From Rubrivivax sp. (GTDB lineage: Bacteria > Pseudomonadota > Gammaproteobacteria > Burkholderiales > Burkholderiaceae_C), in assembly GCA_016790425.1 (NCBI GenBank), contig JAEUPF010000033.1, positions 1 through 42,882 of the forward strand: a stretch of DNA of 42,882 nt, given 5' to 3'. The position numbers were made by a program, and so were the translations under genes. Below the pieces are notes generated by a model, which was not told the DNA's origin, made no database searches, and saw only the letters and a program-made list of their open reading frames with translations. Position 1 is the stretch's first letter. Each line of letters starts with the position of its first letter. Shown here piece after piece: positions 1 through 42,882 of the stretch.

Positions 1-228
1 CGTCGGGTAACGCACCTGCCCGAGGCCCACGTGGCCCGGCAGCGCGCGCATGTTGCGGGTGCGGAACACGTCGCGCACCATGCCGCGCGCCTTGTGCATG
101 AAGCACTTGGTGCCCATCATCGTGACGATGCCGGCGGCGTCTTGCCCGCGGTGCTGCAGCAGCAGCAGCGCGTCGTAGATCAGCTGGTTGACGGGCGCCT
201 TCGAGATGACGCCGACGATGCCGCACAT
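1..228 (-). CDS. purF: Amidophosphoribosyltransferase, 5' part only
   Basis: This is the N-terminal 76 codons of PurF, which starts purine synthesis by making phosphoribosylamine from PRPP and glutamine in the cytoplasm; the rest runs off the left edge. Reading the minus strand from the ATG at 228 gives [20 protein letters not shown], the N-terminal nucleophile glutaminase signature. Cys2 is the catalytic residue exposed after removal of Met1 and any short propeptide. Downstream HRGQDAAGI and the [12 protein letters not shown] stretch are also typical. It lies 52 bases after cvpA, the usual partner of purF. No clear Shine-Dalgarno sequence is visible, so translation may depend on coupling or a weak site. 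Identity is secure; completeness cannot be judged. Confidence 0.95.
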
Positions 229-280
229 GGCTTTGGGAGGGTTGAGGCGGAGCGTCGCGCGCCCCGGAGTCACGGGTTGA

Positions 281-787
281 TCAGCCGGGCAGCAGCCGCG
301 CCGCCGGTGCGGGAAGCAGGGGCTTGAGCGACGCCAGCATCTGCGTCAGCCCGCGCGCCCCCACCGAACCCCGCCACGGAGCCGATTGTGCCGCCGGCGT
401 CAGCGACACCACGGTGGCCAGCGCCAGCAGCAGCACCAGCGCCCTGAGCGCCCCGAAGGCACCGCCCAGGATGCGGTCGGCCACCGAGAGCGGCGAGGCC
501 TGGATGGCCAGGCGGACCAGGCGCGACAGCAGCGCCCAGACGATCAAGGCGAGCACGAACGCCACCGCGAACGCCACGCCGTAGTTCAGCCCCCCGCCCG
601 GCGTGCCCACGGGCAGGCGCGGCGCCAGCTCCGGCGCCGCCCCCTGCGCCCCGAACCACGCCACCACCCAGCCGGCCAGCGACAGGCACTCGAACACGAA
701 GCCGCGCACGAGGCCGACGATGATCGATGCGGCGCCGATCAGCAGGATCAGCCAGTCCAGCCAGCCGAGGGTTTCGAGGAAGGCCAT
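281..787 (-). CDS. cvpA: CvpA family inner-membrane protein
   Basis: A 168-residue membrane protein matching CvpA, named for its requirement in colicin V production in E. coli and nearly always next to purF; its biochemical role is not settled. Hydrophobic segments lie at about residues 10-28, 34-50, 70-90 and 105-128, separated by short polar loops. The [10 protein letters not shown] start, the VRGF motif after the first segment and the [13 protein letters not shown] segment are family features. The ATG at 787 opens the reading and fits the usual CvpA length. It sits between the SPOR-domain gene (37-base gap) and purF, so the three are probably one transcript. The C-terminal tail is short and proline/alanine-rich. 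Confidence 0.93.
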
Positions 788-824
788 GAGACCGGTCAGC
801 GGCCGCGCCGCGGGGGCGGCACGG

Positions 825-1730
825 TCACAGCGTCAGCAGGTTGGCCGGCAGGCCCGCCGCCTTCAGCTTGGCCGCAGCGGCCTGGGCCTCGGCCTTGGTC
901 GCGAACGGGCCGACACGCACGCGCGTGCGCCGGCCGGCATCGCCCTCGATCGCCTGCGTGTAGGTCTTGAGGCCGAGCTTCTCCACCTTCTGGCGCGTCT
1001 CCTTCAGCATGGCCGCGTCCGAGTACGCACCCACCTGGACCGCGAAGCGACCTGGAGCTTCCGCGGCGGCAGGTTCGGCGGCGGGCCTTGAGGGCGCGGG
1101 CTTGGTCGCGGGTGCTGGCGCCAAGGTGGCGGGTGGCGGAGATGGCGAAGCCCGCGACGGGGCGGGCGCAGCGGCCTGCGCCGGTGCGGCCTGCGGCGCG
1201 TGGGAGGAGGCGCGTACCGAGGCGGCAGACGCCAGGCGATCCGCAGCCGGCGCCGACGCGAGCGGCGCGGCCGCGACGGCCGTCGAAGGCACCGACGCGC
1301 CGGCAGTCGAGGCCGCACGGCCTGGCGCCACCGCGCTGGCCGCCGCAGCGGCCTCGGCCGTGGCGTCGGCCCTCGCCCGGCCCTCGGGGTTCGACACCGG
1401 GGCATCGGCAGCCGGCGGAGCGGGTGCGACGACACTGGACTCGCTCCGCGAAGGCGCTGGTCGCGCGCCGCCCGCCGGCGCGCGGGGCACCTCGCCCTGC
1501 GCGGTCACGATGGGCAGATTCGAAGGCAGCGGCCGCGGCTTCGTCTCGAAGAGCAGCGGGAAGCCCGCCACGCCGATGGCCACGAGGACGGCGGCGCCGA
1601 TCAGCCGGCGGCGTGCCGACTGGCGCGCCGCCGCGACGGCCGCATCGGCCGAGTCGCCCCCTGGGCCGGGCACGCGATCGGCCGCGCCACGGGGGTCTCG
1701 TTGTCGGTCACGCTGGAAGGGCAGGCGCAT
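825..1730 (-). CDS. SPOR-domain cell-envelope protein, DedD-like
   Basis: A 301-residue bitopic inner-membrane protein. Residues 1-42 form an Arg-rich cytoplasmic part and residues 43-61 a single membrane anchor. Residues 65-225 are a long Pro/Ala-rich linker of low complexity. Residues 227-301 are a SPOR domain beginning RFAVQVGAYSD and ending in a typical beta strand with VRVGPF and repeated Ala-rich helix residues. SPOR domains bind denuded glycan strands at the division septum, so a role in constriction like DedD/FtsN is likely. The position between folC and cvpA matches the dedD locus of other proteobacteria. No strong ribosome-binding site is seen before the ATG at 1730. I withhold the dedD symbol because only the SPOR domain and the synteny support it. 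Confidence 0.88.
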   Translation of the reverse strand: MRLPFQRDRQRDPRGAADRVPGPGGDSADAAVAAARQSARRRLIGAAVLVAIGVAGFPLLFETKPRPLPSNLPIVTAQGEVPRAPAGGARPAPSRSESSVVAPAPPAADAPVSNPEGRARADATAEAAAAASAVAPGRAASTAGASVPSTAVAAAPLASAPAADRLASAASVRASSHAPQAAPAQAAAPAPSRASPSPPPATLAPAPATKPAPSRPAAEPAAAEAPGRFAVQVGAYSDAAMLKETRQKVEKLGLKTYTQAIEGDAGRRTRVRVGPFATKAEAQAAAAKLKAAGLPANLLTL

Positions 1731-1783
1731 GCGGAGGTCGGGGCCGTCGGGGTGGGCCTTCGCGGTGGCGAGGCCGCAGGCTC

Positions 1784-3160
1784 TCAGCGACCCGCGATGC
1801 CACCGCCCGGGCCGGCGACGGCACGCCCATGCGGCGCCTGCAACCGGGGCAGCCCCTCCTTCAGGACGCCACCCACGGTGAAGAACGAGCCGAAGACCAC
1901 GATTCTATCGGCGCCCTCTGCGCCATCCAGCGCCGCGCGCAGGGCGGTGGCCGGGTCGGCATGCGACTTCACCTCGACATCGCGCCCAGCCGCGCCGGCC
2001 TGGCCGCCCGTGCCGGGCGACGCGGTCGTCGACGACAGCGCCGCGCGAATCTCTCTGGCCAGCTCTTCGCCACGCGCCGCGCGCGGCGTCGGCAGGTCCG
2101 TGCAATGCCACGTGTCCACGAGCGGCAACATCGAAGGCAGGAAGTCGGCGATGGCCTTGTCGCGCATCGCGCCGAAGACAGCGTGCGTGCGCGGGTAGAA
2201 GCCCATGGCGTCGAGGTTGCGGGCCAGCATCGCGACCGACTGCGGGTTGTGCGCCACGTCGAGCACGAGCGCCGGCTGGCCGGGCACGATCTGGAAGCGA
2301 CCGGGCAACTCGACGAGCGCCAAGCCGTTGCGCACGGCCTGCGCATTGACGGGCAGGCGGTCGCGCAGCGCCTCGAATGCCGCGAGCACGCCGGCGGCAT
2401 TGAACAGCTGGTTGGCGCCGCGCAGGGCCGGGTACGCGAGGCCGCTCAGGCGTTGCTGGCGGCCGCTCCAGTTCCACTGCTGGCGGTCGCCGGTGAAGTT
2501 GAAGTCCCGGCCAAGCGTCCAGAGGTCAGCGCCGATCGACGCGCCGTAGTCGAGCAGCCGCTGCGGCGGGTTCGGGTCGCCGACGATCGCCGGGCGGCCG
2601 GTGCGCATCACGTGGGCCTTCTCCCAGCCGATGCTGTCGCGGTCCGGGCCGAGGAACTCCATGTGGTCGAGGTCGATCGTGGCGATGACCGCGCAGTCCG
2701 CGTCGATCATGTTGACCGCGTCGAGCCGCCCGCCGAGGCCGATCTCGAGGATCACGACGTCGGGCGCCGCCTCGGCCAGTGCGCACAGCACGGCCAGCGT
2801 GGTGAACTCGAACCACGTCAGCGGCGTGTCGCCACGCACCGCGTCCACGGCCGCGAAGTGGGGCAGCAGCCGCTCGGCCGGCACCGGCACGCCGTCGATG
2901 CGGCAGCGTTCCTCGAAGCGCACCAGGTGTGGCGAGGTGTACAGCCCCGTGCGGTAGCCAGCCTGGCGGGCGATCGACTCGAGCATCGCGCAGGTCGAGC
3001 CCTTGCCGTTGGTGCCGGCCACCGTAAACACCGGCATCGTCAGCCGCCGGTCGAGACGGGCCCACACCGCGGCGACGCGCTCCAGGCCCATGTCGATGGA
3101 CTTGGTGTGCAGGCGCTCGCAGTGCGCGAGCCAGTCGTCGAGCGTGGCGGGGGCGTTCAT
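1784..3160 (-). CDS. folC: Bifunctional folylpolyglutamate synthase / dihydrofolate synthase
   Basis: A 458-residue Mur-ligase-fold enzyme that adds glutamate to dihydropteroate and extends the polyglutamate tail of folates using ATP. The N-terminal domain contains the P-loop GTNGKGST at residues 49-56, followed by the folate-binding loop region with YTSPHLVRFEERCRIDG. A Mur-ligase centre with EIGLGGRLDAVN and DLDHMEFLG comes next. The C-terminal domain includes LVLDVAHNPQS, another FolC hallmark. The length is slightly above the usual 420-430 because of an Ala/Gly-rich insertion near residues 385-400. The ATG at 3160 is placed as expected ahead of the family's first conserved helix. It follows accD (70-base gap) and precedes the SPOR gene, a common order. 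Confidence 0.96.
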   Translation of the reverse strand: MNAPATLDDWLAHCERLHTKSIDMGLERVAAVWARLDRRLTMPVFTVAGTNGKGSTCAMLESIARQAGYRTGLYTSPHLVRFEERCRIDGVPVPAERLLPHFAAVDAVRGDTPLTWFEFTTLAVLCALAEAAPDVVILEIGLGGRLDAVNMIDADCAVIATIDLDHMEFLGPDRDSIGWEKAHVMRTGRPAIVGDPNPPQRLLDYGASIGADLWTLGRDFNFTGDRQQWNWSGRQQRLSGLAYPALRGANQLFNAAGVLAAFEALRDRLPVNAQAVRNGLALVELPGRFQIVPGQPALVLDVAHNPQSVAMLARNLDAMGFYPRTHAVFGAMRDKAIADFLPSMLPLVDTWHCTDLPTPRAARGEELAREIRAALSSTTASPGTGGQAGAAGRDVEVKSHADPATALRAALDGAEGADRIVVFGSFFTVGGVLKEGLPRLQAPHGRAVAGPGGGIAGR

Positions 3161-3230
3161 CTCGGGCAGGTACGGCGGGCCAGCAGGTCGGGCCGCGGCC
3201 CGGGCCGGCGCTGTCTGCGAAAGAACGAGG

Positions 3231-4103
3231 TCAGGCGACCGCGTCGGCGCTTTGCCGCTGCAGCATGGCGAGCGCGCGCGCGATCGTCGGCCGCAGCTGG
3301 CGACGGTCGACGATCATGTCGAGCGCGCCCTTGTCGAGCAGGAACTCGGCGCGCTGGAAGCCCTCGGGCAGCTTCTCGCGCACCGTGTTTTCGATCACCC
3401 GCGGGCCGGCAAAGCCGACCAGCGCCTTCGGCTCGGCGATCACCAGGTCGCCGACGAAAGCGAAGCTGGCCGACACGCCGCCCATCGTCGGGTCGGTCAG
3501 CACGCTGACGTAGGGCAGCCGCGCCTTGGCCAGGTGCGTCAGCGCGGCGTTGGTCTTGGCCATCTGCAGCAGGCTCAACAAGCCTTCCTGCATGCGCGCG
3601 CCACCGGTGGCCGCGAAGCTGACGAAGGGCACTTTCTGTTCGAGCGCCGCCTCGACGCCGCGAACGAAGCGCTCACCGACGACGCTGCCCATGCTGCCGC
3701 CCATGAAGTCGAACTCGAAGCAGGCGGCCACCACCGGCACGCTCATCACCGCGCCGCCCACGACCACGAGCGCGTCGGTTTCGCCGGTGGCTTCGAGCGC
3801 GTCCTTCAGGCGCTGCGGGTACTTCTTGCTGTCCTTGAACTTCAGCGCGTCGATCGGCATCACTTCCTGGCCGATCTCCCAGCGGCCTTCGGGGTCGAGA
3901 AAGGCATCGAGCCGCGCCCGCGCCCCGATGCGGTGGTGGTGATCGCACTTCGGGCAGACGTTGAGGTTCTTCTCGAGGTCGGTCTTGTAGAGCACCGTCT
4001 CGCAGCTCGGGCACTTGATCCACAGGCCCTCGGGCACTGCGCGGCGCTGCTCGGGATCGGTGGGCTGGATCTTGGGCGGCAGCAGCTTTTCGAGCCAGCT
4101 CAT
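3231..4103 (-). CDS. accD: Acetyl-CoA carboxylase carboxyltransferase subunit beta
   Basis: A 290-residue subunit that, with AccA, transfers the carboxyl group from biotin to acetyl-CoA to make malonyl-CoA for fatty-acid synthesis. The N-terminal zinc ribbon is complete, with Cys31, Cys34, Cys50 and Cys53. The crotonase-type core contains [24 protein letters not shown] and [12 protein letters not shown]. The reading frame stays open well upstream, but the ATG at 4103 gives the canonical [10 protein letters not shown] start and has a good GGAG site about 10 bases before it. It lies 37 bases after trpA. The trp-accD-folC arrangement is standard in beta- and gammaproteobacteria. Confidence 0.97.
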
Positions 4104-4140
4104 CGGGGCACTCTCCTCGGATCGAAAGACGGGGCGCGCT

Positions 4141-4974
4141 TCAGGGCCGCGGACCGGATGCGGGGCCGCTGTCCAGCGCGGCCCGGATGCCGGCCAGGAA
4201 CGCCTGGGCGGCGGCGGGAGCATTGTCGCGCGACTCGCCTTCCAGGACCTGGATGAGGCGGGAACCGATGACCACGGCGTCGGCGACGCGCGCGACGGCA
4301 CGCGCGCTCTCGGCATCGCGGATGCCGAAGCCCACGCCCACCGGCACGCGCACCTGCTGGCGGATGCGCGGCACCATCGCTTCGACACTCGCGGTGTCCA
4401 GGTGCCCGGCGCCGGTGACGCCCTTCAGCGAAACGTAGTAGACGTAGCCGCTGGCGATGCGCCCGACCTGCGCGATGCGCTCGTCGGTCGATGTCGGCGC
4501 GAGCAGGAAGATGAGGTCGACGCCGACCGCCTTCAGTTGCGCGGCGAACGATTCGCACTCCTCGGGCGGGTAGTCGACGACGAGGATGCCGTCGACGCCC
4601 GCCGCGGCGGCGTCGCGCGCGAAGGCGCCGGCGCCGTGGCGCTGGTCGTGGCGCTCGATCGGGTTGGCATAGCCCATCAGCACGACCGGTGTCTTCGCGT
4701 CGCCGCGGCGGAACTCGCGCACCATCGCCAGCACCTGCACCAGGCCGATGCCGCGCGCCAGCGCGCGCTCGCCGGCGCGCTGCACGACCGGGCCGTCGGC
4801 CATCGGGTCGGAGAACGGCACGCCGAGCTCGATGACGTCGGCACCGCCTTCGACGAGCGCGCGCATCACCGCCGGCGTGATGTCGGCGAACGGGTCGCCG
4901 GCAGTGACATAGGGGATCAGCGCCTTGCGGCCTTGCTGTTGCAGCGAGCGCAGGGTGGGGGCGATGCGGCTCAT
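4141..4974 (-). CDS. trpA: Tryptophan synthase alpha subunit
   Basis: A 277-residue TIM-barrel subunit that cleaves indole-3-glycerol phosphate to indole and glyceraldehyde 3-phosphate and passes indole through a tunnel to TrpB. The two catalytic acids are present in [15 protein letters not shown] as Glu49 and Asp60, at exactly the E. coli positions. PYVTAGDP near the N-terminus and GVGFGIRD near the phosphate-binding end are also typical. The ATG at 4974 overlaps the trpB stop as ATGA, which indicates translational coupling and fixes the start, although the frame stays open far upstream inside trpB. The C-terminus ends in a Pro/Gly-rich tail. Confidence 0.97.
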
Positions 4975-6209
4975 CGGGCGCCCGCCTGCGCGGCTGCGGC
5001 CGCGTCGAGCGCGGCCACGGTGTTGATGTCCTTGTCGCCGCGGCCCGAGAGGTTGACGAGCAGGTGCTGGTCGGGCCGCATCGTCGCGGCCAGCTTCATC
5101 GCGTGCGCCACCGCGTGGCTCGATTCGAGCGCCGGGATGATCCCTTCGCACCGGCACAGCCGGTGGAAGGCGGCCAGCGCCTCGTCGTCGGTGATGCCGA
5201 CGTATTCGGCGCGGCCGATGTCCTTGAGCCACGCGTGCTCGGGGCCGACGCCGGGGTAGTCCAGGCCGGCGCTGATGCTGTGCGTCTCGATGATCTGGCC
5301 GTTGTCGTCTTGCAGCAGGTAGGTGCGGTTGCCGTGCAGAACGCCGGGCGAACCGGCGCAAAGCGACGCGGCGTGGCGGCCGCTGGCCAACCCCTGCCCC
5401 GCTGCCTCGACGCCGATGAGCCGCGTGCCTTCGTGCCCGATGTACGGGTGGAACAGGCCCATCGCGTTGCTGCCGCCGCCGACGCAGGCGATCACCGCGT
5501 CGGGCTGGCGCCCGGCGCCGCCGCCGAGTTCGGCGATCGCCTCGGGCATCTGCACCAGGCACTCCTCGCCGATGACGCGCTGGAAGTCACGCACCATCGT
5601 CGGGTAAGGGTGCGGGCCGGCGACGGTGCCGATGATGTAGAAGGTGTTCTCGACGTTGGTCACCCAGTCGCGCAGCGCCTCGTTGAGCGCGTCCTTGAGC
5701 GTCTTGCTGCCGCTCTCCACCGGCACCACCGTCGCGCCGAGCAGGTGCATGCGGTAGACGTTGGGGCTTTGCCGCTTCACGTCCTCGCTGCCCATGTAGA
5801 CGACGCACTCCATGCCGTAGCGCGCGCAGATGGTGGCGGTGGCCACGCCGTGCTGGCCAGCGCCGGTCTCGGCGATGACGCGCGGCTTGCCCATGCGGCG
5901 CGCCAGCAGCGCCTGGCCGATCGTGTTGTTGATCTTGTGGGCACCGGTGTGGTTGAGGTCCTCGCGCTTCAGGTGGATCTGCGCGCCGCCGATCTCGCGC
6001 GACAGGCGCGCGGCGTGGTAGACCGGGCTCGGCCGGCCGACGAAATGCTTCAGTTCATGGCGGAACTCGCGCTCGAAGGCGGGGTCGGCCAGCGCCCGCA
6101 TCCAGGCGGCTTCGAGTTCGTGCAGCGCATGCACCAGCGTCTCGGCGACGAAGGTGCCGCCGTAGGGTCCGAAGTGCCCGCGCGCGTCGGGCTGGGAATA
6201 GGCAAGCAT
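4971..6209 (-). CDS. trpB: Tryptophan synthase beta subunit
   Basis: A 412-residue PLP enzyme that condenses indole with serine to give tryptophan. [15 protein letters not shown] opens the protein as in other TrpB1 enzymes. Lys92 in [10 protein letters not shown] is the expected Schiff-base lysine, and VGGGSNAMG is the phosphate-binding loop. The ATG at 6209 is the natural start and gives a normal length. It follows trpF after an 80-base gap and overlaps trpA by four bases, so trpB and trpA are coupled in equal amounts as the complex requires. I saw no leader peptide or attenuator hairpin before it. Confidence 0.97.
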
Positions 6210-6289
6210 GGGTTCCTCGATGGGCTTCGCTCGACCCGCGGCAAGGCAGGCGTTGCGAATGGCGCGCAGCGGCTTCGGCAGCGAGGTCT

Positions 6290-6967
6290 TCAGCGCGCTG
6301 CGGGCAGTTCCGGCATCTCGCCGGCAGCCAGCCGCGCATCGGCCTCGCGCACCGCGGCGCAGAACCGGCGCATCAGGGCGGCATCCTTGATGCCTTTGCC
6401 CTGCTCGACGCCGGAACTCACGTCAACGGCAAAGGGCCGGACGGCAAGGACGCCAGCGGTCACATTGGCAGGATTCAACCCACCAGACAAAACGACCGGA
6501 CAAGGCACGCTTGGCGGAATCCGTGACCAATCGAAGACCTTTCCTGCGCCGCCGTAGCCCTCGACATGGGCGTCGAGCAGCAGCGCCTGCATGAGCGCGC
6601 TCTCGGCGCGCCAACTCGCGGCAAAGTCTAGCAAATCGAACCCCTCGGCCATGCGCGCGGCGCGAAGGTACGGGCGCGCCGCGGCCTCGCATTGCGTGGG
6701 TGTCTCGTCGCCATGGAACTGCAGCAGCGCCTGCGGAATGTCGGCGGCCGCGGCGGCCACTTCGCTCGCGCTGGCGTTGACGAACAGCAGCACCGGCGTC
6801 ACGAACGGCGGCAGGCGGGCCGCCAGCGCGGCGGCGCGGTCGCCCGAAACGTGGCGCGCGCTGCCGCTCCACAGCACGAAGCCGACTGCGTCGGCGCCGG
6901 CCTCGACGGCGGCGTCGACGTCGGCCTCGCGCGTGAGGCCGCAGATCTTGATGCGCGTGCGGCTCAT
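6290..6967 (-). CDS. trpF: Phosphoribosylanthranilate isomerase
   Basis: A 225-residue TIM-barrel enzyme catalysing the Amadori rearrangement of phosphoribosylanthranilate in tryptophan synthesis. The catalytic cysteine lies in KICGLTRE (Cys9), and the catalytic aspartate is in the [10 protein letters not shown] motif near the C-terminus. [11 protein letters not shown] is the phosphate-binding segment. The ATG at 6967 gives a typical N-terminus starting just before the first strand. It is 10 bases downstream of truA and 80 bases upstream of trpB. The gene is stand-alone rather than fused to trpC, the common betaproteobacterial arrangement. Confidence 0.96.
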
Positions 6968-6977
6968 CGCGCGCTAT

Positions 6978-7787
6978 TCAGGGAAGCCACTGCATCGCCG
7001 CGGTCGCCGTGGGCAGGCCATGGCAGGCATCGTAGTACGGGCCGACGAAGTACAGCCCCTGGGGCGGAAAGGTCGGTGCCGCGAGGTCGCGCCGGCGCGA
7101 AGCCAGCACCTCGGCCAACCACGCCGGCGAGCGCCGCCCGCTGCCCACGGCAACGAGGCAGCCCATGATGTTGCGCACCATGTGATGCAGGAAGGCGTTG
7201 GCGTCGAAGTCGAAGTGCCAGTACCCCGCCAGCGACTGGCCGCGCAAGGCGATGTCGATGCTGCGCAGCGTCTTCACCGGCGACTTCGCCTGGCACTCGG
7301 CGGCGCGGAAGGCGCTGAAGTCGTGTTCACCGACGATGAGCGCGGCGGCCGCACGCATCGCTTCGCCGTCCAGGGGCCTGAACACCCAGCCGGCGAGCCC
7401 CGTCTCGAGCGCCGGCCGCACCGGCGACTCGAGCAGCACGAAGCGGTAGCGGCGGCCGCGCGCGCTGGCACGGGCGTGGAAGCCGTCGCTCACCTCGCGG
7501 CACCACTGCACGGCGATGTCGGCAGGCAGGTGCCGGTTGGTGCCGCGCACCCACGAGAACTCGTCGCGCCGCACGGGCGAGTCGAGATGCACGACCTGGT
7601 TCAGCGCATGCACGCCGGCGTCGGTGCGCCCGGCGCACAGCGTGCGCACCGGCGCGCCGATGAACAGCGCGAGCGCGCGCTCCAGTCGGTCCTGGACCGT
7701 ACGACCGCCGGGCTGCGACTGCCAGCCGTCGTAGGCCTGGCCACGGTAGGCCACGCCGAGGGCGACCCGGGTCGCCGCCGCGGCCAC
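6978..7787 (-). CDS. truA: tRNA pseudouridine(38-40) synthase
   Basis: A 269-residue enzyme that converts uridines 38-40 of the tRNA anticodon stem-loop to pseudouridine. The N-terminal ALGVAYRGQAYDGWQSQ matches the family start, and the catalytic Asp56 lies in CAGRTDAGVHALNQV. Later motifs include FLHHMVRNIMG and GLYFVGPYY. The start is a GTG at 7787, since no ATG lies closer to the conserved N-terminus. No strong ribosome-binding site is visible, so the exact start could differ by a few codons. It is 43 bases after fimV and 10 before trpF, the usual fimV-truA-trpF order in betaproteobacteria. Confidence 0.95.
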   Translation of the reverse strand: MAAAATRVALGVAYRGQAYDGWQSQPGGRTVQDRLERALALFIGAPVRTLCAGRTDAGVHALNQVVHLDSPVRRDEFSWVRGTNRHLPADIAVQWCREVSDGFHARASARGRRYRFVLLESPVRPALETGLAGWVFRPLDGEAMRAAAALIVGEHDFSAFRAAECQAKSPVKTLRSIDIALRGQSLAGYWHFDFDANAFLHHMVRNIMGCLVAVGSGRRSPAWLAEVLASRRRDLAAPTFPPQGLYFVGPYYDACHGLPTATAAMQWLP

Positions 7788-7830
7788 GGCTGGTGTCTCG
7801 GCCTGCGAAGTCAGCGCCAGCGGCGCCGCT

Positions 7831-10539
7831 TCACGCCAGCGCGTCGAGCATCGCCTTGGCCTTCGTGCGCAACGCGCCGTCCGCCTTGGCCATCACCTCT
7901 TCGAGCAGGTCGCGCGCCCCTTCGGTGTCGCCGATCTGGCGGAACTCCTCGGCCAATTCGAGCTTGCGCGACAGCGGGTCGCCGCTTTCGCCACCGGCGC
8001 TGCCGCCCACCGGCGGCAAAGCGACGGTGGTGGCCTGCTGCGCCGCCAGCGCCGTGGCCGGCGTCGGCGCCGGCGCTGTGGCCGGCACGTCGAGGGTGAA
8101 GCCGCTCACGTCGAAGTCAAGGCTGCGGCTGTTGGGCTCTTCGAGCGAACCCTCGCCGGTGTCGAGCGGGAAGTCGAGGCTGCCGCCGCCACCCGGCCCG
8201 GACAGGCTGGCGCCGGTGGCGATGGGCGCCGTGCGCTCGATGGGCGACTCGTTGAAGTCGCCCGGACCCGAGATGTCGAGGTCCAGGTCCATGTGGCCGC
8301 TGTCGCCGCCGTCGCCGGTGTCGAGCGTGGCATCGGCGGCCGGCTTGAACGCCGGCGGCGCCACCGGCGCCTGGTAGGGCATCGTCGAGGCGCCCAGCGG
8401 CTCCACCGGCTGGCCGCTGGCACCCATCACCGCGTCGGGCTGGCCGCCGGGCTGGTACAGCGGATTGTCGGGGTCCACCGTCTGGCCGAGCGCCTGGGCC
8501 TTGGCCCAGTCTTCGCCCTGGCCGCTGGTGAGGCTGTGCAGCTGCGTGGCCAGCAGCTCGAAGCCCTTGGCGTCGCGCCGCTTGGCGTAGACCTCGAGCA
8601 GCTTGGTGCGGATCGCCATGCGCTCGGGGTTGGCGCGCATCGCCTCCTTGAGGATCTCCTCGGCCTGCAGATCGCGGCCGTAGGCGAGGTAGACGTCGGC
8701 CTCGGCCACCGGGTCGACGTCGCCGATGGCATCGAGCTGGCTGAGCGAGTAGCTCATCGACGACGAACTGGTCGTCGAGCTGGCCTCGCGCGTGTCGATG
8801 CGCTGGCCGCCGCTGGCACCGAAGAACGAATCGGGCTGCAGGCGGCTTTCGAGGAACGACGTTTCGTTGCCCGACTTGCCCTTGCCCTTGCGCAGGCGGT
8901 AGATGCCCAGTCCCGCCAGCAGCGCAACGAGCACGCCGGCGCCGGGCAGCACCATCGGGTTGTCCAGAAGGCCCTCGAAGAAGCCCGGCTCTGCTGGCGC
9001 AGGCGGCTTGGCGGGCGCAGCGGCCGGCGCTGCCGCGACAGCGGATGCAGGCGCGGTGACCGGCGGCGTCGCGGCGGCCGAGGCTGCCTCGGCGGGCGAG
9101 GAGGCGGCGGCAGCCGGCGGCGTCGCGGGCGCGGGCACCGGCGGCACGCTCGGCGTTGCCACCGGCGTCGGCACGGAAACGCCCGGCGCAGAGGCTGCCG
9201 ACGGAGCCGGGCTCGGGGTGGCCGATGGCGCGGGCGCCGGCGCCGGCGTGGGAGGTGTCGGCGGCGCGGCCGGGGTGGGCGCCACCGGCGGCGTCGCAGC
9301 AGGCGTGGCCGGCGCGGCAGCGACTTGCGTGCCACCGCCGGTACCCGGCGTGACGCTCTGGCGCAGCTGACTCAGCTCGCGCACGTTGCGCGAGAGCTCG
9401 GCCTCGCGTGCGCTGGCGGCGCGGCGCTGGGCCTCGGCCGACAGGCGCGCCTCCGGCGAACCGGGACGCGCAGCCCCGCCCTGCGCCAGGCGCAGGCGGT
9501 CGGGTGACGAAGCGGCGGCCTGGCGGCGGTCTTCCACGCGCGTCTGCACCTGGCCGCCCGCCTGGCGAGCCGGCGCTTCCTCGGGCGTGGCGGTGGTCGC
9601 ACCGGCCAGGCGCTGGCGGTAGGCGGAGAAGTCGGCGCTCTGGGCCTGGATCACCTCGCGCGCTTCCTGCGCCGTGACCTGCTGCGCGGCATCGGCGCCG
9701 GGTACCTGCAGCACGACGCCCGAGCGCAGCCGGTTCATGTTCTGGCCCATGAAGGCGTCGGGGTTGGCGCGGAACAGCGACACCAGCATCTGGTCGAGCG
9801 AGACGCCCGGCTTCTGCACGCGCCCGGCAATGCGCGACAGGGTGTCGCCCTGGCGGACGCGGTACTCGTCGCCGGAGGCCGCAGCGGGCGCCGCGGCCGG
9901 AGCGCGCGATGTCGTGCGCGGCGGCGGCGCGCTGCCCGTGCCGCCTGCAGGCGGCGCCGAGGGCAGGTTGGTGTCGGCCGGCGGGCGGCTCGGCGTGGAC
10001 TGCGGCAGCGTCGGCGGCGGGGCGGCAGGCAGCGAAGGCGCAGGGGCCGGCGTGATGACCGGCGCCACTGCCGGTGGCGGCGCGGCCGGCGCCGTGCGGG
10101 CGCCCGGCGGGTCGAGCAGGAGCGTGTACTCGCGCACCAGGCGGCCGGTGGACCACGTGGCCTCGATGATCACGTCGATGAAGGGCTCGGTCACCGCGCG
10201 GTCACCGGTCAGGCGCAGCACCGTGCGGCCGTCGGGCCGGCGCACCACCTGCACATCGGCCGAGGCGAGCGCCGCGTTGTATTCGACCCCCGCGGCGCGG
10301 TAGGCCTCGGGCGGCGCGACGCGCAGGCGCAGCGTCGCCGCTTCCTCGGCATTGATGCTCGTGACGTCGATCTCGGCCTTCAGCGACTCGCCGAGCGCCG
10401 ACTGCACGTTCAACCGCCCCAGGCCCAGGGCAAGAGCCTGCGATGTCCACAAGAGGCAGGCGCAGGCCGTGGCGACGCCGGTCAGCGCGAATCGCAAGGC
10501 AGTGGTCGGGCGGTGTTTCAAGGCGAGTCCCCCATGCAT
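7831..10539 (-). CDS. fimV: FimV-like polar hub protein with LysM and TPR-type C-terminus
   Basis: A 902-residue inner-membrane protein of the FimV/HubP family, which organises the cell pole and supports type IV pili and twitching in relatives. Order: signal sequence ending at about QALA; periplasmic domain starting LGLGRLNVQSALGESLKAEI; a LysM domain at about 225-280 (EYRVRQGDTLSRIA); a very long Pro/Ala-rich linker; one membrane segment (PGAGVLVALLAGLGIYRLRK); and an acidic cytoplasmic part ending in the conserved FimV C-terminal helix pair (KLELAEEFRQIGDTEGARDL). The frame is open to 10638, but ATG 10539 gives a sensible signal peptide. A TTG at 10521 with GGGGGA just before it, giving a start of MKHRPTTALR, is an equally good alternative. 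The asd-fimV-truA order supports identity. Confidence 0.93.
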   Translation of the reverse strand: MHGGLALKHRPTTALRFALTGVATACACLLWTSQALALGLGRLNVQSALGESLKAEIDVTSINAEEAATLRLRVAPPEAYRAAGVEYNAALASADVQVVRRPDGRTVLRLTGDRAVTEPFIDVIIEATWSTGRLVREYTLLLDPPGARTAPAAPPPAVAPVITPAPAPSLPAAPPPTLPQSTPSRPPADTNLPSAPPAGGTGSAPPPRTTSRAPAAAPAAASGDEYRVRQGDTLSRIAGRVQKPGVSLDQMLVSLFRANPDAFMGQNMNRLRSGVVLQVPGADAAQQVTAQEAREVIQAQSADFSAYRQRLAGATTATPEEAPARQAGGQVQTRVEDRRQAAASSPDRLRLAQGGAARPGSPEARLSAEAQRRAASAREAELSRNVRELSQLRQSVTPGTGGGTQVAAAPATPAATPPVAPTPAAPPTPPTPAPAPAPSATPSPAPSAASAPGVSVPTPVATPSVPPVPAPATPPAAAASSPAEAASAAATPPVTAPASAVAAAPAAAPAKPPAPAEPGFFEGLLDNPMVLPGAGVLVALLAGLGIYRLRKGKGKSGNETSFLESRLQPDSFFGASGGQRIDTREASSTTSSSSMSYSLSQLDAIGDVDPVAEADVYLAYGRDLQAEEILKEAMRANPERMAIRTKLLEVYAKRRDAKGFELLATQLHSLTSGQGEDWAKAQALGQTVDPDNPLYQPGGQPDAVMGASGQPVEPLGASTMPYQAPVAPPAFKPAADATLDTGDGGDSGHMDLDLDISGPGDFNESPIERTAPIATGASLSGPGGGGSLDFPLDTGEGSLEEPNSRSLDFDVSGFTLDVPATAPAPTPATALAAQQATTVALPPVGGSAGGESGDPLSRKLELAEEFRQIGDTEGARDLLEEVMAKADGALRTKAKAMLDALA

Positions 10540-10842
10540 CGTTCCCACGTCGCGGAGCAACCGGAAAAAACTCAGGCCGATCAAGGCCGGTTCACACGCG
10601 CGGGCCCCTCGGAGCCGGCAGCACGCCTGGGCCGGCAACGGACCGGGAAGGCGCTCGACCCCGAAACTACAGCAGTATCAAGCATATAGGAGCCGAAGCT
10701 CATGCAAAAGCTAACGAATGTGTCTTAAAGCGTTCGGCACCCCACGCGCGTGGAGATGTTGCCCGGCGACAACGAGAGATCGAGGGGGCGCCGGCGGGCC
10801 AATCTGCAAGTGTGCCCCGTTCCATGGCTGCCGGCCCGCCCC
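10540..10842. other. fimV upstream region with an AT-rich patch
   Basis: This 303-base gap between the asd stop and the fimV start holds no convincing gene. Positions 10660-10735 are markedly AT-richer than the surroundings. On the minus strand they contain TTGCAT (10706-10701) and TATGCT (10685-10680) separated by 15 bases, a possible but poorly spaced promoter for fimV. If it is real, the leader is about 140 bases long. GGCGGGCC and GGCCCGCC at about 10793-10840 could pair across a 32-base loop, too long a loop and without a T-run for a credible asd terminator. Confidence 0.35.
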
Positions 10843-11997
10843 TCACTGCTCGAGCAGGATGCGCAGCATGCGCCGCAGCGGCTCGGCCGCTCCCCAGAGC
10901 AACTGGTCGCCGATCGTGAAGGCGCCGAGGTAGCTGGGGCCCAGCGCCAGCTTGCGCACGCGGCCCACCGGGATCTGCATCGTGCCGGTCACCGCCACCG
11001 GTGTGAGCTGGCGGATGCTCGCCTCGCGGGTGTTCGGCACCAGACGGACCCACTCGTTGTCGGCGGCGATCATCTGCTCGATGTCGGCCAGCGGCACGTC
11101 CTTCTTGAGCTTGAGGGTCAGGCTCTGGCTGTGGCAGCGCATCGCGCCCACGCGCACGCAGATCGAGTCGATCGGCACCGGCGGCGCGCCGAACCCAGGC
11201 CCGCGGCCCATGATCTTGTTGGTCTCGGCGCCGCCCTTCCATTCCTCGAGGCTGGTGCCGTCGCCGCGGTCGGCGTCGATCCACGGGATCAGGCTGCCCG
11301 CCAGCGGCACCATGAAGTTCCTGGTCTCCTCGGCCGACAGGCCGCGCTGCGTGGCCGCCACCTGGCGATCGATCTCGAGGATGGCGCTCGCCGGGTCGGC
11401 CAGTAATGCCTTGACGCTGGCGTTGAGCGTGCCCATCTGCGTCAGCAGCTCGCGCATGTGCTGAGCGCCGCCGCCGCTGGCGGCCTGGTAGGTGGTGGCC
11501 GTCATCCACTCGACCAGATCGGCCTTGAACAGCGCCGAGAGACCCATCAGCATGCAGCTGACGGTGCAGTTGCCGCCGATGTAGTCCTTGACGCCCTTGG
11601 CCAGTGCGTTCTTGATCACCGGCATGTTCACCGGGTCGAGCACGATCACCGCGTCGTCCTGCATCCGCAGCGTCTTGGCCGCGTCGATCCAGTAGCCCTT
11701 CCAGCCGGCGGCGCGCAGCGGCGCGTAGGCCTCCTTCGTGAAGTCGCTGCCCTGGCAGGTGATGACGATGTCGCAGGCGGCCAGCGCCTTCAGGTCGGTG
11801 GCGCTTTGCAGCTTGCGCTCGTTCTTGGCGAAGCGGGCGATGGCCGGCGGCAGCGCACCGCCGGCAGCGCTGGTGCTGAAGAACACCGGCTCGATGAGCG
11901 CGAAGTCGCCTTCCGCTTCCATGCGCTGCATGAGCACCGAGCCGACCATGCCGCGCCAGCCGACCAGGCCCACGCGGGGATTCGAGTTGAGAGCCAT
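10843..11997 (-). CDS. asd: Aspartate-semialdehyde dehydrogenase
   Basis: A 384-residue NADPH enzyme that reduces aspartyl phosphate to aspartate semialdehyde, the branch point to lysine, diaminopimelate, methionine and threonine. The N-terminal [18 protein letters not shown] is the nucleotide-binding region of the proteobacterial type. The active-site cysteine lies in [12 protein letters not shown], followed by [13 protein letters not shown]. Length matches the gammaproteobacterial Asd class of about 370 residues. ATG 11997 is preceded by AAAGG about 10 bases upstream. It follows leuB after 99 bases and precedes fimV, as in other betaproteobacteria. Confidence 0.97.
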
Positions 11998-12035
11998 TTC
12001 AGTCTTGCCTTTCCGTTCTTCCGGACCCCTGCTTG

Positions 12036-12056
12036 CCCCGGCTCGCTTCGCCGGGG
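12036..12056. repeat. 7-bp inverted repeat between leuB and asd
   Basis: CCCCGGC (12036-12042) and GCCGGGG (12050-12056) form a perfect 7-base stem with a 7-base loop in the 99-base gap between the leuB stop and the asd start. No T-run follows on the transcribed strand, so a Rho-independent terminator is doubtful. It could slow transcription or mark a processing point that sets asd apart from leuCDB. Confidence 0.35.
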
Positions 12057-12096
12057 TCCAGTGGTGAGGAGTGGGGGCGAGACGAACCGGGAGCTG

Positions 12097-13287
12097 TCAG
12101 CTCTTCTTGGTGGTGGTGACGGTTTTCGCGGCGACCCGCGCATCGCCGGCTACCCGCGCATCGCCGGCGAGGGCCTCGACCACGGCGTCACCCATCTCGC
12201 GCGTGCCGACCTTGCGCACGCCCGCCTGGCCCTCGCTGTACACGTCGGCCGTGCGCAAGCCGGCGGCGAGCACGGCCTTCACGGCCGACTCGATGCGGTC
12301 GGCCGCGGCGCTCTGGTCGAGGGAGAAGCGAAGCATCATGGCAGCGGAGAGGATTGTAGCCAGCGGGTTGGCAATCCCCTTGCCGGCGATATCCGGTGCG
12401 CTGCCGTGGCTCGGCTCGTACAGGCCCTTGCCGGCCTTGTCCAGGCTCGCCGAAGGCAGCATGCCGATCGAGCCGGTGAGCATCGCCGCCTCGTCGCTGA
12501 GGATGTCGCCGAACATGTTGCCGGTGACGATGACGTCGAAGTTCTTCGGCGCGCGCACCAGCTGCATCGCCGCGTTGTCGACGTACATGTGCTCCAGCTG
12601 CACGTCCGGGTACTGCGCGTGCACCGCGGTCACCACGTCCTTCCAGAACTGGAACGTCTCCAGCACGTTGGCCTTGTCGACGCTGGTGACCTTGCCGCGG
12701 GCGCCCGGGCGCCCGCTTCCTGCCGCACGCTTGCGGGCGGCCTGGAACGCCACGTGCGCGATGCGCTCGACCTCGGGCCTGCTGTAGCGCATCGTGTCGA
12801 ACGCTTCCTCGCTGCCGGGGAAGTGGCCGTCGCTGGCGATGCGGCGGCCGCGTGGCTGGCCGAAGTAGATGTCGCCGGTGAGCTCGCGGATGATGAGGAT
12901 GTCCAGCCCCGCCACCAGTTCCGGCTTCAGCGAACTGGCGTGCGTGAGCTCTTCGTAGCACAGCGCCGGGCGGAAGTTGGCGAACAGGCCCAGGTGCCTG
13001 CGCAGACCGAGGATCGCCTGCTCGGGCCTGAGCGCGCGTTCGAGCTTGTCGTACTTCCAGTCGCCCACCGCGCCGAAGAGGATGGCGTCGGCCGCCTTGG
13101 CCAGCGCCAGCGTCGAGTCGGGCAGCGGATGGCCGTGCGCCTCGTACGCCGCGCCGCCGACGAGGGCGGTCTCGGTCTCGAACTTCAGGCCGTGGATCGT
13201 GCCGACGGCGTCGAGCACGCGCACCGCCTGCTCGACGATCTCGGTGCCGATGCCGTCACCGGGGAGGATCGCGATCTTCGTCTTCAT
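12097..13287 (-). CDS. leuB: 3-isopropylmalate dehydrogenase
   Basis: A 396-residue NAD enzyme that oxidises and decarboxylates 3-isopropylmalate in leucine synthesis. It opens [15 protein letters not shown]. The active-site residues are recognisable: Lys205 in SVDKANVLE, and Asp237, Asp261 and Asp265, with [14 protein letters not shown] carrying the last two. [15 protein letters not shown] is the cofactor region. It is about 35 residues longer than usual. One cause is a Gly/Arg/Pro-rich insertion at about 187-199, just before the catalytic lysine. The other is a C-terminal tail in which AGDARV occurs twice (about 374-385). The leuD-leuB gap is 22 bases. Function is secure; the insertions look like tolerated loop and tail expansions. 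Confidence 0.95.
12134..12169. repeat. Two 18-bp direct repeats in the 3' end of leuB
   Basis: The 18-base unit ACCCGCGCATCGCCGGCT (12134-12151) recurs immediately at 12152-12169 with only the last base changed. It duplicates six residues near the LeuB C-terminus. Being a multiple of three, it keeps the frame. A replication-slippage duplication is the simplest explanation. Confidence 0.85.
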
Positions 13288-13309
13288 CGGGGTTTGCTCC
13301 GCAGGTGCC

Positions 13310-13960
13310 TCAGCCGAGCGCCGTCTGCGCCAGCCACGGCATCTTCGCCAGGCGTTCGGCCTCGAAGGCGCGGATCTTGTCGGCGTGGCGCAGCGTCAGG
13401 CCGATGTCGTCGAAGCCGTTGAGCAGGCAGTACTTGCGAAAGGCCTGCACGTCGAACGGCAGTTCGGCGCCGTCGGGCTTGACGATCACCTGGCGCTGCA
13501 GGTCGATCGTCAGCGCGTAGCCGGGGAACGCAGCCACTTCGTCGAAAAGGCGCGCCACCTGCGCTTCGGGGAGCGTGATGGGCAGCAGGCCGTTCTTGAA
13601 GCAGTTGTTGAAGAAAATGTCGGCGTAGCTGGGCGCGACGAGGGCGCGGAAGCCGAACTGCTCGAGCGCCCAGGGTGCATGCTCGCGGCTGGAGCCGCAG
13701 CCGAAGTTCTGCCGCGCCAGCAGGATGCTCGCGCCTTGGTACCGCGGCTGGTTGAGCACGAAGTCGGGGTTCGGCCTGCGGCTGGCCGGATCCTGCCCCG
13801 GCTCGCCCTTGTCGAGGTAGCGCCACTCGTCGAACAGGTTGGGGCCGAAGCCGGAGCGCTTGATCGACTTCAGGAACTGCTTGGGGATGATCGCGTCGGT
13901 GTCGACGTTGGCGCGGTCCATCGGTGCGACCAGGCCCTTGTGCACGGTGAACGGTTGCAT
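13310..13960 (-). CDS. leuD: 3-isopropylmalate dehydratase small subunit
   Basis: A 216-residue subunit that pairs with LeuC to isomerise 2-isopropylmalate to 3-isopropylmalate. The swivel-domain motifs [28 protein letters not shown] and [19 protein letters not shown] are all present. The frame remains open through leuC, but ATG 13960 gives the canonical [10 protein letters not shown] start. An AGGAGG site overlaps the leuC stop, so leuC and leuD are probably translationally coupled. The 11-base leuC-leuD gap and the following leuB make a leuCDB operon. Confidence 0.97.
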
Positions 13961-13971
13961 GGCCTTCCTCC

Positions 13972-15447
13972 TTAGCCGAAGCGCCGCACGTCGACGAAGT
14001 GGCCGTGCAGCGCGGCGGCGGCGGCCATCGCGGGGCTGACCAGGTGCGTGCGGCCGCCGTTGCCCTGGCGGCCCTCGAAGTTGCGGTTGCTGGTGCTGGC
14101 GCAACGCTCGCCCGGCTCCAGCCGGTCGGCGTTCATCGCCAGGCACATCGAGCAGCCGGGCTCGCGCCACTCGAAGCCGGCGGCGCGGAAGATCTCGTCC
14201 AACCCTTCGCGTTCGGCCTGCGCCTTCACCTGGCCCGAGCCCGGCACCACCATCGCCAGGCGCACTTCGGGCGCCACGCGCCGGCCGATGCGGCGAACGA
14301 CGGCGGCCGCCTCGCGCAGGTCCTCGATGCGGCTGTTGGTGCACGAGCCGATGAAGACCTTGTCGATGCCGATGTCGGTGATCGCCTTGTTCGGCGTGAG
14401 GCCCATGTAGGCCAGCGCGCGTTCGATGGCGCCACGCTTGACGCCGTCGCGTTCCTTCTCGGGGTCGGGGACGCGGCCGTCCACCGGCAGCACCATCTCC
14501 GGGCTCGTGCCCCAGGTCACCTGCGGCTGGATCTGCCCGGCGTCGAACTCGACGACGGCGTCGAACCTCGCGCCGGCGTCGGAGTGCAGCGTGCGCCAGT
14601 GCCGCACCGCCTGGTCCCAGGCGACGCCGGTGGGGGCGAACGGACGGCCGCGCACGTACTCGATCGTCTTGTCGTCCACCGCCACCAGGCCGGCGCGGGC
14701 GCCGGCCTCGATGGCCATGTTGCACACCGTCATCCGCCCTTCCATGCTGAGCGAGCGGATCGCGCTGCCGGCGAACTCGATCGTGTAGCCGGTGCCGCCG
14801 GCGGTGCCGATGCGGCCGATGATCGCCAGCACCAGGTCCTTCGCCGTGACACCGCGGCCGAGGGTGCCCTCGACCTTCACGAGCAGGTTCTTCGCCTTGC
14901 GCGCCAGCAGCGTCTGCGTCGCCATCACATGCTCGACTTCGCTGGTGCCGATGCCGTGCGCCAGCGCGCCGAAGGCGCCGTGGGTGGAGGTGTGGCTGTC
15001 GCCGCAGACGACGGTCATGCCCGGCAGCGTGGCGCCGTTCTCGGGCCCGATGACATGCACGATGCCCTGGCGCTTGTCGAGGAACGGAAAGTAGGCGGCG
15101 GCACCGAAGGCGGCGATGTTGGCGTCGAGCGCGACCACCTGCTGCTTGCTGGTGGCGTCCTCGATGCCGTCGTAGCCGCGCTCCCAGCCGGTGGTGGGCG
15201 TGTTGTGGTCGGCGGTGGCGACGATGCTGCTCGTGCGCCAGACCTTGCGCCCGGCCAGCCGCAGCCCTTCGAAGGCCTGCGGGCTCGTCACCTCGTGCAC
15301 GAGGTGGCGGTCGATGTAGAGGACGGCGGTGCCGTCTTCCTCGGTATGCACGACGTGCTCGTCCCAGAGCTTGTCGTAGAGGGTGCGCGCGCCGGGGCTC
15401 GCGGAGACCGGCTGCACGCCGGTCCTGGTGGTCGCTGGGGCAGTCAT
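13972..15447 (-). CDS. leuC: 3-isopropylmalate dehydratase large subunit
   Basis: A 491-residue aconitase-family subunit that holds the catalytic [4Fe-4S] cluster of isopropylmalate isomerase. Cluster ligands are the cysteine in [13 protein letters not shown] and the two in [11 protein letters not shown]. Substrate-loop motifs [21 protein letters not shown] and [11 protein letters not shown] are intact apart from normal variation. It is about 20 residues longer than the E. coli protein because of an N-terminal extension before [12 protein letters not shown]. The frame is open upstream to 16191, so the start could be earlier only as non-homologous sequence; ATG 15447 is chosen. It is the first gene of leuCDB and is divergent from a small plus-strand gene. 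Confidence 0.95.
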
Positions 15448-15576
15448 GGCGGGGTGGCCTTGGGCAGGAACCCACGATTGTCGCGGAAGCGAATCGGCGG
15501 CGCCCGCACCGCCCCACCCCCTGAGCGCACATGTAAATGCCGGCGTCCCGCCGACTGGAGCGAAGGGCGGCGCTCC

Positions 15577-15582
15577 TAGAAT
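15577..15582 (+). promoter_or_regulatory. Possible -10 element (TAGAAT) in the leuC divergent gap
   Basis: TAGAAT on the plus strand matches five of six bases of the sigma-70 -10 consensus and is the only such element in this GC-rich gap. No convincing -35 lies 16-18 bases upstream. A start about 7 bases downstream would give a leader of roughly 65 bases for the small gene at 15655. Confidence 0.35.
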
Positions 15583-15654
15583 ACGCACCGTTACAACATG
15601 GCGGCGCCAGCGACAGGCAGCGGGCGCTGCCGCTCTGCCGATGAGGTGCGAAAG

Positions 15655-15855
15655 ATGAGGCCGCCCTTCCTGAGCACGGACTTCGCGCAATCGCGCATCG
15701 AAGACGAACCGATCCTCGGCACCGTGCTGCGCCTGCCCGATGGCCGGGTGCAGTTGTTGAGCTGGTGGGAGCGCCTGCAGTTGGCGCTGCACCTCACCGA
15801 TGCGAAGGCGCTCGAAGAGCGCCACGCCCGCACCGCCGGCGCGGCGCGCGCCTGA
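15655..15855 (+). CDS. Small conserved-looking protein of unknown function
   Basis: I do not recognise this 66-residue protein. It is charged and soluble, with no signal peptide or membrane segment. An acidic middle ([20 protein letters not shown]) looks like a short beta hairpin, and the part after [10 protein letters not shown] is probably amphipathic helix. ATG 15655 is chosen because GAGG sits 8 bases upstream; an ATG at 15598 in the same frame would add 19 residues of poor character. It is transcribed divergently from leuC. Codon use and the well-placed ribosome-binding site argue for a real gene. Confidence 0.65.
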
Positions 15856-15921
15856 GGCGGCCGCAACACGACGCCCGGCAACGCGGGTGCTTCGCGCCCG
15901 CGCCACGCCAGAGCCGATGCC

Positions 15922-16272
15922 ATGCAACGCCTTCGCTTGATACGCACCGCCACGGCGGCCGCCTTGCTGGTTGTCGCCGCGCAGGTCGGCGCGGTGCCCG
16001 GCGACGAACCCGCGCCGGCCGACGACCGGCTCGGGGCGGCCATCTCGCGCGTCGAACGGGCGCTGGAACGTGGCGTGCACGCCGCCGGCCAAGGCGTTCG
16101 GGCAGGTGCTGCCGCTGCCGCGCGCGGTGTCGAGCGCGCCGCCGCGGCCACCGCCCGGGCGGCCGAAGGCGTGGCCCGCAAACTCGAACAACGCCGCGCC
16201 GCGCCCGAAGCCGCGCCCGAACGGGGTCGGCGCGGCCCGGGCACGCCGCCGCGCGGCCCCACGGAAACCTGA
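15922..16272 (+). CDS. Putative exported Ala-rich protein
   Basis: A 116-residue protein of unknown function. Residues 1-24 read as a signal peptide (Arg-containing start, then [10 protein letters not shown], cleavage near VGA). The mature part from about 35 to 95 is one long, strongly helical Ala/Glu/Arg region with heptad-like spacing ([20 protein letters not shown]), followed by a disordered Arg/Pro tail. Such small periplasmic helical proteins are hard to assign by sequence. Start ATG 15922 lacks a strong ribosome-binding site. It lies 66 bases after the gene at 15655 and converges on the oxidoreductase operon. Confidence 0.55.
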
Positions 16273-16288
16273 CGGAACTAGGGACTGT

Positions 16289-16315
16289 CCGCGCGGGCGC
16301 CGGGGCGGCGCGCGG
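16289..16315. terminator. GC hairpin between convergent genes
   Basis: CCGCGCG (16289-16295) and CGCGCGG (16309-16315) can pair around a 13-base loop in the 51-base gap between two convergent genes. The position suits a bidirectional terminator, but no T-run follows on either side. Confidence 0.3.
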
Positions 16316-16323
16316 CTGCTGCC

Positions 16324-17388
16324 TCAGCGCAGCGAAGCGTTGATCTTCGCCAGCGCCTCGCTGCCGGGGCACAGCACCGGCTCGGCCAGCATGTTCAGCG
16401 GCTTGGCGGTCGTGCCCAGCGCGGCGTGCAGGTCGCGTGCTTTGGGCTCGATGTACAGGAGCCCCGTGGGCACCTCGCCTTGCGCCTGCAGCGCCTGCAC
16501 CAGCGTCATCGCGGCCACGCGATCGGCCGGGTCGTAGCCCTCGTGCAGCTTGCGCAGGCGCATCAGGCCGCCGTCGGGCTGCGGCAGCTCGAACACCTCG
16601 CCGGGCGGCAGGCCGCCCGGCTCCACCGTCGCCGGCTGGGCCAGGTCGATGAAGTCGATGCGGCTCACCGCCTCGTTGTGCTCGCGCACGTAGTCGTAGC
16701 TGCGCGTGCTGCCGGGGTGGTTGTTGAACGCCACGCACGGGCTGATGACGTCGATGAACGCGGCGCCGCCGTGGCGGATGGCACCCTTGATCAGCGGCAC
16801 GAGCTGGGCCTTGTCGCCGGAGAAGCCGCGCGCCACGTAGGTGGCACCCAGCTGCAGCGCCATGCCGACCAGGTCGACCGGACTGTCGTTGTTGAGCACG
16901 CCCTTCTTGCTCTTGCTGCCGCGGTCGGCGGTGGCGCTGAACTGGCCCTTCGTGAGGCCGTAGACGCCGTTGTTCTCGACGATGTAGACCATCCTCACGC
17001 CGCGGCGCATGGCGTGCGCGAACTGCCCCAGGCCGATGCTGGCGCTGTCGCCGTCGCCGCTGACGCCCAGGTACAGCAGTTCGCGGTTAGCCAGCGCCGC
17101 GCCGGTCAGCACGCTGGGCATGCGGCCATGCACGGTGTTGAAGCCGTGGCTGGCGCCGAGGCAGAAGTCGGGCGTCTTGCTCGAGCAGCCGATGCCCGAG
17201 AGCTTGGCCACGCGGTGCGGCTCGATGTCCAGCTCCCAGGCCGCCTGGATGATCGCGGCGCTGATGCTGTCGTGGCCGCAGCCGGCGCACAGCGTGCTGA
17301 CCTTGCCTTCGTAGTCGCGGCGGGTGTAGCCGACCTTGTTGCGCGCCAGCGTCGGGTGGTGCAGGCGGGGCTTGGCGATGTAGGTCAT
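16324..17388 (-). CDS. korB: 2-oxoacid:acceptor oxidoreductase, beta (TPP) subunit
   Basis: A 354-residue thiamine-diphosphate subunit of a 2-oxoacid:ferredoxin-type oxidoreductase, which decarboxylates a 2-oxoacid to its acyl-CoA. The TPP/Mg motif is clear: GDGDS (111-115) followed by ENNGVYGLT (138-146). Cluster cysteines are Cys34 and Cys37 in LCAGCGHDS, Cys68 in SGIGCSSK and the later SPCVAFNNHPG cysteine, the set expected for the single [4Fe-4S] cluster of KorB-type subunits. It follows the alpha subunit after 12 bases. 2-Oxoglutarate is the likeliest substrate by resemblance to KorB; pyruvate or branched-chain oxoacids are possible. Confidence 0.88.
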   Translation of the reverse strand: MTYIAKPRLHHPTLARNKVGYTRRDYEGKVSTLCAGCGHDSISAAIIQAAWELDIEPHRVAKLSGIGCSSKTPDFCLGASHGFNTVHGRMPSVLTGAALANRELLYLGVSGDGDSASIGLGQFAHAMRRGVRMVYIVENNGVYGLTKGQFSATADRGSKSKKGVLNNDSPVDLVGMALQLGATYVARGFSGDKAQLVPLIKGAIRHGGAAFIDVISPCVAFNNHPGSTRSYDYVREHNEAVSRIDFIDLAQPATVEPGGLPPGEVFELPQPDGGLMRLRKLHEGYDPADRVAAMTLVQALQAQGEVPTGLLYIEPKARDLHAALGTTAKPLNMLAEPVLCPGSEALAKINASLR

Positions 17389-17400
17389 CGGTACTTCTCT

Positions 17401-19248
17401 TCAGGCTCGCTCGCGGGCCGGTGCGACGGCAATGGCGTGCACCTTGCGCGTGATGGTCTGCGTGATGGCGCGCGCCGTGATCGGCGTGCCGTCGTAGTGC
17501 AGCACCGCCTGCAGCCGCGCCGGGTCCACTTCGAGCTCGTTGACCAGCAGCGAGCGCATCTGCGCGTCGCGGTTCTGCTCGACAACGAAGACCTCGTCGT
17601 GCGAGGCGATGAACTCGGCCACCGCGCGCGGGAACGGGAAGGCGCGCAGGCGCATCGCGTCGAGGTGGATGCCCACCCGCGCCAGCGCCTCCAGCGCCTC
17701 GTCCATCGCCGGCGCGGTGCTGCCGAAGTAGATGACGCCCAGGCGCGTGCGCTTCTGCGCGGCGCGCACCACCGGCTGCGGCACCAGCGTGGCGGCGAAG
17801 GCGAACTTCTTCAGCAGCCGCTGCACGTTGTAGACGTAATCGGGGCCGGTTTCGCTGTAGCGGGCCTGCGGGTCGCGCGTCGTGCCGCGCGTGAAGTAGC
17901 TGCCGAGCGTGGGGTGCGTTCCCGGCAGCGTGCGCCACGGGATGCCGTCGCCGTCGACGTCCTTGTAGCGGGCGAACTCGCGGCCGGCCTCCAGCTCGGC
18001 GGCCGTCATCACCTTGCCGCGGTCGTAGCGGCGTTCGTCGTCCCAGCGGAAAGGCTCGCACAGGCGCTGGTTCATGCCGATGTCGAGGTCGGTCATCACG
18101 AACACCGGCGTCTGCAGGCGGTCGGCGAGGTCCAGCGCCGTGGCCGCGAACTCGAAGCACTCGTTGGGGTCCTGCGGCAGCAGCAGCACGTGCTTGGTGT
18201 CGCCGTGGCCGGCGTAGGCGCTGCTGACGAGGTCGGCCTGCTGCGTGCGCGTGGGCATGCCGGTGCTCGGGCCACCGCGCTGCACGTCGATGATCGTCAC
18301 CGGGATCTCGGCGAAGTACGCCAGGCCGATGAACTCGGTCATCAGCGACACGCCCGGCCCCGACGTGGCGGTGAAGGCGCGGGCGCCGTTCCAGCCGGCG
18401 CCCACGACCATGCCGATCGAGGCGATCTCGTCCTCGGCCTGCACGATGGCGTAGTTCGCCTCGCCGCTGGCGCTGTCGTGGCGCAGCTTCTTGCAGTAGC
18501 CGATGAACGCCTCGGCGACGCTCGAACTGGGCGTGATCGGGTACCAGGCGCACACCGTGGCGCCGCCGTACACGCAGCCCAGCGCCGCCGCCGCGTTGCC
18601 CTCGACGAAGATGCGCTCGCCCACCGCGTCGGCGCGCTGCACCTTGAGGCCGCAGCCGGCGCCGGCCGGCGCCCTCAGGTGCTCGCGCGCGAAGCTGCGG
18701 CCGCTGTGCAGCGCCCGCCCGTTGCTCTCGAGCAGCCGCTCCTTGCCCTTGTACTGCTCGCCGAACAGCTTCTCGATGACGTCGGCGTCGACATCCATCA
18801 GCACCGACAGCGCCCCCAGCACCATGATGTTCTTGAACAGCGTGCGCTGGCGGGGGTCCTCGTAGGTGGCGTTGCAGATCGCCGTCACCGGCATGCCGAT
18901 GACGGTGATGTCCTTGCGGAAGGCGCTGGCCGGCAGCGGCCGCGTGCTGTCGTGGAAGAGGTAGCCGCCCGGCTCGACCTCCTTCACGTCCTGGTCCCAC
19001 GTCTGCGGGTTCATCGCCACCATCATGTCGATGCCGCCGCGCCGGCCCAGCCAGCCCTTCTCGCTGACCCGCACCTCGTACCAGGTGGGCAGGCCCTGGA
19101 TGTTGGAGGGGAAGATGTTGCGCGGGCTCACCGGCACGCCCATGCGCAGGATGGCCTTGGCGAACAGCTCGTTCGCGCTCGCCGAGCCCGAGCCGTTGAC
19201 GTTGGCGAACTTGACGACGAAGTCGTTGACGGCCTCGATGCGGTTCAT
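17401..19248 (-). CDS. korA: 2-oxoacid:acceptor oxidoreductase, fused gamma-alpha subunit
   Basis: A 615-residue subunit in which the gamma domain (about 1-195) is fused in front of the alpha domain (about 210-600), as in KorA-type enzymes. The gamma part shows GSGSASANELFAKAILRMG and GRRGGIDMMVAM. The alpha part begins with GNAAAALGCVYGGA and has WYPITPSSSVAEAF, TSGPGVSLMTEFIGLA and GPSTGMPTRTQQADL, the conserved pyrimidine-binding loops. The ATG at 19248 overlaps the upstream gene's stop as ATGA; earlier in-frame codons belong to the antisense reading of its partner. No ferredoxin domain is present here; that function sits in the third gene. Confidence 0.9.
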   Translation of the reverse strand: MNRIEAVNDFVVKFANVNGSGSASANELFAKAILRMGVPVSPRNIFPSNIQGLPTWYEVRVSEKGWLGRRGGIDMMVAMNPQTWDQDVKEVEPGGYLFHDSTRPLPASAFRKDITVIGMPVTAICNATYEDPRQRTLFKNIMVLGALSVLMDVDADVIEKLFGEQYKGKERLLESNGRALHSGRSFAREHLRAPAGAGCGLKVQRADAVGERIFVEGNAAAALGCVYGGATVCAWYPITPSSSVAEAFIGYCKKLRHDSASGEANYAIVQAEDEIASIGMVVGAGWNGARAFTATSGPGVSLMTEFIGLAYFAEIPVTIIDVQRGGPSTGMPTRTQQADLVSSAYAGHGDTKHVLLLPQDPNECFEFAATALDLADRLQTPVFVMTDLDIGMNQRLCEPFRWDDERRYDRGKVMTAAELEAGREFARYKDVDGDGIPWRTLPGTHPTLGSYFTRGTTRDPQARYSETGPDYVYNVQRLLKKFAFAATLVPQPVVRAAQKRTRLGVIYFGSTAPAMDEALEALARVGIHLDAMRLRAFPFPRAVAEFIASHDEVFVVEQNRDAQMRSLLVNELEVDPARLQAVLHYDGTPITARAITQTITRKVHAIAVAPARERA

Positions 19249-21089
19249 GCTGCGACTCCCTGTCGCACCGGCGCCGGCTTCCTGTCCCGGCAGCTCGGGC
19301 CGGCCTTGGTGGTGACGAACAGGAACTTCTGCATGTCCCACGCTCCGGTGGGGCAACGTTCGGCGCACAGGCCGCAGTGCAGGCACATGTCCTCGTCCTT
19401 GACCATGACGCGCGTGGTCTTCAGCGGCGCGCTCACGTACAGGTCCTGCGCGGTGTTCGCTGCCGGCGCCTTCAGCCGCGTGCGCAGGTCGGCCTCTTCG
19501 CCATTGCCGGTGAAGGTGATGCAGTCCATCGGGCAGATGTCGACGCAGGCATCGCACTCGATGCACAGGCGGTCGGCGAACACCGTCTGCACGTCGCAGT
19601 TGAGGCAGCGCTGCGCCTCGTCGAAGGCGGTCTTGGCGTCGAAGCCGAGTTCGACCTCGATCTTGATGCTCTTCAGCGCCTTCTCCGCCGCCGCCCACGG
19701 CACCTTGTGGCGGGCGTCGTTGGTGGGCGCGTTGTCATAGCTCCACTCGTGGATGCCCATCTTCTGGCTGATCAGGTTCACGTGCGGCGGCGGCCGCTCG
19801 CGCACGTCCTCGCCGTGCAGGAAGCGGTCGATGCTCACCGCCGCCTCGTGCCCGTGCGCCACCGCCGTGATGATGTTCTTCGGCCCGAACGCCGCGTCGC
19901 CGCCGAAGAAGACGCGCGGCAGGCTCGACTGCAGCGTCGTCGCGTCGAGCAGCGGCAGGCCCCACTTGTCGAACTCGATGCCGGCGTCGCGCTCGATCCA
20001 CGGGAAGGCGTTCTCCTGGCCCACCGCCACCAGCACCTCGTCGCACTCGAAGGTCACTTCCTCGCCGGTGGGCACCAGCGTGCGCCGGCCCTTCTCGTCG
20101 TAGACGCTCTTGACGATCTCGAAGCGCATGCCCACCAGCTTGCCGTTGTCGTGCAGGAACGCCTTCGGGCTGTGCTGCGCGATGAGCGGGATGCCTTCGT
20201 GCTCGGCGTCCTCCTTCTCCCACGGCGAGGCCTTCATGTCCTCGTAGGTGCTGCGCACGAGCACCTTCACGTCGTCGGCACCGAGGCGGCGGGCGCTGCG
20301 GCAGCAGTCCATCGCCGTGTTGCCGCCGCCGAGCACGAGCACGCGCTTGCCCACCTTCGTGACGTGCCCGAAGTAGACCGAAGCCAGCCAATCGAGGCCG
20401 ACGTGGATGGCCGCTGCCGCCTCCTGGCGCCCGGGGATCGGCAGGTCGCGCCCGCGCGGCGCGCCGCAGCCCACGAAGATGGCGTCCCAGTCCTGGGCGA
20501 CGAGGCTCTTCAGCGAATCGATGCGCTCGCCGCCGCGCAACTCCACGCCGAGGTCGAGGATCCAGTCGACTTCCTCGTCGATCACGTGCTCGGGCAGGCG
20601 GAAGCGCGGCACCTGCGTGCGCATGAAGCCGCCGCCCTTCTGGTCGCCCTCGAACACGGTGACCGCGTAGCCCTGCAGCGCCAGGTCGCGTGCCACCGTC
20701 AGCGAAGCCGGCCCGGCACCGACGCAGGCCACCTTCTTGCCGTTGCGCTGGCTGCGCGCCGGCGGCCGCGGCATCAGCGCGCGGATCTCGGCGCTCTTGA
20801 GGTCGGCAGCCACCCGCTTCAGGCGGCAGATGGCCACCGGCTGCGGCTGGCTCAGGTTCTTCTCTTCGACGCGCCCGCGCCGGCAGGCCGGCTCGCACGG
20901 GCGGTCGCAGGTGCGCCCGAGGATGCCGGGGAAGACGTTGCTTTCCCAGTTGACCATGTAGGCCGCGTCGTAGCGGCCCTGGGCGATGAGCCGGATGTAT
21001 TCCGGCACGGGGGTGTGGGCCGGGCAGGCCCACTGGCAGTCGACGACCTTGTGGAAGTAGGCCGGGTTGCTGGCATCGGTGGGCTGCAC
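19245..21089 (-). CDS. GltD-like NAD(P)-FAD oxidoreductase with C-terminal 2[4Fe-4S] ferredoxin domain
   Basis: A 614-residue flavoprotein. N-terminal cluster cysteines lie at 18, 22, 61, 65 and 69, as in the small subunit of glutamate synthase. The FAD motif is VGAGPAS (123-129) and the NAD(P) motif LGGGNTAMD (253-261). GGDAAFGPKNIITAVAHG is the second FAD contact. The C-terminus has two CxxCxxCxxxC clusters (Cys509-519 and Cys569-579). The start is GTG 21089, with AGGAG 8-13 bases upstream; the frame is open further but not homologous. As first gene of the operon and coupled to korA, it probably links the 2-oxoacid enzyme to NAD(P)H. NAD versus NADP preference is not readable with confidence. 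Confidence 0.87.
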   Translation of the reverse strand: MQPTDASNPAYFHKVVDCQWACPAHTPVPEYIRLIAQGRYDAAYMVNWESNVFPGILGRTCDRPCEPACRRGRVEEKNLSQPQPVAICRLKRVAADLKSAEIRALMPRPPARSQRNGKKVACVGAGPASLTVARDLALQGYAVTVFEGDQKGGGFMRTQVPRFRLPEHVIDEEVDWILDLGVELRGGERIDSLKSLVAQDWDAIFVGCGAPRGRDLPIPGRQEAAAAIHVGLDWLASVYFGHVTKVGKRVLVLGGGNTAMDCCRSARRLGADDVKVLVRSTYEDMKASPWEKEDAEHEGIPLIAQHSPKAFLHDNGKLVGMRFEIVKSVYDEKGRRTLVPTGEEVTFECDEVLVAVGQENAFPWIERDAGIEFDKWGLPLLDATTLQSSLPRVFFGGDAAFGPKNIITAVAHGHEAAVSIDRFLHGEDVRERPPPHVNLISQKMGIHEWSYDNAPTNDARHKVPWAAAEKALKSIKIEVELGFDAKTAFDEAQRCLNCDVQTVFADRLCIECDACVDICPMDCITFTGNGEEADLRTRLKAPAANTAQDLYVSAPLKTTRVMVKDEDMCLHCGLCAERCPTGAWDMQKFLFVTTKAGPSCRDRKPAPVRQGVAA

Positions 21090-21414
21090 GCGCTCGTCTC
21101 TCCTGCGTGTTCGGCACCCGGGCGTCCGCTGCGGCGCGGCGTGGCCGGTGCGGGCTGGGGCGACGAAGGAACGCGCCGTGGTTCTGGCGCGCGGCAGTCT
21201 AACGCCGTGCGGCGGGCCGTCTGCCGGCCTCATCGGCGCAAAGGGCATCGCGGTGGCACACCGTGCACGCCGCCGTTGATGTGATCTATCCTCTGCCGCC
21301 TTGCGTTGCCGGCGGCGCCAGCCGGAAGCGAGCCAGTTCGAGTCACCCTTGCGAGCCCGCACCTCCAGCACCCCGCGCGCCTTCCGTGCCCCGGTCTCGC
21401 CGGATTGCCCTGCG
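21090..21414. other. Divergent intergenic region
   Basis: This 325-base gap separates the oxidoreductase operon (minus) from the VanZ-like gene (plus). I found no supported gene. TAGACT on the minus strand (21201-21196) and TATCCT on the plus strand (21287-21292) are possible -10 elements, but neither has a recognisable -35 at proper spacing. Confidence 0.3.
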
Positions 21415-21936
21415 ATGAACGCGCTGGCGGCGCTGGCCGCTGCCCTGCTGGTGCTGGCGGCGCTGATCTACCTGCTCGACCGCCCTGCAGGCTCGGCATG
21501 GCTGCTGCCGGCGCAATGGCAGGCGAGGTGGCAGGCCTGGTGGCCGGCGCCCGCCAGCGGCGGCTGGTTCGGCAGCGCCGGGCTGTGGCTGCCGAGCTTC
21601 GTGCACGCCTTCGCCTTCAGCGTGCTCACCGCGTGGCTGCTGCCGCCGCGGCCGGCCCTCGCTGCCACCGCCTGCGCCGGCTGGGCCCTGGTCGACACGT
21701 TGGCCGAGCTCGGCCAGCACGCGGCTGTGTCGCCACACGTTGCGGCGGCCATCACTGCGCTCTTCGGCCACAGCAGTGCCGTCTTGCACACTGCGCGCTA
21801 CTTCTCCAACGGATCGTTCGCCGCTGCCGATATCGTCGCGGCCCTGGCGGGCAGTGCGGTTGCATTCGCCGCCACGTGGTGGGCCATTTCGCCGCAGCGC
21901 GCGCGGATGTGTTCTCTTTTCCCGATCGGACGTTGA
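21415..21936 (+). CDS. VanZ-like small membrane protein
   Basis: A 173-residue protein with membrane segments at about 5-22, 58-76, 80-97 and 137-157. It carries the spaced polar residues of the VanZ-like fold: His64 in FVHAFAFSV, Glu98 and Gln101 in LAELGQ, and Asp139 before the last segment (AAADIVAALAGSAVA), with an Arg (128) ahead of it. VanZ-type proteins are implicated in teicoplanin resistance in Gram-positives, and most family members have no known role. The ATG at 21415 is chosen over an open upstream extension because it begins right at the first hydrophobic segment. The assignment rests on motif spacing, not on close similarity. Confidence 0.6.
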   Translation: MNALAALAAALLVLAALIYLLDRPAGSAWLLPAQWQARWQAWWPAPASGGWFGSAGLWLPSFVHAFAFSVLTAWLLPPRPALAATACAGWALVDTLAELGQHAAVSPHVAAAITALFGHSSAVLHTARYFSNGSFAAADIVAALAGSAVAFAATWWAISPQRARMCSLFPIGR

Positions 21937-21962
21937 AGCAAGGCAAGGAAGGGAAGTTCATC

Positions 21963-23669
21963 GTGACGCCGACAAGCACCTCGAATGACAGCGCGTTCCT
22001 CTCGCCGCTGCGCCTTGCGGCGCGCTGGCTCGGCTTGGCGGCGCTCGCCTTCGCGGGCCTGGCGAGCCTGGTCGGCTCGGGCGGCGGCGGCGGTGGCGAC
22101 GACCCCGTCACCCCGCCACCGACCGGCCCGGTGACCCTCAGCGGCGTCGCCGACTTCGAATCGGTGCCCAGCGACACCGGCAGCAACGGCCGCCTGCTCT
22201 ACGCCAGCACCACCAACCGGCCGATCCGCGGCGCCACCGTGCAGGTCCTCGCCGCCAGCAACAACGCGGTGCTGGCCAGCGGCACGACCAGCGCCACGGG
22301 CACCTACTCGCTGACGATTCCCTCGGCGCAGTCGGTCTACGTGCGCGTGCGCGCCGAGATGCTGAAGACCTCGGGCGCGGGCGGCACCTGGAACTTCACG
22401 GTGCGCGACAACACGGCCGGCGACGCCGTCTACGTGCTCGACACCGCCGCCTTCACGCCCGCGGCCGCGGCGACCACGCGCAACGTTCACGCCCCCTCGG
22501 GCTGGGGTGGCTCCAGCTACACCGGTACGCGGGTGGCGGGGCCGTTCTCGGTGCTCGACGTCACCTACGACGCCGTGCAGAAGATCCTTTCCGCCTCGGC
22601 CAACCAGGCGTTCCCGGCGCTGCAGCTCATGTGGAGCGTGAACAACCGGCCCGCGAGCGGCAACCTCGCCACCGGCTTGATCGGCACCTCGTTCTACACC
22701 CAGGGCGGCAGCGGCCACCGCATCTACATCCTCGGCGCGGCCGACACCGACACCGACGAGTACGACCGCCCCGTGGTGGCGCACGAATTCGGCCACTACA
22801 TGCAAAGCGCCTTCTCGCGCGACGACAGCATCGGCGGCTCGCACAGCGGCGGCGACAAGCTGGACATGCGCGTGGCCTTCTCCGAAGGCTGGGGCAACGC
22901 CTGGTCCGGGATGGCGCTGGCCACGCAGTACTACACCGATTCGGGCGGCGCCGGCCAGCAATCGGGCTTCCGCGTCGACCTCGCCGCGGCGCCGGCCGTG
23001 GGCGACCGCGGCTGGTACAGCGAGCGCACGGTCCAGTACCTCATGTACTCGTGGAACGCCAACGGCGCGATCGGGTTCACGCCCATCTTCACCGTGCTGG
23101 CGGCAATGCCCACCACGCTGCCGGCCGACGGCGCGCTGTCCGCGATCCACAGCTTCGCCTTCCGGCTGAAGCAGGCGGTGCCGGGGCAGGCAGCGGCCAT
23201 CGACACGCAGCTTGCCGGCGTGTCGATCACCGCCGCCAGCCCGGTGGGCGCCGGCGAGAGCAACAGCGGCGGCATCCCCGAAGCCCTGCCGGTCTACCGC
23301 ACGCACACCGCCGCTTTCGGCGCGGCGCAGAACTACTGCCTCACCGACGCCGCGGGCCAGGGCGACTTCGAGCCCAACAAGCTCGGCGCGCACATCTTCA
23401 TCCGCTTCACGCTCGCCACCGCCGGCACGCGCTCGATCAGCGTGGCGCAGACCACCGGCGGCGTCACCTCCGACCCCGACTTCCGCCTGTACCGCAGCGA
23501 CGGCACCGAGGCGGACTTCGAAACCGATGCCGCCACCAACGAGAACACCGGCCCCATCGCTCTCGGCGCGGGCACGCACGTCATCGCGCTCGAGGACTAC
23601 ACGCTGACGCGCGGCACCAACGCCGCCACCAACAACGGCACGCGCTGCTTCAACGTCACGATCCAGTGA
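21963..23669 (+). CDS. Secreted zinc metallopeptidase with C-terminal PPC-type domain
   Basis: A 568-residue exported protein. A hydrophobic segment at about 18-37 ends in SLVGS followed by six glycines. The residue where lipoproteins carry the lipobox cysteine is serine here, so a lipid anchor is unlikely. Residues 60-165 look like a carboxypeptidase-regulatory beta domain (RPIRGATVQVLA). The zinc site is HEFGH (His273, Glu274, His277), with Glu307 in AFSEGWGN as the probable third ligand, a gluzincin arrangement. Residues about 470-560 resemble a bacterial pre-peptidase C-terminal domain (DPDFRLYRSDGTE, GAGTHVIALEDY). The start is GTG 21963, with a GGAAGGGAAG purine tract just upstream. Substrate is unknown. 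It is followed after 11 bases by a second exported gene. Confidence 0.78.
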   Translation: MTPTSTSNDSAFLSPLRLAARWLGLAALAFAGLASLVGSGGGGGGDDPVTPPPTGPVTLSGVADFESVPSDTGSNGRLLYASTTNRPIRGATVQVLAASNNAVLASGTTSATGTYSLTIPSAQSVYVRVRAEMLKTSGAGGTWNFTVRDNTAGDAVYVLDTAAFTPAAAATTRNVHAPSGWGGSSYTGTRVAGPFSVLDVTYDAVQKILSASANQAFPALQLMWSVNNRPASGNLATGLIGTSFYTQGGSGHRIYILGAADTDTDEYDRPVVAHEFGHYMQSAFSRDDSIGGSHSGGDKLDMRVAFSEGWGNAWSGMALATQYYTDSGGAGQQSGFRVDLAAAPAVGDRGWYSERTVQYLMYSWNANGAIGFTPIFTVLAAMPTTLPADGALSAIHSFAFRLKQAVPGQAAAIDTQLAGVSITAASPVGAGESNSGGIPEALPVYRTHTAAFGAAQNYCLTDAAGQGDFEPNKLGAHIFIRFTLATAGTRSISVAQTTGGVTSDPDFRLYRSDGTEADFETDAATNENTGPIALGAGTHVIALEDYTLTRGTNAATNNGTRCFNVTIQ

Positions 23670-23680
23670 GGAACCCGACC

Positions 23681-24244
23681 ATGATCCGCCGTCCCTCGCA
23701 CCGTTCCGCCCCGCTCGCGCCTGCTCGCTTCGCTGCGGCAGCGGCTGGCATCGCCTTCGCGCTGGCTGCCTCATCGGGCGCCGCCCTCGCCTCCGCTGCG
23801 GCGCCCGCCGCCAGCGGCAAGGCAACCCCGGCCGCCGCGGCCAAGCCGCACGGCAAGCCCGGCTCGGGCGTCAGCGTCACGCCCGTCGTGCCCTCGCGCA
23901 TCGGCATCGGCGAAACCGTCAGCGTGCGCCTGCGCCTTGCCGGCGTCAGCGCCGCCGACGGCGCCACCGTCGAGGTGCGCGACCCGGCGACGAAGCTGAC
24001 CTTGCTGTCGACGCAACTCGCGCAGGGCGAGCAGCGAACGATCGACCTGCCCTATACCGGCCGCAGCGACGGCATGCAGTACCTCGACGTCATCACCACC
24101 CAAGGCGGCCGCAGCTCGGTGCTTTCGGTGCCGCTGGCGGTGGGCTCGGGGCAGCTCAGGCTGAAGACCGAAGGCGAGCGTCGCACCACCGCCGACGGCG
24201 AAGCCGTGATCTCGCTGCCGGCAACGTCTCCGGGCAGCCGCTGA
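23681..24244 (+). CDS. Putative exported beta-rich protein paired with the metallopeptidase
   Basis: A 187-residue protein of unknown function. Residues 1-40 form a signal peptide with an Arg-rich start (MIRRPSHRS) and a long Ala core. Residues 41-65 are a Pro/Ala/Lys linker. Residues 66-160 alternate hydrophobic and polar residues as in an immunoglobulin-like sandwich ([40 protein letters not shown]). GAGGAA lies about 10 bases before ATG 23681, overlapping the metallopeptidase stop region, so the two genes are probably co-translated. A chaperone, inhibitor or accessory role for the peptidase is a guess from context only. Confidence 0.65.
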   Translation: MIRRPSHRSAPLAPARFAAAAAGIAFALAASSGAALASAAAPAASGKATPAAAAKPHGKPGSGVSVTPVVPSRIGIGETVSVRLRLAGVSAADGATVEVRDPATKLTLLSTQLAQGEQRTIDLPYTGRSDGMQYLDVITTQGGRSSVLSVPLAVGSGQLRLKTEGERRTTADGEAVISLPATSPGSR

Positions 24245-24286
24245 CGTTTCGCGCCCTGCGCCGCGCCGCGGGACGAGCGCGAAGGA

Positions 24287-25570
24287 TCAACTCAGCTCGT
24301 GCGCGCCGCCTTGCTGGCGCGGCGCCTTGCGCACCACCGGGTCGGCCGCCGTCGCCGCGGCCAGCGCGACATACACGGCCGCGAAGGCGGCCACCGCCCA
24401 CGGCCCGCCCCAGTGCTCCAGCGCCCAGCCGCACGCCAGCGCCCCCAGCGGGTTGAGCGCGTGCGCGATGAGCCGGAAGCTGCTGTGCACGCGCCCTTGC
24501 AGCCCGTCGGGGATCAACGCGATGCGGTAGGCGAGCTGAACCACGTTGTAGACCGGCCCGACGAAGCTCATCAGCGCGAACACAACGCCCAGCCACAGCG
24601 GCCCGGGGCACAACGCGAACAGCGGGAACAGCAGCGCCTGCGCGGCGATGACGCCGATGATCACCTGCCCGAAACCGAACCGCCGCGCGATGGCCCCGCC
24701 CGCCGCCGCGCCGGCGATGGCGCCGATGCCGCCGAGCGAGAACACGAGGCCGATCTCGGCGTCGCTTGCGCCCAGGCGCTTGGCCAGCACGATCAGCACC
24801 AGCGGCGTCGCCGCGTTGACGAAGTTCAGCCCGCTCGTGATCAGCGCCATGTCGCGCACGAGCCGCTCGCGCCACAGCCAGCGCAGCCCTTCGGCGACCT
24901 CGGCGCGCAGGTCGCGCCGCTCGTTGCGTGCAGCCGCCGCCGGCGTGAACGACGTCTTCATGCGCGCCAGCAGCAGCGCCGCCGAAGCGTGGCACAGCAC
25001 GTCGAGCACGAACGGCCAGGCGCGCCCCGCCGCCTGGAACAGCCAGGTGCCCAGCGGCGGCCCCACCACCGCCGCGGCGGCATAGCCGGCCATGTTCTGC
25101 GCTGTCGCCTCGGGCAACTGCGGCGCGGCCACAACGCGCGGCAGCGCCGCCGTCTCGGCGATGTTGAAGAAGACGTGCAGCGCGCCTTCCACAACGGCCA
25201 CGGCGTAGATCAAGCCCACCGTCAGCACGTCGAGCCCGATCGCCAGCGGCAGCACCGCCACCGCAGCGCAGCGGCCCGCGTGGCACAGCATCATCACGCG
25301 CTTGCGGTCCCAGCGATCGACCAGTGCCCCCACCGGCAGGCACAGCAGCAGGAACGGCACGATGCGCAGCGCCGTGGCCCAGCTGGCCAGCGCCGGCGAG
25401 CCGGTGAGCGCCAGGATCAGCAGCGGGTGGATGATGCCGGCGGCCGAGGCGCCGACGGTCGCCGTCACCTGCCCGCCCCACAGCAGCAGGTACTCGCGCT
25501 GGCGCCACACGGGCGGTGGCGGCGCGGCGGCCACGCCGGGCACCGGCTCTCGCCTCGCGCCGTCGTTCAC
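24287..25570 (-). CDS. MFS transporter, EntS/MFS_3-like exporter
   Basis: A 427-residue major-facilitator protein with about 12 membrane segments. The loop after segment two has the family signature DRWDRKRVM (about 86-94). The middle loop (about 205-240) is charged, and the second half repeats the pattern with GRVHSSFRL. The overall type (single-domain, drug or siderophore exporter) is clear; the substrate is not. The start is a GTG at 25570 overlapping the parC stop as GTGA, so it is coupled to parC. A pairing of an exporter with a topoisomerase subunit is unusual. Its C-terminus converges on the small exported gene at 24244 across 42 bases. Confidence 0.85.
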
Positions 25571-27885
25571 AGCAGCCGCGTCGGCTTCTGGAAGCCCTCG
25601 ATCTTGTGCCCCTTGCGCGCGCGCCGCGCCACGTGGCCGGCCAGTTCAGCCTTGCCGAGCGTCTCTTCCTTCGCCTTGCCGCCACGCCCCTGCCCCTGCA
25701 CGCGCAAGGTTGCGGCGAACGTCGCCACCGAGACGAGCGGGGCCTTCGCGTCGACGTCGATCAGCGTCAGCCCGCGCCCGCCGTTGCTCTGCAGCTTCAG
25801 CTCCTCCAGGCCGAAGACGAGCAGGCGCCCGTCCAGCGAAAGACACGCCACCTGCGCGTGCTCGGGCAGCACCGTCACCGGCGGCAGCAGGTGCTCGTTC
25901 GCTTCCAGCGCAAGGAAACTCTTGCCGCCGCGGTTGCGCCCGTGCAGGTCGCCGGCCTTCGCCAGCAGCCCGTAGCCGCCGGTGTTGGCCAGCAGCAGCG
26001 TCGTCTCGGCCGGCCCGGCGAGGTACTGCACCGGCTGCGTCCCCGCTTCGAGGTCGATCAGCGTGGTGATCGGCTGCCCGTCGCCGCGGCCGCCGGGCAG
26101 CGCCGAAGCAGCGACGCTGTAGACGCGGCCGTTGCTGCCGAACACCACCAGCGTGTCGACGCTGCGACAGGCGAAGGTGCCGTACAGCTCGTCGCCGGTC
26201 TTGAACTGCAGCGTCGCCGCCTCGACCTCGTGCCCCTTCAGCGCGCGCACCCAGCCCTTGCGGCTGACGACCACCGTCACCGGTTCGTCGACGACGCGGA
26301 TCTCGGCCACCGCGCGCTTCTCTTCCTGCACCAGCGTACGGCGCGCATCGCCGAACTGCTTCGCGTCGGCTTCGATCTCTCTGGTCACCGTGCGCTTCAG
26401 CGCCGCCGGGCTGCCGAGGATCTCTTCGAGCTTGCCCTGCTCGCCGCGCAGGTCCTTCAGTTCCTGCTCGATCTTGATGCCTTCCAGCCGCGCCAGCTGC
26501 CGCAGCCGGATCTCGAGGATGTCCTCGGCCTGGCGGTCGCTGAGCTTGAAGCGCGCGATCAGCGCGGGCTTCGGCTCGTCGGCGTTGCGGATGATCCGGA
26601 TCACCTCCTCGATCTTCAGCAGCACGAGCTGCCGGCCTTCGAGCACGTGGATGCGGTCGAGCACGCGCGCCAGGCGGTGGCGCGTGCGCCGCTCCACGGT
26701 GGCGAGGCGGAAGTCGAGCCACTCGCGCAGGATCTGCCTGAGGCCCTTCTGCACCGGACGGCCGTCGCGGCCGACCATCGTCAGGTTCAGCGGCACGCTC
26801 GATTCGAGGCTCGTGTGCGCGAGCAGCGTCGTGATCAGCTCGGCCTGCTCGACGGTGCGGCTCTTCGGCTCGAACACGAGGCGCACCTTGGCTTCCTTGC
26901 TGCTCTCGTCGCGCACCGCGTCGAGCACGGCGAGCACCGTCTGCTTGAGCTGCACCTGTTCCTGCAGCAACGCTTTCTTGCCGGCCTTGACCTTCGGGTT
27001 CGTCAGCTCCTCGATCTCGGCCATCACCTTGGCCGCACTCGTGCCCGGCGGCAGCTCGGTGACGACGAGCTGCCACTGCCCGCGCGCCAGGTCCTCGATG
27101 ACCCAGCGTGCGCGCACCTTCAGGCTGCCGCGGCCGCCGGCGTAGGCGTCGCGCAGCTCGGCGGCACTGCTGATGATCTGGCCGCCGCCGGGGAAGTCGG
27201 GCGCCGGCAGCAGCTCGGCCAGTTCGTCGTCGCTGAGCTTGTCGCTCTTCAGCAGCGCCACCGCCGCGGCCGCCACCTCGCGCAGGTTGTGGCTCGGGAT
27301 CTCGGTGGCCAGGCCCACCGCGATGCCGCTGGCGCCGTTGAGCAGCACGAACGGCAACCGCGCCGGCAGCAGCGAGGGCTCTTCGGTGCTGCCGTCGTAG
27401 TTCGGCCGCCAGTCCACCGTGCCTTCGTCGATCTCGTCGAGCACCAGGCGCGCGATCGGCGCCAGCCGCGCTTCGGTGTAGCGCATCGCCGCGGCACCGT
27501 CGCCGTCGCGGCTGCCGAAGTTGCCCTGGCCATCGACCAGCGGGTAGCGCTGGCTGAAGTCCTGCGCCATGCGTACCAGCGCGTCGTAGGCGGCGATGTC
27601 GCCGTGCGGGTGGAAGCGGCCGAGCACGTCGCCCACCACACGGGCGCTCTTCACGGGCCTGGGCGCACCGCCGCCGCCGGCGCCGAAGGTCAGCCCCATG
27701 CGGTGCATCGCGTACAGGATGCGCCGCTGCACCGGCTTGTCGCCATCGCACACGTCGGGCAGCGCGCGGCCCTTCACCACCGACAGCGCGTATTCGAGGT
27801 AGGCGCGTTGCGCGTAGTCGGCCAGCGGCAGCGTGTCGGCGGGGTCGGGGGGAACGTGGGGAACGGGATCGAACAGGTCAGGCAT
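25567..27885 (-). CDS. parC: DNA topoisomerase IV subunit A
   Basis: A 772-residue type IIA topoisomerase subunit that decatenates daughter chromosomes with ParE. The catalytic tyrosine is Tyr126 in [11 protein letters not shown]. The breakage-reunion domain has [14 protein letters not shown] and the quinolone-pocket helix [20 protein letters not shown]. The C-terminal part carries beta-propeller blades. The helix position equal to E. coli Ser80 is Ile97 (codon ATC), and the Glu84 position is Asp101. A Gly-rich stretch at about 69-76 (GAGGGGAP) precedes the helix, as in betaproteobacterial ParC proteins. ATG 27885 gives a natural start. parE is not adjacent. Confidence 0.95.
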
Positions 27886-28045
27886 GGGTCAGGGGGCACG
27901 CACTTGCGGAGCTTCGCAGCCCGGCCATCGAGGCGCCGCGCGACTCGCGGACGGCCGGGCAAGCCACGGCGCCGAAGCGGCCACGGCCGGCCCGGCAGGT
28001 TCGGTGCCCGCGCCGGCAGGCGAAGGGCCGCGATTCTCGCCCAGG

Positions 28046-28051
28046 TACAGT
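28046..28051 (+). promoter_or_regulatory. Possible -10 element close to the DUF599 start
   Basis: TACAGT ends 9 bases before the ATG at 28061, and no Shine-Dalgarno sequence lies between. If used, transcription would begin at or within a few bases of the start codon, giving a leaderless or nearly leaderless message. No good -35 is seen. Confidence 0.3.
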
Positions 28052-28060
28052 TCCGCCCCG

Positions 28061-28777
28061 ATGGCGACCCTGGTCGAACTGGCGCGCGTGCTGCCCTGGC
28101 CCGACTGGCTGGCGCTGGTGGTGCTGTTCGGCGGCTGGGCCGCCTATGCCCGCTTCGCGAAGCAGCGCTCGACGGTGCGCCCTTCGCTGCTGGACGCCAC
28201 CAACCGCGAGCGCCGGCGCTGGATGAGCGAAGCCACCGTCCGCGAGAACCGCATGCTCGACGGCATCGTCGTGCAGAACCTCAGCTCGCCGCCGGCGTTC
28301 TTCGCCTCGACGACGATCCTCATCGTGGGCGCGCTGCTGGCCGCGCTCTTCGCCGGCGACAAGGCGAGCGAGTTCGTGCGCGAAGTGCCTTTCGCCGCGC
28401 GCACCAGCGTGCTCGTGTTCGACCTCAAGCTCGTCGTGCTGGCGGCGATCTTCGTCTTCGCGTTCTTCCGCTTCACCTGGAGCGTGCGGCAATACAGCTT
28501 CGGCGTCATCCTCGTGGCCACGCTGCCGCCGCGCGCGGCGTTCGAGCACGACACGGCCGCGCGCGAAGCCTTCGCCGACCGCGCCGGGCGGCTGGTGGGC
28601 CTGGCCGCCGAATCGCTCAACGACGGCATCCGGGCCTACTACTTTTCCTTCGCCGCCGCGGCCTGGTTCGTCTCGCCGTGGATGTGCCTGGCCGCCACCG
28701 CCGGCGTGGTGTGGGTGCTGTACCGGCGGGAGTTCGAAAGCGACGTGTTGAAGGTGCTGACCGAGCCGCGGGGGTAG
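28061..28777 (+). CDS. DUF599 family membrane protein
   Basis: A 238-residue protein with membrane segments at about 10-28, 75-97, 122-143 and 185-217. The cytoplasmic-looking stretch NRERRRWMSEATVRENRMLD (47-66) and the following NLSSPPAFFASTTILI are typical of DUF599, as are FFRFTWSVRQYSF and the LNDGIRAYYF segment. The family is widespread in proteobacteria without an assigned function. ATG 28061 starts just before the first hydrophobic segment, although the frame is open further upstream. It is divergent from parC (175-base gap) and converges on the HTH-citrate synthase gene. Confidence 0.85.
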   Translation: MATLVELARVLPWPDWLALVVLFGGWAAYARFAKQRSTVRPSLLDATNRERRRWMSEATVRENRMLDGIVVQNLSSPPAFFASTTILIVGALLAALFAGDKASEFVREVPFAARTSVLVFDLKLVVLAAIFVFAFFRFTWSVRQYSFGVILVATLPPRAAFEHDTAAREAFADRAGRLVGLAAESLNDGIRAYYFSFAAAAWFVSPWMCLAATAGVVWVLYRREFESDVLKVLTEPRG

Positions 28778-28838
28778 CGTCCCGGTCGACCCGGCAGCGG
28801 GCAGGCACTGGCGCGCTTCGCTGCACGGTCGCGGCCAC

Positions 28839-30314
28839 TCACTCGTCTTCGCCCACGAACCGCGCCCGCGGCCGCAGCACCGCGGGCGAGGCTTGCTGCT
28901 CCAGCACGTGGGCCACCCACCCGGCCGTGCGGCCGATGGCGAACAGCGCCGGGCCGAAGCCGAGCGGCAACTCCAGCGCCGCGCAGGCGGCGGCGATGGC
29001 CACGTCGACGTTCGGCTTCGGCCGCCCCGTGGCCTGCACCGCGTCGGCCACGGCGAGCACCGTGCGCAGCCGCGGCGAGCGCGGCGCCAAGGCGATGGCG
29101 CTGTCGCCGAGCGGTGGCACGCGCGGATCGCCGAGCGGGTACAGCGGGTGGCCGAAGCCGGGCAGCCGTTCGCCGCGCCGCAGGCGCTCGCCCACCGTCG
29201 CCGCGGCACGCGCCGGCTCGCCGGCTTCGCGCACCAGCCACTCCACCTGCTCGCTGGCGCCGCCGTGGCGCGGACCGCTGAACGCCGCCAGGGCGGCGCT
29301 GAGGCAGGCGTGCAGGCTGGCGCCGGTGGAAGCCGCCACGCGGGCGGCAAAGGTGGAGGCGTTCAGTTCGTGGTCGGCGGTGAGGATGAGCGCGGTGCGC
29401 AGCACTTCCATCGCCTTGCGCTTGCGTTCCGGCACGCCGAGGGCACGGGCCAGCGCCAGCACCGGGTCGGCGGTGTCGAGCGCCGCCGGCAGCCGGCGCG
29501 CATCGACGGCGAGCGCCACCGACGCCGCCAGCAGCGGCACGAGAAAGCGCGCGCGCGCCAGCACGGCAGGCGGCTCGGCGTCGAAGCGCAGCGGGTCGGC
29601 CGCGGCCAGCAGCGGCAGCGCCAGCGCCAGCACCTGCAGCACGCCGGGCAGCTGCTGGCCGGGGCCGGCAGCGGCCCCGCGCAGCAGGCGCGCGAACTCG
29701 CGCGAGGCCAGGGCCCGCGCCGCCTCCTTCCGCGGCAACGCGGTCGCAAGCGTGCCCTGCGATCCGGCCAGCGACGCGGCCAGCGACGCGGTTGGCGACG
29801 CGGTTGGCGACGCGGTTGGCGACACGGCCGGCGACGCGCTTGGCATCGCGGTTGGCAGCGCCCGGGGCAACGCCGACTTCAGCGATGACCGGGCCCGCGC
29901 CGGCGCCCCGGCTTCCCAGCGCGGCCTCGCCGTCGGCAGTTCGCCGCGCCACAGCAGTTCGGCCACCGCCTCGAACGAATGGCCTTCGCGCACGAGGTCG
30001 GTGGCCAGCCGGCCGCGGTACGCGGGGCCGGCCGCCGTCATCTGGGTGATGCGCGTCTCCAGCACCGGCTCGCCGTAGCGCAGCGCGCTGGCTGCCGGCC
30101 CGGCGCTGCGCGCGCGCAGCGGCTCGAGGTCTGCACGCCGGTAGCGCCTCTCGCCGCGGCCGCGCGCCTGGGCCGCGGCGGCTGCCGGCGCGAGCCGGCT
30201 CTTGACGAGGCCGCGGCTGACGTAGGCATACAGCGTCTCGCGCTTGACGCCGAGCCAGGCGGCCGCCTCGGCGGTGGTGAGCCAGTCGGAAGGGTCGGCA
30301 GCGGGCTTGGCCAT
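28839..30314 (-). CDS. Citrate synthase-fold protein with N-terminal DNA-binding HTH domain
   Basis: A 491-residue fusion. Residues 11-45 (WLTTAEAAAWLGVKRETLYA, then YVSRGLV) are a MerR/excisionase-type helix-turn-helix with a wing containing ERRYRRADLE. Residues 75 onward are a citrate synthase fold with the catalytic set apparently intact: His350 in GPRHGGASEQ, His389 in GFGHPLYPLGD and Asp437 in NVDVA, plus DHELNASTFAAR. Residues about 145-192 are a Ser/Pro/Thr/Ala repeat inserted between the two parts of the small-domain region. ATG 30314 is the first start before the HTH and has no Shine-Dalgarno sequence. It is divergent from another citrate synthase-like gene. A metabolite-sensing autoregulator, an enzyme, or both are possible. 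Confidence 0.85.
   Translation of the reverse strand: MAKPAADPSDWLTTAEAAAWLGVKRETLYAYVSRGLVKSRLAPAAAAAQARGRGERRYRRADLEPLRARSAGPAASALRYGEPVLETRITQMTAAGPAYRGRLATDLVREGHSFEAVAELLWRGELPTARPRWEAGAPARARSSLKSALPRALPTAMPSASPAVSPTASPTASPTASLAASLAGSQGTLATALPRKEAARALASREFARLLRGAAAGPGQQLPGVLQVLALALPLLAAADPLRFDAEPPAVLARARFLVPLLAASVALAVDARRLPAALDTADPVLALARALGVPERKRKAMEVLRTALILTADHELNASTFAARVAASTGASLHACLSAALAAFSGPRHGGASEQVEWLVREAGEPARAAATVGERLRRGERLPGFGHPLYPLGDPRVPPLGDSAIALAPRSPRLRTVLAVADAVQATGRPKPNVDVAIAAACAALELPLGFGPALFAIGRTAGWVAHVLEQQASPAVLRPRARFVGEDE
29765..29868. repeat. Degenerate 12-bp tandem repeat inside the HTH-citrate synthase gene
   Basis: About eight to nine units of a 12-base motif (best copies GCGGTTGGCGAC; variants GCGGCCAGCGAC, ACGGCCGGCGAC, GCGCTTGGCATC) run through positions 29765-29868. 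Three consecutive central copies are identical. Read on the coding strand they give the four-residue pattern S-P-T-A and relatives. Because 12 is a multiple of three, copy-number change would keep the frame. Confidence 0.9.
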
Positions 30315-30321
30315 GGCCGGG

Positions 30322-30350
30322 ATGTTGATCCGCCGATCAAGATTGATCAA
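30322..30350 (-). promoter_or_regulatory. Palindromic operator overlapping a promoter in the divergent citrate synthase gap
   Basis: Three half-sites lie in a row on the plus strand: TTGATC (30325-30330), four bases, GATCAA (30335-30340), two bases, then the palindrome TTGATCAA (30343-30350). On the minus strand TTGATC (30350-30345) and CAACAT (30327-30322) are exactly 17 bases apart, the ideal sigma-70 spacing, and CAACAT ends 7 bases before ATG 30314. A repressor on these sites would block this promoter and sit 17-42 bases before the plus-strand start at 30367. The HTH domain of the adjacent gene is the obvious candidate ligand. Confidence 0.6.
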
Positions 30351-30366
30351 CCCGTTTCGCGCGCGC

Positions 30367-31674
30367 ATGATGAGCGCCATGCCGACCATCGCTCCTGCAC
30401 TCGCCGCCCCCTCGTCCGCCTCGTCCGGCTCGCCCACCGTGTCCACCGCGCCCACCGTGTCTACCGCGTCCAAGGCGCCCACCGCGGCCGCAGCGGCCGC
30501 ACTCCCGAAGGGGCCCGCAGCCCCCGCCGGCGGCATCGAGCCCCAGCCAGCCGCAGGCCCCGGTGGCCTCGAAGGCATCGTCGTCGCCGACACGCTGCTC
30601 AGCGACGTCGACGGCGAGCGCGGCCGCCTCGTCGTGCGCGGCCACGATGTCGAGGATCTCACCGGCCGCTGCGACTTCGAAGCGATGTGCGCGTTGCTGT
30701 GGACGGGCGAGTTGCCGGCCGCGGGCGAAGCGAAGCACGCCGCGCTGCGCGCTGCGCTCGGCCAGGCGCGGTTGCGCGCGTGGCAGCGCCTGCCGAGCCT
30801 GGGCGACGCGCTCGCCGCCGACGACGCGATGGAGGCGCTGCGCGCGGCGCTGGCGCACTGGCGCTGCCCGGCCACGATGGACGCCGCCACCGCGCGGCTC
30901 GACCTGTCCGCGGCGATGGCCGTCTTCGCGGCCGCGTGGGCTCGCCGCCATCACGGCGAACCCCCGCTGCGGCCCGACGCGACGCTCGGCCACGCGGCCG
31001 ACTTCCTGCGCATGGCCGCCAGCGGCTCGGCCGATCCATTCGCCGCCGCCCGCGCCGCGGCGCTCGACGCCTACCTCGTCACCGCCGCCGACCACGGCAT
31101 GAACGCTTCGACGTTCACCGCGCGCGTCGTCGCCTCCACGCAGTCCGACGCGGTCTCGGCCGTCGTCGCCGCCCTCGGCGCGCTGAAAGGGCCGCTGCAC
31201 GGCGGCGCACCAGGCCCCGTGCTCGCGATGCTCGACGCCATTGGCGAGCCGGCCAACGCCGCGCCGTGGATCGCGAAGCGGCTCGCCGCGGGCGAACGCA
31301 TCATGGGCATGGGCCACCGCGTCTACCGCGTGCGCGACCCGCGCGCCGCGGTGCTGGAAGCCGCCGTCGAGCGCCTGCAGGCGGCCGGCGTGGCGAGCCC
31401 CCGCCTGGCGCTGGCGCGCGCCGTCGAGGCGGTGGCCACCGCGTCGCTGCGCGAGCACCGGCCCGAGCGGCGCATGGCCGCCAACGTGGAGTTCTACACC
31501 GCCGTCATCCTCGACGCGGTGGGGTTGCCGCACGAGCTCTTCACCGCCACCTTCGCCGTCGCGCGCGTGGCCGGCTGGCTGGCCCACTACGACGAGCAGC
31601 GCGCGCACGGGCGGCTGATCCGGCCGGCGTCGCGCTACGTCGGCGCGCTCCCGCCGGGCCCGCAGGCGGCGTGA
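30367..31674 (+). CDS. Citrate synthase / 2-methylcitrate synthase-like enzyme
   Basis: A 435-residue protein. Residues 1-68 are low-complexity Ala/Pro/Ser/Thr sequence with no homology. The citrate synthase fold begins at about GGLEGIVVADTLLSDVDGER (67-86). Catalytic histidines are His278 in GPLHGGAPGP and His317 in GMGHRVY. The position of the catalytic aspartate is Glu375 in NVEFYTAV, which may be a subfamily trait. DHGMNASTF (242-250) is conserved. ATG 30367 (or 30370) is the first start after the operator, but a later start nearer the fold cannot be excluded. It is divergent from the HTH-containing homologue and ends six bases from the convergent ligase gene. Confidence 0.82.
   Translation: MMSAMPTIAPALAAPSSASSGSPTVSTAPTVSTASKAPTAAAAAALPKGPAAPAGGIEPQPAAGPGGLEGIVVADTLLSDVDGERGRLVVRGHDVEDLTGRCDFEAMCALLWTGELPAAGEAKHAALRAALGQARLRAWQRLPSLGDALAADDAMEALRAALAHWRCPATMDAATARLDLSAAMAVFAAAWARRHHGEPPLRPDATLGHAADFLRMAASGSADPFAAARAAALDAYLVTAADHGMNASTFTARVVASTQSDAVSAVVAALGALKGPLHGGAPGPVLAMLDAIGEPANAAPWIAKRLAAGERIMGMGHRVYRVRDPRAAVLEAAVERLQAAGVASPRLALARAVEAVATASLREHRPERRMAANVEFYTAVILDAVGLPHELFTATFAVARVAGWLAHYDEQRAHGRLIRPASRYVGALPPGPQAA
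30433..30468. repeat. Two 18-bp direct repeats in the N-terminal coding tail
   Basis: CCCACCGTGTCCACCGCG at 30433-30450 is repeated at 30451-30468 with one base changed. It encodes the P-T-V-S-T-A pattern in the low-complexity N-terminus of the citrate synthase-like protein and keeps the frame. Confidence 0.85.
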
Positions 31675-31680
31675 ACGCGC

Positions 31681-33354
31681 CTACTTCGCAAACCGCTCGC
31701 GTAGCTTCAGCTTCCAGAACTTGCCCGTGCTCGTTCGCGGCACGGCGTCGATGACTTCATAGCGCTCGGGAAGCTGCCACTTCGCGAAGCCGCCCTGGGC
31801 CAGCAGCATCGCGTTCAGCGCCTCGGGCGTGGCGCTGGCGCCATGCTTGAAGGCGATGCAGGCCAGCGGCCGCTCGCTCCATTTCTCGTCGGGAATGGCG
31901 ATCACCGCGGCCTCGGCGATGGCCGGGTGCGCCATCAGCGCGTTCTCCAGGTCGACCGAGCTGATCCACTCGCCGCCGCTCTTGATCAGGTCCTTCGTGC
32001 GGTCGGTGATGCGCAGAAAGCCGAGCGCGTCGATCGTCGCCACGTCGCCGGTGCGCAGCCAGCGCTCGCCCTCGCCGCCACCGGCGCGGCCGCCGTCGCC
32101 GGCGTCGCCGGCGAACTTGTCGGCCGTCACCGGCACACCGTGGTACGAGCCGGTGATGAACGGGCCGCGCACCTGGATCTCGCCCATCGTGCGGCCGTCG
32201 GGCGGCACTTCGGTGCCGCCTTCGGTGCGCAGGCGCAGGTCCACCAGCGGCGCCGGCACTCCGGCCATCGCGGCGCGGCGGTAGCGCTCGTCGCTGCCCG
32301 CGCCGGCCAGTTCCTGGCGCGGATAGCTCACGGTGGCCAGCGGGCTCGTCTCGGTCATGCCCCAGCCTTGCAGCAGCCACACGCCGTGCCTGTCGAAGGC
32401 GCGGATCAGCGCCTCGGGCACCGCCGCGCCGCCCACCAGCGAACGCATGCCGCGGGGCAGCTTCCAGCGCCCGGGCTGCTCGGCGAGCGCGCGCTCGTAG
32501 GCCTGGATCAGCCCGAGCCAGATGGTCGGCACGCCCAGCGCCAGCGTCGGCGGCTCGATCTGCATCAGGTCGAGCAGGTCGTCGGGATGCAGGTGCGGGC
32601 CGGGGAAGACGATCTTCACGCCCATCATCACCGCCGCGTAGGGCGTGCCCCAGGCGTTGGCATGGAACATCGGCGCCACCGGCAGCAGCACGTCGGTGTT
32701 GCGCATCGCCCAGTAGTCGGGCTGGTTGCCCACCAGCGTGTGCAGGATCGTGCTGCGGTGCGAATAGGCCACGCCCTTGGCCTTGCCGGTGGTGCCCGAC
32801 GTGTAGCACATGGACACCGGGTCGTCCTCGTCGTGCGCCGCGTAGCGGAAGTTCGCTTCGTCGGCCGCCGAGACGCCGGCCAGCAGCGCTTCGTAGTCGG
32901 TGAACTCGGCGGGCACCGGCGCGCCCGAGAACGGAACGACGATGACGCGCTCGAAGCGGTGCAGCGGCGCGAACTGCCGGTACAGCGGCAGCAGGATGTC
33001 GTCGACGACGAGGAAGCGGTCGTTGGCGTCGGCGGCGATGGCACCGATCTCGGCCGGCGCCAGGCGCAGGTTCAGCGTGTGCATCACGCCGCCGGCCGCG
33101 GGAATGCCGAAGTAGCACTCCAGGTGGGCGTGGTGGTTCCAGCACAGCGTCGCGACGCGCTCGCCCTTCAGCAGGCCGAGCGCCGCCAGCGCCGCGGCGA
33201 GCGTGCGCGTGCGGCGATGCCACTGCGCATAGCTGTGCCGCACGAGGCTCTTGTCGGGCCGGCGCGAGACGATCTCGCTGGCCGCGAAGTAGCGCCCGGC
33301 GCGGTCGAGCAGGTGGTTCAACGACAGCGGCACGTCCATCATCGTCGTCTTCAT
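31681..33354 (-). CDS. AMP-forming acyl-CoA ligase (fatty acid-CoA ligase type)
   Basis: A 557-residue ANL-superfamily enzyme that activates a carboxylic acid with ATP and CoA. The P-loop region is [11 protein letters not shown] (184-194). Later motifs are GWGMTETSP, the RTGDVATID hinge region and [16 protein letters not shown]. The adenylation lysine is the Lys in [12 protein letters not shown] near residue 545. Medium- or long-chain fatty acids are likely substrates from its AlkK-like length and motifs, but chain length cannot be read. ATG 33354 has AAGGAG 9 bases upstream; the frame is open beyond it. A Gly-rich insertion ([14 protein letters not shown]) precedes the hinge. It is divergent from the DSD1-type gene. 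Confidence 0.9.
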
Positions 33355-33520
33355 GCGGCACTCCTTGGCGGGCGCGGGCCGATCCCGCGGGCACGATGAG
33401 CCGGCGGGCGCGGTGCGTGGCCGGCGGGCGCGGTGCGCCGGCGTTGCGCGGTCAAGCTTGGCGGCACCGCCGCCGCGGCACCAGCGGGTCAAACCCGGCG
33501 CGCCGGCGCCCGCGCTCGGG

Positions 33521-33526
33521 CACACT
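33521..33526 (+). promoter_or_regulatory. Possible -10 element close to the DSD1-type gene start
   Basis: CACACT ends 6 bases before ATG 33533, which has no Shine-Dalgarno sequence. Transcription from it would give a leaderless message. The match to TATAAT is poor and there is no -35, so this is a weak candidate whose value lies in its spacing. Confidence 0.22.
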
Positions 33527-33532
33527 CGGCGC

Positions 33533-34672
33533 ATGACCCCGAGCATCGCCGCCCTCGACACGCCTTGCGCCCTCATCGACGAAGCGCGCATGGACCGCGC
33601 CATCGCCCGCATGCAGCAGCGCATGGACTCGCTCGGCGTGGCGCTGCGGCCGCACGTGAAGACGGCCAAGTGCATCGAGGTGGCGCGCCGGCAGCGTGCC
33701 GCCGGCGCCCGCGGCATCACCGTGTCCACGCTGAAGGAAGCCGAGGAGTTCTTCGCCGCCGGCTTCGACGACGTGCTCTACGCGGTGGGTCTGGCGCCGC
33801 AGAAGATCGCCGCCGCATTCGACCTCGTTCGCCGCGGCTGCCGGCTGTCGGTCGTCGTCGATTCGGTCGCCGCGGCGCAGGCGCTGGCCGCCGCCGCGCG
33901 CCGCGACGGCGCGCGCATCGGCACGCTCATCGAGATCGATGTCGACGGCCACCGCGCCGGCGTGGCACCCGATTCACCGCTGCTGCCGCAGATCGGCCGC
34001 CTGCTGCACGGCGCGGGGCTGCTGGCTGGGGTGATGACGCATTGCGGCGCCAGCTACGAGTGCCGCGGCGAGGCCGCCCTGGTGGCCATGGCCGAGCAGG
34101 AGCGCGCGCGCTGCGTCGCTGCCGCCGAGCGGCTGCGCGCCGCCGGGCTGCCGTGCCCCGCGGTCAGCGTCGGCTCCACGCCCACCGCGCTCTTCGCGCG
34201 CACGCTGGAAGGCGTCACCGAGGTGCGCGCCGGCGTCTACGTCTTCCACGACCTGGTGATGGCGGGGCTGGGCGTCTGCGCGCCCGAGGACATCGCGCTC
34301 ACGGTGCTCGGCACGGTCATCGGCCACCAGCGCGACAAGGGCTGGGTGCTCACCGACGCCGGCTGGATGGCGCTGAGCCGCGACCGCGGCACGCAGGCGC
34401 AGCCGCTCGACCAGGGCTACGGCCTCGTCTGCGACGAGGCGGGCGGCGTGCTCGAAGGCTGGATCGTCAACCAGGCCAACCAGGAACACGGCATCGTCGA
34501 ACACCGCCGCGGCGCCGCGGCCGCCGGCGACGTCGAGGCCCGCTTCCCGATCGGCACGCGGCTGCGCATCCTGCCCAACCACGCCTGCGCCACCGCCGCG
34601 CAGCACGCCGGCTACGCGGTGATCGAAGGCGGCAGGGTCCAGGCGCGCTGGCCGCGCTTCAACGGCTGGTAG
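33533..34672 (+). CDS. DSD1-family PLP enzyme (D-threonine aldolase / D-serine dehydratase-like)
   Basis: A 379-residue fold-III PLP enzyme with an alanine racemase-type barrel. It begins with the typical LDTPCALIDEARMDRAI. Lys43 in LRPHVKTAKCIEV is the Schiff-base lysine. VSVGSTPT is the phosphate-binding loop, and His350 and Cys352 in LPNHACATAAQH form the metal site that marks D-threonine aldolase and eukaryotic-type D-serine dehydratase. Sequence alone does not separate these two activities. The ATG at 33533 begins exactly at the conserved start. It is the first of three closely spaced genes ending in ridA. RidA clears enamine products of PLP dehydratases, which mildly favours a dehydratase role. 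Confidence 0.85.
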   Translation: MTPSIAALDTPCALIDEARMDRAIARMQQRMDSLGVALRPHVKTAKCIEVARRQRAAGARGITVSTLKEAEEFFAAGFDDVLYAVGLAPQKIAAAFDLVRRGCRLSVVVDSVAAAQALAAAARRDGARIGTLIEIDVDGHRAGVAPDSPLLPQIGRLLHGAGLLAGVMTHCGASYECRGEAALVAMAEQERARCVAAAERLRAAGLPCPAVSVGSTPTALFARTLEGVTEVRAGVYVFHDLVMAGLGVCAPEDIALTVLGTVIGHQRDKGWVLTDAGWMALSRDRGTQAQPLDQGYGLVCDEAGGVLEGWIVNQANQEHGIVEHRRGAAAAGDVEARFPIGTRLRILPNHACATAAQHAGYAVIEGGRVQARWPRFNGW

Positions 34673-34684
34673 CAAGGTGCGAGC

Positions 34685-35119
34685 ATGCGGTCGCTGACGT
34701 CACGCCGCCTTGCGCTGGCATGGACCGCCGCCACGGCGCTGCCGCTGGCGGCCGCGCCGGGCCGCGCGGCCGATGCCGCATTGCACCCGCAGCGCCGCTG
34801 GTACGAGCGGGCGCACCAGATGCTGCTGCTGGCGCAAAGCTTGGGCGACCAGAGCTACGGCGCCGTGGTGGTGTTGGGCGATGCCGAAGTCGGCCTCGGG
34901 CCGAGCCGCGTCGTCAAGGACCGCGACCCCGACGCGCACGCCGAGCGCGTGGCGCTGCGCGAGGCCGAGCGCGCCCTCGGCCGCGCCGACCTGGGTGGCG
35001 CGGTGCTGTACTCGACTTCGCGGCCGTGCCGCGTGTGCGAGGCCGCCGCTGCCCGCGCCGGCATCGCGCGCATGTTCCACGGCCCGGCGTTGCTGGACGC
35101 CGGCGTGCCGCAGCCGTGA
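34685..35119 (+). CDS. Exported cytidine-deaminase-fold protein
   Basis: A 144-residue protein of the nucleoside deaminase superfamily. The zinc and proton-shuttle motif HAE (His85, Glu87) is followed by PCRVC (Cys115, Cys118), the complete catalytic set. Residues 1-29 form a clear signal sequence: Arg-rich start, LALAWTAATALPLAAA, and a cut near GRAAD. Members of this superfamily are normally cytoplasmic, so periplasmic location is unusual. Substrate is unknown; the core is short and resembles the guanine/tRNA-adenosine deaminase branch more than cytidine deaminase. It starts 12 bases after the DSD1-type gene and ends 26 bases before ridA. Confidence 0.75.
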   Translation: MRSLTSRRLALAWTAATALPLAAAPGRAADAALHPQRRWYERAHQMLLLAQSLGDQSYGAVVVLGDAEVGLGPSRVVKDRDPDAHAERVALREAERALGRADLGGAVLYSTSRPCRVCEAAAARAGIARMFHGPALLDAGVPQP

Positions 35120-35145
35120 CCCCACCCCCCTTGGAGGAAAGCGCG

Positions 35146-35547
35146 ATGACCCGGCCCATGCTCGTGAACCCGCAAGGCGGCCCGGCCCCGGGCGGCCACT
35201 ACAGCCATGCCGCGGTCGGCGCGGGGCTGGTGTTCGTCGCCGGCCAGTTGCCGGTGGCACCGGACGGCCGCCGGCTGGCCGGCGAGCCGTTCGAGGTGCA
35301 GGCGCGGCAGGTGCTGGCCAACGTGCAGGCCGCGCTGGAGGCAGCCGGCTCGGGTGTGGAGCTGCTCTTGCAGGTGCGCGTCTACGTCACCGACATCACC
35401 CACTGGGGCGCCTTCAACACGCTGTACGCCGAGTGGACCGGCGCGCACCGGCCGGCACGCGCCGTGGTGCCGGTGCCCACGCTCAACGGCGGCTTGCTGC
35501 TCGAAGTGGAAGCCGTGGCGTTGATGGGCAGCAGCGACCGGCCCTGA
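35146..35547 (+). CDS. RidA family enamine/imine deaminase
   Basis: A 133-residue RidA (YjgF/YER057c/UK114) protein, which hydrolyses reactive enamines and imines released by PLP enzymes. Arg105 and Glu120 fall at the same positions as the catalytic residues of E. coli RidA. GHYSHAAVGAGLVFVAGQLP and VRVYVTDITHWGAFN are family segments. ATG 35146 is preceded by an excellent GGAGGA site, which fixes the start although the frame is open far upstream. It closes the three-gene run with the DSD1-type enzyme, a functionally sensible pairing. Subfamily (RidA proper or Rid2-7) is not assigned. Confidence 0.9.
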   Translation: MTRPMLVNPQGGPAPGGHYSHAAVGAGLVFVAGQLPVAPDGRRLAGEPFEVQARQVLANVQAALEAAGSGVELLLQVRVYVTDITHWGAFNTLYAEWTGAHRPARAVVPVPTLNGGLLLEVEAVALMGSSDRP

Positions 35548-35610
35548 AGCGCGCGGCGCCCCGACCCCGGCAGCGACACCGTATCGACCCTTGTCGCGAG
35601 TCGGCCATGC

Positions 35611-35682
35611 GCGTGAGTTCGTGCGTGAGTTCGCGCGTGAGTTCGCGCGTGAGTTCGCGCCGAGTTCGCACGTGAGCGCACG
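35611..35682. repeat. Intergenic 12-bp tandem repeat array
   Basis: The unit GCGTGAGTTCGC occurs as four adjacent copies (35611-35658; the first ends in T instead of C), followed by two decayed copies to about 35682. It lies in the 247-base gap between ridA and the gene at 35795. No coding function is supported in it. It could serve as a protein-binding array or a slippage-prone spacer. Confidence 0.9.
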
Positions 35683-35794
35683 CGTGTCCCCACCGCTCGT
35701 TCGTACCCCCTAGGGCAAAGGACGGCGGCGCGCGGGCGTGCTTCCTACCATCGCGCCTCCTGGCTTCGCCACCCTTGCCGCAGGAGAGCTCCCG

Positions 35795-37804
35795 ATGGCC
35801 GACGAACCGAACCCGCTGCCGCCGCTGGAGATTCCCTGGAAGCTCGCGGCCACCACGCAGCCGCTGGCCGCCGGCGAGCCCGAGCAGACGGCGCTGTCGC
35901 TGTTCTTCTTCGAGCCCGACGACGCTGCGCTCATCGGCGCCTTTCCCGACGAGCGCATCGTCTTCGTCAAGCTCACCGCCTCGGTATCGCCGGCGTCGAT
36001 CCCGGCCAGGCTGTCGCCGGTGGCGGCGGCGTTCCTCGGCGAAGGCATCCCCTGCCTGCACCTGCTGTTGGACCTCAAGGTCAGCGCGAGCGACCACGCG
36101 CCGGGCACCGTGCGGCCCTACTTCCACGCCGCCGCGCCGCTGAACCGGCGCATGGTGCAGACCGGCGTCGTCGGCGGCGACGCCTACGAGGGCGAAGCCG
36201 AGTCGCTGGCCGTCGGCAAGAGCGGCACGCAGGTGCGCGAGTCGCTGCGCAGCCACGCCACCACGACGACGGCCGGCGCGTCGGGCGGGCTGAACCTGGG
36301 GCCGGTGTCCATCGGCGGCGGCGTCAGCCGCACCAGCACCGACCTGGAGAGCAGCCGCGCCGTCTCGCAGGTGGTGGACACCACCACGCGCCAGGCCGCC
36401 GAGGAAAGGCGCGAGCTCATCAGCCACACCACCAACGTCGAGAACATCATTTCGCTGCTGCGCGCCAAGTACGTGGGCACGCCGCACCTGAGCTTCTCGC
36501 TGTCGCCGCAGCCGCTGACGCAGCTGTCGATCGACCCGGCCGACCCGAACCTGTGGTTCCAGCAACTGCTGGCGCGCCGCTCGTCGGGCATCGAAGGCAT
36601 CCAGGAGTTCACCGCGGTGATCGTGGCGCCGCGCGGTTCCGGCTTCTGCCTCAACGCCCGCCTGCGCCGCGTGTGCCTGCTCGACAGCCCGCCCGGCCCG
36701 TTCGAGGTGCGCGAGCGCTTCGACCCGAACCTGAACCTGCTGCAGCTCAACCGCATGGTGCAGTACCTGAACCGCACCTTCCCGCCGGGCACGCCGCTGG
36801 AGGAACTCGACATCGACATCGTCGCCGGCCTCGCCAACGCCGGCGCATTCCGGCGCGCGGTGGTGGAGCTGTGGGGCTTGCGTCTGGGGCCGCAGCTCGT
36901 CATCGCCTCGGTCGTCTCGCCCACCGGCACCGGCGACGCCCTGGCCACGGGGCGCGCGGCGTACAAGCATTTCCTCGAGGTGTGGCTCGATACGCTGCGC
37001 GACGAGTACGAGCGCGAGGTGGCGCGCTCGCCGCTGGAGCGCGGCGTGCTGCTGGGCGAGAACCGCTTTCTCGACACCTGCTTCGGCTTGGCCGACGGTG
37101 GTGGTGGCGGTGGCGACGAAGGCGCCGAGCCGCCGCTCGTCGTCACGAGCACCTCGGCCAGCGTCGGCCCGCTCATCCGCGTGCCGCTGCCACGCGGCTT
37201 CTTCGACATCGGCGGCAGCTCGGTGCTCACGCACAGCGGCAACGGCAGCTCGGCGCGCGCGCATGCGCTGGAGACCACCGCGCGCTGGAACGCGCTCGAC
37301 CAGCGCCTGGCCGGCCTGCTTGCCAACGGCAGCATCGCCGCCGGCAGCGGCGACACGGTGCTGAAGGCCAACGACCCGGCGCTGGTCGGCGTGTTGCTGG
37401 AACACTGGCGCAAGCTTCCCGAAGGCGACCCGCGCAACCTCGGCTTCGAACAGGCCGCGGCCTTGCTCAAGCTCGGTGACGCGCAGCGCAAGGCCTTGCG
37501 CGGCACCGGCGCCACGAACCTCTCCGGCATCGCCTCGGCGTTGACGAGCGCGGCCCGCGTCGAGGAGCACAACGCCGACGTGGCGCGCGCGCAGGAGCTG
37601 TTCAGGAAGCGCAAGCTGACCGCGCCGCCGGAACTGCTGCGCACGACGCTCGATGCGCGCTCCGCGGCCGCCATCGTCGGCGGCATCGGCGACGTGCTGG
37701 CGAAGGCGCCGCCGCCGCCGCTGGCCGAGGTGCCGGCCGTCCCGCCTGCGGGCGGCGGGCCGACGAAGAAGTCCGGCAAGTCCGGCGAGCGCGGCAAGCG
37801 TTGA
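35795..37804 (+). CDS. Large protein of unknown function
   Basis: I do not recognise this 669-residue protein. It has no signal peptide and no convincing membrane segment. Residues 1-130 appear to be a mixed alpha/beta domain. Residues 153-200 are rich in Thr, Ser and Gly in alternating patterns (ATTTTAGASGGLNLGPVSIG), followed by a charged helix (QAAEERRELISHTTNVENII). Residues 250-430 are a second mixed domain with PNLNLLQLNRMVQYLNRTFP. A six-glycine linker lies at 435-440. The last 200 residues are mostly helical, ending in a Lys/Gly tail. ATG 35795 is supported by AGGAG 10 bases upstream. It lies 21 bases before the PhoD-like gene, so the two are probably one operon. Confidence 0.75.
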   Translation: MADEPNPLPPLEIPWKLAATTQPLAAGEPEQTALSLFFFEPDDAALIGAFPDERIVFVKLTASVSPASIPARLSPVAAAFLGEGIPCLHLLLDLKVSASDHAPGTVRPYFHAAAPLNRRMVQTGVVGGDAYEGEAESLAVGKSGTQVRESLRSHATTTTAGASGGLNLGPVSIGGGVSRTSTDLESSRAVSQVVDTTTRQAAEERRELISHTTNVENIISLLRAKYVGTPHLSFSLSPQPLTQLSIDPADPNLWFQQLLARRSSGIEGIQEFTAVIVAPRGSGFCLNARLRRVCLLDSPPGPFEVRERFDPNLNLLQLNRMVQYLNRTFPPGTPLEELDIDIVAGLANAGAFRRAVVELWGLRLGPQLVIASVVSPTGTGDALATGRAAYKHFLEVWLDTLRDEYEREVARSPLERGVLLGENRFLDTCFGLADGGGGGGDEGAEPPLVVTSTSASVGPLIRVPLPRGFFDIGGSSVLTHSGNGSSARAHALETTARWNALDQRLAGLLANGSIAAGSGDTVLKANDPALVGVLLEHWRKLPEGDPRNLGFEQAAALLKLGDAQRKALRGTGATNLSGIASALTSAARVEEHNADVARAQELFRKRKLTAPPELLRTTLDARSAAAIVGGIGDVLAKAPPPPLAEVPAVPPAGGGPTKKSGKSGERGKR

Positions 37805-37825
37805 GCACCGGCCCGGAGTAGGGAC

Positions 37826-39523
37826 ATGGCGGCCAAGCGAGCGGCCGGCCCGCGGCGCCTGACGCTCGGGCCGGTGCTCGGGCACACCGACCACGCCTCG
37901 ACGCGCATCTGGATCCAGGTGGCGGACGACCCGCGCCTGTACGCGGTGCGCGTCGAAGGTGCCGGCCTCTTCGCGTTCGAGAGCACCGAAGCGGCCGGCG
38001 CCGTCGAGTTCGGCACGGCGATCGCGCGCGTCACGGGCCTGCAGCCCGACCGCCGCTACGGTTACCGCATCCTGCGCGCCGGGCGCTATCTCGCCGCGGC
38101 GCGCGGCTCGGTGCGCACGCTGCCGCCGCCGCCCTCGATGACGCCGCTGCTGTTCGACGTCGTCTCGTGCAACGGCAGCAGCCGGCTGGGCGCCTGGCAG
38201 CAGCTCGCCGACCATGTGGAGCGCGCGCAGCCGTCGTTCATCGTCATGATGGGCGACCAGGTCTACCTCGACGAGGACGAACCGAACATCTTCCGCGACC
38301 ACTTCGGGGCCGGCGACTCGCCGCGCAGCCGCGCCGCGCGGCGGCAGGCGATGGCCGCCAACTACCGCGCCAACTGGTCGCGCGAGCCGGTGGCGCGGCT
38401 GCTGGCCAGCACGCCCACCTACATGGTGTGGGACGACCACGACATCCGCGACGGCTGGGGCTCGATGGCCAGCGACAGCGAGACGCTCGTGGCGCAGTTC
38501 CCGCGCGGTGCCGGCATCTTCGCCAAGAGCACCGCCTATTTCGAGGACGCGCGCGACGTCTACTGGCACTTCCAGGGCTGCCGCAACCCGCGCCCGGGCG
38601 ACCACGCCGACCCGCTGAACCCGGCGCAGCCCGACCCCGCGTTCCCCAACTACGTCGATGGCCCGTTGCCCGCGAGCGTGCGCGTGGGCATGCCGTTCGT
38701 GTTCCGCTGCGGCAGGTTGATGGTGGTGGTGCTCGACAGCCGCGGCGCGCGCGACGTGTTCCGCAAGGACAAGCCGATCCTCGGCAACGTGCAGTGGACC
38801 TTTGTCGATCAGGTGCTGGCGCGCGTGCCGGCCGACATCGACGCGCTGGCCATCGTCACCGCGACGCCTCTGGCTTCGCAGGACCCCGACGGCCAGACGC
38901 AACGGCTGATGGGGGGGCGCACCGACGACGTGCAGAGTTTCCGCCGCGGCGACGAGCAGGAACTCTTCCACCCGCCGAGCAAGGACGGCAAGGCCGAGGG
39001 CATCGTCAAGTCGATCATCAGCGCCAAGGTCGAGCGCCTGACCGGCACCAACCCGAACCTCGGCGACTTCCAGGTCAACAACATCGACGAAGCGCGCGAC
39101 CAGTGGTCGCACCGCTTCGCGCGGCCCGAGCAGCGCGCGCTGCTCGCCGCGGCGTTCAAGGCGCGCCTGGCCAACCGGCCGCAGGGCTTCAAGGGCCGTG
39201 AACTGCTGTTCCTCTCGGGCGACATCCACATCGGCTGCAGTTTCGAGGTCAGCGCGGCGCGGCCGGTCAAGGCGAAGGCCACGTCGCTCACGACGTCGGG
39301 CATCAGCCAGATCGAGGACCGGCAGCCGTTCATCGGCGTCTACGTCGACCGCTCGTTCGCGCTCGCGCCGGGCATCAGCGCCGAGCTGAAGGACGTGATC
39401 GTCAGCTTCAACTTCGGCGTCGTCACCGTCACCCCCACCGGCAGCGGCGCGCAGGTGCAGACGGCCATCGCGCACGAGGGCAACGGCTTCGCGTTCGAGC
39501 TCGACGTCAAGGACTTGATCTGA
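37826..39523 (+). CDS. PhoD-like metallophosphatase
   Basis: A 565-residue protein of the PhoD/alkaline phosphatase D type. A short beta domain (about 12-95) precedes the phosphatase core. Metal-ligand motifs are MMGDQVYLDE (Asp144), VWDDHDIRDGWG (Asp203, Asp204, His205) and FLSGDIHIG near residue 470. The N-terminus MAAKRAAGPRRLTLG has no Tat or Sec signal, unlike classical PhoD, so this one is probably cytoplasmic. A phosphodiester or nucleotide substrate is plausible but not shown. It follows the unknown 669-residue gene after 21 bases. ATG 37826 has GGAG about 10 bases upstream. Confidence 0.83.
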   Translation: MAAKRAAGPRRLTLGPVLGHTDHASTRIWIQVADDPRLYAVRVEGAGLFAFESTEAAGAVEFGTAIARVTGLQPDRRYGYRILRAGRYLAAARGSVRTLPPPPSMTPLLFDVVSCNGSSRLGAWQQLADHVERAQPSFIVMMGDQVYLDEDEPNIFRDHFGAGDSPRSRAARRQAMAANYRANWSREPVARLLASTPTYMVWDDHDIRDGWGSMASDSETLVAQFPRGAGIFAKSTAYFEDARDVYWHFQGCRNPRPGDHADPLNPAQPDPAFPNYVDGPLPASVRVGMPFVFRCGRLMVVVLDSRGARDVFRKDKPILGNVQWTFVDQVLARVPADIDALAIVTATPLASQDPDGQTQRLMGGRTDDVQSFRRGDEQELFHPPSKDGKAEGIVKSIISAKVERLTGTNPNLGDFQVNNIDEARDQWSHRFARPEQRALLAAAFKARLANRPQGFKGRELLFLSGDIHIGCSFEVSAARPVKAKATSLTTSGISQIEDRQPFIGVYVDRSFALAPGISAELKDVIVSFNFGVVTVTPTGSGAQVQTAIAHEGNGFAFELDVKDLI

Positions 39524-39570
39524 GTCGAACGGGCCGGCCGGGCGCGCCCGAAGCGCCGCGCCGCGGCTGC

Positions 39571-39576
39571 TAGGCT
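39571..39576 (+). promoter_or_regulatory. Possible -10 element close to the Crp/Fnr gene start
   Basis: TAGGCT ends 6 bases before the GTG at 39583. The AGG inside it could instead act as a weak ribosome-binding site 8 bases before the start, so its role is ambiguous. Confidence 0.25.
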
Positions 39577-39582
39577 CGCGTC

Positions 39583-40275
39583 GTGGACCGTGGCGTCAAC
39601 TCCGAAGCGCTCCAGCGCCTCATCGCTCTGTACCCGGCGCTGGCGGCGCTGCCCGAAGCCGAGCGCGCCGACGTCATCGAGCGCGACGCGCAGTGGCTCG
39701 AAGTGCCTGCCGGCACGGTGCTGTTCGAGGAAGGCGCACCCTGCCGCGGCTTCCCGATGGTGCTGGCCGGCGACGTGCGCGTGGCGCGCGGCGCGCCGGG
39801 CGGGCGGCGGCTGGAGCTGTACCGCGTGGCGCCCGGCGAGCTGTGCGTGGTCTCGGCGTCGTGCCTCTTCGGCCACGCCCCGTTGACGGCGCACGGGCAA
39901 GCCGCCGAAGCCAGCGAATTGCTGGTGCTGAGCTTGGCCGGCTTCGAGCGCTGGTGCGCCCACGAGCCCTTCCGGCGCTACGTCTTCGGCGTCTTCGCCG
40001 AGCGCCTGGCCGACCTGATGCAGCTCGTCGAAGCGGTGGCCTTCCAGCGCCTGGACCAGCGCCTGGCGCAAGCGCTGCTCGGCCGCGGCCGCGAAGTGCA
40101 GGCCACGCACCAGGCGCTGGCCGACGAGCTGGGCACCGTGCGCGAGATCGTCTCGCGGCTGCTGGCCCGCTTCGAGCGTGCCGGCTGGGTGCAACTGGCG
40201 CGCGAGCGCGTCGTGCTCGTCGATGCGCGGGCGTTGCGCGCGCTGGCCGCGGGCGAGCCGGTACCGGCGCGCTGA
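39583..40275 (+). CDS. Crp/Fnr family transcription regulator
   Basis: A 230-residue regulator. Residues about 15-125 form the cyclic-nucleotide-type beta barrel (GTVLFEEGAPCRGF, MVLAGDVRVAR), 130-160 the dimer helix, and 160-225 a winged helix with recognition helix near TVREIVSRLLARFERAGWV. The N-terminal cysteine cluster of Fnr is absent, so oxygen sensing by [4Fe-4S] is unlikely. The barrel instead has Cys88 and Cys94 in ELCVVSASCLFG. The start is GTG 39583; no better start is seen. A CRP-like palindrome and a DUF2892 gene follow directly, which suggests it controls that gene. Confidence 0.88.
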   Translation: MDRGVNSEALQRLIALYPALAALPEAERADVIERDAQWLEVPAGTVLFEEGAPCRGFPMVLAGDVRVARGAPGGRRLELYRVAPGELCVVSASCLFGHAPLTAHGQAAEASELLVLSLAGFERWCAHEPFRRYVFGVFAERLADLMQLVEAVAFQRLDQRLAQALLGRGREVQATHQALADELGTVREIVSRLLARFERAGWVQLARERVVLVDARALRALAAGEPVPAR

Positions 40276-40318
40276 GGCGGTTGGCCCCCGTTGCCCCGCC
40301 GCGGCGCGGGCGGCTGCG

Positions 40319-40334
40319 TGTGACCGCAGTCACC
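40319..40334 (+). promoter_or_regulatory. CRP/Fnr-type binding site upstream of the DUF2892 gene
   Basis: TGTGA (40319-40323), six bases, TCACC (40330-40334) matches the CRP-family consensus TGTGA-N6-TCACA in nine of ten positions. The inner part GTGAC-CGCA-GTCAC is a perfect inverted repeat. Its centre lies about 89 bases before ATG 40416. A transcription start near 40368 would put the site at -41.5, the class II activator position, though the -10 candidate CACACT at 40356-40361 is weak. Confidence 0.6.
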
Positions 40335-40370
40335 GACTCGCCGCGCGGCGCTGCGCACACTCCCCTTCGA

Positions 40371-40391
40371 ACCGGCCGCCTTCAGGCCGGT
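40371..40391. repeat. 7-bp inverted repeat in the DUF2892 leader
   Basis: ACCGGCC (40371-40377) and GGCCGGT (40385-40391) form a perfect stem with a 7-base loop, 24 bases before ATG 40416. It could be a leader hairpin near the 5' end of the message or a second binding site. Confidence 0.45.
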
Positions 40392-40415
40392 GCATCACGA
40401 CAAGGACCCGCGAAC

Positions 40416-40619
40416 ATGAAGACCAACGTCGGCGGCATCGACCGCCCCCTGCGCATCGTGGCCGGCCTGGCGCTGATCGGCCTCACGCTCTCGGGCGTGA
40501 TCGGCGCCTGGGGCTGGATCGGTGTGGTGCCGCTTGCCACCGGCGCCCTGGGCACCTGCCCGCTGTATTCGGTGCTCGGCTTCAACACCTGCCCGATGCG
40601 GGCCGGCGGCCAGCGCTGA
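40416..40619 (+). CDS. DUF2892 (YgaP-type) membrane protein
   Basis: A 67-residue protein matching the DUF2892 membrane domain found alone or fused to rhodanese in YgaP. It begins MKTNVGGIDRPLRIVAG and has two hydrophobic segments (about 12-29 and 34-47). Cys48 in TCPLYSVLG and Cys59 in NTCPM are typical of the domain. AAGGA lies 10 bases before ATG 40416. In many genomes such genes neighbour sulfur-transfer or thiol-responsive functions; no rhodanese is present here. It sits 140 bases after the Crp/Fnr gene with a CRP-like box in between, and converges on the DadA-like gene. Confidence 0.88.
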   Translation: MKTNVGGIDRPLRIVAGLALIGLTLSGVIGAWGWIGVVPLATGALGTCPLYSVLGFNTCPMRAGGQR

Positions 40620-40640
40620 CCCCCGGCCGCGCCGCGGCCT

Positions 40641-41966
40641 TCAGCCGAAGCGCTGGGGCGAGTAGGGCCGCAGCTCGAGCGGCGGCTGGCGCCCGGCCAG
40701 CAGCGCCTCCACCACTGCGGCCGTCGCTGCCGACTGGGTGAGGCCGAGGTGGCCGTGGCCGAACGCGTAGACGACGCGCTCGTCGTCGCGCGCGCGCCCG
40801 ATGGCCGGCAGCGAATCGGGCAGCGAGGGCCGGCAGCCCATCCACGGCGTGCCGCCCTCGGCGCGCAGCGCGGGCAGGAAGCGCTTCGCCTTGGCCAGCA
40901 GCGCGGCACTGCGGCGGTAGTCGGGCGCTGCGTCGAGCCCGGCCAGTTCCACCGCGCCACCCACGCGCACGCCGCCGGCAATGCGCGTGACGACGAAGCC
41001 GTGGCCGGGGAAGGTGAGCTGCCGGCGCAGGTCGAACGCGCCGGGCGGCAGCGTCGTGTTGTAGCCGCGCTCGGTGTCCAGCGGAATGCGCTCGCCGAGC
41101 GTGCGCGCGAGGCGGTGCGACCAGGCGCCGGCGGCCACCACCACCTGCCGGGCCGCGACCTGCGCGCCGCCGGCCAGCCGCACGCGCACCGCTTCGGCCG
41201 CGGGCACCAGCGCCTGCGCCTCGCCGCGCACGAGGCGGGCGCCGCGCGCGAGACAGTGCGCGGCGATGCGGCGAACGAGCCGGTGCGGGTCGTCGATGGT
41301 GGCCCAGCCCGGCACGAAGGTCGCCGCAACGAGCGCGGGGCTCAGCCCCGGCTGCCATTGGGCGATGGCAGCGGGCCCGTGCGCATGCTCGAAGGCGATG
41401 CCGTGCGCGGCGCGCTGCTGCCAGCCGGGCAGCGAGGCACGCCACTCGGCTTCGCTCTCGTACAGGTGCAGGTTGCCGTCCTCGTGCCACCAGTCCTGCG
41501 CGCCCAGGGCGGCCAGCAGGCGCGGCGTGCCTTCGGCGGCGAGCCGGTTCAGCGCCACCTGCGCAACGGTGGCCGCGTCGACACGCGCCGCAGAACTCGC
41601 GCGCCAGAAGCGCCACAGCCACGGCGCGATGCGCAGCAGGTATGCGGGCCTCAGGGCCAGCGGCCCCAGCGGGTCGAGCAGCCAGCGCGGCGCCTGGCGC
41701 ACGATGCCGGGCGAGGCCAGCGGCTGGATGTCGGAAAACGCGTAGGCGCCTGCGTTGCCGCGGCTGGCGCCGGCAGCGACGCCTGCGCGGTCGAGCACGA
41801 CGACGCGGCGCGCCGGGTCGGCCAGCAGCAGCCGCAGCGCAATCGACAGGCCGACGACGCCCGCGCCGATGACGACGACATCGGCGGTGCCGGCGAGCAG
41901 CGCTGCGTCCGGCGCGGCCAGCGGCGCGTCGGGCGGCAGTTCCGGTGGGTCGGGCTGCGGCGTCAT
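40641..41966 (-). CDS. DadA-like FAD-dependent oxidoreductase
   Basis: A 441-residue flavoenzyme of the D-amino-acid dehydrogenase type. The FAD-binding motif VVVIGAGVVGLSIALRLL lies at about 30-47. ASRGNAGAYAFSDIQPLASP matches the DadA region with the Asn-Ala-Gly core. GHGHLGLTQSAAT near the C-terminus is the second FAD contact. Related enzymes oxidise D-amino acids, glycine or opines and pass electrons to the respiratory chain; the substrate is not readable. ATG 41966 overlaps the regulator's stop as ATGA, so the two are translationally coupled. An Ala/Pro extension of about 27 residues precedes the FAD domain. Confidence 0.85.
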   Translation of the reverse strand: MTPQPDPPELPPDAPLAAPDAALLAGTADVVVIGAGVVGLSIALRLLLADPARRVVVLDRAGVAAGASRGNAGAYAFSDIQPLASPGIVRQAPRWLLDPLGPLALRPAYLLRIAPWLWRFWRASSAARVDAATVAQVALNRLAAEGTPRLLAALGAQDWWHEDGNLHLYESEAEWRASLPGWQQRAAHGIAFEHAHGPAAIAQWQPGLSPALVAATFVPGWATIDDPHRLVRRIAAHCLARGARLVRGEAQALVPAAEAVRVRLAGGAQVAARQVVVAAGAWSHRLARTLGERIPLDTERGYNTTLPPGAFDLRRQLTFPGHGFVVTRIAGGVRVGGAVELAGLDAAPDYRRSAALLAKAKRFLPALRAEGGTPWMGCRPSLPDSLPAIGRARDDERVVYAFGHGHLGLTQSAATAAVVEALLAGRQPPLELRPYSPQRFG

Positions 41967-42712
41967 CGCGCGGCGGCCTTGGCCTTGCCGACCGGCGCGA
42001 TCGCCTGGCGCCGCGGCTGCGGCGGCGGCTTCGCCCGCTTCGACCGTGCGGCCTGCTGCGGCGCCAGCAGCCGGTGCAGATCGGCACGCACCGCTTCGAT
42101 GTGCGCAACGAGGTGGGCGCAGGCCTCCTTCGTCTTCCCCTGCCGGCACAGCGCGATCAGCCGCCGATGCTCGCGCTGCGCCCGCGCCAGCGCGGCGGTG
42201 CGGCTGAGTTGCACGCGCGTGTAGCGCTCGCTCGCCTGCAGCAGGGTGCCGACGATCGCCAGCGTGCGCGGCAGCGCCGCGTGGCGGTACAGGCTCAGGT
42301 GCCACTGCGCGTTCAGTTCACCCCACCGTGCCACGTCGTGGCGGGCGATCGCCTCGGCGAAGGCGGCGTCGAGGCCGTCGATCTCGGCGTGGTCGGCCGG
42401 CGAAAGGCGCGGCGCGGAGCGCGCCAGCAGACGCGGCTCCAGCAGCACGCGCAGGTCGAACACATCGTCGATCTCGGGCAGCGCGAAGCCGGCCACTAGC
42501 GCGCCCTTGTGCGGCTCGATGCGCACCAGGCCCGCGGCCTCCAGCTGGAACAGCGCCTCGCGCACGGGGATGCGGCTGACCCCATAGGCCAGCGCCAGCG
42601 CATCCTGCCGAAGCTGCGCGCCGGGACCGTGGCTGCCGTCCAGAATGTCCTGCCGCACCCGGTCGGCAATCGCCGCTGCCAGTGTCCGCGCTTTCAGTGC
42701 TGCCGTCACCAC
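41963..42712 (-). CDS. GntR family regulator with FCD ligand domain
   Basis: A 249-residue regulator. Residues 8-75 are a GntR winged helix (YGVSRIPVREALFQLEAAGL). Residues 80-215 are an all-helical FCD domain, with Asp and His residues (DLRVLLEP, WHLSLYRH, REHRRLIAL, HLVAHIEAV) that usually bind a metal and a carboxylate ligand. Residues about 222-249 are an unusual basic tail rich in Lys, Arg and Pro. GTG 42712 is chosen because GAGGAG lies 6 bases upstream; an ATG at 42817 in the same frame would add 35 non-homologous residues. It probably controls its own operon with the DadA-like gene in response to an organic or amino acid. Confidence 0.87.
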   Translation of the reverse strand: MVTAALKARTLAAAIADRVRQDILDGSHGPGAQLRQDALALAYGVSRIPVREALFQLEAAGLVRIEPHKGALVAGFALPEIDDVFDLRVLLEPRLLARSAPRLSPADHAEIDGLDAAFAEAIARHDVARWGELNAQWHLSLYRHAALPRTLAIVGTLLQASERYTRVQLSRTAALARAQREHRRLIALCRQGKTKEACAHLVAHIEAVRADLHRLLAPQQAARSKRAKPPPQPRRQAIAPVGKAKAAAR

Positions 42713-42882
42713 TGCCGTCTCCTCAGGAGCGCCCCAATACGACCATTCAACACGGCCGCGCCACAGAATTGCGCGACACGACCGCGCGCCAAAAGTCCCG
42801 CCAAGGCCGTTTCCCAAGAGGTCCCGACAAGACCATCCCCAGCAGCGTGAGATACCACCTGAAGCGGCCTCGCCTCTTGACT
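42713..42882. other. Region upstream of the GntR gene
   Basis: These 170 bases to the window edge carry no supported gene. The part near 42730-42780 is AT-richer than its surroundings and likely contains the operon promoter, but I could not find -35 and -10 elements at proper spacing. Confidence 0.3.

Follow-up and report, generated by a model that had tools for sequence, protein, structure and literature searches.

A citrate synthase with a helix-turn-helix head that may act as a gene switch at a conserved operator

A citrate synthase (CS) copy bearing a helix-turn-helix (HTH) domain seems, when many bacterial genomes are compared, to work as a gene switch at a conserved site that lies between its own gene and the gene under its control. 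The gene lies in a 42,882-nucleotide contig of Rubrivivax sp., hereafter the window, meaning the whole stretch of DNA that was analysed. Its product, HTH-CS, is best explained, and very probably so, as a one-component transcription factor whose HTH would occupy an intergenic operator and whose CS fold would be the sensor. The features concerned are as follows.

28839..30314, minus strand: HTH-CS gene, 491 aa, a MerR/BldC-type winged HTH fused to a CS domain
30105..30284, minus strand: winged HTH domain, residues 11-70, from Pfam, model and fold matches
28842..30074, minus strand: CS-fold domain, residues 81-491, carrying H315, H350, H389, R398, D437, R462 and R481 as read on the alignment
29771..29856, minus strand: 12-bp-based tandem repeats encoding a low-complexity insert, from the repeats and model pLDDT
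30325..30347, no strand: operator TTGAY-N6-RTCAA-KA-TTGAY, TTGATCCGCCGATCAAGATTGAT; the family's usual spacing is 7
30336..30347, no strand: operator core ATCAAGATTGAT, a near-perfect 12-bp palindrome and exact match to ATCAAKATTGAY
30343..30371, plus strand: inferred promoter of the partner CS, placed by the family's -10 peak position
30367..31674, plus strand: stand-alone partner CS of the PRK12350 / B. subtilis CitA type, start uncertain (30367, 30370, 30379 or later)

The original prediction described a CS fold with an N-terminal MerR/excisionase-type HTH, and both parts are found in the protein. HTH_17 matches residues 11-64 with 32.1 bits (Pfam cut-off 27), MerR_1 reaches 18.5 bits, under its own cut-off of 21.6, and residues 1-80 modelled alone form a winged HTH for which the leading structures in Foldseek and VIA-align comparisons were of BldC, SoxR, HiNmlR, Xis and MerR type, so that profile and structure prediction agree. 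A PDB profile search with the HTH gave nine weak matches, mostly MerR-type, the best being SoxR (E 0.0064). The TLYxYVSRG segment of the HTH is invariant in 40 aligned sequences, a few more (L195, L196, L213) departing from it. The remainder of the protein scores 224.9 bits with Citrate_synt, above the broad Pfam cut-off, and falls short of the curated CS families of NCBIfam, the best score being 180.4 bits with TIGR01800 against a cut-off of 421.3; it is also below the cut-off of each of the other CS and citryl-CoA lyase NCBIfam models listed. The structure model has pLDDT below 50 across much of residues 140-218. The catalytic His, His and Asp of CS enzymes, predicted to be kept, are indeed present as H350, H389 and D437.

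The HTH-CS gene was said to diverge from a stand-alone CS across a gap of 52 bases, which is true if the partner starts at 30367, the gap being 64 bp with the 30379 start. The partner scores 351.6 bits with Citrate_synt and 392.3 bits with NF009005 (NCBIfam cut-off 332), which places it in the PRK12350 / CitA type, and its nearest solved relative is B. subtilis CitA, with which it shares the motif NVEF. This motif puts Glu at the usual catalytic Asp position, so the catalytic residues of HTH-CS are the more canonical of the two; the same Glu occurs in all 60 CitA-type CS encoded opposite HTH-CS genes.

A sample of 398 genomes from the phylum of the window contained 53 with HTH-CS proteins, and others were identified in contigs carrying a Myxococcota, Chloroflexota, Deinococcota or Actinobacteria label, where the taxon groups are our reading of record titles and many records are metagenome-assembled genomes. 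In a quick tree all 66 sampled HTH-CS fall on one side of a single branch (SH-aLRT 94), apart from the CS enzymes; the window protein groups with the 65 others and has an exact ATCAAKATTGAY upstream, and is therefore a member of this family. Those members whose annotation was examined are named as enzymes or CS family proteins. Counting any position in the locus, the strand opposite HTH-CS carries a CitA-type CS in 60 of 150 loci and a prpC-type CS in 19 (more than 200 bits and 110-160 bits, respectively, against the reference P0002); the other 71 are an upper bound, as the loci vary in length from about 3 to 13 kb. The nearest upstream gene is divergent in 77/105 loci by a crude gene caller that miscalled some known pairs. 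The divergent pair is thus not restricted to a single genome, and the family is wider than first described, some of its genes lying opposite other catabolic genes.

A palindromic operator had been predicted within the gap, and TTGATCCGCCGATCAAGATTGAT was located there at 30325-30347. Apart from its core, the draft genome (4.3 Mb, 82% complete) has no exact match to ATCAAKATTGAY, 0.035 being expected from the base composition of the window, and the palindrome is for this reason not a product of chance. Allowing one mismatch or fewer, the core motif was found in 80 of 105 upstream regions of HTH-CS genes, as against 3/1050 shuffled sequences, which preserve base composition only and not dinucleotides, and 2/525 random windows of the same loci; motif and family counts alike ignore kinship. 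Four duplicate loci (L122-L124, L129) had been removed from this training set. Among hold-out loci, 34 of 44 have an exact ATCAAKATTGAY upstream of HTH-CS and none of 880 shuffles does, one of the 45 loci (L200) having been removed for overlap with training; L119 in training and L204 in the hold-out were scored as misses partly from an ORF piece in the wrong frame. Only this core test is a strict hold-out, since the extended left half-site was set after viewing profiles that included hold-out loci.

The extended operator, with a spacing of 6-8 between TTGAY and RTCAA, was compared in a case-control design and is present in 46 of the 59 HTH-CS genomes selected as cases (12/21 from the order of the window, 34/38 others) versus 1 of 59 genomes without HTH-CS; 46 of its 50 sites lie no more than 250 bp from an HTH-domain match. 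The 59 cases comprise 21 of the 22 strongly matching order genomes (G136 excluded) and 38 of 45 others, the seven left out (G709, G549, G778, G453, G720, G790, G487) forming a low-scoring group without the core. The controls were hand-picked among genomes that gave no match at E <= 1e-12 and were roughly alike in size by eye; G092 and G155 among them do match weakly, within ORFs 353 and 176 aa long. An N6-only pattern, searched in 399 order and 398 phylum genomes, placed 3/11 and 2/5 of its matches at HTH-CS loci and was dropped in favour of this design, being too loose and of the wrong spacing for most members. The co-conservation of operator and protein is strong comparative evidence for the predicted binding of intergenic DNA.

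The three arginines of the substrate site are nearly invariant in HTH-CS (R398 in 150/150, R462 in 147/150, R481 in 146/150), whereas residue 350 is His in 102 and residue 437 Asp in 106 of the 150, catalytic His and Asp being frequently lost outside the CS and prpC contexts. This pattern suggests an enzyme turned sensor. The earlier proposal of a CS paralogue converted to a transcription factor gains support from the HTH profile and model, the recurrence of the pair and the operator-protein co-conservation. It is reasonably likely that CS was made once, long ago, into a general ligand-sensing module, giving one-component transcription factors across several phyla, most of them reading TTGAY-N7-RTCAAKATTGAY; these would have acted first on CS and methylcitrate genes and later been recruited, with catalytic His/Asp lost and carboxylate-binding arginines kept, to aromatic, CoA-transferase and tricarboxylate-transport operons, sensing other carboxylates.

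A simple promoter scan reported no promoter at the partner CS; the promoter inferred there agrees with the consensus at 8 of 12 bases, too few for the scan to call it, and consists of a -35 TTGATC (30343-30348), which is the right half-site of the operator, a 17-bp spacer and a -10 CATGAT (30366-30371). When -10 matches were counted across the family by their distance from the right half-site, the peak was at 17 bp (19 of 114), with 7 at 18 bp, 4 at 16 bp and 0-3 at each other spacing from 8 to 33 bp, and so for some members this half-site seems to serve also as the -35 of the target gene.

From the computed fusion, fold, divergent arrangement, operator conservation tied to HTH-CS, -10 peak and kept arginines we infer that the protein binds DNA, forms dimers, represses rather than activates and responds to a ligand. 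The MerR/BldC-like winged HTH would bind TTGAY-N6/7-RTCAAKATTGAY in the intergenic DNA, and the sensor would be the CS fold, presumably dimeric as in the enzymes. As the operator adjoins the start codon of HTH-CS and shares bases with the inferred partner -35, the unliganded protein probably represses both divergent genes. The ligand would be a substrate or product of the CS reaction, either oxaloacetate or a citrate-type tricarboxylate, alone or together with acyl-CoA. Once bound, it would draw the CS domains shut, shift the two HTHs and free the promoters. Given that HTH-CS is a regulator, a C4-C7 di- or tricarboxylate of the CS or methylcitrate reaction is its likely ligand, and we lean towards a repressor relieved by that ligand. 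Alternatively, and with rather less probability, HTH-CS could be a MerR-like activator that holds RNA polymerase at the divergent promoter until ligand binds. Its HTH is of MerR type, and class II activators bind just upstream of and overlapping the -35, a position that the operator also fits. MerR regulators, however, occupy the long (19-20-bp) spacer that separates the -35 from the -10 in their promoters, whereas here the operator is not between the hexamers and the -10 peak is at 17 bp; moreover, a site abutting the start codon is what would be expected of an autorepressor.

It would seem improbable that HTH-CS is instead a trigger enzyme, active as a citrate or 2-methylcitrate synthase and binding DNA as well, in the manner of PutA and BirA, with catalysis as part of the signal. 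In its favour, all eight checked positions are canonical in 56/60 CitA-type-CS loci and 19/19 prpC-type loci, and every CitA-type partner has Glu for the catalytic Asp, but B. subtilis CitA has the same NVEF and a Glu-type partner can be active. Furthermore, 28 of 116 HTH-CS with the core (at most one mismatch) do not combine His350, His389 and Asp/Glu437, the conserved F-T pair of the enzymes (partner residues 388-389) is missing, as aligned, from all 79 HTH-CS in CS or prpC contexts, and the NCBIfam cut-offs are not reached. Less probable still, and by far, is a vestigial HTH, or one binding elsewhere, with the palindrome belonging to an FNR/CRP-type or other regulator. MerR-like HTHs do occur in excisionases, as the Xis structures in the comparisons illustrate, and the half-sites TTGAT and ATCAA equal those of the FNR-type site, TTGAT-N4-ATCAA. 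The spacing and order differ, however (an ATCAA-N2-TTGAY core within TTGAY-N6/7-RTCAA), and the site tracks HTH-CS and is located at its gene, on which grounds an FNR-type box was rejected; the conserved TLYxYVSRG segment likewise argues against a vestigial HTH.

The regulatory reading of HTH-CS has parallels in known systems. MocR/GabR regulators fuse a GntR-type HTH to a class I aminotransferase fold and are often divergent from their targets; HTH-CS likewise joins a DNA-binding head to a whole metabolic enzyme fold, the proposed sensor, and is often divergent, but differs in its MerR/BldC-like HTH, its CS fold and its operator. With the MerR family (SoxR, CadR, BmrR, TipAL) it shares the fold of the DNA-binding domain, but not the sensor, nor an operator within a long spacer. 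With citrate synthase II / 2-methylcitrate synthase (PrpC, TIGR01800) it shares the CS fold and, in the window, active-site residues, and is set apart by its scores, added HTH, absent F-T pair and separate tree group. In B. subtilis, citA has a divergent LysR-type regulator, CitR; here too a CitA-type partner with Glu for Asp lies opposite a putative regulator, but one with a CS fold. Caulobacter citB and citC (CCNA_03757/CCNA_03758), compared here by published description, are likewise two CS genes with adjacent locus tags, one of them CitA-like: CitB, 37% identical to CitA, is described as complementing E. coli gltA and CitC as failing to do so (PMC7083601), which argues further that a partner of this type can be active, CitC being at most a candidate HTH-CS. 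The main text of that paper does not mention a helix-turn-helix (PMC7083601).

Literature searches, whose coverage did not extend to a 2012 comparative study of proteobacterial propionate regulation, returned no description of an HTH-citrate synthase regulator. If the proposal is true, a widespread family of transcription factors senses its ligands through the fold of a core TCA cycle enzyme, giving direct, testable control circuits keyed to oxaloacetate or citrate status, and many "second citrate synthase" annotations would be regulators, with consequences for metabolic models. Such proteins may also serve as ready biosensors for (methyl)citrate and aromatic-acid catabolism, their operator being known.

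The HTH-CS gene of the window (the name is also used here for its relatives) encodes a winged HTH of the MerR/BldC type fused to a citrate synthase (CS) fold, and is divergent from a stand-alone CitA-type CS, its partner. The pair and its surroundings are as follows.

25567-27885, minus strand: ORF, topoisomerase IV subunit A by eye, beyond the 27833-28777 ORF
27833-28777, plus strand: flanking ORF, converging on one end of the pair
28839-30314, minus strand: HTH-CS gene, 491 aa
29771-29856, inside the HTH-CS gene (minus strand): 12-, 24- and 36-bp tandem repeats, Ser/Pro/Ala/Thr-rich low-complexity insert of low model confidence
30367-31674, plus strand: partner, stand-alone citrate synthase, passes the NCBIfam PRK12350 cut-off
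30379-30560, plus strand: low-complexity start of the partner, first ~60 residues, with 9- and 18-bp repeats at 30410-30486
31681-33729, minus strand: flanking ORF, acyl-CoA synthetase by eye, converging on the other end of the pair

As the flanking ORFs converge on both ends of the pair the divergon looks self-contained. The original prediction of a MerR/excisionase-type HTH at the N-terminus of a CS fold is borne out, with Pfam HTH_17 above cut-off at residues 11-64 and the HTH modelled alone (mean pLDDT 71.8) giving BldC, SoxR, RacA, HiNmlR and Xis as its top rows, at modest scores. Pfam Citrate_synt matches best over 225-483 with a second stretch, and the AlphaFold2 model of the whole protein (60 relatives as input; mean pLDDT 83.3, high in the HTH and CS domain, low over much of 140-218) has citrate and 2-methylcitrate synthases as its Foldseek matches. 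The Ser/Pro/Ala/Thr-rich insert is absent from six aligned relatives. Of the solved structures, B. subtilis CitA (2c6x) is the one that the partner matches best, and the partner may actually be translated from a codon beyond its first ATGs. Elsewhere in the host genome another CS gene scores higher (456.6 bits), and there is one further CS-like match, short and weak (75.2 bits).

Word counts in 105 HTH-CS upstream regions revealed ATATTGAT, ATCAAGAT and TTGATCAA in 47, 41 and 39 of them respectively, where shuffled sets give 0.1-0.3 each and coding controls 0-1. An iterated matrix on these regions converged on a 12-bp palindrome, ATCAAKATTGAY, which at one mismatch or fewer is present in 80/105 upstream regions against 3/1050 shuffles and 2/525 random windows of the same loci. 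At this stringency it is found in 14/14 Xanthomonadales, 18/22 Alphaproteobacteria and 19/29 Burkholderiales, in 21/25 other genomes of the window's order (window included), and in just 1/4 Myxococcota and 0/2 Actinobacteria. A palindromic operator in the intergenic gap had been proposed from the window alone; its core at 30336-30347 is this same palindrome and the sole exact occurrence in the draft genome, and among HTH-CS loci held out from motif training the exact 12-mer recurs in 34/44 (35/44 with up to one mismatch; shuffles 0/880).

Of 114 operators, 87 have a left half-site, TTGAY, 7 bp ahead of the core; in the window the distance is 6 bp. The extended operator TTGAYN{6,8}RTCAAKATTGAY is present in 46/59 chosen HTH-CS genomes (34/38 outside the window's order, 12/21 within it) vs 1/59 chosen genomes without HTH-CS, a contrast with a Fisher p of ~2e-19 when relatedness is ignored. 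As 46 of 50 such sites are within 250 bp of an HTH-domain hit, the predicted regulon of exact sites would usually be the local divergon alone. One exact extended operator (G321:C3:429994-430017) is 2.9 kb from that genome's second HTH-CS gene and is a possible second target site. A low-scoring HTH-CS subgroup (L191-L196 and L216) lacks both the operator core and several of the catalytic residues, with the nearly invariant VSRG of the HTH altered in L195 and L196; this subgroup may read a different operator.

Hexamers with at least four matches to TATAAT, including A2 and T6, were counted at spacings of 8 to 33 bp from the 114 operators. Toward the target gene these -10 matches peak 17 bp past the right half-site (19/114, with 7 at 18 bp, 4 at 16 bp and 0-3 elsewhere). 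For some family members at least, the -35 element at the target gene is thus probably the right half-site itself, TTGAYN. In the direction of the HTH-CS gene the maximum is at 9 bp (17/114), a position within the conserved left part and thus uninformative. For the partner the candidate promoter is:

30343-30348 and 30366-30371, plus strand: inferred promoter, -35 TTGATC, 17 bp, -10 CATGAT; weak, 8/12 bases

A simple promoter scan of the window did not report it. As its -10 would cover the start codons at 30367 and 30370, the partner likelier starts at 30379 or a later codon. In the window the HTH-CS start codon is 10 bp from the left half-site and 21 bp from the core, and the position of the operator would suit occlusion of both promoters. 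Classical MerR activators act at promoters with a long spacer, a geometry unlike that of the HTH-CS operator.

The survey of gene contexts found that the divergent pair recurs beyond this genome: of 150 HTH-CS loci, 60 are faced on the opposite strand by a CitA-type CS, 19 by a prpC-type CS and 71 by neither within the sequence examined, the types being score bands against the partner. In L079 (Sinimarinibacterium) the opposite-strand genes encode a PEP-mutase/ICL-family protein, read as prpB, a prpC-type CS and aconitase. Ten neighbour proteins were tested from loci with neither CS opposite, and plasmid annotations were drawn from 40/265 and 40/258 records, some with no named feature; contexts include:

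L078: TctC receptor directly opposite HTH-CS, with aldehyde dehydrogenase and Rieske ring-hydroxylating oxygenase farther away
L063: MFS transporter directly opposite
L133: family III CoA-transferase directly opposite
L142: 2-hydroxyacid dehydrogenase directly opposite
L070: cupin directly opposite
L054: TPP enzyme downstream of HTH-CS, same strand
Agrobacterium fabrum C58 pAt: ATU_RS25365/25370, opposed pair of annotated citrate synthases
Ewingella plasmid: CoA transferase divergent from HTH-CS
Massilia plasmid: ferredoxin, aldehyde dehydrogenase and Rieske genes divergent from HTH-CS
Deinococcus plasmid: "pyruvate carboxyltransferase" divergent from HTH-CS

In these plasmid annotations HTH-CS proteins are named citrate synthase, citrate/2-methylcitrate synthase or citrate synthase family protein. 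On an Acidovorax carolinensis plasmid (L218, 7010-8232) HTH-CS is annotated as two overlapping ORFs, with IS5-family transposases around.

The arginines R398, R462 and R481, which we take to be counterparts of the substrate-binding arginines of GltA, are kept in 150, 147 and 146 of 150 HTH-CS respectively. Histidine is found at 350 in 102/150, at 389 in 134/150 and at 315 in 132/150, and position 437 is Asp in 106/150 and Glu in 18/150. All eight checked positions are intact in 56/60 loci with an opposite CitA-type CS, 19/19 with a prpC-type and 19/71 others, residue loss being almost wholly confined to the last group. HTH-CS adjoining CS or methylcitrate genes thus retain the CS pocket, whereas many at other catabolic genes have an altered catalytic centre with the carboxylate clamp kept. 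None of the 79 HTH-CS with an opposite CitA-type or prpC-type CS has, as aligned, the F-T pair conserved in the compared enzymes. The catalytic Asp is replaced by Glu in 60/60 gathered CitA-type CS, as in B. subtilis CitA.

An N-terminal HTH-CS profile run on 84,980 species genomes identified at least 587 confirmed relatives, the best 80 of which come from Burkholderiales, Alphaproteobacteria, Xanthomonadales, Nevskiaceae, Myxococcota, Chloroflexota, Deinococcota, Actinobacteria and others. Several of these groups are represented by MAGs alone, and the group names are partly our own reading. Matches at E <= 1e-12 are present in 53/398 sampled genomes of Pseudomonadota, the window's own counted. 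When the whole protein was searched against 36 further genomes from the window's genus, the match extended to the HTH part in three (G004, G014 and G036), and no second CS was seen at any of the three same-genus loci (L039-L041). Two of these, L040 and L041, have HTH-CS without His315 and His350 (checked sites ISHRDRWQ and VSHRDRWQ) and keep the exact core.

In a quick CS-domain tree with several long branches 66/66 sampled HTH-CS fall on one side of a single branch (SH-aLRT 94, just below the tool's mark of 95), apart from CitA-type partners, prpC-type and other CS. For each gene of the window's pair the nearest relative is myxococcal (L047 at 52% identity for HTH-CS, L044 at 61% for the partner), which suggests that the two moved as a pair.

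On this comparative evidence, by far the best reading of HTH-CS is a transcription factor that recognises a specific sequence, regulates its own gene and acts mostly locally, with the citrate synthase part as sensor; its ligand and the sign of regulation, repression or activation, are what we infer. A literature search by topic found no paper describing the family. In the accessible text of PMC11475020 the CCNA_03757 promoter served only as a negative control for IscR. In Caulobacter a gltA mutant of E. coli is rescued by CitB, which shares 37% identity with B. subtilis CitA, and is not rescued by CitC, encoded under the next locus tag, in a report whose main text, as accessible, makes no mention of a helix-turn-helix (PMC7083601). 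If CitC is an HTH-CS, the complementation data, as given in that text, would already separate enzyme from regulator in Caulobacter.
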